From a virus: a stretch of DNA of 41,305 nt. Of the stretch, positions 1-41,305 are shown piece after piece. The translations under genes were made by a program, and so were the position numbers. The notes under the pieces were generated by a model that was not told the origin of the DNA, did not search any database, and saw only the letters and a list, made by a program, of their open reading frames with translations. How positions within the stretch are numbered: the stretch's first letter is position 1; every line of letters starts with the position of its first letter. The stretch is taken from positions 1-41,305 of the IMG/VR virus record IMGVR_UViG_3300020197_000054; one strand, written 5' to 3'.

Positions 1-1
1 A

Positions 2-247
2 GATAAAAGAACTGTTAAATTTGCATCGAGAACTAAAGTGTCTGTATTGAAAAACCACATCAACGGACTTGGATTTGAAGACGGTAAAATTATAGTAACA
101 CCTCATGGATTTTTACCTGGTAAAGATTCTACAGAAGAAAAAAGTTCTATTGAACAGTATAAAAAAGAATATGCTGATTATTGGAAAGAAATTATCGGAG
201 TCGAAGGAGATTTTGATTTGAAAACAGAAAAAGAAGAAGTTGAGTAA
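2..247 (+). CDS. C-terminal fragment of a possible RecA/UvsX-like recombinase
   Basis: The reading frame is already open at base 2, so this is the 3' end of a gene cut by the window edge; the GTG at 38 is internal. About 81 residues are visible. They include a Lys/Arg/Thr-rich start (RTVKFASRTKVSVLKNH), the segment GKIIVTPHGFLPG and a charged helix ending in Glu/Lys. The Lys-rich beta strand followed by a glycine/phenylalanine segment is reminiscent of the C-terminal part of RecA/UvsX recombinases. T4 also places uvsX close to the gp41 helicase gene, as would be the case here. This is weak evidence: no Walker motif lies inside the window, so the recombinase call is an inference and the protein may be something else. 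Confidence 0.35.
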   Translation, partial: DKRTVKFASRTKVSVLKNHINGLGFEDGKIIVTPHGFLPGKDSTEEKSSIEQYKKEYADYWKEIIGVEGDFDLKTEKEEVE

Positions 248-265
248 CAATTTAATTTAAAATTA

Positions 266-1273
266 ATGACTAAGACTTTATTGGTCGATGGTAATAACCT
301 AATCAAAATAGGATTTCACGGTGTCAAAGACTATTATCATGAAGGTAAACATATTGGAGGAATTTGGCATTTCTTAAATACATTACGCAAATTTATTGAA
401 GAGTTTAACTACGATAAAGTAGTTGTTTTTTGGGACGGAGACGATAGCTCCGTCCATAGAAAACTCTTATATCCAAGATATAAAGAAAATAGAAATCAAG
501 AATCTAATGAACATAAGGTAACATCTTTTAATTACCAAAAAGATAGGGTAAAACAGTACCTTGAAGAACTATTCATTAGACAAATCAACATTGAAAATAA
601 CGAGGCGGATGATTTAATTGCGTATTACTGTAAAATTGCTCTTAATGAGAATATTACAATTTTTTCGGCTGATAGAGATTTAACACAATTAATTTGTGAA
701 AATGTATCATTGTATTCACCTAATACAAAACAGACGTATAAACAAGGTGATAACATAAAATTACATGATATCGAAGTTCCCCACTCAAACGTAAAAACAT
801 GTAAAATATTAATGGGTGACAAATCAGATAATATTGATGGGATTTATTATTTGGGTGAAAAAACTTTAATTAAGTTATTCCCTGAGCTACTTGACAAACC
901 ACTATCAGTAACCGATATTTTAATAAAGGCTGAAGAGTTATTAAAAGGAGATAAAGATAACACGGTACTTAAGAATCTTTTAACAGGTAAAACAAAAACA
1001 GGAATTTACGGTAACGAATTTTTTGAAATTAATGAGAAAATTGTCGACTTATCAACCCCACTTATTACCGATGAAGGTAAAGAAATCGTTGAATTATATT
1101 ACTCAGAAACATTAGACCCTAATGGTAGAGGTCATAGGAATGTTATACGAATGATGATGGAGGATGGATTCTTTAAGTTCTTACCAAAAGGAGATAATAA
1201 TTGGGTAAACTTCCTAACCCCATTTTTAAAATTAACAAGAAAAGAAAAAAAAAAATTTAAAACAAATAAATAA
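266..1273 (+). CDS. 5'-3' exonuclease / RNase H of the T4 Rnh (FEN/PIN) type
   Basis: A 335-aa protein of the flap-endonuclease superfamily, expected to remove RNA primers and 5' flaps from lagging-strand fragments. Acidic metal-binding motifs appear in the family order: LLVDGNN at the N-terminus, VVFWDGDD near residue 55, ENNEADDLIAYYC near 112, FSADRDLTQL near 133, and MGDKSDNIDGIYYLG near 185, which begins the helix-three-turn-helix DNA-binding region. T4 RNase H is 305 aa, so the length fits. It sits 18 bases after the preceding gene and just ahead of an unknown gene and the helicase, which places it in a replication cluster. A pol I-type 5' nuclease domain is the alternative name for the same fold. 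The leader is A/T-rich without a Shine-Dalgarno sequence. Confidence 0.85.
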   Translation: MTKTLLVDGNNLIKIGFHGVKDYYHEGKHIGGIWHFLNTLRKFIEEFNYDKVVVFWDGDDSSVHRKLLYPRYKENRNQESNEHKVTSFNYQKDRVKQYLEELFIRQINIENNEADDLIAYYCKIALNENITIFSADRDLTQLICENVSLYSPNTKQTYKQGDNIKLHDIEVPHSNVKTCKILMGDKSDNIDGIYYLGEKTLIKLFPELLDKPLSVTDILIKAEELLKGDKDNTVLKNLLTGKTKTGIYGNEFFEINEKIVDLSTPLITDEGKEIVELYYSETLDPNGRGHRNVIRMMMEDGFFKFLPKGDNNWVNFLTPFLKLTRKEKKKFKTNK

Positions 1274-1280
1274 AGTGAAT

Positions 1281-1733
1281 ATGAAAGACCAAGAAACAAC
1301 AAAGCTAGAATTTTTGATGATGGTAAATGGTAACATCATTGTCCAAAGATTTTTTAATGTTAGGAACTTTAATCCCCTTGCTAAAAATTCGTTAAATCTT
1401 TACGAATATCTTTCCGATTTTAAAGACGTATTGGAGAGAGAATTAAAGATTAAAACTGTCACATATATGTTGGATAATACGTATGAAATTATAAACAATC
1501 CAAACGTACTTGAAACATCAAATACTGAAGGTCCTGAAAATTTTAACATTTTTATTAAGTCGGGTGACACGACAATTTGTCATAGACAATTTGATGCTAA
1601 AGTGTTCCCACCAAAAATAAGATACACCGTAGATATACGTCCGCACATAAAAAGTGTACTTTCGGCTTTAACTGACATTTTTTCATCTAAAAAATTAACT
1701 TATGACTATATTGGAATTAGTCTAAAGGGGTAA
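1281..1733 (+). CDS. Unknown protein between exonuclease and helicase
   Basis: About 150 aa, no family recognised. A GTG at 1275 could add two residues, but the ATG at 1281 is the simpler start. The sequence is a mixed alpha/beta protein without signal peptide or membrane segment. Notable stretches are MMVNGNIIVQRFFNVRNFNP near the N-terminus and HRQFDAKVFPPKIRYTVDIR around residue 110. It lies 7 bases behind the exonuclease and its stop overlaps a TATTTAT box that precedes the helicase gene. Its position suggests a replication accessory role, but nothing in the sequence shows one. Confidence 0.75.
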   Translation: MKDQETTKLEFLMMVNGNIIVQRFFNVRNFNPLAKNSLNLYEYLSDFKDVLERELKIKTVTYMLDNTYEIINNPNVLETSNTEGPENFNIFIKSGDTTICHRQFDAKVFPPKIRYTVDIRPHIKSVLSALTDIFSSKKLTYDYIGISLKG

Positions 1734-1740
1734 TATTTAT
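1734..1740 (+). promoter_or_regulatory. TATTTAT box upstream of the helicase gene
   Basis: TAATATTTATC lies at 1731-1741, overlapping the stop of the preceding gene and 21 bases before the helicase ATG. The same box recurs before other units in this window. A TTG lies 20 bases upstream, resembling the -33 spacing of Bacteroidota promoters, but this spacing is not kept at the other copies. Promoter function is inferred. Confidence 0.35.
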
Positions 1741-1761
1741 CTAAAACAAAAGAGAAAAAAT

Positions 1762-3141
1762 ATGGCGTCGAACAAAAATTTTGATTATTTAGGAAGTACA
1801 TTTCAGATTCAATTATTAAACCAAATCATTATTGATAAAGAGTTTGCAAGGTCAATAATTGATGTAATTGAAACAAACTATTTTGAAAACAAATATTTTA
1901 AATTAATTATCCAAATGATTAAGGAGTTTTATTTAAAATATGAGTATGTCCCTACTTTTGACACCTTAGAACAAATTACAAAATCTGAATTCCAACAAGA
2001 GATGGCGTCTAAAGTTATTTTAGACACTCTTACTAAAATTAAAGACGCTCCACTCGAAGGAGGTGATTTTGTACAGGAAAAGGCTTTAAAATTCTGTAAA
2101 CAACAAGAATTACAAAAAGCAATTTCAAGAGCACAAAAAGTAATTGATGGAGGTGAATTTGAAAACTACGATAAGTTAGAAACTTTAGTTAGAGAAGCTT
2201 TACAGGTAGGTGAAAGAGAAGATGGTATGTCAGATATCTTTTCTAATTTAGATGACGTTTTAAATGAAGATTATAGACACCCAATCCCAATGGGAATACC
2301 AGGAATTGATAGACTACTTAAAGGAGGTTTAGCTAAAGGAGAAATAGGTGTAGTTTTAGCACCAACAGGAGTTGGTAAATCAACATTACTTACAAAAATC
2401 TCAAACCACGCATTTAATTTGGGGTACAATGTTTTACAGATATTTTTTGAGGATAACCCAAAAATTATACAAAGAAAACATTTTACACTCTGGACTAAAA
2501 TCCACCCCGATGAATTATCGGTTAAGAAAGATGAGGTTATGTCAAAGGTTAAAGAAATTAAAGAAACCATGACTAACAGATTAATTCTTAAAAAATTACC
2601 ATCAGATACTGTAACCATGTTACAAATTAAAAATCAAATCAGAAAAATGGTTGCTGATGGTGTTAAAATAGATATGGTTTTATTAGATTACATTGATTGT
2701 GTTGTTCCTGATAAAAACTTAGGTGACGAATGGAAGTCTGAAGGTTCAGTGATGAGAGCTTTTGAAGCGATGTGTCACGAAATGGATATAGTAGGATGGA
2801 CTGCAACTCAAGGAAATAGAAGTTCAATATCTTCTGAAGTTGTTACAACAGACCAAATGGGTGGGTCTATAAAGAAAGCTCAAGTAGGTCACGTTATCAT
2901 TTCTGTGGCTAAAACACTACAACAAAAAGAAATGAAATTGGCCACTATGGCTATCACTAAGTCAAGAATTGGTGACGATGGTATCGTATTTGAAAATTGT
3001 AAATTTGATAATAGTATGTTAGAAATCGACACCGAATCTTCAGTTACTTTCTTAGGGATTGAAGAACAGAAAGAAGAAAACAACCGACAAAGAATTAAAG
3101 ATTTGTTGGACAAAAGAAAACAAAGAGAAGACAAAAACTAA
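1762..3141 (+). CDS. Replicative DNA helicase, DnaB / T4 gp41-like
   Basis: A 459-aa RecA-fold hexameric helicase that would unwind DNA at the replication fork together with the primase encoded at 33008. The N-terminal ~150 residues are helical, as in the DnaB N-terminal domain. The ATPase domain follows: the segment PIPMGIPGIDRLLKGGL, Walker A APTGVGKST at about residues 200-208, a switch segment VLQIFFEDNP, Walker B MVLLDYIDCV near residue 305, and WTATQGNRSS as the glutamine-bearing motif. An Arg-rich C-terminal tail (RQRIKDLLDKRKQRED) closes the protein. The length is close to T4 gp41 (475 aa). The leader is purine-rich (AAAAGAGAAAAAAT) without a Shine-Dalgarno core. NrdB follows after 6 bases. 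Confidence 0.9.
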   Translation: MASNKNFDYLGSTFQIQLLNQIIIDKEFARSIIDVIETNYFENKYFKLIIQMIKEFYLKYEYVPTFDTLEQITKSEFQQEMASKVILDTLTKIKDAPLEGGDFVQEKALKFCKQQELQKAISRAQKVIDGGEFENYDKLETLVREALQVGEREDGMSDIFSNLDDVLNEDYRHPIPMGIPGIDRLLKGGLAKGEIGVVLAPTGVGKSTLLTKISNHAFNLGYNVLQIFFEDNPKIIQRKHFTLWTKIHPDELSVKKDEVMSKVKEIKETMTNRLILKKLPSDTVTMLQIKNQIRKMVADGVKIDMVLLDYIDCVVPDKNLGDEWKSEGSVMRAFEAMCHEMDIVGWTATQGNRSSISSEVVTTDQMGGSIKKAQVGHVIISVAKTLQQKEMKLATMAITKSRIGDDGIVFENCKFDNSMLEIDTESSVTFLGIEEQKEENNRQRIKDLLDKRKQREDKN

Positions 3142-3147
3142 AAAATT

Positions 3148-4098
3148 ATGAATGAAAATATATTAAGGGAAAATCCTAATAGGTTTGTTATCTTCCCAAT
3201 TCAGTATAATGATATTTGGGAATATTATAAAATGCACCAAGCGGCGTTTTGGACGGCTGAAGAAGTAGATTTAAGTGGAGACATTAGAGATTGGGAAAAT
3301 TTATCTGAAAATGAACAATATTTTATTAAAAATATTTTATCATTTTTCGCGGCTTCCGATGGTATTGTTAATGAAAACTTAGCGGAAAATTTCTATAGGG
3401 AAGTACAATATCCTGAAGCAAAATTTTTCTATGGTATACAACTTGCAATGGAAAACATCCATTCATTAATGTATTCATTGTTAATTGATACCTACATATC
3501 AAATGAGGAAGAAAAAAACAAATGTTTTACTGCGTTAGATAACTTACCCGCAGTTCAGAAAAAGGCGAAATGGGCTCTTAATTGGATAGAGAACGCATCT
3601 TTCCAAGAAAGACTTGTAGCATTTGCCGCAGTTGAGGGTATTTTCTTTTCAGGTTCATTCTGTTCTATATTTTGGTTGAAATCGAGAGGTATTATGCAAG
3701 GATTGTGTAATGCAAATTCTTTAATATTTAAAGATGAAAATTTACATTGTGATTTTGCAATTCATTTGTTGAATAATCATTGTGAAAACAAACCATCAGA
3801 AAAAAGAATTAAAGAAATTCTACTTTCGGCTTTAGAAATTGAAAAAGAATTTATCACTGAGTCATTACCTGTATCATTAATTGGTATGAACTCAAACCTA
3901 ATGAAACAATATCTTGAGTTTGTTGTTGATGGATTATTGATTAAACTTGGTTGTAAAAAACATTTTAATGTTGAACAACCATTTAAATTCATGGAACAAA
4001 TTGCCGTAGAAACTAAAGGTAATTTCTTTGAATCGAGAACCGTTGAATATCAGAAAGCGAAATTGAATGAGACAATTTCATTTACTGATGATTTTTAA
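3148..4098 (+). CDS. nrdB: Ribonucleotide reductase class Ia, small subunit (NrdB, R2)
   Basis: A 316-aa diiron protein that generates the tyrosyl radical used by NrdA to reduce ribonucleoside diphosphates. The ligand pattern is intact: an Asp in [12 protein letters not shown] (about residue 71), then ENIHSLMY at 102-109, which holds a Glu and a His ligand and the radical tyrosine four residues further on. [11 protein letters not shown] carries the next Glu and DENLHCDF the final Glu-x2-His pair. Because the tyrosine is present, this is a conventional class Ia R2 rather than the Tyr-less type. It follows the helicase by 6 bases and precedes NrdA by 19, so the two subunits are probably co-transcribed. 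Phages use this pair to boost dNTP supply. Confidence 0.93.
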
Positions 4099-4117
4099 TT
4101 AATTATTTTTTTAGATT

Positions 4118-6544
4118 ATGATGTCACTTAGAATTAAAAAAAGAAGTGGGGATGATGCGTCATTTAACCCACAAAAAATCTATAACAGAATTAAACGAGC
4201 TTCAAAAGGGTTGAACGTTAATTCGGATGAGATTTTTATTAAAGTAATTACTTCAGTACCAACTGAAGGTTTAATTACCACTAAAGAATTAGATAAACTT
4301 ATTTATGAGATTGCAGCGGCTTTTACAGGAAGTCACCATGATTATTCAAGATTAGCATCTTCAGTTGCGATTTCCTCATACCATAAAGAGACTAACCCAA
4401 GTTTTTATGAAACAATGACACTATTACATTCAGAAGGAATTATAAATGGTGATTTTATGGATACAATGGTTCTTTATGGTAAAGAATCTATTGATGAGGT
4501 TATAAATCATGATAATGATTATAACTTTGATTACTTTGCTTGGAGGTCTTTACAAGAAATGTATTTACTTAAATTGTCAAATGGTAAAGTAGTTGAAAGA
4601 CCACAACACATGTATATGAGAGTTGCTATTTGGGTTACAAAATCGTTTGAACAAGCTCTTGAATATTATAAATCATTATCAAACCAATTGATTTCACCTG
4701 CAACACCTATCATGATTAATGCTGGAACAAAAGTACCTCAGTTAGCGTCTTGTGTTTTACATTATAATAATTCTGATTCTCGTAATGGTTTATTACATAC
4801 ATTAAACGACATCTCAACATATTCATCAAACGCTGCAGGAATCGGATTATCAATGTCAAATATTAGAAGTAAAGAAAGTAGAATTTCTTCTTCAGGTGGA
4901 TTTGCGGGAGGGTTATTAAAGTATTTAAAAATTGTAAATGAATCTCTTAGATTCTTTAATCAACAAGGACGTAGACCTGGTAGTGCCGCCATCTATTTAG
5001 AACCTTGGCACAAAGACATTTTTGACTTGTTAGATATGAAGAAAAACACAGGTGCGGAGGAATTAAGGGCTCGTGATTTATTCACTGCATTATGGATTCC
5101 TGATAATTTCATGAGAGCGGTTAAATCAAATGGTGATTGGTATTTGTTCTGTCCTAATGATATTAAAAGAGCTGGTTTGAAACCATTACAAGAATGTTAT
5201 GGTGAAGAATACGAGGAAGTGTATTTACAAGCGGTTAAATTAGAATTAGGTAAAAAAGTAAAAGCACAAGATATATGGACTAAAATAATTGAATCACAAG
5301 TTGAGACAGGTGTTCCATATCTTTGTTCTAAAGACAATGCAAATAGAAAAACTAACCATCAAAATATTGGTGTTATTAAACAATCAAATCTTTGTAATGA
5401 AATATATCAATATACCGATGAGGGTACTACTGCGATTTGTACTCTTTCATCTATGGTATTGAAGAACTTTATTATAGATGGTAAATTTGATTTTAATTTA
5501 CTTTATAGTGAAGTTAGAAAAGTGGTAAGAGCGTTAAATAAGGTTGTCGACATCAACAATTATTCAACAGAAAAAGGACGTAAAGGAGGGTTGAAACAGA
5601 GAGCAATTGCAATTGGAACTCAAGGACTTGCTGACGTATTTTATTTAATGGATTACATTTTTACTTCGGAAGAGGCTCGTAAACATAACAAAAATATATT
5701 TGAAACAATTTACTTCGCGTCTATAACAGAAAGTATGGAATTGTGTAAATCGGGAGAATATAAACCATACGCACATTTTGAAGGTTCACCTATGTCCAAC
5801 GGAATCTTTCAATTCGACATGTGGGGATTAAATGATAGTAATTTATTTTGGGATTGGGAAAAATTAAAAGAGGATGTTAAAGAATATGGTGTTTGTAATT
5901 CATTATTTACCGCTCAAATGCCTGTTGCGTCTTCGGCTAAAATAACAGGTTCTTTTGAAATGACGGAACCCGCTCACTCGGCTTTATTTAATAGGAGAGT
6001 TGTTGGAGGTGAGATTATGATTGTGAACAAATATTTAATTAGTGATTTTGAAAAAATTGGCATTTGGTGTGAGGATTTGAAAAACGAAATCATTCTTAAT
6101 GAAGGGTCAATCCAAAACGTTAATTTCAATAATTATATTGATTTGGAAGACAAACGATACAACTTTAAAGTTAAACGTGTGGAACACCTCATTCAAAAAT
6201 ATAAAACAATTTGGGAAATATCACAAAGAGAGTTAATTGATATGGCGGCTGATAGAGCACCATTTATAGACCAATCACAATCTATGAACATCTATATGGC
6301 GAACCCAACATTGTCTAAAATAACATCATCGCATTTCCATTCTTGGGAGAAAGGGTTAAAGACACTTTGTTATTATGTAAGAACAAAAGCAATATCAACA
6401 GGAGCAAAACACTTGGCTATTGATACCTCAAAAGTTGAAAAACCTAAAACAATTACTGAAAAACCTAAAGTTGATTTCAACTCGGTAAACTTACCACCAA
6501 AACCCGAGAATTCAGATTTTGAATGTTTTGGATGTTCATCATAA
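4118..6544 (+). CDS. nrdA: Ribonucleotide reductase class Ia, large subunit (NrdA, R1)
   Basis: An 808-aa catalytic subunit. The first ~90 residues form an ATP-cone (LRIKKRSGDDASFNPQKIYN), the allosteric activity switch. The active-site cysteines are visible: one in VPQLASCVLH, the thiyl-radical cysteine in NLCNEI (the N-x-C-x-E motif), and one in TTAICTLSSM. The C-terminal redox pair is CFGC, four residues from the end, for re-reduction by thioredoxin or glutaredoxin. Length compares with about 760 aa for E. coli NrdA. Two ATGs stand next to each other (4118 and 4121) and either could be used. The gene is directly followed by a terminator, marking the end of this unit. Confidence 0.93.
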   Translation: MMSLRIKKRSGDDASFNPQKIYNRIKRASKGLNVNSDEIFIKVITSVPTEGLITTKELDKLIYEIAAAFTGSHHDYSRLASSVAISSYHKETNPSFYETMTLLHSEGIINGDFMDTMVLYGKESIDEVINHDNDYNFDYFAWRSLQEMYLLKLSNGKVVERPQHMYMRVAIWVTKSFEQALEYYKSLSNQLISPATPIMINAGTKVPQLASCVLHYNNSDSRNGLLHTLNDISTYSSNAAGIGLSMSNIRSKESRISSSGGFAGGLLKYLKIVNESLRFFNQQGRRPGSAAIYLEPWHKDIFDLLDMKKNTGAEELRARDLFTALWIPDNFMRAVKSNGDWYLFCPNDIKRAGLKPLQECYGEEYEEVYLQAVKLELGKKVKAQDIWTKIIESQVETGVPYLCSKDNANRKTNHQNIGVIKQSNLCNEIYQYTDEGTTAICTLSSMVLKNFIIDGKFDFNLLYSEVRKVVRALNKVVDINNYSTEKGRKGGLKQRAIAIGTQGLADVFYLMDYIFTSEEARKHNKNIFETIYFASITESMELCKSGEYKPYAHFEGSPMSNGIFQFDMWGLNDSNLFWDWEKLKEDVKEYGVCNSLFTAQMPVASSAKITGSFEMTEPAHSALFNRRVVGGEIMIVNKYLISDFEKIGIWCEDLKNEIILNEGSIQNVNFNNYIDLEDKRYNFKVKRVEHLIQKYKTIWEISQRELIDMAADRAPFIDQSQSMNIYMANPTLSKITSSHFHSWEKGLKTLCYYVRTKAISTGAKHLAIDTSKVEKPKTITEKPKVDFNSVNLPPKPENSDFECFGCSS

Positions 6545-6553
6545 AATTAAGAT

Positions 6554-6582
6554 AAATCACGACTAATGTCGTGATTTTTTAT
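6554..6582 (+). terminator. Rho-independent terminator after nrdA
   Basis: A 10-bp perfect stem (AAATCACGAC, loop TAAT, GTCGTGATTT) at 6554-6577 is followed by a T run. It lies 10 bases after the nrdA stop and separates the nucleotide genes from the baseplate operon that starts at 6629. Confidence 0.85.
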
Positions 6583-6590
6583 TTTAACTC

Positions 6591-6623
6591 TATTTATTAG
6601 AAAAATCAGAAGACTATATTTAT
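6591..6623 (+). promoter_or_regulatory. Two TATTTAT boxes ahead of the baseplate operon
   Basis: Two copies of the box, at 6591-6597 (CTATTTATTAG) and 6617-6623 (CTATATTTATTAG), lie between the nrdA terminator and the ATG at 6629. The second is only 5 bases from the start codon. Since a terminator lies just upstream, a promoter is needed here and these boxes are the best candidates. Confidence 0.45.
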
Positions 6624-6628
6624 TAGAT

Positions 6629-7087
6629 ATGGCAGAAGGTAGAACATATGGTATTAATTTTCCTTTTAGAGATTCGGCTAAAGGTACTTATTTAGCTTTA
6701 TCAGAAGAAAGTGATGAAGAGATTAGAAGTAGTTTAATTCATTTACTTTTAACAAGAAAAGGTACGAGATATTATTTACCTGATTTTGGAACTCGTTTAT
6801 ATGAATTCATATTTGAACCCATGGATGGGCCAACTTTTTCAGATATTGAGGCAGAAATAAGAGAATCTGTTACGGAATATATACCAAATATTACAATAAC
6901 CAATATAAGTATTACTGACGCTTCCTTAGAGGAAGAAAATAAAGGAACTTTCATTAATGCAAACGGAGATAGAGAATTTGTGGTCCCTGGCATTGGTGAG
7001 AAAGAACATACCGCTAAAATTAAAATTGATTATACCATCACGGCATCGGCATTTAATCCGAGTGATTTTGTAATTATTAATATATAA
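6629..7087 (+). CDS. Baseplate wedge protein, T4 gp25-like
   Basis: A 152-aa protein of the gp25 / GPW family of baseplate wedge subunits, which connect the wedge to the tail tube and sheath initiation site. Typical features are the segment GTRYYLPDFGTRLYEFIFEP (about residues 49-68) with the family's G-x3-Y-x2-FGT-x-L-x-E-x-F pattern, followed by a helix, IEAEIRESV, and the beta strands ITITNISI. T4 gp25 is 132 aa. It is the first gene of the structural operon and is followed after 6 bases by the gp6-like gene, a neighbour in many contractile tail systems. Confidence 0.88.
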   Translation: MAEGRTYGINFPFRDSAKGTYLALSEESDEEIRSSLIHLLLTRKGTRYYLPDFGTRLYEFIFEPMDGPTFSDIEAEIRESVTEYIPNITITNISITDASLEEENKGTFINANGDREFVVPGIGEKEHTAKIKIDYTITASAFNPSDFVIINI

Positions 7088-7093
7088 TATATC

Positions 7094-8932
7094 ATGGCAA
7101 ATAAAAAGATTTCTTATACAACTAGAGATTTCCAACAGATAAGAACTGAGTTAATAAATTTTACAAGATTATATTATCCTGAACTTATTGATAATTTTAA
7201 CGACGCTTCGGTTTTCTCCGCTTTATTGGATTTAAATGCTGCGGTAACGGATAACTTACAATTCAATATTGATAGAAGTATACAAGAAACCGTATTACAA
7301 TATGCACAACAAAGGTCATCAGTATTTAATATTGCAAGAACATACGGACTTAAAGTTCCTGGCCAAAGACCTTCAGTTGCTCTTGTTGATTTTTCGATAA
7401 CAGTACCCGCATTTGGTGATAAAGAAGATTTAAGATATTGTGGTATATTAAGAAGAGGGGCTCAAGTTAACGGTGCAGGTCAAGTATTTGAAACAGTTTA
7501 TGATATTGATTTTTCATCACCAATCAATGCCGAAGGATACCCAAATAGACTTAAAATACCTAATTTCGATTCAAATAATAAGTTATTAAATTATACAATT
7601 GTTAAAAGAGAAACAGTTGTAAATGGGGTTACCAAAGTATTCAAAAGAACCATAACCGCAAACGATGTTAAACCATTCTTTGAATTATTTTTACCTGAAA
7701 AGAATGTTTTAGGTGTTACAAGTGTTTTATTAAAAGATGGTACTCAATATGCAAATATACCATCACCACAAGAATTTTTAGGTAATGATAATAGATGGTA
7801 TGAAGTAAAGGCTCTTGTTGAAGATAGAGTCTTTGTTGAAGACCCAACTAAAGTTTCTGACCAACCTGGTATTAAAGTTGGTAAATACTTAACAACAAGT
7901 GATAAATTTATAACTGAATACACACCTGAAGGATTTTTAAGAATGACTTTTGGTGGTGGTAGTCAATCCGCAGATGAACAATTAAGGGAATTTGCAAGGA
8001 ACGGGTTAAAACTTGATTTGTATAAATATTCCAACAACTTTGCATTAGGTAGTGTATTAAAACCAAACTCAACGTTATTTGTCCAATATAGAATTGGTGG
8101 AGGTTCAGGAAGTAATTTAGGTATCAATGTAATTACTCAAGTAGGTACGGTTTCATTTTTTGTTAACGGTCCTTCAGCTTCTGTTAACACAAATGTGGTT
8201 AATTCATTATCGTGTAATAATGTTACTGCAGCAATTGGTGGAGCACCCGCACCGACTACTGAAGAAGTAAGAAATTTAGTGACATTTAACTTTTCAGCAC
8301 AAAACAGGGCGGTAACTGTTAATGACTATGATTCGATTATAAGAACAATGCCGTCCCAATTTGGAGCACCCGCTAAAGTTGCGATTACCGAAGAAAATAA
8401 TAAGATAAAAATAAAAATGTTGTCTTTTGACGAGTCAGGTAATTTAACTGAGATAGTATCTAACACACTTAAAAATAATATCGCTAATTACCTTTCAAAT
8501 TACAGAATGTTAAATGATTACATTTCAGTTGAAAGTGCAAATGTTATTGATTTATCAATGAACATTGATGTGGTATTAGATAATAGTCAAACACAAGGGG
8601 CTTTAATTGCTCAAATTGTAAATTTAGTTACTGAATATTTTTCACCTTCAAATAGACAGATGGGTAGTAATGTTTATATATCGGAAATTAGAAGACAAAT
8701 ACAATCACAAAATGGTGTGATATCAGTATCTGATATCCAAGTATTTAATAAGGTTGGAGGACAATATTCTTCATCTCAAACATCTCAAGGATATATTGAT
8801 GACGAAACAAAACAAATTGGTTTAGTCGATGATACAATTTTTGCAGAACCTAGTCAAACATATCAAGTTAGATACTCTGGTAAAGATATTAATGTGAGAA
8901 TTAAAAACCTTTCTACAGTTAATTTTTCTTGA
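7094..8932 (+). CDS. Baseplate wedge protein, T4 gp6 / baseplate J-like
   Basis: A 612-aa wedge protein. The N-terminus (YTTRDFQQIRTELINFTRLYY, here split as YTTRDFQQ, then a helix) and the following NDASVFSALLDLNAAVTDNL match the start of T4 gp6-like proteins. Further features are a central beta-rich part with SADEQLREFARNGL, the segment TVNDYDSIIRTMPSQFGAPAK typical of baseplate J-type C-terminal domains, and a C-terminal domain with SPSNRQMGSNVYISEIRRQI. T4 gp6 is 660 aa. In contractile tails gp6 forms the ring that links the wedges. The stop is TGA and a 73-base gap follows before the next gene. Confidence 0.85.
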   Translation: MANKKISYTTRDFQQIRTELINFTRLYYPELIDNFNDASVFSALLDLNAAVTDNLQFNIDRSIQETVLQYAQQRSSVFNIARTYGLKVPGQRPSVALVDFSITVPAFGDKEDLRYCGILRRGAQVNGAGQVFETVYDIDFSSPINAEGYPNRLKIPNFDSNNKLLNYTIVKRETVVNGVTKVFKRTITANDVKPFFELFLPEKNVLGVTSVLLKDGTQYANIPSPQEFLGNDNRWYEVKALVEDRVFVEDPTKVSDQPGIKVGKYLTTSDKFITEYTPEGFLRMTFGGGSQSADEQLREFARNGLKLDLYKYSNNFALGSVLKPNSTLFVQYRIGGGSGSNLGINVITQVGTVSFFVNGPSASVNTNVVNSLSCNNVTAAIGGAPAPTTEEVRNLVTFNFSAQNRAVTVNDYDSIIRTMPSQFGAPAKVAITEENNKIKIKMLSFDESGNLTEIVSNTLKNNIANYLSNYRMLNDYISVESANVIDLSMNIDVVLDNSQTQGALIAQIVNLVTEYFSPSNRQMGSNVYISEIRRQIQSQNGVISVSDIQVFNKVGGQYSSSQTSQGYIDDETKQIGLVDDTIFAEPSQTYQVRYSGKDINVRIKNLSTVNFS

Positions 8933-8983
8933 TAATTTATTTTATTAATTTCTAAATTATCATTTTGAAAATGGTATATAAAC

Positions 8984-8990
8984 TATTTAT
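8984..8990 (+). promoter_or_regulatory. TATTTAT box before the 1697-aa protein gene
   Basis: AACTATTTATC at 8981-8991 lies 15 bases before the ATG at 9006, in the only sizeable gap (8933-9005) of the structural operon. A TTTG is 16 bases upstream of it. It could be an internal promoter; function is inferred. Confidence 0.35.
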
Positions 8991-9005
8991 CAAAAAAGAT
9001 TAGGA

Positions 9006-12000
9006 ATGTCAAATTCATATAGAATAAGAACCGAAGTAGGTGTAGATAAATCATTAAAGGTATTACTTGAACAAGAATATGAATATCTTGAGATATTATC
9101 CCTAAAGGTTTTACAAAGTCAAATTTATACAAGACAATGCTCAGATTATGGTGTAATCATAGGTAGGGTAACCGCTAATAATGGGTTTGGAATACCAAAT
9201 GCTAAAGTTTCAGTATTCATACCTTTATCCCCTGAAGATGAAAACAATCCTATAATAAGTGAATTATACCCTTATAAATCTTTAAGTGACACAAATGAAG
9301 ATGGGTATCGATATAATCTCCTACCTTATAAACAACAACATAGTGGTCATAGCCCGACAGGTACTTTCTTTGATAGAGAAGATGTCCTAACAAACCCTAC
9401 ATTCATTGAGGTTTACGATAAGTATTATAAATATACCGCTAAAACAAATGATAGTGGTGACTACATGATATTTGGAGTTCCATTAGGAGAACAAACAATA
9501 CATGTTGATGTTGATTTATCCGATATAGGAGAATTCTCATTATCACCCCAAGATTTAGTCAGAACAGGAGCGGCAACTGAAGCTCAAGTTGCGGGGACAC
9601 AGTTCAAAACGTCATCAAACCTAAATTCATTACCACAAATTATTTCAATTAATAGAGTTGTTGAAGTAGAACCTCTTTGGGGACAACCTGAAGTATGTAG
9701 TTTAGGTATTATCAGAAGCGATTTCGATTTAACAAGTGAAGCAAATATTGATATAACACCCACCGCAATTTTTATGGGGTCAATAGTATCAACAGTTGAT
9801 AATCATACACAAAAAAGAAATTGTAAACCTAAAAATAGACATGGTAATTTATGTAGTTTAGTTGCGGGTCCTGGTGAAATATTAGTAATTAGACAAACTA
9901 TACAACAAGATGTTAATGGTAGACCTGTTTTAGAGACATTTGATTTAGAACAGGGGGGGCAAGTGATTGATGAAAACGGTACATGGTTAATTGATGTACC
10001 TATGAATTTGGATTATTATATAACCAATGAATTTGGTGAAAAAGTATTATCAAATGACCCTGAGAAAGGAGTACCAACAAGAGGTAAATACAGATTTAAA
10101 GTTAAATGGGCACAATCACCTACATTATCGGAACCTGTTAAAAGAGGTTATTTTTTAGTACCTAACATAAAAGAGCATGGATGGGTTATTAATGGTGGGA
10201 ATAGAATCGACCCTTTAACTAATGGGTCCGCATCACCGTCAGATACTTTAGAGGCTATTAAATCGTATTCGTTTAGTTTAGATTGGAATGACTACCCTGA
10301 TATACAAGGTGCTATTAATTGTGAAGACACCTTTTATGATATGCAATATAATAAGGTATATACGGTATCACAATTAATAGACCAATATAGAAAAGGATAT
10401 ATACCTAGTAAAGTGATTGGGGTCAAACACATTCTTGATGATGTATGCGAGAGCGAAAACGTTAAATTTCCAACAAACGACGCTTTCTTAAGATTTGATT
10501 TAATATACTTATTATTTACAATAATGATGTATATATTTAAACCAACTTTATACCAATTATTAGTAATTGTACACGTTTTAGCATTTTTAATAAAATTCAT
10601 TTTAGGTCCTATATTAGCAATTGTTGTTGCAGTTGTTTTTTTGATAGTCATATTAGTATGTAATTTCATTAATGGTATTATTTGGGTTATAAATTTATTT
10701 GCGAATGTTAATAAATTGGATTGCCCCACTATTCAAGACCTGCAAGAACTAATTGTTAAATTACTTAATTTATGGAAGTTATTTACAAAAATAAATTTAC
10801 CTAACTTATCTTATAGTGATTGTGAATTATGTAACTGTAAAGAACCTGATAGTGTTGAAAATAACGCTACAAGCCCATCACCAACTAATATAGATTCCGA
10901 ATCCATTATTAATAATTCAGGAATAAATTCCTATTTAACGAATTATTTAGATAGTAGTAAATATACCGCAAACCAAGGATTTTCTTACCCAAGTGCTTTT
11001 GAAAGTATTATGGCAGGTGCTAGTTTTGATGGTTCAGGGCCTAAAACTTATACACCCCAAATGACTAAATATGGTAATGATAATGGTGATGACAGACATT
11101 TGTTTACGAGTAGTTTAACTTTAGCTGAGAGAATTAATCTATTCAATAACAAAGCTAAATATTTTAATGATGGTGGGGGGACTAATCCTGGAGGAGGGTT
11201 TAATAGAATTAAAGTAACTTTCCAAACACAACTTAATAATCCTATAGTAAAGTATCATTATGACAACGTTATTGTGGTCTCAATTAAAGATACTAAACTA
11301 TCAGAAATGCAGGCAGGTCAGATAGTCACATTCCAAAATCCAGAACTTTCTGCAGACGTTAATTTAACAGGGTATACTCAATTAAATCAATTTGCAACCA
11401 AAAGTATTACAGGAACTTCAATTAACGACAATGGTCAAATTACAGTATATTATTCGGACCCATCTGATTTAAATGGTTCGTCATCACCATTGTCAGTGTT
11501 ATATGATATTGAACAAGACCCTGATGATGCTACATATGCAAAATTTGGAATGGATATCGAATATTTCCAAGTCATAACCGCTATGACTTATAGTAATTTT
11601 AGCTCATTATGTACCCCAAACCCATTATCTTTAAGAGATAGATATTTGTTTAATAATATGAGATTTGAATATCTTAAATCGGTAACTAATTGTTGGTATG
11701 ATGATTATTATCAAAACCCATTACAATCTTACGATAATTATGAAAATCAAGTTATAACATTTTTGGTTAGAGGTGTTGACCCTTATAGTACAAGAAAACA
11801 AAATTCATATGATTTAAGTAGATTATTTGGATACACATCATGGGGAATACCTGGGTTAACTGTAACAGGTGATTATAAATTAAATCACCCTATAAGAGGA
11901 GGTGTTAAATCAGTTAAACATAGTATGATAAGTGATGTAACATTAACCGACAGTAATAATTATAATTTATATTATGATTCATTTCACTTCCTACCTGAAT

Positions 12001-14099
12001 CTAACCCATCAAACGCAGGGTTTAGTGGGTTTACCTCTACATTACCAAGTTATTACTCTAGACTTGACGCTTCTGATTTATCTTTTACACCTTTAGGTGC
12101 GTTATCATTAAATAATGTTTGTTCTTCAGGTCCTTTTGGGTATAATGTTGCAAGTATAAGACCTTTTAATACAATTATATCTAATGGTAATGGATTTTTA
12201 CTTGAATGGGATGTTGTCGTTCCATTTGTTTTTCCTCCGAACTGTACTGAGATTAGAACCGCAACACAAAATAGTTACCCTAACGATAACAAAGGTTATT
12301 TTGTTAATGAAATTGTTGAGGGTGGTTCGGCTATGTTACAGAGAGTTAAAGTTCAATTTGGTGTAGGAACCTACGCAAATGGATATTCATACGCACCTAA
12401 ATACGCGACAGTTCCTTACGGATATAATAATTTAGGTATTAATGGTAACCAAATTATTATGAGGTCGGATAGATTACCGACATCAACAAGTACAAAAGAA
12501 ACCTCCAATAATAGTTTTGCATTACAGATGAATCCTAATTTTGCGGTTTATTTAGTTTCAGATGACGGGTCAGTACCTGTTAATAATGAATCAACACAAC
12601 CATCAACTTCAACAGGAGCGAACCAAGATAGTAGTGAAGATAATGATGGTAATAAAGTGTTAGATTCATTTAATTGCCCTCAAATGGTTCCTCTTGGTTG
12701 TTATTATGGGGCAACACCTGGTTGTGGTAATTCGTTCACACCCACAGAAATTGACATACAACCTGATAATGATGGGTGTTATTATAATGGTATAAACGGT
12801 GAAAAAATAATGGTTAATGGTTGTTATGTTACAGTAACAAGTATATTTTTATCTTTACCCAAAGATTTTAAAATATTAACTGAATGGTCCTCAAGATTAT
12901 TAATTACATTTGGCGCTTGTAGAGACGTTTGGTCTCAAATGTTCACTAATAATTGGATTAATGGTACGTTATACGCATTTGCATTTAAGAATGATAGATT
13001 CTTTACAGGTCCAACCGACACACCTGCAAATTCACCATATAGTTTATATTGTAGAGATACAGTTTATTTGCATCCAACTACTTTAAACTTTTATTATAGG
13101 TCAAGTCCTTGGGATGGTAATAGTTTTATTGGGGCTCAACCTCCAACACCTCTTTTTGGAGGTAGTTACGGAGGAAATGATAAAAACCTAAGATTTCCAA
13201 CAACAATGTTAGATATGGGACCTAGAACACAATACTTACAAGAATTAATAATGTCAGATGATTTTGATGGTTATGTAGTAAATAAATTAGGACCAACAAC
13301 GTATACTGATGTTTCTGAAATATTGAATTTATTCATCATTAGTCGACTATCTAATACTAGTTTCTTATCACAATTATTTGGGACTTCAGGAGCAAATATA
13401 TTAAGTTATTTTAACGGAAGGACTAAATTTATGGTTGACGCCGACTACGCACAAACAGTTTCTGTAAGTTCAGAATTAGGTGTTGCAGAATTTAATTCAG
13501 AAAATTACCCCCAACTTACATGTGCTCAAGACCCTATTTATTTTAATGGTGGTAATGCTACTGATGGTATTATAGGTGTTTTCTTTTCATCAGACACACA
13601 AGTTAGAGATTTTATAACCCCTAAAAGAACAATTATTGTTGAAGATGCTATGGTAACTGATGATTGTGCGTTTGGTAACTTTAAAGTCTTTTCACAAACT
13701 GTCCCATTCTACCAATGGAACATTAAACAAAACCCTGACCAAGATAGTATTTTTGGTTCACAAGGTAATGAATGGTATACGACACCTTTAGGTAGTAGTT
13801 TTTATAGTAACAAATACCAATCAATGGATAGATTAGAGCAGACTTCAAGATATATGAGAACAAATACAAGTAGTTTTATTAAAGATTTTAAAGGGTATAT
13901 TTATTCATACAATACTTCCACAGGACAATATAACCCAAATCATGATTCGGTACAACCTAATTCAACACCTTACAGTTCATCAGAAAGAATATTTACAGTT
14001 GGGGCACCTTTCCACTTCTATTTTGGTCTTAAAAAAGGAAAAACCGCATTTGACAGATTTGCAACTAAATGGATTAAAACTGATATAATTACAGATTAA
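9006..14099 (+). CDS. Very large baseplate/tail structural protein with a hydrophobic membrane-like segment
   Basis: A 1697-aa protein located where T4 carries gp7-type wedge genes. Residues ~45-170 look like a carboxypeptidase-regulatory/Ig-like fold (VIIGRVTANNGFGIPNAKVS, then DSGDYMIFGVPLGEQTIHVD). Residues ~495-570 are extremely hydrophobic, with stretches such as LIYLLFTIMMYIF, LLVIVHVLAFLIKFI and AIVVAVVFLIVILVC, equal to three or four possible membrane helices. A small Cys cluster (DCELCNC) follows near residue 605. The remaining ~1080 residues are Asn/Ser/Tyr/Gly-rich, typical of virion beta structure, and end in APFHFYFGLKKGKTAFDRF. The operon position argues for a virion baseplate part; the hydrophobic core is unusual for one. 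No specific homologue is claimed. Confidence 0.75.
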   Translation: MSNSYRIRTEVGVDKSLKVLLEQEYEYLEILSLKVLQSQIYTRQCSDYGVIIGRVTANNGFGIPNAKVSVFIPLSPEDENNPIISELYPYKSLSDTNEDGYRYNLLPYKQQHSGHSPTGTFFDREDVLTNPTFIEVYDKYYKYTAKTNDSGDYMIFGVPLGEQTIHVDVDLSDIGEFSLSPQDLVRTGAATEAQVAGTQFKTSSNLNSLPQIISINRVVEVEPLWGQPEVCSLGIIRSDFDLTSEANIDITPTAIFMGSIVSTVDNHTQKRNCKPKNRHGNLCSLVAGPGEILVIRQTIQQDVNGRPVLETFDLEQGGQVIDENGTWLIDVPMNLDYYITNEFGEKVLSNDPEKGVPTRGKYRFKVKWAQSPTLSEPVKRGYFLVPNIKEHGWVINGGNRIDPLTNGSASPSDTLEAIKSYSFSLDWNDYPDIQGAINCEDTFYDMQYNKVYTVSQLIDQYRKGYIPSKVIGVKHILDDVCESENVKFPTNDAFLRFDLIYLLFTIMMYIFKPTLYQLLVIVHVLAFLIKFILGPILAIVVAVVFLIVILVCNFINGIIWVINLFANVNKLDCPTIQDLQELIVKLLNLWKLFTKINLPNLSYSDCELCNCKEPDSVENNATSPSPTNIDSESIINNSGINSYLTNYLDSSKYTANQGFSYPSAFESIMAGASFDGSGPKTYTPQMTKYGNDNGDDRHLFTSSLTLAERINLFNNKAKYFNDGGGTNPGGGFNRIKVTFQTQLNNPIVKYHYDNVIVVSIKDTKLSEMQAGQIVTFQNPELSADVNLTGYTQLNQFATKSITGTSINDNGQITVYYSDPSDLNGSSSPLSVLYDIEQDPDDATYAKFGMDIEYFQVITAMTYSNFSSLCTPNPLSLRDRYLFNNMRFEYLKSVTNCWYDDYYQNPLQSYDNYENQVITFLVRGVDPYSTRKQNSYDLSRLFGYTSWGIPGLTVTGDYKLNHPIRGGVKSVKHSMISDVTLTDSNNYNLYYDSFHFLPESNPSNAGFSGFTSTLPSYYSRLDASDLSFTPLGALSLNNVCSSGPFGYNVASIRPFNTIISNGNGFLLEWDVVVPFVFPPNCTEIRTATQNSYPNDNKGYFVNEIVEGGSAMLQRVKVQFGVGTYANGYSYAPKYATVPYGYNNLGINGNQIIMRSDRLPTSTSTKETSNNSFALQMNPNFAVYLVSDDGSVPVNNESTQPSTSTGANQDSSEDNDGNKVLDSFNCPQMVPLGCYYGATPGCGNSFTPTEIDIQPDNDGCYYNGINGEKIMVNGCYVTVTSIFLSLPKDFKILTEWSSRLLITFGACRDVWSQMFTNNWINGTLYAFAFKNDRFFTGPTDTPANSPYSLYCRDTVYLHPTTLNFYYRSSPWDGNSFIGAQPPTPLFGGSYGGNDKNLRFPTTMLDMGPRTQYLQELIMSDDFDGYVVNKLGPTTYTDVSEILNLFIISRLSNTSFLSQLFGTSGANILSYFNGRTKFMVDADYAQTVSVSSELGVAEFNSENYPQLTCAQDPIYFNGGNATDGIIGVFFSSDTQVRDFITPKRTIIVEDAMVTDDCAFGNFKVFSQTVPFYQWNIKQNPDQDSIFGSQGNEWYTTPLGSSFYSNKYQSMDRLEQTSRYMRTNTSSFIKDFKGYIYSYNTSTGQYNPNHDSVQPNSTPYSSSERIFTVGAPFHFYFGLKKGKTAFDRFATKWIKTDIITD

Positions 14100-14100
14100 T

Positions 14101-15888
14101 ATGGGTAATAGAAATGATTTACGAGTGGTTTTAGGGTCTTTGAGATATAAGTCAGCACCTAACACAAACTTATTTTTTCAAGTACCACTTAAACAAACTT
14201 TTAAAGAAAATACTGAATTTGATAGAAGTATTGATGTTGATTTGGAACAAGTATTTAATAATGAACGACAAGAATCAGATATTTTTAGACCTACCGCAAA
14301 ATTTTCATTATTATTTAAAAATTCATATTCAGGTTTTACAAATTATCCACCATTTGAAAATAATTTATATTATCTTAATTCACAAGAAGCGGCAATTGCT
14401 CAATGTTTAAATGGTAATCCTGATGCGATAAGTTGGACAGGACTACCCCAATATAACGAATTTGATTTTGTTAGGAATGATTATAATGTACCTGGTTATA
14501 CACAATTACCTGATGAACATATAATCTTCACACCTAAAAGTGCTTCGAGTTATAATTGGAATTTTTTTGTTAGTTATCCATATGAAAATGATTACACTAA
14601 ACAATTAAAGGCCGTTGATTTTAAAACAAACATTACGTTAAATTGGATAGTTGGTGATGGTATACCGTTTATAATTGAAAAAGTCGACAATGGAGGATTG
14701 GGACAAATATCTTTTAGATGTCCTATTAAACATGGATTATCAGTAGGGGAATTTGTTAAATTAAGTTTATCTTATAATGGAGATGATTTATTCCAAGTGA
14801 ATTCATTAGGAGCTCAAACTTATGGAAGTGAAGAGTATGTATTTAATATTGTAGATGTTGGATACACTAGTGTTTTTAATAATAATGTGACTGGCACGGC
14901 AAAGAGAGTTATACTAGGTGACAGTGAAACAGACACGATATCTGAATATTATGTTAGAAGACATAAAATATTAACAAATTCTGAAAATGCAGTTGTAAGT
15001 AAGGCGGGATTTGAACAAAGTATTTTTGGGGAGACTAAAAAATTTGAGAGTAGTGGTTTTACCCCGAATCAAGTATCAAGAGTCTCTATTAAAGAAGGTT
15101 CACAATCATATACCTTATCATTTAATAAAGATATTAAAATAAATCCTTTAAGAGATAATCAAAAAAGACCATTAACAGAATTATTTTTTACTGTTATATG
15201 GAAAGGTTTTTTCGGATGGACCTTTGGGTTACCAAATGGTAATGGAGGTTTTAACGGATTAAAAGAAGGGTGGGAATTTAACCTACCTTTAAACTCGACA
15301 GGACAACCAAATAGTTGGTGGAGTAACTCAAATTCGGACTCCGATGTTAACATACCACTTGGGGTTTACAACACTGCTCAAGGGTTACCACCATACGTGT
15401 CACCATCATTCAACGGGTTTACATATATTGATTCATTAAAGGAAGATGATATAATAGACGGAGATGTTTGTGAATGGAGTAATTATGACCAAAAAGAGAG
15501 AGTTATTTCAAAAATTTACCATAAGATAAAATTTAACCCTTTTGTATTTTCTATAGGAGGAAATCCCGCAAATCAATTTGGTTATTACTATCAACCTCAT
15601 CATGGAGTTACGATTAGAGTATTCTCAGATTATATCGAAGATGGGGACCCCCAAAATGTTGTAGGTATTCCTGATTATTCTTATTTCTCAACAACTAAAA
15701 ATTTATTTATATGGAGAGATTTATATCCATATGGTTATATTGATAGTTCTTTTAACGGTGTTAATTATCCATTTTTAAACGGTGTTCATTATCCATTTAA
15801 CAATAATATATTCAGAATAATACCTGAAGGAACTAATTATAATGAACAGACCATAATAGCAGAACCATTAATTGACGATTGTGAGTAA
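14101..15888 (+). CDS. Baseplate/tail structural protein, unknown
   Basis: 595 aa, starting one base after the preceding stop. Rich in Asn, Phe, Tyr and Gly with many short beta segments and no signal peptide or membrane helix. Recognisable local features include SFRCPIKHGLSVGEFVKLSL near residue 210 and ERVISKIYHKIKFNPFVFSI near 465, but no named family was recognised. By gene order it could take the place of T4 gp8 (334 aa), yet no sequence motif supports this. Tight coupling with both neighbours makes a shared role in the baseplate likely. Its end overlaps the start of the next gene. Confidence 0.7.
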   Translation: MGNRNDLRVVLGSLRYKSAPNTNLFFQVPLKQTFKENTEFDRSIDVDLEQVFNNERQESDIFRPTAKFSLLFKNSYSGFTNYPPFENNLYYLNSQEAAIAQCLNGNPDAISWTGLPQYNEFDFVRNDYNVPGYTQLPDEHIIFTPKSASSYNWNFFVSYPYENDYTKQLKAVDFKTNITLNWIVGDGIPFIIEKVDNGGLGQISFRCPIKHGLSVGEFVKLSLSYNGDDLFQVNSLGAQTYGSEEYVFNIVDVGYTSVFNNNVTGTAKRVILGDSETDTISEYYVRRHKILTNSENAVVSKAGFEQSIFGETKKFESSGFTPNQVSRVSIKEGSQSYTLSFNKDIKINPLRDNQKRPLTELFFTVIWKGFFGWTFGLPNGNGGFNGLKEGWEFNLPLNSTGQPNSWWSNSNSDSDVNIPLGVYNTAQGLPPYVSPSFNGFTYIDSLKEDDIIDGDVCEWSNYDQKERVISKIYHKIKFNPFVFSIGGNPANQFGYYYQPHHGVTIRVFSDYIEDGDPQNVVGIPDYSYFSTTKNLFIWRDLYPYGYIDSSFNGVNYPFLNGVHYPFNNNIFRIIPEGTNYNEQTIIAEPLIDDCE

Positions 15889-16687
15889 TAAATTTTTATT
15901 TACCATACCTAACGATACTAAAGGGATTCAAATTCCTATAGAAATGAAATGGGATTTTTATGGTAGAACTGATAGTATTGAGTTATATGAGGATGATGTT
16001 TTAACAACAATCATAGGGGTTGCTGATGATTTTGAAGTAGTTAGATTTTCACATAACTCCTATGGTAATAATCAAGAGACTAAATTAGGATACGAGTTTT
16101 ATTTTTATGATGGACCACCACCAACAAACCAAAGCGTTTTAACATCCACAGTTACTGATTGGAAAAATAGTTATTTATCTGAAGGATTTACAGGTGATGA
16201 AATTTATTATTATACCAAACCATTCACAAAATCATTTTTTAAATTAGATTTTTATGATACTAACGATACAGTTACACAAACTAATTATTTTAGTGTGATT
16301 ATACCCGTTCAGCAAGGAGAAACTGAAAGTGTTAGTATTTCACCCTTATTTCCTAACGTTAATATTAAAAAACCAAAATATTCATTAGATTTTGTTGGTG
16401 ATAAAGAAGGTTTCTTTTTGTATTGGTTAGTGAATACAGAATTTTTAAACATCAACACCTTTTACATGTCGGCTAAATTTTTTGATGGTAAACTAGGGGT
16501 TTTTGTTAGAATGATGAACGAACCACAATCATCATTACCTAATAAATTTGTATTTGATTCTCCGAGGTATTTTTTTAATAAAGTTGTTTTAGATTATAAC
16601 ACTAAAACATATGAAATATTTGATTATTTAAACAACCGTATAGGTGCGGGAACACCAATAAAATGGTATGAATATATTAACCCTTAA
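15881..16687 (+). CDS. Structural protein, unknown, GTG start
   Basis: About 268 aa if translation starts at the GTG at 15881 (MSNKFLFTIPND). This overlaps the preceding stop by 8 bases and is preferred over a TTG at 15872. The protein is beta-rich, with many aromatic residues and Asp/Asn-rich turns (YEFYFYDGPPPTNQS, KSFFKLDFYDTNDTV), and ends in GAGTPIKWYEYINP. There is no signal peptide, membrane segment or recognised family. Overlap with the gene before and a TAATG junction with the gene after indicate coupled translation within the tail operon. Confidence 0.65.
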   Translation: MSNKFLFTIPNDTKGIQIPIEMKWDFYGRTDSIELYEDDVLTTIIGVADDFEVVRFSHNSYGNNQETKLGYEFYFYDGPPPTNQSVLTSTVTDWKNSYLSEGFTGDEIYYYTKPFTKSFFKLDFYDTNDTVTQTNYFSVIIPVQQGETESVSISPLFPNVNIKKPKYSLDFVGDKEGFFLYWLVNTEFLNINTFYMSAKFFDGKLGVFVRMMNEPQSSLPNKFVFDSPRYFFNKVVLDYNTKTYEIFDYLNNRIGAGTPIKWYEYINP

Positions 16688-17874
16688 TGGACGAAAGATA
16701 TTATAGTATAAGAATATCACCTGAAGTAATTAATGGTGATTTATTTTTACATTCATATGATGCGGGTAACTCAGAACCAGACCCTAACGACCCTTGTTGT
16801 GAAATTGTAACATCAACAACAACTTTAAATTTTACAGGTCTTACTTACGTGTATTCATCGATGACCCAAGTAGTTAGTGGAGGTACTGATGGAAGTTCGT
16901 TATTAACGGGACTAACTGTCCCTGTGTTTTTAACCGAAACGACTGTTGATGTTGGTTATTATTCTGTTTTTGATGGTATGGTATTACAAAAAGATACCAT
17001 GACTAATTTTTTATTTTCGGCATCGACATTTTCACCATATACCTATTATTTTTATAATACTTCAGATACTGAATTTAAAAAATATTTACAATTTGCAACA
17101 TATAAAGTGGATTGGGGAGATGGAACGCCAATTGATTTAATTACAACAACCGCACCCAATTTTTATAGTCATACTTATGCTCAAGATGGTGAATTCACAA
17201 TAACTTTTTCAGGAATGAGTCCTTGGGGAACAAATATTGTTGAAAAAACAGTCTATGTCCCATTCACAGGAGTTACAGTACCTAACCCAAATGGAACCGC
17301 GTATTTTTTACCTGCGGGAGGTAGTTGGTCAGGAACACCTTTAATGTATGATTATTTATTTACGGGAGATTCAAATTGTGATGTTTATGACCAATCAAGT
17401 TATAACTATACCACTGTACCATTTTTAATTTCTGGGTATACCACATCTACGATGACTGATTTACAACAATACGGTAGTAAATTTAATCCGATGATGTTTA
17501 ATGGTAAATATAAAATAGGTGTACAAGTTACAGGAACATCTGGTAGTATTGGGACTTTTTGGGGTCCATCTTTAGATAATACTTATACTGCCTATACAAT
17601 AAATGATATTGATTATTATGATTATAGTGATGGTACTACAGTATTCATGACTTATTCATCAGGTATGACACCTGATATGATAGTCTGTTCAGCAATTACA
17701 AAAAATGAGGTATTATTGAACGTAATTGATGAAGCAGAAATACAAACTAATGTATTTATAGAAAGAGGTAAAAACTCGGCATTAGAACGAATCCAAAGGT
17801 TAGGAGAAGTTGATAATGTGGGGGACCTTGAAAAATATGGATACAAATTTTTTAATGTAAAAAATACAGGATAA
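16687..17874 (+). CDS. Structural protein with a PKD domain
   Basis: 395 aa, start codon overlapping the preceding stop (TAATG). Residues ~138-190 form a PKD (polycystic kidney disease) Ig-like domain: VDWGDGTPIDLI, then FYSHTYAQDGEFTITFSG, which hold the WGDG-turn and the H-T-Y strand typical of the family. PKD folds serve as spacers or carbohydrate/protein contact modules in cell-surface and tail proteins and are common in Bacteroidota. The C-terminal ~50 residues switch to a helical, charged sequence (NSALERIQRLGEVDNVGDLE), perhaps the part that attaches to the baseplate. The precise role is unknown. Confidence 0.7.
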   Translation: MDERYYSIRISPEVINGDLFLHSYDAGNSEPDPNDPCCEIVTSTTTLNFTGLTYVYSSMTQVVSGGTDGSSLLTGLTVPVFLTETTVDVGYYSVFDGMVLQKDTMTNFLFSASTFSPYTYYFYNTSDTEFKKYLQFATYKVDWGDGTPIDLITTTAPNFYSHTYAQDGEFTITFSGMSPWGTNIVEKTVYVPFTGVTVPNPNGTAYFLPAGGSWSGTPLMYDYLFTGDSNCDVYDQSSYNYTTVPFLISGYTTSTMTDLQQYGSKFNPMMFNGKYKIGVQVTGTSGSIGTFWGPSLDNTYTAYTINDIDYYDYSDGTTVFMTYSSGMTPDMIVCSAITKNEVLLNVIDEAEIQTNVFIERGKNSALERIQRLGEVDNVGDLEKYGYKFFNVKNTG

Positions 17875-17875
17875 T

Positions 17876-18781
17876 ATGGCAACAGGAACTTACGGTACAA
17901 TAAGACCAGCGGACGTTTCCCCCGAAGATGTTGAGATAATTTTAAATTATACCCCATCAAGAGATGAAACTAATAATTTTGTATTAACTAAACTTGATGC
18001 GAAAACATTATTAAGACCTTATTTTAATAATGATAGTACTGGGGGTTCCTCAGTAGAAGTGTTAGGTGGTTTATATAATTTAACATTACCTTCAGACCAA
18101 TTTAATAAATTAGGGATTTATACTCTTTATATTAGACCTGCTCAAATCAGGACAACTATTTTGGATTGTGGGGTATTATCATCATTACCTAATGTTAGAG
18201 GTTTAGTAATTGATTTAAATTCAGTACCTTCTGAATATAGAAATAAATTTATAAATCAAGGGTTAGTTGGATTTAGAATTGAATATCTTAATACCGATGG
18301 GTCTAAGATACCTAATTTTTTTAGAATCATCACATCATCATTTTTTTGTGAACCCGTTGTTCAAAATTTAACCAACACATCGCAAAAAGCTATAAGATAT
18401 AGATACACCGAAAATAATACTAATTTAGTATTCTGTACTTTATCACCATCATCTGCACCAACAAACAAACCAAACGCAATACCTTTTATTGGACAACCAA
18501 ATCAAAGTATTGTAATATCTAATACATTCTTCAATCCAATAACATTAGATGTTGAAGTTGCGGAACATGACTTCTCAACGTTGGCAATTGCATTGTTTGG
18601 AAACCAAACTAAGTCTATCGATGACGGTATTTACACGATGTACGACACTCAAAATAACATCTATAGACAATACAATCTATATGAAATTAGAGACCAATTT
18701 AACGAGTTATTATTTGAGGTTAGACAAGATAGAGGTGATAATATTGATTTTAGTAAAAACTTTACAAATATAACACAATAA
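17876..18781 (+). CDS. Structural protein, unknown
   Basis: 301 aa, one base after the preceding stop. The start MATGTYGTIRPADVSPEDVE is followed by a mixed alpha/beta body with LGIYTLYIRPAQIRTTILDC and RGLVIDLNSVPSE. The C-terminus (YNLYEIRDQFNELLFEVRQD) is helical and charged. No family recognised; no signal peptide or membrane segment. Its place between the PKD protein and the 1006-aa protein, with the stop overlapping the next start (TAATG), marks it as a member of the baseplate/tail set. Confidence 0.65.
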   Translation: MATGTYGTIRPADVSPEDVEIILNYTPSRDETNNFVLTKLDAKTLLRPYFNNDSTGGSSVEVLGGLYNLTLPSDQFNKLGIYTLYIRPAQIRTTILDCGVLSSLPNVRGLVIDLNSVPSEYRNKFINQGLVGFRIEYLNTDGSKIPNFFRIITSSFFCEPVVQNLTNTSQKAIRYRYTENNTNLVFCTLSPSSAPTNKPNAIPFIGQPNQSIVISNTFFNPITLDVEVAEHDFSTLAIALFGNQTKSIDDGIYTMYDTQNNIYRQYNLYEIRDQFNELLFEVRQDRGDNIDFSKNFTNITQ

Positions 18782-21700
18782 TGGCGATTAAAAAATATAC
18801 TTGCCCTCCACAATCCGCAACAGGGGCGGGAACTTTTTCAGATGACTTAGTTGGATTACAATTAGTTGCTGGAGGAGGTTTAACGCAAGGAAATTTTGAA
18901 TTCGTTACGTCAACGTCTGAAAAGACTAATAGGAATTTTATTACAGGTGTTTTTTCTGACCCTATCAATTTAGAATCGATAGGTATTAATAGTATTGAAC
19001 AATCTAAAACTATTTTAGAAAAAAACTTTAAAGTCTATCCAAATTTTGATTTAACCCAAGTTAATAATTTTACACTATATGGGTCAATGGTCAAAAGAAT
19101 GTCGGCATCCGCAACTAAAATTATTAGTTTTTTCCCCGCAGCTATCGAATCGACCTTCATGGGTATAAATTATATTACAGGAGTAACCGCAAATAATATA
19201 GTTTATAGTGAATTAAATGACTCAACAACATTTGATTTAGATATTGCAAGATTAAGAAATCCATTCGATGTTGATTTTACCAATAACTCAACAAGAAATT
19301 TAGAACTTAAAGAAATACAAGTTTCTCCTTTAAGAGATATGAAAATACAATACGCTAAGTATTCTTTATTTTTTAATGATGGTGAATATAAAGTTATAAA
19401 TATAGTACCGACAGATAGTTTAAGTAATGGTATTTTAACATTAACTGTTAGTGGAGACCCTTTTTCAGGTGAAACTGTTGTTTTTGATAATTTAGTTATA
19501 CGTCCTAATGACCTTGAAGTTAATAGTGTTTTTAAAGAAGTTTTTGATGAGGTTGAACAGTTCTTATTAAATAGGAATGTTAGCCCAAAGTATACATCAA
19601 CATTTAATATACCAAGAGAAGCTGAAGATGGTAGTTATTATATTGAATCACTTAATCTTACATGGCCATTATATGGTACATGGAATATCGATATTTTAAC
19701 AAAGGCTTTTGAAAGTTACATTATATCGTTAAATGATGTTAGTGAATCTTTTGACGGATATAAAACAAATTTAATTTCTAGGTTTTTAACAACAGGTGCA
19801 TTTAAAGAGTTTGATACGATAGGTCAAAAAATGGAAAAAGTTCTACAAATTTATGGTAGAAGTTTTGACGAAACTAAAAAATATATAACCGCATTGTCAT
19901 TTATGACATCGGTTAATTATAATGTTGGTAATGATATACCATCACAATTATTAAAAAATTTAGCACAAACTTTAGGTTGGACAACTAATATGTCCCCAAT
20001 TTCTAACGAAGAGTTGTTGTCATCAGTTTTTGGAAAAACAAAACAAGATAAAAGTAACTTTACAGGAATATCTCAACCACAAACACCCGATGAATTAAAT
20101 TACCAATACTTTAGAAATTTAATTTTAAATTCCGCATTTTTATTTAAGTCTAAAGGAACTAGGAAATCAATTGAAATATTATTAAGACTTATTGGAGCTC
20201 CAGAAGCATTAATTGAATTTAATGAATATGTTTATTTAGCGGACCAAAAAATAAATTTATCTCAATTTAATGAACAATATATACAAATATCTGGAGGTAC
20301 TTACATCGAATTTACCCCAATATTAGACCCAACAGACATCTATTCAATTTTTGGAAATCAATACACAGGGTTTACGACAAGCGCAACTATAAAAGATGTG
20401 AATGTAAGTTTAGATGATTACCCGATGGACGAATTCGGGTACCCATATTCACCTCCAGATACCGAAGATTACTTTTTCCAAAAAGGTAGTGGATGGTTTG
20501 AACAAACACCACAACATAGGGCACCTGAAGAAGTTAACCTAACTAATAGTGTGTTTGTGGGAAATAACCCAAATTATCAAACAATGTTATTACCGTATTC
20601 ATATGGACAAGAATATTTAAATAGATTTAGAAAATTCCCATTTATGAATTTAGGGTATCAATTAACACCTACAATTGATAATAATAAAAGTTGGGTGGAT
20701 AATGAAGTTGGTATTAGAACTAATCTTGATGGTAATTTTAATGCTAGATATTTTGTAGAAGATGATAGATTAGTACTAAATGTTAAGAATGTTGATTTAT
20801 TTTTAAATCCTGCTCAAGGGTTGGTTTATGATGTATGGGTAATGTCTAGAGAATTTAACTACCCAATACCAAATCAAGGATTAAATTATATCCCACCAAC
20901 ATACTGTGACCCTAAACCATATAGTCCGTACCCTGGAAGAGGAGGTGTTGATTGGACGGAAATTGTACCATTACCAAAAAGAAAAACATTTTTTGAATTC
21001 GCTCAAACTTTTTGGTATAATATGATTAATGTGAGAAATCGACAATATGCCACAAACGGAAAAACAGGAGGTTACCCAACACTCGATTCAATATATTGGA
21101 AGTATTTAGAATCTCAACAAACTATCAATATTCCAAACGATAATTTTACATACAAAACAATGATGGATTATGTGAATGGATTGGGGGATTATTGGATTAG
21201 GTTAGTTGAGCAAATGATACCTGCAACAACTATTTGGAATACGGGTGTTAAATTAGAGAATTCTATATTCCATAGACAAAAATTTGTTTGGAGAAGACAA
21301 GAAGGGTGTCAATTAATACCTATACCATGTAAACCATGTTCATTAATAAATAACATATTTACATATGACTGCCCAATCGAAAGTGTAGAATGTGCAATAT
21401 ATCCTTGGGTTAACAACCCACAAATTCAAACTTTAAATGCGGTTTTAGGAAATGTTTTAAATTCGTATTTAACTACTAATGGTTATACATTAAATGATTG
21501 TGATTTTAATGGTATGACAACTAAATGGTTTGTTGATATTAGAGTTGACGATACCGTGGTTGTAAGTTATCCATTCTTTAGTGGTGTTGGTTATAGTAGC
21601 CCATCATATAGTTCACCAACTGTTGACATGTGGGATGATGCGTTAAGTAACGCTTTGGATTCTTTAAAAGATTATGGATTTGATTATTATTTAACAAATG

Positions 21701-21801
21701 AAGATACGGTTGTTGTTTATAATCAAGTATGTTCAGTTTCTGAACAAGGTATCAATTTTAAATTGAATATAGGGATAAACTTTGAAATATTATGTAATTA
21801 A
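18781..21801 (+). CDS. Large baseplate protein with a tail-protein-I-like segment
   Basis: 1006 aa. The middle (residues ~340-480) is helical and holds RSFDETKKYITALSFMTSVN, PSQLLKNLAQTLGW, and LFKSKGTRKSIEILLRLIGA. The KGT-x2-[SA]-I-x2-LLRLIG pattern followed by a short Pro/Glu turn resembles phage tail protein I / baseplate wedge proteins, where this region assembles with gp6/J. The N-terminal third is beta-rich. Residues ~560-760 are Pro/Tyr/Asn-rich, and the C-terminal ~160 residues begin with a Cys cluster (IPIPCKPCSLINN, YDCPIESVECAIYPW). The family likeness is an inference from the motif and operon position; T4 itself has no protein of this length and architecture. Confidence 0.7.
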   Translation: MAIKKYTCPPQSATGAGTFSDDLVGLQLVAGGGLTQGNFEFVTSTSEKTNRNFITGVFSDPINLESIGINSIEQSKTILEKNFKVYPNFDLTQVNNFTLYGSMVKRMSASATKIISFFPAAIESTFMGINYITGVTANNIVYSELNDSTTFDLDIARLRNPFDVDFTNNSTRNLELKEIQVSPLRDMKIQYAKYSLFFNDGEYKVINIVPTDSLSNGILTLTVSGDPFSGETVVFDNLVIRPNDLEVNSVFKEVFDEVEQFLLNRNVSPKYTSTFNIPREAEDGSYYIESLNLTWPLYGTWNIDILTKAFESYIISLNDVSESFDGYKTNLISRFLTTGAFKEFDTIGQKMEKVLQIYGRSFDETKKYITALSFMTSVNYNVGNDIPSQLLKNLAQTLGWTTNMSPISNEELLSSVFGKTKQDKSNFTGISQPQTPDELNYQYFRNLILNSAFLFKSKGTRKSIEILLRLIGAPEALIEFNEYVYLADQKINLSQFNEQYIQISGGTYIEFTPILDPTDIYSIFGNQYTGFTTSATIKDVNVSLDDYPMDEFGYPYSPPDTEDYFFQKGSGWFEQTPQHRAPEEVNLTNSVFVGNNPNYQTMLLPYSYGQEYLNRFRKFPFMNLGYQLTPTIDNNKSWVDNEVGIRTNLDGNFNARYFVEDDRLVLNVKNVDLFLNPAQGLVYDVWVMSREFNYPIPNQGLNYIPPTYCDPKPYSPYPGRGGVDWTEIVPLPKRKTFFEFAQTFWYNMINVRNRQYATNGKTGGYPTLDSIYWKYLESQQTINIPNDNFTYKTMMDYVNGLGDYWIRLVEQMIPATTIWNTGVKLENSIFHRQKFVWRRQEGCQLIPIPCKPCSLINNIFTYDCPIESVECAIYPWVNNPQIQTLNAVLGNVLNSYLTTNGYTLNDCDFNGMTTKWFVDIRVDDTVVVSYPFFSGVGYSSPSYSSPTVDMWDDALSNALDSLKDYGFDYYLTNEDTVVVYNQVCSVSEQGINFKLNIGINFEILCN

Positions 21802-24728
21802 TGTGTGATTTAAATGTATCTATTGCGGGTATAACAGGTGATTGTTTTAATACTGATTCAGGTGCTTTTACAATATCTATTAACGGTACGGCACCTGACT
21901 ATACAGTTGATTGGATAAACCCTCCTTATGGAACAATTCCATTAGGACCTGGAGTTGTTGGATACACTATAGATAATTTATCTGCAGGTACCTATACATT
22001 TGACATAATAGACAGTTGTTTACCCGATAATAATTACCAAACAATTAATGTTAATGTTTCATCAGGGACTTGTGTGAGTTTAACAGGTGTTGAGAACACA
22101 AGTTGTGGTTTAAATAATGGTAGTTTAACCGCAACAACAACAACACAGTATAACACCGCAAAATTCTATCTTTATGATACGACTATTGGATATATAACAT
22201 CCGCAACATCATTAAATAATTTTTATGTGTTTGACAATTTAGGTGCAGGAACATATTATGTTGTTGGAGATGACGGGGGCGGTTGTACAGGTAAATCAGA
22301 AACTTGTATAATAATGAATTCAAATGAACTTAGTGTTGGTTTATTCATAGTTAACGCTTCATCTTGTGCGCCAAATACAGGAGCTATTTATGTTACAGGA
22401 GTTACAGGTACACCACCATATACTTATTCATGGAGCCCTGGAGGGCAAACTACCAATTCAATAACAGGACTAACAGTAGGTAATTACATTTTAACTGTTA
22501 CAGACTCTGAAGGATGTATACAAAGTTCGGGAATTACAATTACCGCAAAACCACCTGTTGGTTTGGTCGATATTTCATTTGTTAACCCTACTTGTTTTGC
22601 TTCTGATGGTGAAGTTAGTTTAATAGTTTCAGGAGGAACCGCACCATTCCAATATGTAGGGTCGAATGGACACATTGATACTACATTTAGTAACACTAAT
22701 ACATTTTATAATATTCCTGCGGGACCATTTACAGTAGTAGTTAAAGATGCGGGTAATTGTAGTTTTACTGCAACGACTACATTGTTAACACCTGGAGGGT
22801 TAAATGTCACATCAGTTAATGTAACCAATTCAACATGCAGTGGGAATGGAGGTAAAATTGATGTTAATATTTTTGGAGGTTCGCCACCATATACATATAC
22901 TTTAACGGACTCATTAAGTAATAATACAGTGGTAAACGGGAATTTTACTAGTTGGTCTTTTAATGGTCTTTCTTCAGGTAGTTATATTTTAACAATTTCA
23001 GATTCAGGACCTTGCGATTTTGTGGGTACATATATAGTTAATAATAATGAATTATTTGAATTAACAGTTGAAACAACAGGTACGACATGTAATCAAGAAG
23101 ATGGTTCGGTATTACTATCAATTACCCCAGGAGGTACCCCACCATTCCACTATGAAATTGATGGTTATTCAGACTTCTCAAATAATTTAGAATTTTTATA
23201 TGAAAATCTACCAAGTGGTAACTATGTTGCAACAGTTACCGATGCTAATTATTGCCAACAAGAATTACCATTTACAATTGTAGGCTCAAGTACCGTAGAT
23301 TTTCTTTTAATTGGTACTGATTCATTAAATGGTAGTAATGGAACCATAAGCGCATTAATTACAAATGGTACACCACCATTTACATTAACTTGGAGTCCAA
23401 ATGTTAACGGTCAAACGGGTACTGAAATCGACACTCTTAGTGCTGGAACATATACTTTAACTGTTGTTGATAATAATGGATGTAGTAAAACAAGAACAAT
23501 TACAATAAATGGGTTTAATAAATTATCTTCATATCAAGTTTATAATATTTGTGATGAAGACTTTTTTAACACAGGTCAAACAGGTAGGAAAGGACCTCAA
23601 GAAATGTTAACTGAAGGATTCCATGATTTAACAAGTGGAGACACTAACTGTATTTTAAATAGAGCTATTTTCACAGTAAAAACAATTATTAATGGGGATT
23701 TAAAAGAACAATCATTTTATACAGGGGCAACACTATCAGATTTCCCATCAGATAATGAATTTTATGATGTTGTGGAAAGTTTACTTTTAACTTATAATAT
23801 CATTGGTGAAATTGTGATTGACGCGGTTAAAAATACATTAACAATTGAAAGCGTATGTGACGTAACAATCGAAACTTTAGACGCAACTGTTAAAGTTGAG
23901 TTGGACATATCTTATGATATTAGTTGTGAAACTTGTGAAACTCAAACACCAACACCAACACCTACAGCAACGCCTACACCTACTCCGACGCCAACAATAT
24001 CAGTCTCAGCATGTACTGTAATTTACGTTGTTGAAAATAATGATATATACGCATATGACCTATCATCAAATGTTAGTACATTGTTACCGGTCCCGTCAAA
24101 CGTTAGTAACGTTGATATTGCACACACGGATAGTAAATTATGGGTAAACAATAATTTTATGGTAAGGGAATGGGATATAACATTAAGCCCATTTAGTGCA
24201 ACATTCAATAGAGATATAACATTCCCATTTACAGTAGGTAATGGTTTAGGGGTCATCGATAATCAAACACTTATAACAACAAATGAATCATCCCCTCAAT
24301 CAGTTTATGAGATGGATATTACAACCACAACTGCGGTTGATACATTTAAATTTAACTTACCACCAACACATTTAGTTGCCGGAGATATAATGTTAACAAC
24401 AACCAATAAACTTTTAGTTACCACCGCGGAAAGTCCAAACATATATCTATTACAATATGATTATTTAACGGGTGTTTTAGAGTTAACAATAACTCTAAAC
24501 CCAACTGTTGGTGGTGGTCCTTGGGGTATCTTCGAGGAATTTGGTAATATTTATATCACCGATTCATTGGGGCGTATCTATAATGTGGATACGTCAAGTC
24601 CGTATAACATTACTTTAATTAACTCCACAGGTAACTTAATATATGGAGCATCTCAATCACCAGTATGTTTAACGACTGATTTTACAACTCCAACCCCAAC
24701 CCCAAGTATTACTCCTACCTTAACTTAA
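21801..24728 (+). CDS. Tail adhesin with SprB-type repeats, Thr/Pro linker and beta-propeller-like domain
   Basis: 975 aa, start overlapping the preceding stop. Residues ~3-570 contain about seven SprB-like repeats of 65-75 residues, each with a Cys near its start, a GG-x-PP-[FY] turn (GVTGTPPYTYSWSPGG, GGTAPFQY, GGSPPYTY, GGTPPFHYEIDG), a G-x-Y/F strand and a final TVTDSEGC-like end. SprB repeats are known from the flavobacterial gliding adhesin. A Thr/Pro linker follows at ~715-733. Residues ~735-955 then look like a six- or seven-blade repeat domain (NNDIYAYDLSSNVSTLL, NIYITDSLGRIYNVDTSS). The protein ends inside a second Thr/Pro tract (TPTPTPSITPTLT). An open -1 frame continues beyond the stop to 24799; see the separate entry. 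Probably a host-contact protein. Confidence 0.75.
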   Translation: MCDLNVSIAGITGDCFNTDSGAFTISINGTAPDYTVDWINPPYGTIPLGPGVVGYTIDNLSAGTYTFDIIDSCLPDNNYQTINVNVSSGTCVSLTGVENTSCGLNNGSLTATTTTQYNTAKFYLYDTTIGYITSATSLNNFYVFDNLGAGTYYVVGDDGGGCTGKSETCIIMNSNELSVGLFIVNASSCAPNTGAIYVTGVTGTPPYTYSWSPGGQTTNSITGLTVGNYILTVTDSEGCIQSSGITITAKPPVGLVDISFVNPTCFASDGEVSLIVSGGTAPFQYVGSNGHIDTTFSNTNTFYNIPAGPFTVVVKDAGNCSFTATTTLLTPGGLNVTSVNVTNSTCSGNGGKIDVNIFGGSPPYTYTLTDSLSNNTVVNGNFTSWSFNGLSSGSYILTISDSGPCDFVGTYIVNNNELFELTVETTGTTCNQEDGSVLLSITPGGTPPFHYEIDGYSDFSNNLEFLYENLPSGNYVATVTDANYCQQELPFTIVGSSTVDFLLIGTDSLNGSNGTISALITNGTPPFTLTWSPNVNGQTGTEIDTLSAGTYTLTVVDNNGCSKTRTITINGFNKLSSYQVYNICDEDFFNTGQTGRKGPQEMLTEGFHDLTSGDTNCILNRAIFTVKTIINGDLKEQSFYTGATLSDFPSDNEFYDVVESLLLTYNIIGEIVIDAVKNTLTIESVCDVTIETLDATVKVELDISYDISCETCETQTPTPTPTATPTPTPTPTISVSACTVIYVVENNDIYAYDLSSNVSTLLPVPSNVSNVDIAHTDSKLWVNNNFMVREWDITLSPFSATFNRDITFPFTVGNGLGVIDNQTLITTNESSPQSVYEMDITTTTAVDTFKFNLPPTHLVAGDIMLTTTNKLLVTTAESPNIYLLQYDYLTGVLELTITLNPTVGGGPWGIFEEFGNIYITDSLGRIYNVDTSSPYNITLINSTGNLIYGASQSPVCLTTDFTTPTPTPSITPTLT
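23943..23999 (+). repeat. Thr-Pro repeat tract (linker)
   Basis: A run of ACN-CCN codons encodes about nine Thr-Pro pairs between the SprB-repeat part and the propeller-like part of the 975-aa protein. Codons vary at the third position (ACA, ACG, ACT; CCA, CCT, CCG), so selection is on the peptide rather than on the DNA repeat. Confidence 0.8.
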
Positions 24729-24799
24729 ATGTATGGTGTTTCGGTAATCAAATATTAATCAGTAATACTACTAAATTTTTAGAATTAACTAATAGTTAA
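24680..24799 (+). other. Open -1 frame running past the stop of the 975-aa protein
   Basis: In the -1 frame relative to the 975-aa gene, the sequence is open from 24680 (just after a TGA) to a TAA at 24797-24799, 40 codons in all. It covers the terminal Thr/Pro tract and then the 71 bases after the annotated stop. The part after the stop would read NVWCFGNQILISNTTKFLEL plus four residues and would end three bases before the terminator stem. It could be a frameshifted C-terminus (programmed, or caused by an indel in the C-rich tract) or chance. Without a frameshift nothing starts here. Confidence 0.35.
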
Positions 24800-24802
24800 A
24801 AA

Positions 24803-24830
24803 AAAATATCGTCTAAAAAGACGATATTTT
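24803..24830. terminator. Bidirectional terminator between the convergent tail operons
   Basis: A perfect 12-bp stem (AAAATATCGTCT, loop AAAA, AGACGATATTTT) with A-rich sequence on the left and T's in the right arm, so it can end transcripts from both sides. It lies between the plus-strand SprB-repeat gene and the minus-strand RuvC-like gene. Confidence 0.85.
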
Positions 24831-24854
24831 AAATAATCGGTATTTTGAACGATA

Positions 24855-25454
24855 TTACCAAATTTTTTCCTGATTCATATAACCTAATACACAACAGTAC
24901 GCATCGGTCATATCAAAATTCTCTTTTTTTAACGTATTATTTTTAGTATAGACCCAAGTAATTTGAGGTTCTCGTTCTGCAACCAAATCCCATATAATTT
25001 GTTTTTTGTCACAATCTTTTGGGTACCCACCGAACAGTACAAATTTACCTTTATCATTTTGTTGAATTAAATTAGGAAAGGCAGATTTTCTAGAATTATA
25101 AGTCGAGACGTACTCAGGAATAATACCCAAAATATCGTATATTTCTTTAGTTATTAGGGTATTAAACCTCATTAAAGTCTGAATGGTATAAACATTATTA
25201 CTATTCATTAAAGGTTCCTCAATCACAACTTTAGTTATACCTAAATTTTTATATTGAAGTAATTTACTTCTAAAAATTTCACTTTTTAGAATTAATTCTT
25301 TAATTTTATTATCTTGTTTAGGTTTAGGTATAGGTGATACATGGGTTAATTCCAACAACTCTCTTGACTCGATGTCAAATAATGCCCAACCAATGGTTTT
25401 GGTCGACACGTCTAACCCCAATACTTTTGGAGTATTCTCGATAGATTTTTTCAT
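24855..25454 (-). CDS. RuvC-like Holliday junction resolvase (RNase H fold)
   Basis: About 199 aa with the ATG at 25454, one base after the preceding stop; a TTG at 25466 would add four residues. The catalytic acidic residues of a RuvC-type nuclease are in order: VLGLDVSTKTIGWALFDI (first Asp, strand 1), KVVIEEPLM (Glu), and FDMTDAYCCVLGY (final Asp). The motif KKQIIWDLV lies between the last two. Such enzymes cut four-way junctions before DNA packaging. It is the last gene of the adhesin island, an odd neighbourhood for a recombination enzyme. Read-through from the tail-fibre genes may time it to late infection. T4 uses the unrelated gp49 for this job. RuvC-like proteins can also act in other nuclease roles, so the exact substrate is open. 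Confidence 0.8.
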   Translation of the reverse strand: MKKSIENTPKVLGLDVSTKTIGWALFDIESRELLELTHVSPIPKPKQDNKIKELILKSEIFRSKLLQYKNLGITKVVIEEPLMNSNNVYTIQTLMRFNTLITKEIYDILGIIPEYVSTYNSRKSAFPNLIQQNDKGKFVLFGGYPKDCDKKQIIWDLVAEREPQITWVYTKNNTLKKENFDMTDAYCCVLGYMNQEKIW

Positions 25455-25455
25455 A

Positions 25456-27984
25456 TTAAATGTCAAATTTAATCAAAAACTGCTGAATACCTTGTCTTAA
25501 AACAGGGGACTGCATTTTTGATATAATCATAAGATTTTTGTTAGAATCGTAAAGTCCAATTTCAGTTAAATACGAAGGTTTACCTTGTACCCATGTTGGA
25601 TTTGATGTTGCTTGAAATTCAGCCTGACTCAAATTTATCTTATATCTCATCTCATAAATTGTTGCTTGAATGTCAGTTTCTAATGAACCGTAGAAATAAT
25701 ATTCATCACCAAAATTTAATGATGTACCTGTATAACCAACGGGTGTTAATGGTATATAATTATTTAAGTTGTATGTTGGAGCGTCCTCATATAATTCATT
25801 TGTAATTACAAATGTCGTACTTGTTAACGATTCTTCAGTGATATAACCATTAACCATCATACTTGAGATTTGGTCTGTAAAATCAATTATCTTCCACTCA
25901 GAAGAGTTTGGTCTTCCTGTACCATCTACTTTTTGACAAATAATTTCAAATTTATCGGCGTAGAATCCTGATACAACATCACATCCCACAGGACAAGTTG
26001 TTGTTGTCGTAGTAAATGGGTCAAAAGTAGTCGTTGTCGTAGTAAATGGGTCAAACGTGGTAGTGGTTGTTGTTGGACTATATTCAGGTCTCAAACAAGG
26101 GAACTCAGCACCAAATCTAACCGCCACATTTTGAGATGGTTGTGGGTTACAATCAATATTAGGGCCTTGCATTACTGTGTAATAGTTACAATGTAATGAG
26201 TTTGTAAATACTGAAGTATTACTTAGTCTATAAGTAACGTGCATATATTGTGTATTACCCGTTAAAACACCTGTTAAAGAATTACTATCATTACCACAAG
26301 TATTAGGTGTGACTAATGAAGTCTTAGGAGCGGGTAACGTCCAATTCCTATTTGATTTATAAGACATTGCCGCGATAACTTCCTCATCGTCAATAATGAC
26401 AAGTTTAGAATCAGGAAATACTTTACCAATTCTATTAGGTAAGTTATTTGTATTTCTATGAGTATCCCATAAATGATAGTATCTAATACCTGGGGAATTC
26501 ATATCACTATTTTTAGTTGATTGTAAGTACTCAACTTTAAATAAATCTAAATCCTCAAATTCAGGTGGGTCAACCCAAAAAGTTTCACCAAAACAACATT
26601 CAGGATTTTTATGCCACATCAACCAAGGAATGTGTAATTTAAAGTTTCTTGCTTGACCCGTAGTATCTGAAGGGTTTGACACATCAAACGGCTCAAACGC
26701 AAATTTTTCACCATAGAAGAAATCTATAGTTTGATTTGTATAATGAATAACCGCAATTGCTTTTTGTTCTTCAGGAGTTACGATTACTTTATCACCTAAT
26801 GAATCATAATGGTACACTGAACTAGTGTTAGTTTGACCACTACTTGAAGCATAACCAAAGTATTCTTTAGTACCAAGATATTGTCTTGAACCAAAGTTGG
26901 TATAATCTTTACTAATCGATGAGAAAAGACCTGCAGGGTTTTCAGACCAAGGAATATTCATATTCCAAACTTTAACATCAAACTCATCAGTATAACAAAC
27001 AGATTCATAGTTAATAACATTATCCCTCCAATGAGGACGAGGAGTTATCGAATCATACATGGTTTGCATATTTGGTGGATATACAATCATTCTTGCATAA
27101 CAATCAGAAGATAAATTTGAAAAATCAGGTGTTGGTCTATCTAATGTAAATTCACCCAAACATATTGATGTTATTTTATAAGTTAACATTGAATAACAAC
27201 TACTAATAGGTGTTAAACAATCTGGCGGTGGTGGTGGGGGACAAGCTCTACTTGGGGTAGGTGTTGGACAGAATGTTGCAGATGGAGTTGGGGTAGGTGT
27301 AGGTGTCTCACAAGTAAATGACGCTGATGGGGTAGGTGATGGTGTTGGAGTTAGAGTATTATTACTTGCAGTTATACTTGGAGTAACCGTCATTGTTGGA
27401 GTTGGAGATGGTGTTGGGACATTTGAACATGTATTATTATATAAACCATTACCATCATAAAATATCGTAACAATGTCACCTACCGCAGGTTCTCTGAATG
27501 AAACACCATTAGAAACTAAAATTGGTGTTATAACATTGGTACCGTTTAAACTATTCATTCTTACTGAATAGTTTGCGTTGATAGCATATAAATCGTTAGT
27601 TATTGCACTCCATGAAGTAGTTTCGGCAGTTGTATTACCTGTGAAGAAACCTCTCATGGCGGCTCTGTTATAAACAGGACTAACTATTGAATCCATAAAA
27701 GGAACACCATATGTGTTGCCTGTAGAACCATCTACATAATATGGGTATTTAATATTTTCTTTATTTGATTGAGGAGACCCGCTAGAATTTTGAGCATTGA
27801 AGTTTGGCTCAAGAATCGTGGTATCAAATTGATTATAGGACACTGGTAATGTGTTATACGAAACTTCACTATCACCTATTTGAAAATAAGAAATATTAAA
27901 ATTACCTTGTGATAATTTTTGTCTTCCTGTATCAGTTAATCTTGTATTAATTAACCCCGATGTATTTTTAATAATGTATCCCAT
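25456..27984 (-). CDS. Tail fibre/adhesin with Thr/Pro and poly-Pro linkers
   Basis: 842 aa. The N-terminus (LINTRLTDTGRQKLSQGNFN, then YFQIGDSEVSY) resembles the attachment domain of phage tail-collar/fibre proteins, in which a 'T-x-x-G-x2-x-L-a-x-G' helix precedes a strand with GD. This suggests that it docks to the baseplate. Residues ~185-260 are Thr/Pro/Ser linkers interrupted by short Cys-bearing pieces and end in a run of six prolines (CPPPPPPD). Residues ~260-630 form a large globular region. Residues ~635-665 hold a duplicated Thr6-FDPF unit. The C-terminal ~180 residues are beta-rich and end in VLRQGIQQFLIKFDI. A TATTTAT box stands 5 bases upstream of its ATG, so it may have its own promoter. 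Confidence 0.72.
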   Translation of the reverse strand: MGYIIKNTSGLINTRLTDTGRQKLSQGNFNISYFQIGDSEVSYNTLPVSYNQFDTTILEPNFNAQNSSGSPQSNKENIKYPYYVDGSTGNTYGVPFMDSIVSPVYNRAAMRGFFTGNTTAETTSWSAITNDLYAINANYSVRMNSLNGTNVITPILVSNGVSFREPAVGDIVTIFYDGNGLYNNTCSNVPTPSPTPTMTVTPSITASNNTLTPTPSPTPSASFTCETPTPTPTPSATFCPTPTPSRACPPPPPPDCLTPISSCYSMLTYKITSICLGEFTLDRPTPDFSNLSSDCYARMIVYPPNMQTMYDSITPRPHWRDNVINYESVCYTDEFDVKVWNMNIPWSENPAGLFSSISKDYTNFGSRQYLGTKEYFGYASSSGQTNTSSVYHYDSLGDKVIVTPEEQKAIAVIHYTNQTIDFFYGEKFAFEPFDVSNPSDTTGQARNFKLHIPWLMWHKNPECCFGETFWVDPPEFEDLDLFKVEYLQSTKNSDMNSPGIRYYHLWDTHRNTNNLPNRIGKVFPDSKLVIIDDEEVIAAMSYKSNRNWTLPAPKTSLVTPNTCGNDSNSLTGVLTGNTQYMHVTYRLSNTSVFTNSLHCNYYTVMQGPNIDCNPQPSQNVAVRFGAEFPCLRPEYSPTTTTTTFDPFTTTTTTFDPFTTTTTTCPVGCDVVSGFYADKFEIICQKVDGTGRPNSSEWKIIDFTDQISSMMVNGYITEESLTSTTFVITNELYEDAPTYNLNNYIPLTPVGYTGTSLNFGDEYYFYGSLETDIQATIYEMRYKINLSQAEFQATSNPTWVQGKPSYLTEIGLYDSNKNLMIISKMQSPVLRQGIQQFLIKFDI
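26001..26075 (-). repeat. 30-bp tandem repeat encoding Thr6-FDPF
   Basis: Two 30-bp units (26001-26030 and 26031-26060) and a partial third share an exact 23-bp core starting at 26003 and 26033. They encode FDPF flanked by runs of six Thr. The near-identity at the DNA level, unlike the codon-varied Thr/Pro tracts, points to a recent duplication. Confidence 0.75.
27207..27420 (-). repeat. Thr/Pro/Ser and poly-Pro linker tract
   Basis: On the minus strand this region encodes a series of Thr-Pro and Ser-Pro pairs (PTPSPTPTM, TPTPSPTPS, ETPTPTPTPS, PTPTPS) separated by short Cys-containing pieces, ending in six prolines. It divides the N-terminal docking part from the rest of the 842-aa fibre protein. 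Confidence 0.8.
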
Positions 27985-27989
27985 TGATT

Positions 27990-27996
27990 ATAAATA
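27990..27996 (-). promoter_or_regulatory. TATTTAT box upstream of the 842-aa fibre gene
   Basis: On the minus strand AATATTTATAATCA precedes the ATG directly; the box ends 5 bases before it. It fills the 26-base gap between two co-directional genes. Confidence 0.4.
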
Positions 27997-28010
27997 TTCT
28001 TATTTAATTT

Positions 28011-29441
28011 TTATGACGTTATAATTGAACAACAACCACAACCGTAAATTTTTAAGTTTGATAAATTATATGTTTCATCACTTGTACCAACATAACAATT
28101 AACAAATTCATTTCTATTTACACTTGTTATTGTTCTAATTTTAAAATCACTTGTGTTATCTATAGTAATTGAATCCCACACTTCATTTAATGAAGTTAAC
28201 CAAACATTTTCCGATTGACAACCTGCAACTGTATTAATAATACTATCATCGTTTGTTGAAGATGAGGACGGTGGAATTATATTGATACCATCAATAGTTA
28301 ATGAGGTCTTGGTATTAAAAGTGGCGGAATCTTCATTAGGTGAAGATTTAGATAAGTTTAAATGACTCAATTTAAAGTTAATACTTGTACCATCAGGTAA
28401 ATCAGGTGTTATTGATAATGTTGTCGTGTACTCTTTAGTTAATAATGTACTATTTGCTTGTAGTGTTTTAGGTAGGGTAACTAATTTAACGTTATAAGTG
28501 GTTGGAGGTGATGGAGGATTTAACGTTATATTATTACTAACAGTAAATCCTTCAGAATCACTAACAACAACATTGTAGGAACCTGAACATAAATTACTGA
28601 ACATTGGTATATTTCTATATGTCAAACCACCATTAATCGAATATGAATATGGAGGGTAACCACCACTTGATTTAATTGTTAAACCACCATCACATCCACA
28701 TATTGTTTGGTTTTTAGTAATTAAAACATTCATAGGTTGGACCGAATCTTCTGATTCTGCCGAGAATCTACCATTTGGAATCCTTACTATTTGATTACAG
28801 TTACCTTCATAAACTATTACAGTACCTGTAGCGCCAATAATAAACCAACTACCATAAATTGGTGGGTAAGTAGGATTTGAATTAAATATTGTATAAGTTG
28901 TTGGAGTTGAAGCCGATAACTTCCATTGTAAAAGAGTTGAGTCCCAATATATTACTTGTGTTGAGTCATTAGAAATCCAAGAAGGTTTAGAATTAAATAA
29001 ACCGTTAGGTGAAAAATTAGTTTGAGTTTCTACATAAGAACCTTGTTTAAGTATATTTGTTGTCATACAAAGTTGATACTCAATATAAGGAGTTGTAGGT
29101 GTTGGGGTCGGTGTGGGGGAAGGTGTTGGTGTTGAACCTGTTAAAATACATTTTGTATTTGCGGTAAAATCGCCATAAGAATCAATAACTGTTGCTTCAT
29201 AAACACCTGCAGTTAAATTGTATATAACGGGTGAAATGTTACCGTTATTCCAGCTTATATAATATGGAGGAGTTCCTCCCGTTATTGTTAAATAAATCGA
29301 ACCATCGGATGATGATGGAGAAGGATGAGTAAGATTACACTCAACACCCATAGGGAATAAAGTGATTGGTTCACATTCATTTGTGAACTCAGGTATTATT
29401 GGTTTAGGTGTAGGAGTTGGTCCTAAAAAAGGATAAGTCAT
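28011..29441 (-). CDS. SprB-repeat tail protein with Thr/Pro linker
   Basis: 476 aa. Residues ~20-98 contain one SprB-like repeat (SDGSIYLTITGGTPPYYISW, then YEATVIDSYGDFTANTKC). A Thr/Pro/Ser linker follows (~100-116), then an uncharacterised domain. A second SprB-like repeat lies at ~235-310 (CDGGLTIKSSGGYPPYSYSI, SGSYNVVVSDSEG), and the C-terminal beta domain ends in a Cys-rich tail, GCGCCSIITS. No signal peptide is present, as expected for a virion protein. It lies between the glycosyltransferase-like gene and the 842-aa fibre gene and shares linker and repeat type with the 975-aa protein of the opposite operon. This suggests exchange of modules between fibre genes. A host-surface contact role is inferred. 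Confidence 0.72.
   Translation of the reverse strand: MTYPFLGPTPTPKPIIPEFTNECEPITLFPMGVECNLTHPSPSSSDGSIYLTITGGTPPYYISWNNGNISPVIYNLTAGVYEATVIDSYGDFTANTKCILTGSTPTPSPTPTPTPTTPYIEYQLCMTTNILKQGSYVETQTNFSPNGLFNSKPSWISNDSTQVIYWDSTLLQWKLSASTPTTYTIFNSNPTYPPIYGSWFIIGATGTVIVYEGNCNQIVRIPNGRFSAESEDSVQPMNVLITKNQTICGCDGGLTIKSSGGYPPYSYSINGGLTYRNIPMFSNLCSGSYNVVVSDSEGFTVSNNITLNPPSPPTTYNVKLVTLPKTLQANSTLLTKEYTTTLSITPDLPDGTSINFKLSHLNLSKSSPNEDSATFNTKTSLTIDGINIIPPSSSSTNDDSIINTVAGCQSENVWLTSLNEVWDSITIDNTSDFKIRTITSVNRNEFVNCYVGTSDETYNLSNLKIYGCGCCSIITS
29092..29140 (-). repeat. Thr-Pro linker tract in the 476-aa protein
   Basis: On the minus strand this encodes STPTPSPTPTPTPTTP, the linker between the first SprB-like repeat and the following domain. 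Confidence 0.8.
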
Positions 29442-29470
29442 GAACTTAAATATTTTCTTTTAGTTTTTTA

Positions 29471-29477
29471 ATAAATA
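29471..29477 (-). promoter_or_regulatory. TATTTAT box upstream of the 476-aa SprB-repeat gene
   Basis: Minus-strand GTATTTATTAA ends 29 bases before the ATG at 29441. A closer variant (AATATTTAAG) lies within 10 bases of the ATG. The gap 29442-29480 between the two genes holds little else. Confidence 0.3.
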
Positions 29478-29480
29478 CAT

Positions 29481-30461
29481 TTATTCCTGAAATTTTATAA
29501 CCCTTTTCATAATATCAATATATTTTCTTGTGGCACTTGTGGACTCAATGTACTCAAAAAAGTCAATGTTTGATTTTAACATTTCCAATGGATTAATGTT
29601 AATGTAATCACCTTTGAAAAATTTTTTATCTTTTAGGTCGTTGGTCACACCTGCCATATGTAATATTGGGTGTTTTTCATAAGTACTGATTGAGTCAGTT
29701 GCCCAAGAAAAACTTAAATCACTAACTACTTTAGTTTCTAAACCAAAATACCAAAGGTTCCATAACAGAGACCACATCTCCGCAGTCCAAAATTGTATTT
29801 CACCTGGGCTAATTGGATACCTTTTTTGAAAATCTAACATTTGGTCATATAGAGGAGCACAATCGTAGTATATTTTAAACCATAGTTCCCATGGAGTGTT
29901 TTTAATAATGTATTGACCACCACCTGAATTAGGTTGGTTCTTTTTTACCTCATCAATAGTAATACCTATTACATCAACCATTTCTTGTAAAAGTTGATTT
30001 TCTCCACAATCAGGATGTTGATTTTCGTATCTATCGCAACAACTAACAATATAATCATAACCTATATAACCAATGGTATCTGAAAGATATATTGTGTCAT
30101 CACTAAGTAATTTATCAAAATCAGGAAGTTCTCTAAAAATAATGTCAGCATCGTGTAAGAAAAAACACCTACCAAATTCAGGGTTTTGTTCCAACCATTT
30201 ATAAATTAAAAAAGGTTTTATACTTGGGATATAATGTTTTCTTTGTCTATCATCTAAATAATGGTGGATATTAATACCCAATTCTTTGAGTTTTAAAGAA
30301 TCTTCAGTAGGTTCTGTATTACCTTGAACCATACCAAATATCACATGAATTTTATTTGGGTCAATACCTAAATCTATAAAGTTTTGAGTATAAACTCTAA
30401 CTTGCCAATGAAAATATGGAACGTCAGGTTGTGCCGTTACAAATACTAAGTTTTCTTTCAT
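29481..30461 (-). CDS. Glycosyltransferase-like protein (possible HPAT/SGT1-type)
   Basis: 326 aa. The N-terminus LVFVTAQPDVPYFHWQVRVY has the Y-F-x-W-Q signature seen at the start of hydroxyproline arabinosyltransferases and peptidyl-serine galactosyltransferases. CFFLHDADIIF at about residue 100 supplies a D-x-D metal/nucleotide-sugar motif. NSGGGQYIIKNTPWELWFKI and ISPGEIQFWTAEMWSLLWNL (~175-240) fit acceptor-site segments of GT-A enzymes, and HPILHMAG near 270 gives the late His. It lies inside a run of Thr/Pro-rich tail proteins, so a plausible but unproven job is to sugar-decorate their linkers. Modification of DNA or host surface is the alternative. The leader on the minus strand has a variant box, CTATATTTAATTT. 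Confidence 0.65.
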   Translation of the reverse strand: MKENLVFVTAQPDVPYFHWQVRVYTQNFIDLGIDPNKIHVIFGMVQGNTEPTEDSLKLKELGINIHHYLDDRQRKHYIPSIKPFLIYKWLEQNPEFGRCFFLHDADIIFRELPDFDKLLSDDTIYLSDTIGYIGYDYIVSCCDRYENQHPDCGENQLLQEMVDVIGITIDEVKKNQPNSGGGQYIIKNTPWELWFKIYYDCAPLYDQMLDFQKRYPISPGEIQFWTAEMWSLLWNLWYFGLETKVVSDLSFSWATDSISTYEKHPILHMAGVTNDLKDKKFFKGDYININPLEMLKSNIDFFEYIESTSATRKYIDIMKRVIKFQE

Positions 30462-30521
30462 AACACTATTTGAAATTAAATATAGAAAACAATAATTTGT
30501 AATAAATGCTATTTTGGGTAA

Positions 30522-30528
30522 TATTTAT
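30522..30528 (+). promoter_or_regulatory. TATTTAT box before the small embedded gene
   Basis: TAATATTTATTG ends 5 bases before the ATG at 30534; a TTTG lies 22 bases upstream. This gene is isolated on the plus strand within a minus-strand island, so it needs its own promoter. Confidence 0.45.
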
Positions 30529-30533
30529 TGTAT

Positions 30534-30710
30534 ATGAAGTTACTTAAAACAATATCAAAATTAGTCGTAGAATCACAACGTGCTTATGATGAAGCATGTG
30601 AAAAAGGTGTTAGTGAAAAAGAATTGGATAGACTTGAAAAAAATTTAAGAGAGACTAGACTATTAATGAAACTATACGATAATGTGGGTAAAACTAACCC
30701 TAAAGACTAA
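30534..30710 (+). CDS. Small helical protein embedded in the reversed island
   Basis: 58 aa using the ATG at 30534; a TTG at 30528 would add two residues but falls on the upstream box. The sequence is almost entirely helical and charged (VVESQRAYDEACEKGVSEKE, LDRLEKNLRETRLLMKLYD), probably a short coiled coil. No family recognised. It is the only plus-strand gene between 24855 and 32929, with a TATTTAT box directly in front and a divergent glycosyltransferase-like gene behind. It might be a small regulator or chaperone, but nothing in the sequence decides this. Confidence 0.6.
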   Translation: MKLLKTISKLVVESQRAYDEACEKGVSEKELDRLEKNLRETRLLMKLYDNVGKTNPKD

Positions 30711-30824
30711 TCAAATCCCCTTTAACAATAAACCACATTTAGTATTTGTCCTAATGTCGTAAGGACCTGTACCTGTCGCACCAGTTAAGTAATAAGTGTT
30801 GGTGTTGGAGTTATAGGAAGTGAG
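30711..30824 (-). other. Open -1 frame continuing past the stop of the 89-aa protein
   Basis: On the minus strand the -1 frame relative to the 89-aa gene is open from 30824 to a TGA at 30713-30711 (38 codons). It overlaps the terminal Thr/Pro tract and then fills the whole space up to the end of the convergent plus-strand gene. After the in-frame stop it reads TGATGTGPYDIRTNTKCGLL plus a few residues, which looks like ordinary protein and not random AT-rich sequence. It is either the lost C-terminus of the 89-aa protein (an indel in the repeat) or a frameshift product. Confidence 0.45.
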
Positions 30825-31054
30825 TTACATGGTACAGTTTTAAAAGTAATACATCCTTCTGAAAGAGAAACCAATTTGATACCTACTTCAGGAATATTAT
30901 TAAAAATTGAAGGTAATGGTGAAATAACAACAGGAGGCCCCACACTTGTATTTATAGTTGCGACTAATACACATTGTCCACCATATGAATTACAAACATA
31001 AACTTCATATGGAAAATTAGAACCTATTATAGATGTAATATCGATACCATTCAT
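30785..31054 (-). CDS. Small Cys-containing structural protein ending in a Thr/Pro tract
   Basis: 89 aa. The N-terminal ~70 residues (GIDITSIIGSNFPYEVYVCN, then GGQCVLVATI and GCITFKTVPC) resemble the 72-aa protein at 32711 in length, Cys spacing and strand pattern (ITINDVTGVTPCNVYLCDN, MCVYIDTI, NCEIIKNL). The two look like copies of one small domain on either side of the 549-aa gene. The protein stops abruptly inside ITPTPTLIT, and the -1 frame continues with protein-like sequence, so the product may be truncated. It lies 6 bases behind the 549-aa gene and probably belongs to the same virion surface structure. Confidence 0.6.
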   Translation of the reverse strand: MNGIDITSIIGSNFPYEVYVCNSYGGQCVLVATINTSVGPPVVISPLPSIFNNIPEVGIKLVSLSEGCITFKTVPCNSLPITPTPTLIT

Positions 31055-31060
31055 AAATTA

Positions 31061-32710
31061 CTAATTATATGATAAACAAGTTTCACAATCAGTATATAAT
31101 GTTGGAGTCACAACACTTGAAAAATAGTTACCTGTGTAGTTTATAATATTTGAACCTGGTGGAAGTGAAGGATAGTTCGGGTAAACCCCATAAAAAGTCC
31201 AACAGTTACCATCATTACCATAGAACGTTTTAGATGAATCTAATGAAGGTCCTGGAAAATTTTGAATTAAGTATTGATTTATTGTTTTTTTTGTATTTTT
31301 ACCAAGTTCTTTAGAGGATGAAAACTCAACTGTAGTTTTTTTACAATTAAGGTAAACGTAAAATTGTTGAGGTAATGAAGGAGTTGGTGTCAAAGTAGGA
31401 GTTGGTGTTAAAGTAGGAGTTGGTGTCATACTAGGTGTTGGACTCGGTTCAGGATAACATTCAACACACTGACCTAAATTGAAGTAACCCACAGGACCTT
31501 CAGTTAAAATAATTTCAGTCACACCAATACTTTCAGGATTAACACCTACATATGAAATACATTTAGAAACACCATCGACAGTTGCTTTGAATATCATATA
31601 TTCCTCTAAAGTATCACCTGATGGTGTAGGTACTGACATAGTGGTGTAATACATCATACCATTAATACAATCTTGGAATTGTTTACTAACAGGACAAGAA
31701 AGGTCACCCTCAATTGTTGTGAAAAAAACATCACCTGTTATGTTACAAGGTCTATTTATTATTCTTGTTGGTGTTGGAGTGGGTGTTGGTGTTGGTGTTG
31801 AGGTTGGAGTAATGCCAACAATAACCGCATCTACATCTATGTTAGCACATGTTAAGTTAGTTGCGGTAGGGGTAGGGGTAGGTGTTAAAGTTGACGTTGG
31901 AGTTGGAGTAGGACTAATAGAAACATCACAATCAAAAATTGCGGTAAAATCAAAAACCTCACAATAAGTTGTTGTTGTAGTAGTTGGAGGGCAAACACCT
32001 GAAGAGAAAAATTCTTCACATAAATCAGGACATTCTGAAAAACAAGGTGACTTACCTGATAGGAGACACATACCACCTAAAGATGTTGATAAACACCATT
32101 GTTTGTTACCTATTGAATAGTAAATATAATAGTTGTTTGAACTTCCCGTCCAATATAGTTGTGAATTATAAGTACCCGCACTGTAGTAAGTACTGTCAAA
32201 AATTGTATCGGTTCCACTTATACAATATATTTCCTCACACACAGGAGGGACTGAACAAGGGAATGAAGTAATACAAGAGTTACAGTCAAGATATGAAGTA
32301 CCCAACCTAAAATTATCTGAGGAAAAAATTGTGTAATAAGGTAAAGCTGATGTATAACCTGAATTAACAATTCGATAACAACCATTTAATTCATTGTTAG
32401 GGTTTGAAGATGATATTATATCTGTAAAATAAAGAGTATCGCCTAACCCAAAATTTACTGAATCCCTTCGAGAAATTGCAATGGCGAATGTTTCGCCACT
32501 ACAACAACCCGAAAATTCTAAAACAGGAATTTCTTTTTCTATTAAGGTTACTACAATATCTACTGATGGTGATGTTATAGTTCCCGCCGCGTTAATGTAA
32601 TAATATAATGAAGGTTCTAGGTCAAAAACTTTAACCGAAGATAAAATATCTGTGAATGTAAAACCAACATAAGTTGATGGTCCCGTATTTTGAATTTGAT
32701 ATATCGGCAT
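31061..32710 (-). CDS. Cys- and Thr/Pro-rich tail/adhesin protein
   Basis: 549 aa. The N-terminal ~170 residues are a beta domain (VGFTFTDILSSVKVFDLEPS) with a CCSGE turn. A segment with many cysteines follows (~145-245), including NKQWCLSTSLGGMCLLSGKS. Two short related modules (CEVFDFTAIFDCDVSISPT and CANIDVDAVIVGITPT) are then joined by Thr/Pro linkers at ~263-281 and ~300-315. A globular part with DGVSKCISYVGVNPES comes next, a third linker (~420-444), and a C-terminal Cys-bearing domain. No signal peptide. It starts directly after the stop of the 72-aa gene. Beaded small domains on stiff Thr/Pro rods suggest an extended fibre; the target is unknown. Confidence 0.68.
   Translation of the reverse strand: MPIYQIQNTGPSTYVGFTFTDILSSVKVFDLEPSLYYYINAAGTITSPSVDIVVTLIEKEIPVLEFSGCCSGETFAIAISRRDSVNFGLGDTLYFTDIISSSNPNNELNGCYRIVNSGYTSALPYYTIFSSDNFRLGTSYLDCNSCITSFPCSVPPVCEEIYCISGTDTIFDSTYYSAGTYNSQLYWTGSSNNYYIYYSIGNKQWCLSTSLGGMCLLSGKSPCFSECPDLCEEFFSSGVCPPTTTTTTYCEVFDFTAIFDCDVSISPTPTPTSTLTPTPTPTATNLTCANIDVDAVIVGITPTSTPTPTPTPTPTRIINRPCNITGDVFFTTIEGDLSCPVSKQFQDCINGMMYYTTMSVPTPSGDTLEEYMIFKATVDGVSKCISYVGVNPESIGVTEIILTEGPVGYFNLGQCVECYPEPSPTPSMTPTPTLTPTPTLTPTPSLPQQFYVYLNCKKTTVEFSSSKELGKNTKKTINQYLIQNFPGPSLDSSKTFYGNDGNCWTFYGVYPNYPSLPPGSNIINYTGNYFSSVVTPTLYTDCETCLSYN
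31378..31450 (-). repeat. Thr-Pro linker tract 3 of the 549-aa protein
   Basis: Minus-strand codons encode PSPTPSMTPTPTLTPTPTLT-like repeats. On the DNA an 18-bp unit (AAAGTAGGAGTTGGTGTY, with Y varying) is nearly repeated, a sign of local duplication. Confidence 0.75.
31766..31920 (-). repeat. Thr-Pro linker tracts 1 and 2 of the 549-aa protein
   Basis: Two tracts (31866-31920 and 31766-31812) encode SPTPTPTSTLTPTPTPTAT and TPTSTPTPTPTPTPTR. They flank the second of the two short related modules of the 549-aa protein. Confidence 0.78.
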
Positions 32711-32929
32711 TTATAATAAACTTAAATTTTTAATTATTTCACAATTATTATCGTCAACTATTTTTAAATTGTAACTAGTTTGACCGTCAACGGATGGTGG
32801 TACAAAAAAATCATATGGAAAAGAATTTATCGTATCGATATAAACACACATAGTAATTGGGTTATCACATAGATAAACATTACACGGGGTTACCCCTGTC
32901 ACATCATTTATTGTTATTTGTGTTGGCAT
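32711..32929 (-). CDS. Small Cys-containing protein, paralogue of the 89-aa protein
   Basis: 72 aa, first gene of the reversed island. It consists of short beta strands with paired cysteines (PCNVYLCDNPITMCVYID) and a C-terminal NCEIIKNLSLL. It shares length, order of strands and cysteine positions with the first 75 residues of the protein at 30785. Its stop codon touches the ATG of the 549-aa gene, so translation is coupled. No signal peptide or membrane segment. Probably a small virion cap or spacer domain; the family was not recognised. Confidence 0.65.
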   Translation of the reverse strand: MPTQITINDVTGVTPCNVYLCDNPITMCVYIDTINSFPYDFFVPPSVDGQTSYNLKIVDDNNCEIIKNLSLL

Positions 32930-32939
32930 TCTTTTTTAG

Positions 32940-32946
32940 ATAAATA
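32940..32946 (-). promoter_or_regulatory. TATTTAT box heading the reversed adhesin island
   Basis: Minus-strand TATATTTATCTAAAAAAGA leads into the ATG at 32929; the box is 10 bases from the start. It is nearly the same arrangement as the one before the helicase gene (TAATATTTATCTAAAA), which strengthens the case for a shared promoter element. Confidence 0.45.
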
Positions 32947-33007
32947 TAATGACCCCTGAAAACTTGTGAAGATTGATTATTTTAATATTATATCTTATTT
33001 TTAAGTG

Positions 33008-33907
33008 ATGTCAGACGATGCAGAAATTTTAGTAGAATTATTACGAGAAGTCCTTGGTGATGAAAAACAACATTACGAAAATAAAGGACAGATTGCTTTT
33101 GACTGCCCCGTTTGTGATGATGGTAGGAATAAAGGAAATCTTGAAATTAATTATTTTTCACATGTGTATAAATGTTGGGCATGTGGAGATGTAAACGATA
33201 CTCACGGACCTTTAGGTAAGTTGTTCGACACATATGGTAATAAGAAACAAAAAAAAGTTTATAAAGTTCTACAACCTGAAGAGTTTAAACCTAAAGAAAA
33301 GAGAGTTAAAAAATTAACATTACCACCAAATTTCACAACTTTTAAAGATTCCTCCCCTGTATATCCCGTTAGAAAACAGGCATATAATTATCTTAAAAAT
33401 AGAGGTATTGACGATGAAATAATTGAAAAATATGGTATTGGATTTTGTGATACGGGAACACATGCTAGTAGAATAATTGTACCATCCTACAACAAAAACG
33501 GGGAGTTAAATTATTACATCGCAAGAAGTTGGATACCAAACACTAAATCAAAATACAAAAACCCTGAAGCCGAAAAAGACAAAATAATCTTCAACGAGAA
33601 TTTAATAGATTGGAAAAAAGATATTTACTTAGTTGAAGGTGTTTTTGATGGTTTCTTTTTACCAAATAGCGTCCCGATGTTAGGTAAACACATGTCACAA
33701 CTTTTATTTGAAACCATTTATAAAAAATGTAAAAAAAATATAATAATTTCTTTAGATGGTGATGCGTGGGATGATGCGGTTAAACTATATAACGATTTAA
33801 ATGGTGGTGAATTATATGGTAGAATTAAAATAGTTAAATTACCAAAAGATAAAGATGTCTGTGATTTAAGAGGACAAATAAATGAGTATTATTACAATAT
33901 GAGATGA
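33008..33907 (+). CDS. DNA primase, DnaG / T4 gp61-like
   Basis: 299 aa from the ATG at 33008; a GTG at 33005 is the only alternative. An N-terminal zinc-binding domain of the CHC2/CXXC type is seen at residues ~32-62: FDCPVCDDG and YKCWACGD. The TOPRIM core follows, with IYLVEGVFDGFF (Glu) and IIISLDGDAWDDA (the D-x-D metal site), preceded by the NYYIARSWIP segment. The protein would make RNA primers and work with the DnaB-like helicase. T4 gp61 is 342 aa. It is divergent from the adhesin island and overlaps the next gene by 4 bases (ATGA), indicating translational coupling. Confidence 0.88.
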   Translation: MSDDAEILVELLREVLGDEKQHYENKGQIAFDCPVCDDGRNKGNLEINYFSHVYKCWACGDVNDTHGPLGKLFDTYGNKKQKKVYKVLQPEEFKPKEKRVKKLTLPPNFTTFKDSSPVYPVRKQAYNYLKNRGIDDEIIEKYGIGFCDTGTHASRIIVPSYNKNGELNYYIARSWIPNTKSKYKNPEAEKDKIIFNENLIDWKKDIYLVEGVFDGFFLPNSVPMLGKHMSQLLFETIYKKCKKNIIISLDGDAWDDAVKLYNDLNGGELYGRIKIVKLPKDKDVCDLRGQINEYYYNMR

Positions 33908-34761
33908 ATTTATACGAAATAAGAGATGAAATTAACGAAATAATAAAGAAAAAACAAGAAGAATTACAATTAACTTTCGTTGAAGATACCCACACTTATA
34001 CAATGGCCGATAAGGAAGGGAAATTAAGGTCAGATTGGCCCTCAGTATCAAAAGTTATGAAACTTTTTTACACCGAGTTTGATTCAAATGGAATTGCCGA
34101 AAAGAAAGCCGATGGAGACCCAATTGAGAAAGAGAGATTATTAAAAGAGTGGGCCGACGCTGGAACATACTCGACTAATATGGGGTCAAGAGTTCACTAC
34201 TTTTTAGAGAAAAAGTCAGTTGAAATGTTTGGTTTAAATAAGGAAGTTAGGGAACCTATATTTGAAGTTGATTTTACGCAAATATTAAAAGGTGATTCGA
34301 TGATTTCCGCGGGTAATGAATACCTTGAGTTAATGGAAGAACGAGGAGGAATATTACTTGACACCGAAATAGTATTAGGGAGTAATGAATTAGGATATGT
34401 AGGTCAACCTGATAAGAAATGGTTATTCTTTAATAAAGAAAAAACTGAAGTTGGGATAGTTGTTACAGATTGGAAAACAAATAAAAAGAAGAATTTTGAG
34501 GCGAACCACTTTACCAAAAAAATGAAATATCCATTTAATAATTTAGATGATACCGCACTTGGTCACTATTTTACACAATTACCTCTTTATGCTAAGTTAT
34601 TTTTGAATATGTTAAAAGGTAGTAAATATGAAAATATTAAGGTATATGGATGTATTGTTGTACACCTAAGTGATGAAGGTCAGTATGAAGAGTACCGAGT
34701 ACCTAAAGAAGTTATGAATACTATTATGAATATGGATATGAGTAAGTATTTGACAAAATAA
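33904..34761 (+). CDS. PD-(D/E)XK nuclease, RecB-like
   Basis: 285 aa. The nuclease core is visible in the second half: LLDTEIVLGSNELGYVGQPD contributes the first acidic residues and the Asp of the PD motif, then VVTDWKTNKK provides the D-x-K, and LGHYFTQLPLYAKLF gives the Q-x3-Y helix of RecB/Cas4/lambda-exo-type nucleases. The N-terminal half contains TYTMADKEGK and the PSVSKVMKLF segment often seen in phage members of this group. It overlaps the primase stop by 4 bases, so it is probably part of the replication/recombination set, for example end processing. The exact substrate cannot be read from the sequence. Confidence 0.8.
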   Translation: MNLYEIRDEINEIIKKKQEELQLTFVEDTHTYTMADKEGKLRSDWPSVSKVMKLFYTEFDSNGIAEKKADGDPIEKERLLKEWADAGTYSTNMGSRVHYFLEKKSVEMFGLNKEVREPIFEVDFTQILKGDSMISAGNEYLELMEERGGILLDTEIVLGSNELGYVGQPDKKWLFFNKEKTEVGIVVTDWKTNKKKNFEANHFTKKMKYPFNNLDDTALGHYFTQLPLYAKLFLNMLKGSKYENIKVYGCIVVHLSDEGQYEEYRVPKEVMNTIMNMDMSKYLTK

Positions 34762-34783
34762 ACTAAATAAATTATATTTTAAC

Positions 34784-34873
34784 ATGGAAAGTAATATAAC
34801 ATTATCGTGGTGGTACAACACAACTTGGGACGACAAAACCATAAAATTTACAGTCAACTACACACTAAAATGA
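34784..34873 (+). CDS. 29-aa micro-protein, translationally coupled
   Basis: A short frame, ATG at 34784 to TGA at 34873, encodes MESNITLSWWYNTTWDDKTI and nine further residues. It begins 22 bases after the nuclease stop, behind an A/T-rich leader, and its last four bases (ATGA) overlap the start of the next gene. This overlap is the same junction type used elsewhere in this cluster, which supports translation. The peptide is Trp-rich. Function unknown; a short frame in AT-rich DNA could also be chance. Confidence 0.4.
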   Translation: MESNITLSWWYNTTWDDKTIKFTVNYTLK

Positions 34874-35133
34874 AAATCAGATTAGAAAAAACTTATCGTT
34901 GTTATGAACTTTATGGTGATATTGAAATCAACACTGAAGAGTATCCCGAATTTGAAGGTAAAAGTGAAGAAGAGATTTTACAATACCTTAATGAAAATAT
35001 GTATGAGTTCGAACTTAAAAATGGTTCAGAACCAAACTTAATTGACCAATTTGAATTTACAAGAGAAATGAAAAAACAAAATTATTTCGATGAAGATTAT
35101 AAAATACATAAAATAAATGAATATGGAAGATAA
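34870..35133 (+). CDS. Small acidic protein, unknown
   Basis: 87 aa from the ATG at 34870, which forms an ATGA overlap with the micro-gene upstream; a GTG at 34807 in the same frame would give a poor N-terminal extension. The sequence is acidic (EINTEEYPEFEGKSEEEILQ) with a short strand-helix-strand pattern and the start MKIRLEKTYRCYELYGDIEI. No family recognised. It overlaps the next gene by up to 17 bases, as is usual in this tightly packed run of small genes. Confidence 0.65.
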   Translation: MKIRLEKTYRCYELYGDIEINTEEYPEFEGKSEEEILQYLNENMYEFELKNGSEPNLIDQFEFTREMKKQNYFDEDYKIHKINEYGR

Positions 35134-35341
35134 TATTATTAGGCCTAAAATTGATTTAAAACAACAAGAAACGATTATTTGTGAGAAATGTGGTAGCAAA
35201 TTCTTTAGAGAAGTCGTGTTAATTAAAAAAGTACCTAAATTATTGACAGGTAGTTCTGAAGACACATTAGTGCCTTTCCCAACCTATATGTGTAACGATT
35301 GCGGACACGTTAATAAAGACTTTGAATTATTTGATAAATAA
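35117..35341 (+). CDS. Small zinc-ribbon protein
   Basis: 74 aa from ATG 35117, or 72 aa from ATG 35123. Two Cys pairs, ICEKCGSKFF at about residue 21 and YMCNDCGHVN at about residue 58, form a zinc ribbon. A strand with VVLIKKVPKLLTG between them carries a hydrophobic loop. Such small ribbons in T4-like phages often bind nucleic acid or polymerase, but here only the metal site is evident. It overlaps the preceding gene, and its stop shares a base with the next start (TAATG). Confidence 0.7.
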   Translation: MNMEDNIIRPKIDLKQQETIICEKCGSKFFREVVLIKKVPKLLTGSSEDTLVPFPTYMCNDCGHVNKDFELFDK

Positions 35342-35487
35342 TGGAAATTGGTAAAATGACAATTAGTGAGGTATATCCTCATCTAAAATCAATAGCGTTA
35401 TCATACGGATTAAAACTTAATCGGGTTAAAGACTTTAAATTTGCAAGAATCATTTTAGTTAATTTATATTCAAGAGAATTAGTATGA
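35341..35487 (+). CDS. 48-aa protein, translationally coupled
   Basis: The ATG at 35341 overlaps the preceding TAA, and the TGA at 35485-35487 overlaps the next ATG (ATGA). The product is MEIGKMTISEVYPHLKSIAL and a basic second half with LKLNRVKDFKFARIILVNLY. It is probably two helices, basic, with the look of a small nucleic-acid-binding or adaptor protein. The perfect two-sided coupling argues strongly that it is translated. No family recognised. Confidence 0.6.
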   Translation: MEIGKMTISEVYPHLKSIALSYGLKLNRVKDFKFARIILVNLYSRELV

Positions 35488-35717
35488 CATACAAAGAATT
35501 TTATATTTGGTTAGAAGGTTTTATGACTAACAGAAGTTGGACAGTCATCCAACAAAAAGATATTGAAACCATTCAAGAAAAAATGAAAAAGGTTAAAGAA
35601 GAACCAGATTTTGATATTAATAAATGGAAACGTTTATCTAAAATTTCTTCATTACCTATAACTATAAATCCTGATGATAATGACGAACTAGGAATACCAC
35701 CAAAAATTGTAATGTAA
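35484..35717 (+). CDS. Small helical protein, unknown
   Basis: 77 aa, start in an ATGA overlap with the 48-aa gene. The N-terminal half is helical with aromatic residues (YKEFYIWLEGFMTNRSW) and continues with VIQQKDIETIQEKMKKVK. The C-terminal half is extended (PITINPDDNDELGIPPK). The 'F-x2-WLEGF' start is a pattern seen in small phage proteins of unknown role. It is the last gene of the coupled chain that begins with the primase. Confidence 0.65.
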   Translation: MTYKEFYIWLEGFMTNRSWTVIQQKDIETIQEKMKKVKEEPDFDINKWKRLSKISSLPITINPDDNDELGIPPKIVM

Positions 35718-35740
35718 AATGTGTTTTTTTTTTATTGATA

Positions 35741-35747
35741 TATTTAT
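35741..35747 (+). promoter_or_regulatory. TATTTAT box before the 105-aa gene
   Basis: GATATATTTATTAA lies 19 bases before the ATG at 35767, after a poly-T stretch in the gap 35718-35766. Confidence 0.35.
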
Positions 35748-35766
35748 TAATAAAAATATAAAAATT

Positions 35767-36084
35767 ATGAAAAGAATTATAAGATTAACTGAATCAGACC
35801 TTGCAAGAATTGTAAAGAGAGTAATTATGGAACAAGACACAACCGTTTATATGATTGATGGTCTATCTTGGACTCACATTGGTACAGATACGATTGGTCC
35901 AGAATATAATTACAATGGAAAATTTGCCGACGTTCAAATGAAAAACGTACCTAAACAAGGTGAAAAAGCATTATCTGATAAAACTTGGACTGTTGGGTGT
36001 AACGGGAGTGTAGTACCTGCGCCGACATCAGGGAAAGATAAATTACAAAAAATAGCATTAAAAAGCCTTTCTTGTAAATCATAA
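35767..36084 (+). CDS. 105-aa protein with a basic RLTESDLARIVKRV leader
   Basis: Start at the ATG at 35767 rather than the upstream 35719, which would add a poly-Phe/Ile/Lys extension translated from the promoter-like gap. The N-terminus is MKRIIRLTESDLARIVKRVI, a short amphipathic basic helix ending in MEQ, followed by a separate small domain (TVYMIDGLSWTHIGTDTIGP) with two cysteines near the end. From memory, leaders of the form 'RLTESDL-x-RIVKRV' recur in unrelated proteins of uncultured marine phages, which would suggest a targeting or packaging tag. That recurrence could not be tested here. No catalytic motif seen. Confidence 0.65.
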   Translation: MKRIIRLTESDLARIVKRVIMEQDTTVYMIDGLSWTHIGTDTIGPEYNYNGKFADVQMKNVPKQGEKALSDKTWTVGCNGSVVPAPTSGKDKLQKIALKSLSCKS

Positions 36085-36089
36085 AGGTT

Positions 36090-36530
36090 CTATTCACAAT
36101 TTAGAATCTTCATATTTTTTGAAAAATATCCAAAAGTTAATAACTCATCTTTATCATAATAAAAATAGTTTATCTTTGTTGGTGAATTTTCATTTAAGTA
36201 AATTTTGTATTCTGCTGAAGATTGTGTTTCTGTTTTTTTGTCTACATCAAAAACAATAAAATCATAATTAATTTCTTTTTTTATTATATTATATTTAAAC
36301 ACGCTTCTATTATAATATATTGTTATAGTGTTAAGATTTAAATCTAAATCATAAAGAGTATAGTAGTCAATTTCAGAATAAAAAATAACTGAACTGTCCT
36401 CAATAGGATTGACGGTATCAAAAAATTTGGGTGACTGATAAAAAGTTACACTATCAATAGAAAATAAAATTCTACTCTGAGATAAAAACTCATTACTTAA
36501 AATGATAAAAATCAAAAATAAATTTTTCAT
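36090..36530 (-). CDS. Secreted protein, unknown
   Basis: 146 aa. The N-terminus MKNLFLIFIILSNEFLSQS is a good signal peptide with likely cleavage near residue 19; there is no lipobox Cys, so export to the periplasm or outside is expected. The mature part is beta-rich and very rich in Tyr, Phe and Asp (FYSEIDYYTLYDLDLNLNT). It is alone on the minus strand between two plus-strand units. Its upstream region holds TATATTTG, a match to the Bacteroidota -7 consensus. It may act as a cargo gene changing the host envelope, or be a stray host-derived gene. No family recognised. Confidence 0.6.
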   Translation of the reverse strand: MKNLFLIFIILSNEFLSQSRILFSIDSVTFYQSPKFFDTVNPIEDSSVIFYSEIDYYTLYDLDLNLNTITIYYNRSVFKYNIIKKEINYDFIVFDVDKKTETQSSAEYKIYLNENSPTKINYFYYDKDELLTFGYFSKNMKILNCE

Positions 36531-36553
36531 GTGATTAAGTTTTAATATTTCTA

Positions 36554-36561
36554 CAAATATA
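36554..36561 (-). promoter_or_regulatory. Bacteroidota-type -7 element before the secreted-protein gene
   Basis: TATATTTG on the minus strand matches TAnnTTTG, the -7 element of the main Bacteroidota sigma factor. It stands 23 bases before the ATG at 36530. No clear TTTG at -33 was found, so the call is tentative. Confidence 0.35.
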
Positions 36562-36642
36562 CAACTTTTATTTTTAATATTAATTTAAATGTGGGTTTTT
36601 TGTTAATTGACATTTTAATAAAATTCGACTATATTTTTGTCT

Positions 36643-37422
36643 ATGATAAAAAAGTTAGTACACTTTTCTGATTTACACATAAGGTTGTTTAAAGACCACG
36701 AACTTTACCGAAGTATCTTAAACAATATGTTTAATCAGTTTAAAGAAATTGCCCCTGATAGAATAGTTTTTACTGGTGATTTAGTCCATTCTAAAAATCA
36801 AATGACTCCTGAACTTATTGAGTTTGTTGCTTGGACATTAACTGAGTGCTCAAAAATTGCTAAAACAGTTCTTATTATTGGTAATCATGATTTCCTTGAA
36901 AATAATATGTCAAGATTGGATGCTTTAACACCAATAATTGATTCATTACAAGATGATAATATAGTTTATTTAAAAAACAGGGGAGTATATGAAGACCAAA
37001 ATATTGATTGGGTTGTTTACTCATTAATGGACCACAACATCCCACCTGATATTGAAAAATCAGATAGGGTTAAAATAGGGTTATTCCATGGACCTGTACA
37101 AGGATTGACAACTGATATAGGTTATAAATTTGATACGGGATTTGAGAGTGACAAGTTTGTGGGATGTGATTTGGTTCTTTGTGGTGACATTCATAAAAGA
37201 CAAGTTTTTAATATCCCTGAAGGTAAGAAAGCTTATATGGTTGGTTCGACAATTCAACAAAACTACGGAGAGACATTAAAAAAACATGGATATGGAATCT
37301 ATGACGTATCTAAAGACAAATACGAGTTTGTTGACTTGGAAAACCCAAAACCATTTCTGGCATTTAAAATAAAGTCATTTGACGACATAATAAACGGAAC
37401 TGAAAAACTTGCGAACGCATAA
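36643..37422 (+). CDS. SbcD/Mre11-like nuclease, T4 gp47-like
   Basis: 259 aa from the ATG at 36643 (a TTG at 36637 is disfavoured). All metallophosphoesterase motifs are present in order: HFSDLHIR, FTGDLVHS, IIGNHDFLEN, LFHGPVQG and LCGDIHKRQ. With its ATPase partner (SbcC/Rad50, gp46), such an enzyme resects DNA ends for recombination-dependent replication. It is shorter than T4 gp47 (339 aa), lacking part of the C-terminal capping domain. The usual partner gene does not follow directly; instead a cysteine synthase gene starts on its stop codon. The leader contains CTATATTTTTG, a variant of the local box. Confidence 0.88.
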   Translation: MIKKLVHFSDLHIRLFKDHELYRSILNNMFNQFKEIAPDRIVFTGDLVHSKNQMTPELIEFVAWTLTECSKIAKTVLIIGNHDFLENNMSRLDALTPIIDSLQDDNIVYLKNRGVYEDQNIDWVVYSLMDHNIPPDIEKSDRVKIGLFHGPVQGLTTDIGYKFDTGFESDKFVGCDLVLCGDIHKRQVFNIPEGKKAYMVGSTIQQNYGETLKKHGYGIYDVSKDKYEFVDLENPKPFLAFKIKSFDDIINGTEKLANA

Positions 37423-38303
37423 TGAGAACTGAGTTAACCATTGGACAAACATCACTGTTACCATTAAACATAGACGGGTTTACCATATGGGGTAAGGCTG
37501 AGTTTATGAACCCATCAGGTTCTGTTAAAGATAGACCAATTTACAACATACTTAAAAGTGGTTTTGATGATGGTTTATTAAATAAGGGCGATACTGTTGT
37601 TGAGGCAACTAGTGGTAACGCAGGTATTTCATTTGCTATGTTATGTGTTCAGATGGGTCTTAAATGTGTAATTGTGATGCCATCTAACATGAGTGATGAA
37701 CGTAAAAAGATTTTAAAGTTTTACGGAGCAGAACTTATTGAAGTTGGACCTGGCGACTTTGATGGAGCGATAAAATTAAGAGATGAGTTAGCAATCAAGA
37801 ATGGATGGTTTAATGGAAACCAATTCGATAACCCTAAAAATTTGGAATCTCACTACATGGGGACGGGTGTTGAATTGATGTATCAATGTAGGTGTAATGG
37901 TATTAACCCATCAGCATTCATTGCTGGTACTGGTACAGGTGGAACTCTTATGGGTGCTGGTAGAATGTTGTCAGAACAATTTTTTGACTTACAAATAGTT
38001 GCGGTGGAGCCAGCAGAATCACCTGTAATGAGCGGTGGAGAACCAAGGTTACACGGAATTCAAGGTATCGGAGACGGGTCAAAGTTTATGGTTGATTTAA
38101 ATTTTGTTGACAAGATTATTACGGTGTCAACTCAAGAAGCTACTAATATGGCTTTACGATTAGCCAAAGAGTTTGGGATTTTTGTCGGGATTAGTGCAGG
38201 GGCAAATGTATCAGGTTCTTTAAAGTATTGTCAAGAAACTGGTAGAGATAATGTAATTACAATTCTTTGTGACAGAGGTGAACGATATCTAACTTGTATG
38301 TAA
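37422..38303 (+). CDS. Cysteine synthase (O-acetylserine sulfhydrylase), CysK/CysM family
   Basis: 293 aa, PLP-dependent fold type II. Key sites are intact: NPSGSVKDRP with the PLP-binding lysine at about residue 36, EATSGNAGIS at 61-70 for the substrate carboxylate, GTGTGGTL at 169-176 as the phosphate cradle, HGIQGIGDG near 211, and the C-terminal GISAGAN and CDRGERYLT. Length equals bacterial CysK/CysM (about 300 aa), so it looks functional. It would make cysteine from O-acetylserine (or phosphoserine) and sulfide or thiosulfate. The start shares a base with the stop of the gp47-like gene (TAATG). In a phage this would be an auxiliary metabolic gene. Related PLP enzymes such as threonine synthase are less likely given the NPSGSVKDR and GIQGIG motifs. 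Confidence 0.88.
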   Translation: MRTELTIGQTSLLPLNIDGFTIWGKAEFMNPSGSVKDRPIYNILKSGFDDGLLNKGDTVVEATSGNAGISFAMLCVQMGLKCVIVMPSNMSDERKKILKFYGAELIEVGPGDFDGAIKLRDELAIKNGWFNGNQFDNPKNLESHYMGTGVELMYQCRCNGINPSAFIAGTGTGGTLMGAGRMLSEQFFDLQIVAVEPAESPVMSGGEPRLHGIQGIGDGSKFMVDLNFVDKIITVSTQEATNMALRLAKEFGIFVGISAGANVSGSLKYCQETGRDNVITILCDRGERYLTCM

Positions 38304-38304
38304 T

Positions 38305-39039
38305 ATGTATTCAATCGAAGTTAAAAACAATAAAGAGATTTATGAGTTCTGTATGCTTAACAGCATTACGGATATTAACAAGTTCATTCAAGATTGTTTC
38401 AAACAAGGATTTGATGTTAAAAAATATGGTCTTTTAGGAGAAACACTTAATGAGGGTGAAAAAGACTTAAAAATAGACGGGGAAGAAGAAAAACACATAA
38501 TAAAAGAAGTTATTGTTGAAAAACGAGTGGAAATACCTATTGAAGTTACTAAAGAGGTTGAAAAAATAATTGAGGTTCCTGTTGAAATTATCAAGGAAGT
38601 TGTAGTTGAAAAAGAGGTAATTAAGGAAGTTCCTGTTGAGAAAGTTGTCACAAAAATTGAATATATTAGTGACAAAACAACAGAAGATGAACTTGGTGGA
38701 ATAATTGCCAAGTTGGAAGAAAATATTTTCCATTTAAAACAAGAATTAGATTCTGAACGGAAAAATTTTTCCATTAAAACAGAAGAAATGGAAAATATTT
38801 TCCAAAATGAAATGTCTAAAAATACTGAAGAGTTAGACAAACTTAGACGTAATTTAGACATTAATGTCGATGAAAATAAAGTAAAAATGTTAAGTGAGAC
38901 TTTACAAAAATTGAAAAAAGAAACAATCGACAAAGATAAAAAAATAGAAGAGTTAACTAACAAACTAAACAGTTTGCAGAGTAACATAAATAAAGGTGCG
39001 GTTTTTATGAAATCGTCAAATATTAGTCAAAATTTATAA
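38305..39039 (+). CDS. Coiled-coil protein with Glu-Val/Pro-Val-Glu repeats
   Basis: 244 aa. The N-terminal ~55 residues are an ordinary small domain. Residues ~65-115 are a charged repeat built from 'KEV-[EI]-x-EVPVE' units (VTKEVEKIIEVPVEIIKEVV, KEVPVEKVVTKIEY). Residues ~125-230 form a long coiled coil (LEENIFHLKQELDSERKN, ETLQKLKKETIDKDKKIEEL). No enzymatic motif. It starts one base after the cysteine synthase stop. A structural or scaffold role is possible; the coiled coil gives no function. The opposite strand here shows long open frames, which are by-products of the skewed composition. Confidence 0.7.
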   Translation: MYSIEVKNNKEIYEFCMLNSITDINKFIQDCFKQGFDVKKYGLLGETLNEGEKDLKIDGEEEKHIIKEVIVEKRVEIPIEVTKEVEKIIEVPVEIIKEVVVEKEVIKEVPVEKVVTKIEYISDKTTEDELGGIIAKLEENIFHLKQELDSERKNFSIKTEEMENIFQNEMSKNTEELDKLRRNLDINVDENKVKMLSETLQKLKKETIDKDKKIEELTNKLNSLQSNINKGAVFMKSSNISQNL

Positions 39040-39077
39040 ATTTTTTTAGAACATATCATACATTTTTAATTTAGAAA

Positions 39078-39084
39078 TATTTAT
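39078..39084 (+). promoter_or_regulatory. TATTTAT box before the HNH gene
   Basis: GAAATATTTATAATAAAA lies 11 bases before the ATG at 39096, in the AT-rich gap 39040-39095. Confidence 0.35.
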
Positions 39085-39095
39085 AATAAAAAAAT

Positions 39096-39824
39096 ATGAA
39101 AAAATGTAAAAAATGTAATATAATTAAAGATTTATTTGAATTTGGTATTAATAAAAATAAATCAGACGGTAGGTCAATATATTGTAAGGAATGTGAAAGG
39201 TTAAGAGGTGTTGATTATAGAAATAAACACAGAGATAAAGTTAATCAATCATCTAAAAATTATAGAAAAAATAATCCTGAAAAATATAAAGAAAGTATTA
39301 ATAAATATTTGGAAAAACATCCTGAGATGTTATCTAAAAACAGATTAATTCTTTATCGTAAAAATGAGGAATTTAAGAAAAAAGAAAAAATAAAAAGAAA
39401 GGAATGGTATTTAAAAAATATTGATAGTATTCGTGAAAAAAGTAAAAAATATTATCATGAAAATAAAAAAGTTTTAAGAGAAAAAAATAACGTATATAAA
39501 TCTTTAAAACTAAAAATCGACCCTTTAGAACGCCTCGAAAAGAATCTTAGAGATAGGATTAGAGAATATTTAACAGGGGAAAATAAAAGTAAAAGAACTT
39601 TTGAAATTATAGGTCTTGATAAAGAAAAATTTAAATCCTATATTGAAAGTAAATTTAAAGAAGGAATGTCGTGGGAAAATTATGGGGAGTGGCATTTAGA
39701 CCACATAAAACCATTATACCTTTCTGAAAATGAAGAAGATTTAGTTAAACTAAATCATTACACTAACCTCCAACCATTATGGGCCGAGGATAATATTAAA
39801 AAAAATATAAAATATGACAACTAA
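39096..39824 (+). CDS. HNH homing endonuclease
   Basis: 242 aa. An N-terminal zinc finger is formed by KKCKKCNI and YCKECERLR. The middle ~100 residues are a very Lys/Asn/Tyr-rich helical DNA-binding region. The HNH core lies at the C-terminus: WHLDHIKPLY with the catalytic His, then HYTNLQPLWAEDNIKK with the Asn and final His-equivalent positions. The gene is more AT-rich and uses more AAA/AAT/TAT codons than its neighbours, a usual sign of a mobile free-standing endonuclease. It sits between the coiled-coil and membrane-protein genes and ends overlapping the latter by 11 bases. No intron boundaries are visible, so it is probably a free-standing homing gene. Confidence 0.85.
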   Translation: MKKCKKCNIIKDLFEFGINKNKSDGRSIYCKECERLRGVDYRNKHRDKVNQSSKNYRKNNPEKYKESINKYLEKHPEMLSKNRLILYRKNEEFKKKEKIKRKEWYLKNIDSIREKSKKYYHENKKVLREKNNVYKSLKLKIDPLERLEKNLRDRIREYLTGENKSKRTFEIIGLDKEKFKSYIESKFKEGMSWENYGEWHLDHIKPLYLSENEEDLVKLNHYTNLQPLWAEDNIKKNIKYDN

Positions 39825-40167
39825 CATTTTAACATGGTTCATTTTAAGTTACGGATTAATGAACATTATGGTATTCTCCTCAATATTTGAAGGGGTTAGA
39901 ACTTTTTTTAATAAATGGGGGGATAATGAATACGCCCTATTTAGACCTGTTGGGCAATTTATTTCTGAGATTTTATCGTGTCCGATGTGTTTTGGGTTTC
40001 ATGGAGGATGGTTTTTATCACTAACTATTTTTTCACCGACATTTATGTTATATGAAACTCCATTATGGATTAGTTGGTTTTTTGACGGAATAATTTCGTC
40101 AGGGTCAGTGTGGGCGATAAATGCAATTATAGAATGGTTTGAAGAAAATAGACCAACAAAATTGTAA
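39814..40167 (+). CDS. Small membrane protein with a CPxC motif (DUF1360-like)
   Basis: 117 aa with three or four hydrophobic stretches: ILTWFILSYGLMNIMVFSSI, a middle WFLSLTIFSP and LWISWFFDGIISSGSVWAIN. The motif SCPMCFGFHGGW resembles the conserved C-P-x-C-x-G-F/W of DUF1360 proteins, small inner-membrane proteins of unknown role that also occur in phages. Start ATG at 39814 overlaps the HNH stop region. If the HNH gene is an insertion, this gene must be translated from a site inside its 3' end. Confidence 0.65.
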   Translation: MTTNILTWFILSYGLMNIMVFSSIFEGVRTFFNKWGDNEYALFRPVGQFISEILSCPMCFGFHGGWFLSLTIFSPTFMLYETPLWISWFFDGIISSGSVWAINAIIEWFEENRPTKL

Positions 40168-40171
40168 TAGT

Positions 40172-40687
40172 ATGCCAAAGTTAATGGATTTTATAGAAAA
40201 ACAAATTCAGAGTAAAAAAGAGCAAAGATGGGTAATACCTTCTGAAGACCTTTTTGCACTCTTCGAATCAATGGGTATAATGGATGAGCATGATACTTTA
40301 ATGGATATACTTGAATACTTGGAAGAAAATAAAATTGATATTAATTTTAAGAGTGAAGCCCAAGACGTTACTTTTAGAAAATTCAAATCAATTGAACAAT
40401 CTTATAAAATAAGAAAAGTGTTAGGTGTTAAGAAAGATGAGATTAAAAAACACATCAACAAAGTAATGAATACTAAAGTGTATCTTGACGACGCTTATTT
40501 CAAGACGTTTATGACTGATGATGAGGAAGTTATCACAGAACTTAAAAAGGATATACCATCCTTTGATAAGGATTTAGAAAATTTACAAAGTAAGATTGAT
40601 AAGGAAAGGACTGACCAAATGATTAGACAAATTGAAAAAAATCCCATTGACCAAAACGTAATTGACATCATAAGAAATAATATGTAA
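40172..40687 (+). CDS. Unknown protein with a possible sigma region 1.1-like fold
   Basis: 171 aa from the ATG at 40172; an in-frame upstream ATG at 40139 overlaps the preceding gene and is less likely. Residues ~20-55 (WVIPSEDLFALFESMGIMDE, then LMDILEYLEENKIDI) resemble in pattern the helical region 1.1 of sigma-70 factors, where such a segment ends in 'L-x-x-x-GI-x-[VI]'. The rest is charged and helical (IRKVLGVKKDEIKKHINKV). No sigma regions 2-4 are present, so if the likeness is real it would be a sigma-related regulator. More likely it is an uncharacterised phage protein. Confidence 0.6.
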   Translation: MPKLMDFIEKQIQSKKEQRWVIPSEDLFALFESMGIMDEHDTLMDILEYLEENKIDINFKSEAQDVTFRKFKSIEQSYKIRKVLGVKKDEIKKHINKVMNTKVYLDDAYFKTFMTDDEEVITELKKDIPSFDKDLENLQSKIDKERTDQMIRQIEKNPIDQNVIDIIRNNM

Positions 40688-40704
40688 ATTTAAATAAAAA
40701 ATTT

Positions 40705-40971
40705 ATGCCACAATCAAGAAAACGAGGGGGTAAAAAATCCCACAACAAAAGAGTAAAAGATAGAAACCAAAAATTGGAAATGGAACGTAAAAAAATGAAT
40801 AAGTTGTATTCTGAAATGATGGAACAAAAATTAAAAGAGTTTACGGATAAATTTTCAGGTTTAACTGAAAATGAAGAATTAAACGCTGAAAATATTACTG
40901 ACGTAGTAGTGGAAGAATCAACCCAAGAAGAAAAACCAACTGAAGACCAAATTTCTAAGTTAGAAAAATAA
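40705..40971 (+). CDS. Small bipolar (basic-acidic) protein, unknown
   Basis: 88 aa. The N-terminal ~35 residues are strongly basic (SRKRGGKKSHNKRVKDRNQK) and helical. The C-terminal ~40 are acidic (ENITDVVVEESTQEEKPTED). Such a split suggests RNA/DNA or ribosome binding, or a small scaffolding role, but there is no recognised family. It starts 17 bases after the preceding stop and ends one base before the next ATG. Confidence 0.6.
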   Translation: MPQSRKRGGKKSHNKRVKDRNQKLEMERKKMNKLYSEMMEQKLKEFTDKFSGLTENEELNAENITDVVVEESTQEEKPTEDQISKLEK

Positions 40972-40972
40972 A

Positions 40973-41305
40973 ATGGATTTATTTAATCCACCTGTAAATT
41001 TTAATTACAAAATAATGATAAAAGAATTGGATTTTACCAATTTGGACAACCCATATCTACAAGTGATATGGGAAGACCATGCTGAAAATTTCACCCAAGA
41101 AAAAATTAAAAGTGTTAGACATTACTTCCAAAAGAAGTACAACACGACAAATGTTAATGTTATAACCAAAACTAAAGTTTCGGAAGATGTTACTCACAAT
41201 GTTGATATATCATTTAATATCTTGGATAAAAATTATCAGGTAGAACTTGTTAAATCTTATCTTGAAAACAAATCACAAAAAAACATTATTGATGATGTTT
41301 CAAAC
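40973..41305 (+). CDS. Unknown protein, 3' end cut by the window
   Basis: The frame opens with ATG at 40973, one base after the preceding stop, and stays open to the last base (111 codons). Visible residues include MDLFNPPVNFNYKIMIKELD, NPYLQVIWEDHAENFTQEKI and VRHYFQKKYNT, a mixed alpha/beta start without a Walker A motif so far. By position it could lead into a recombination ATPase partner of the gp47-like nuclease, but the sequence seen does not show this. Confidence 0.6.
   Translation, partial: MDLFNPPVNFNYKIMIKELDFTNLDNPYLQVIWEDHAENFTQEKIKSVRHYFQKKYNTTNVNVITKTKVSEDVTHNVDISFNILDKNYQVELVKSYLENKSQKNIIDDVSN

Follow-up and report, generated by a model that had tools for sequence, protein, structure and literature searches.

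A phage baseplate-cluster protein with seven SprB-type repeats, a conserved cap and an exchangeable tip

The SprB-repeat protein and its genomic surroundings

The window analysed here is a stretch of viral DNA of 41,305 nucleotides (IMGVR_UViG_3300020197_000054, positions 1-41305). The ORF described in the initial annotation at 21801-24728 on the plus strand was confirmed; it starts with ATG and encodes a protein of 975 aa, in which seven repeats and a conserved cap domain (residues 572-713) are followed by a variable tip (residues 714-975). The Pfam SprB model (PF13573) matched this protein with 87.3 bits (whole-protein E = 5e-25), and five stretches passed on their own, the curated gathering cut-off being 28 bits. 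Other Ig-like families were rejected for the repeats, as the rival Pfam hits (4e-6 or weaker) were not nearly as good as that of SprB. A six-frame search of the whole genome with the SprB model gave seven places, three of which individually exceeded the cut-off, and the model matched in 0 of 14 control genomes.

The repeats, originally described as about seven over the first ~570 residues, number exactly seven, occupy residues 1-571 and are each 74-91 aa long. Repeats 1 (residues 1-91, 21801-22073) and 2 (residues 92-179, 22074-22337), like all the others on the plus strand, are Ig-like and are too diverged to pass the Pfam threshold alone. Repeats 3 (residues 180-255, 22338-22565), 4 (residues 256-335, 22566-22805), 5 (residues 336-419, 22806-23057), 6 (residues 420-497, 23058-23291) and 7 (residues 498-571, 23292-23513) are SprB repeats, with the top Pfam score for repeat 5. 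The reported GG-x-PP-Y turn and TVTDSEGC-like ends are visible in repeats 3-7 as G-x-[PA]P-[YF] turns and as D-x-x-x-C ends such as TVTDSEGC, TISDSGPC, TVTDANYC and TVVDNNGC. The structure prediction that had been proposed as a check agrees with this assignment, in that AlphaFold2, run with a 61-sequence alignment, modelled residues 1-570 as a chain of beta-sandwiches (pLDDT mostly 85-94).

The cap domain (23514-23939, plus strand), which closes the conserved core, was predicted as an alpha/beta fold at about residues 595-712. The tip (23940-24725, plus strand) consists of a Thr-Pro linker, a beta-rich domain and a Thr-Pro end; its AlphaFold2 model is beta-rich, of low confidence, and propeller-like by eye only, and the tip had no match in Pfam or PHROG. 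At the other end of the protein, the N-terminus, MCDLNVSIAGITGDC, shows by eye no positive start and no long hydrophobic stretch. No NCBIfam model of a T9SS sorting domain, TIGR04183 included, matched the protein.

The gene is the last of a same-strand run that opens with genes for a gp25-like baseplate wedge subunit (6629-7087, plus strand; phrog_261, 5.9e-18) and a gp6/J-like baseplate wedge subunit (7094-8932, plus strand; phrog_219, 2.9e-26). The run therefore constitutes a contractile-tail baseplate cluster, which supports the tail location that had been proposed for the repeat protein. Immediately upstream lies the gene of a conserved 1006-aa protein (18781-21801, plus strand), whose stop overlaps the start of the 975-aa gene by one base, an overlap common to 71 of 96 cases, and whose C-terminal domain is paralogous to the cap (hhalign 96.6%). 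The related C-terminus and the gene overlap suggest that both proteins probably assemble together.

For the 1006-aa protein, the top hhalign match to the gpI family was a weak KGT motif at residues 444-495, with a probability of only 3% and a score of 26.7, compared to 11.4 on the reversed profile. Neither Pfam nor PHROG supported a gpI-type match, and the motif is no more than suggestive of an identity as P2 gpI or tail protein I. The predicted fold (mean pLDDT 54.8) had no structure match above Z 5.8, and the similarity of the C-terminal domain to T7 and cyanophage tail components (Z about 4) is too weak to be informative.

On the 3' side of the 975-aa gene, an opposite-strand group encodes a RuvC-like resolvase, a tail-type protein of 842 aa that contains Thr-Pro linkers (25456-27984, minus strand) and a 476-aa protein (28011-29441, minus strand). 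The homologue of the 842-aa protein in a relative (L020/L117) has a domain in common with one tip of the stalk family. The 476-aa protein, a conserved neighbour, is a second SprB-repeat protein, as had been noticed originally; it has two repeats with Thr-Pro linkers (PF13573, two stretches, 37.6 bits, E = 1.7e-9). In 42 of 71 relatives, its homologue and the fibre gene share a strand, and the opposite-strand island is therefore a local arrangement. No tRNA genes were found in the window.

A core of constant length with old repeat lineages

The phage belongs to a family seen in metagenomes. The 1006-aa protein had no match among 50,697 phage records, and its profile found no relative in the sequenced genome contigs that were scanned, which speaks against a prophage in those genomes. 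Relatives of the 1006-aa protein are encoded on 537 of the IMG/VR stretches examined. Among the 80 IMG/VR loci that were kept, six end inside the 1006-aa gene, and in each of the 74 that extend past it (74/74) the SprB-stalk gene lies directly downstream. Some contigs of the family exceed 200 kb and reach 318 kb, so part of the clade consists of jumbo phages. A full-length homologue of the core, A0A6J5LD72 (UniProt/BFVD, uncultured Caudovirales phage; 714 aa, 35% identity), lacks an extension and already bears an automatic 'SprB repeat' label; the bare observation is therefore not new to databases. A full-text literature search for 'SprB repeat' together with 'phage' returned one paper only, on Bacteroidetes toxins.

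We compared 96 distinct complete proteins, taking as the core the part aligned to residues 1-713 of the window protein. The core measures 710-738 aa in 92 of them, down to 38% identity. The exceptions are L087 and L063 (803 and 806 aa), which have about one extra repeat, L089 (744 aa) and L172 (761 aa). When a repeat was matched against another genome, the top hit was the repeat at the same position in 94-100% of comparisons. A tree of the phage repeats and 164 bacterial repeats from 82 arrays, built on short sequences with supports of 0.88-1.00, placed each position in a clade of its own, separate from the bacterial sequences except that two bacterial repeats fell within the position-6 clade. 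The mean internal identity of the phage arrays is 0.32. The 82 bacterial arrays, in contrast, have 4-37 repeats with a period of about 76 aa (from hit spacing) and a median mean identity of 0.43; they often contain near-identical copies, and about half have a repeat pair above 0.6 identity. The position clades and the fixed length indicate that the phage array is old and stable, rather than copied recently from an adhesin of the host.

These comparisons bear on the idea, raised in the initial annotation, that the repeats mimic or bind host surface layers. Under such a scenario, the phage would recently have taken the repeats from an SprB-type adhesin of its host, blending or docking into a gliding surface layer. 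The repeats do fall in SprB's own Pfam family, their top bacterial matches are from Bacteroidota, and the closest solved structures in Foldseek are pieces of a grappling-hook protein of Aureispira, at 15-19% identity. However, the position-specific clades apart from the bacterial repeats, the array fixed at seven diverged copies and the missing T9SS sorting domain all speak against it, and it is the tip that changes among relatives. Neither mimicry nor binding by the repeats themselves is supported; recent capture or mimicry was rejected on account of the repeat clades and the fixed array, and the scenario as a whole is highly unlikely.

Judged from its sequence, the 975-aa protein is thus a member of the SprB repeat family and not an SprB adhesin, because it has neither the sorting domain nor the variable array, both of which were tested. 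With SprB itself and the other Bacteroidota surface proteins that carry SprB repeats, it shares the family PF13573, a similar period (about 75-90 aa) and the Ig-like fold, whereas it differs from them in lacking a T9SS sorting domain, in its seven diverged repeats and in its place in a phage tail operon. The top Foldseek match, Aureispira GhpA (PDB 9flp, 9fly and 9flw), likewise consists of Ig-like domains in tandem and belongs to a filament of Bacteroidota; we claim no kinship with it, given the 15-19% identity, a similarity that is generic to Ig chains and a VIA-align ranking that puts GhpA on a par with human chains of the Ig and fibronectin type. The repeats of the phage protein are more likely structural, and a stalk role fits, since close relatives differ in the tip and not in the repeats.

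Exchange of tips and the remnant of a replaced tip

Behind the cap, the 96 proteins carry between 0 and 788 aa, which fall into about 20 unrelated groups. In about a quarter of the proteins, there is little or no extension, so the tip is either not essential or located on another gene. The tip of L017 is a YncE-like beta-propeller, those of L020, L088 and L140 are DUF285/PARCEL repeat arrays, and that of L097 has a weak Hint-like match; some of the domains present in tips are also encoded by other tail ORFs. Where core identity is below 0.6, only 5-9% of pairs have similar tips, and above 0.7 there are many pairs whose tips differ. For L074 and L078, the DNA is 98.98% identical over the 3,915 bp leading to the junction and 96.2% identical over the 7,015 bp beyond it, and the tips between, of 265 and 71 aa, are unrelated.

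A linker of the Thr-Pro type occurs near the start in 41 of the 72 tips of at least 60 aa, and in no core. The window tip is flanked on both sides by Thr-Pro DNA, and it is plausible that such DNA at the tip ends serves as a recombination seam.

The window itself records one replacement. Homology to L013 breaks off at residue 713 and is regained at the stop codon, where the segment 24728-24805 (plus strand), reading NVWCFGNQILISNTTKFLELTNS up to a stop, matches the 3' end of the L013 tip (92.2% DNA identity over 77 bp). The 77-bp segment is the fossil of a replaced L013-type tip: such a tip gave way to the beta-rich, Thr-Pro-flanked one, leaving its last 23 codons after the new stop. Two separately assembled contigs reproduce this arrangement; L008 spans both tip junctions with no mismatch nearby and differs only at 19509-19510, and L012 covers the 3' junction without a mismatch.

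The extension that is absent from some members, and the low-complexity Thr-Pro DNA that is prone to misassembly, could suggest that the variable C-termini arose as neutral fusions or through assembly errors and are not functional tips. This is extremely improbable in view of the window junctions found again in separately assembled contigs, of tips that are intact, diverse and recurrent across distant cores, and of a replacement between L074 and L078 that is limited to the segment behind the cap.

The tip and the core also bear on whether the product could instead decorate the head or neck, as an Ig-like array on the capsid or the whiskers that would contact environmental glycans and have no specific receptor role. 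The 476-aa neighbour has a weak Hoc-like match, and at the sequence level the repeats match decoration and neck-whisker proteins of phages best among PDB entries (E 4e-4 to 3e-3). On the other hand, all 74 loci tie the gene to the baseplate operon and the overlapping 1006-aa gene, and a swapped tip together with a fixed length would be unusual for a decoration protein. We therefore consider a decoration role unlikely.

A probable baseplate fibre, its host and its precedents

The reading that we favour, with a probability of roughly 0.7, is that the gene encodes a fibre attached to the baseplate, with a stalk of the SprB type and a tip that can be exchanged and probably binds a receptor. In a large Bacteroidota phage with a contractile tail, the product would serve as a tail fibre or as an appendage resembling a spike. 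Its seven Ig-like SprB-type domains would form a stalk of fixed length that reaches out from the baseplate, to which it is probably attached via the 1006-aa protein, and the cap domain would close the stalk and bear the optional tip. The tip probably binds the host surface; because it is exchanged between close relatives, it would be the best receptor-binding candidate under the general rule for tail fibres. Tips are exchanged as cassettes from phage to phage, with the junction exactly behind the cap. The domain order, the fixed core, the exchange of tips, the fossil and the conserved gene order are observed directly, and from them we infer the virion location of the fibre, its attachment and its receptor binding. 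As in fibres of contractile phages, the gene lies in a baseplate cluster and its product combines a conserved proximal with an exchanged distal part. Trimerisation is typical of tail fibres.

A broader and more tentative version, to which we give a rather low probability, is that the SprB stalk and cap form a docking rod common to the whole clade, uncultured and partly jumbo-sized, into which unrelated surface-binding domains plug. The cassettes would then be the beta-propellers, the PARCEL/DUF285 arrays, Cys-rich domains and the Hint-like domains, and old tips would persist as remnants or as separate downstream ORFs, a switchable reservoir that may be reused.

The host of the fibre-bearing phage is probably a member of the Bacteroidota. 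Among the large-subunit ribonucleotide reductases of phages, the closest are those of Cellulophaga and Tenacibaculum phages or of uncultured huge phages (about 40% identity), compared to 29% for the next group. A Shine-Dalgarno-like 4-mer precedes only 1 of 35 genes, which is below the 6-7% at random positions, and Bacteroidota naturally lack Shine-Dalgarno sequences (PMC6847099). The best 80 bacterial repeat loci are all named Bacteroidota, bar one titled only 'uncultured bacterium'. The Bacteroidota promoter motif TAnnTTTG, found 71 times compared to 72.6 expected, is evidence for neither side.

The initial annotation had pointed to a gliding Bacteroidota host. The Bacteroidota part is upheld by the reductase, the Shine-Dalgarno pattern and the best-matching repeats, and a gliding lineage is plausible but indirect. 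SprB was detected at E<1e-7 in 23 of 118 Bacteroidota genomes, and GldD was present in 23/23 SprB-positive and 3/40 SprB-negative genomes, a contrast that may reflect the classes drawn. A repeat on a phage does not prove the same repeat in its host.

The closest precedent is provided by the BACON tail repeats of crAssphage, which are likewise a tandem Bacteroidota-type domain tied to phage tail genes and in which the array of the crAssphage lineage is distinct from the bacterial domains (PMC6949934), as is the array of the SprB-stalk phage. The domain family and the phage group differ, and the present protein has a fixed set of seven repeats and a cassette-swapped tip; no BACON family was among the Pfam hits. 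Receptor-binding proteins are a class with recent mosaicism in phages (PMC10684548), and the modular ones share the plan of a conserved attachment part and a horizontally exchanged distal part, whereas here the plan includes an SprB-type Ig-like stalk, a defined cap and a remnant of the old tip after the stop. Fibres whose distal parts are exchanged, and phage tails that bear Bacteroidota-type repeats, are thus known already; new are the sharp boundary between cap and tip, the fossil of tip replacement, and an SprB-type stalk that keeps its length throughout a large clade of uncultured phages.

Overall, an abundant phage group with no cultured member in the searched collection gains a recognisable candidate gene for host recognition. 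The sharp boundary at residue 713 between constant stalk and variable tip makes the assignment of tips to hosts testable from metagenomes, with near-identical genomes that carry different tips as natural experiments. A surface repeat of the Bacteroidota type has here been domesticated as a fixed-length structural part of a phage, in parallel to, and independently of, the BACON repeats of crAssphage.

Unusual tips and separate downstream domains

In three related phage loci, the tip of the fibre protein is built of DUF285/PARCEL repeats (L020:10101-12464, L088:10137-11711, and L140:13181-15199), with the lowest E-value among these matches reaching 1e-164. Elsewhere, such repeats bear names from Mycoplasma and Listeria surface proteins. 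The tip at L097:13160-14203 contains a Hint-like (self-splicing/autoprocessing) sequence, CFIKGTKITLASG..., which showed a weak Pfam match to Hom_end_hint (E = 0.004) and is an odd element for a tail fibre.

Separate ORFs lie immediately 3' of the fibre gene at L130:13979-14845, L132:14249-15121, and L169:14383-15258, each comprising a Thr-Pro linker and a domain that serves as the tip in other genomes (L033, L128, and L134).

Genes near the fibre gene

In the window, a RuvC-like resolvase gene on the minus strand (24855-25466) lies between the fibre gene and the remaining tail genes, as one does in L009, L010, and L011. A 395-aa protein of the baseplate cluster (16687-17874) exhibited a weak PKD-domain match (E = 0.005).

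SprB proteins in large phages and Bacteroidota genomes

In the 642-kb huge phage LR756502 (L263), 12 SprB repeats occur in one protein of 1675 aa (record positions 515422-518061); the neighbouring 1006-aa protein was not found within the 25-kb locus. The 203-kb L116 contig encodes additional SprB proteins of 961 and 1866 aa, at 7707-8051 and 194492-195274, which outscore the stalk repeats on Pfam SprB (E about 1e-14) and are possibly a separate, later acquisition.

Among the sampled Bacteroidota genomes (G001-G121), GldD was present in all 23 of the 23 SprB-positive genomes, whereas only 3 of the 40 SprB-negative genomes possessed it.

What the first reader, a model, noticed from the sequence alone, without database searches (positions are those of the whole stretch)
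37422..38303. Phage-encoded cysteine synthase
A full-length CysK/CysM-like enzyme with PLP lysine and substrate motifs intact shares its start with the stop of the gp47-like nuclease gene. A complete cysteine-forming enzyme is unusual in a phage. The tail proteins here are notably Cys-rich (for example 31061-32710 and 28011-29441), so extra cysteine supply during late infection is one possible reason; redox control of the class Ia NrdAB is another.
Basis: partly seen in the sequence, partly recalled or inferred. Interest (0 to 1): 0.6.

Follow-up and report, generated by a model that had tools for sequence, protein, structure and literature searches.

The report
Phage CysK-like enzyme with unusual aspartate
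A phage that probably infects Bacteroidota carries an intact relative of cysteine synthase whose active site has an aspartate that normal cysteine synthases lack but a known serine/cysteine-interconverting enzyme needs, so it may swap serine, cysteine and sulfide without the usual activated serine.

Summary
The ORF is real: 293 aa at 37422-38303, complete and under purifying selection (dN/dS 0.01-0.17). Its PLP and substrate-binding residues are conserved in 57 complete viral homologues. 'Phage-encoded cysteine synthase' is broadly right, and phage cysK genes are already published. (1) It is not a recent host pickup. It belongs to an old, virus-dominated lineage separate from E. coli CysK and CysM, found in contigs up to 634 kb, and its position moves between phages. 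(2) It may not be a canonical O-acetylserine enzyme. In all 57 viral proteins, and in the 634-kb phage, CysK Ala231 is Asp218 (GIG-D-GSKF). A direct alignment shows this is the position of Asp232 in Fusobacterium Fn1055, a cysteine hydroxyl-lyase (Cys + H2O <-> Ser + H2S) for which Asp232 is a key residue. In IMG/VR, the Asp form of this motif gave at least 97 CysK-like proteins and the Ala form 3. I favour serine/cysteine/sulfide exchange that bypasses O-acetylserine (about 0.5), with canonical O-acetylserine sulfhydrylase as the main rival. No activity was tested. The Cys-rich-tail explanation is possible only for the closest relatives. Verdict: new variant of a known kind.

The parts
37422..38303 (+). 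CDS of the CysK-superfamily (fold-type II PLP) enzyme, 293 aa
37527..37529 (+). codon of Lys36, the PLP Schiff-base lysine (CysK Lys41)
   Evidence: invariant in 57 viral proteins; alignment
37608..37619 (+). codons of Thr63-Ser64-Gly65-Asn66, substrate/PLP loop (Fn1055 Thr73, Ser74)
   Evidence: invariant; alignment; Fn1055 residues from PMC12940168
37821..37823 (+). codon of Gln134 (CysK Gln142; Fn1055 Gln147)
   Evidence: invariant
37926..37943 (+). codons of residues 169-174, GTGTGG, PLP phosphate loop
   Evidence: invariant
38073..38075 (+). codon of Asp218 in GIG-D-GSKF; Ala231 in CysK, Asp232 in Fn1055
   Evidence: invariant in 57 viral proteins; PDB 5b53 wild type against 5b55 D232N alignment
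38268..38273 (+). codons of Cys283-Asp284 (CDRG, as in E. coli CysM ICDRGDRYLS)
   Evidence: invariant
36643..37422 (+). SbcD/gp47-like phosphoesterase; stop overlaps the enzyme's start (context, probably one transcript)
   Evidence: PHROG 100 E 7.5e-32; PF00149

Best explanation
It is a working, phage-resident member of the CysK/CysM/CBS PLP enzyme superfamily. SHOWN: complete ORF, conserved PLP and carboxylate-binding residues, CysK-like fold model, purifying selection, a virus-dominated clade, and invariant Asp218 where CysK has Ala231. INFERRED: Asp218 acts like Asp232 of Fn1055 by polarising water or the serine hydroxyl at the aminoacrylate step. The enzyme would then exchange serine and cysteine directly (Ser + HS- <-> Cys + H2O). 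During infection it would most likely make cysteine from host serine and sulfide without O-acetylserine, bypassing host serine acetyltransferase (CysE), which cysteine inhibits. The direction in the cell would depend on sulfide level; at low sulfide the same enzyme would release H2S from cysteine.
For:: PDB 5b53 (Fn1055) reads gisDefip and its D232N mutant 5b55 reads gisNefip in the same alignment, which fixes Asp232 to this motif. Searches put phage Asp218 in that column, where E. coli CysK and Lactococcus phage P087 have Ala. Asp218, Thr63, Ser64 and Gln134 are invariant in 57 viral proteins, and the same four residues occur in the 634-kb phage. (PMC12940168): Fn1055 converts Cys to Ser + H2S; key residues Asp232, Ser74, Thr73, Gln147; in IMG/VR, IQGIG-D-G lies in at least 97 CysK-like proteins and IQGIG-A-G in 3; dN/dS 0.01-0.17; model pLDDT 83; best PDB matches are CysK (Z 33), with Fn1055 at Z 31; none of 14 carrier contigs has a cysE over cut-off.
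Against: No activity data. Asp at this column also occurs in many untested cellular homologues, some closer to ordinary CysK (L099, L105), so it may be compatible with O-acetylserine use. The phage loop differs from Fn1055 (GDGSKF against SDEFIP), with one residue fewer than CysK. Overall sequence and fold rank canonical CysK first. Absence of cysE does not discriminate, because the host can supply O-acetylserine. The role of Asp232 rests on one experimental system. The AlphaFold model has low confidence at 29-32, 206-208 and the C-terminus.
Confidence: 0.5

Rival explanations
1. Canonical O-acetylserine sulfhydrylase: O-acetylserine from the host plus sulfide gives cysteine, an ordinary auxiliary metabolic gene supplying cysteine.
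For: Best family and structure matches are cysteine synthases; PLP and carboxylate residues conserved; published phage cysK genes are annotated this way.
Against: Asp218 replaces Ala231 in every viral member; the GFIP part of the CysK loop is lost (GDG-SKF) and the CysK Met119-Lys120 positions are invariant Phe113-Asp114; all scores stay below the curated cysK and cysM cut-offs.
Confidence: 0.3
2. Cysteine breakdown for sulfide: the enzyme mainly runs Cys + H2O to Ser + H2S in infected cells, mobilising sulfur or changing redox state.
For: Fn1055 is reported in this direction; sulfide from cysteine degradation is reported for a Lactococcus phage-host system (Kieft et al. 2021, cited in PMC12713726).
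Against: The direction cannot be read from sequence; the Lactococcus phage P087 enzyme is of the Ala type.
Confidence: 0.1
3. A different beta-replacement, with another nucleophile or serine derivative, making a non-standard amino acid.
For: Closest sister enzymes in Bacteroidia sit in a molybdenum-hydroxylase / 2-oxoacid oxidoreductase / aminotransferase cluster, not with cysteine genes.
Against: Phage neighbourhoods share no partner pathway; the active site otherwise matches the cysteine enzymes.
Confidence: 0.1

Closest known systems
Fn1055 (CysK2) of Fusobacterium nucleatum, cysteine hydroxyl-lyase (PDB 5b53, 5b55, 5z5c)
   Same: Same superfamily; Thr73, Ser74, Gln147 and Asp232 all have counterparts (T63, S64, Q134, D218)
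   Different: Distant in the tree (Bacteroidia Fn1055-like proteins L150, L151, L153, L155, L158 form another clade); loop GDGSKF instead of SDEFIP; no C-terminal extension
CysK, O-acetylserine sulfhydrylase A (S. aureus, E. coli, Salmonella)
   Same: Fold, PLP lysine, TSGN, QF and GTGTGG motifs
   Different: Ala231 is Asp218; GFIP lost; Met119-Lys120 is Phe-Asp; separate clade
CysM, O-acetylserine sulfhydrylase B (E. coli)
   Same: C-terminal CDRG-RYLS motif; similar length
   Different: Lacks the CysM IRRWP loop including Arg210; separate clade
Phage cysK of Lactococcus P087-like phages (Teubervirus)
   Same: Phage-encoded CysK homologue
   Different: About 40% identity, Ala-type active site (GISAGFIP), clusters with cellular CysK rather than with this family

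Membership tests
CysK/CysM/CBS superfamily (fold-type II PLP beta-replacement enzymes) | PLP lysine in NPxGSxKDR, Asn of TSGN, Gly/Thr-rich phosphate loop, fold-type II fold | tested here: met
Canonical O-acetylserine sulfhydrylase (CysK) | score above curated cysK cut-off (351 bits) | tested here: not met
   270.7 bits
Canonical O-acetylserine sulfhydrylase (CysK) | GIGAGF[IV]P loop with Ala231 | tested here: not met
   GIGDG-SKF in 57/57 viral proteins
Canonical O-acetylserine sulfhydrylase (CysK) | cysteine formation from O-acetylserine and sulfide | not testable with these tools
   needs an enzyme assay
CysM (O-acetylserine sulfhydrylase B) | score above curated cysM cut-off (394 bits) and IRRWP loop with Arg210 | tested here: not met
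   224 bits; Gln-Gly-Ile at this place
Fn1055-type cysteine hydroxyl-lyase | active-site Asp at the CysK Ala231 position plus Thr, Ser, Gln partners | tested here: met
Fn1055-type cysteine hydroxyl-lyase | same clade as Fn1055 | tested here: not met
   Bacteroidia Fn1055-like proteins (L150 etc.; L150 matches 5b53 at E 1.5e-119) lie in a separate clade
Fn1055-type cysteine hydroxyl-lyase | Cys + H2O to Ser + H2S activity | not testable with these tools
   needs an enzyme assay
Virus-resident gene, not a host contaminant | recurs in many virus contigs and groups with viruses | tested here: met
   63 loci; clade of 26 virus + 4 cell-labelled rows, support 100/100; a strictly single viral clade is neither shown nor rejected (AU p 0.196)

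The most novel reading that the evidence does not exclude
Most environmental viral 'cysK' genes of this motif class are not O-acetylserine sulfhydrylases but an Asp-type serine/cysteine hydroxyl-exchange lineage kept mainly by large, probably Bacteroidota-infecting phages. It would let them make cysteine, or release sulfide, independently of the host's regulated CysE step, and would mean that viral cysK annotations need revision.
Probability: 0.4. Interest if true: 0.65.

Novelty: new variant of a known kind. Interest (0 to 1): 0.48.

Why it matters
Viral cysK is routinely counted as assimilatory sulfur metabolism. If the Asp218 lineage uses serine directly or releases sulfide, its role in infected cells and in sulfur budgets changes, and the viral solution would sidestep CysE, the control point of host cysteine synthesis. 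One residue and one lineage make this testable with standard complementation strains.

Tried and rejected
Recent host contamination: rejected. Serine acetyltransferase or PAPS reductase carried alongside: none over cut-off in 14 contigs. APS kinase as a general partner: only L058 (1 of 50 contigs over cut-off). Defence-system model for the enzyme: no PADLOC match. Conserved operon with SbcD: order varies and many lineages lack it. Cys-rich proteins as the general reason: flanks of carriers are not Cys-enriched. A short synthetic probe to reveal Fn1055 in the PDB failed; a natural Fn1055-like Bacteroidia protein (L150) worked. The GNAT protein near the gene in L004-L012 was considered as an O-acetylserine source, but GNAT is not the CysE fold and nothing supports it.

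Full report
Observation. The ORF at 37422-38303 is complete, ATG-started and 293 aa long. It hits the cysteine synthase subfamily model TIGR01136 over residues 5-291 (E 1.3e-84), below the curated cut-off, and the same holds for cysK and cysM. PHROGs holds it as a family without function (phrog_11528). The best PDB sequence matches are cysteine synthases. The window is an IMG/VR virus record, a linear 41,305-base fragment, with DnaB, primase, NrdA, NrdB, gp25 and baseplate genes. The enzyme's ATG overlaps the TAA of the SbcD/gp47-like gene by one base.

Relatives. One scan of viral contigs gave 63 loci encoding relatives, 55-100% identical, in contigs up to 298 kb. A 634-kb phage has a 53% homologue. 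Across 57 complete viral proteins including the window, the PLP lysine, TSGN, Gln134, GTGTGG, HGIQGIGDGSKF and CDRG are invariant. Pairwise dN/dS is 0.01-0.17 where dS could be estimated, so the protein is under purifying selection.

Tree. With cellular homologues and E. coli CysK and CysM, the window sits in a clade of 30 rows (26 viral, 4 labelled cellular) with support 100/100, apart from both E. coli enzymes. One of the four, L069 from a 'Nitrosopelagicus' bin, carries neighbours shared with the phages and looks like a mis-binned phage contig. L065, L067 and L068 are marine Bacteroidota genes, beside photolyase genes where checked (L065, L067). A single viral clade excluding them is neither shown nor rejected (AU p 0.196), so the direction of transfer is open. 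Only 4 of 119 class-mate genomes of the Bacteroidota relative L070 (itself one of the four) hold a copy at 50% identity or more. The Lactococcus phage enzymes group with cellular CysK, so phages acquired cysK-like genes more than once.

Genome position. The near-identical L003 keeps the window's order. L004-L010 have the enzyme first and SbcD second, again overlapping. L002 and L011 have it elsewhere. Other lineages place it beside a cyclophilin, the gp23 capsid gene, a polymerase-like gene or an APS kinase. The gene moves while its sequence is conserved. None of 14 carrier contigs had cysE or PAPS reductase over cut-off, so substrates would come from the host.

Active site. Aligning with E. 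coli enzymes shows one active-site change common to the family: CysK Ala231 (GIGAGFIP) is Asp218 (GIGDG-SKF). Fn1055 of Fusobacterium nucleatum turns cysteine and water into serine and H2S, with key residues Asp232, Ser74, Thr73 and Gln147 (PMC12940168). From memory, not held in the library: the original Fn1055 paper calls Asp232 unique among known homologues and reports loss of activity in D232N. With a Bacteroidia Fn1055-like protein as query, the PDB alignments show gisDefip for the wild type 5b53 and gisNefip for 5b55, the D232N entry, which fixes Asp232 to this column. The lower score of 5b55 against queries with Asp here agrees. All four Fn1055 residues have invariant counterparts in the phage family. 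Fn1055-like Bacteroidia proteins form another clade, so this is shared active-site chemistry at most, not membership.

Census. In IMG/VR the Ala form of the motif (IQGIGAG) matched 81 stretches, of which 3 encode CysK-like proteins. Caveats: some contigs may be redundant, the Asp count is a lower bound, CysM-like and GIS-type enzymes are not counted, and cellular loci were selected with an Asp-containing pattern, so no cellular frequency can be drawn from them.

Structure. The AlphaFold model from 18 window and locus proteins has mean pLDDT 83. VIA-align gives S. aureus CysK Z 33, O-ureidoserine synthase 31.9 and Fn1055 31.2. These ranks are close and do not tell substrates apart.

Mechanism. 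Shown: intact enzyme, conserved site, Asp218. Inferred: Asp218 activates the serine hydroxyl or water, making serine/cysteine/sulfide exchange possible without O-acetylserine. That cysteine feedback-inhibits CysE is established knowledge (also stated in PMC8786284, listed). Direction in vivo is unknown. Canonical O-acetylserine use remains the main rival.

Prior art. Phage cysK is known: jumbo phages (PMC13037316), Mariana Trench (PMC8725595), seamounts (PMC11018836) and Lactococcus phages (Kieft et al. 2021, cited in PMC12713726). I found no paper that separates an Asp-type viral lineage, but subscription papers were not searchable.

Noticed in passing
L070, L075-L077, L079, L081-L085, L088 (L076 annotated in detail): In uncultured Bacteroidia the closest sister enzymes sit in a conserved cluster of 2-oxoacid (indolepyruvate-type) oxidoreductase, xanthine-dehydrogenase-type Fe-S, molybdopterin and FAD subunits and an aminotransferase, not a cysteine operon.
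   Followed up: partly
L065:4131-5237, L067:6906-8375: In marine Bacteroidota the gene lies beside a photolyase (PF03441) in two unlike arrangements.
   Followed up: partly
L058:8864-9940: An APS kinase overlaps the enzyme gene, followed by a nucleotidyltransferase-like ORF and a DUF2061 protein; DUF2061-like homologues occur in eight carrier loci.
   Followed up: partly
L013:11502-12524 and homologues, 13 loci in all: Glutamine-synthetase-like gene in the same phages; L013 also carries a sugar nucleotidyltransferase.
   Followed up: no
many marine-type viral loci, about 430 bases upstream of the enzyme (e.g. L013:7549-7974): A cyclophilin-type prolyl isomerase gene (cluster of 29 viral loci) overlaps the start of the enzyme gene in most of them.
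   Followed up: no
window 39096-39824: A Cys/His-containing ORF with an HNH-like C-terminus that interrupts the order kept in relatives; shared only with L003, possibly a mobile endonuclease (no Pfam match).
   Followed up: no
window 36090-36530 (-) and 35719-36084 (+): Two ORFs present only in the window and L003, next to the SbcD gene.
   Followed up: no
window 31061-32710 (-) and homologues in L004-L007, L010, L012, L056, L057: Conserved Cys-rich protein (3.5-5.3% Cys) without a family match.
   Followed up: partly
L227, L242, L254: More distant viral Asp-type variants (42-44% identity) with GIGDG[GK]DYL instead of GIGDGSKF.
   Followed up: no
L069 (CALBOT010000027.1): Contig binned as Candidatus Nitrosopelagicus carries phage-type neighbours and looks mis-binned.
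   Followed up: partly
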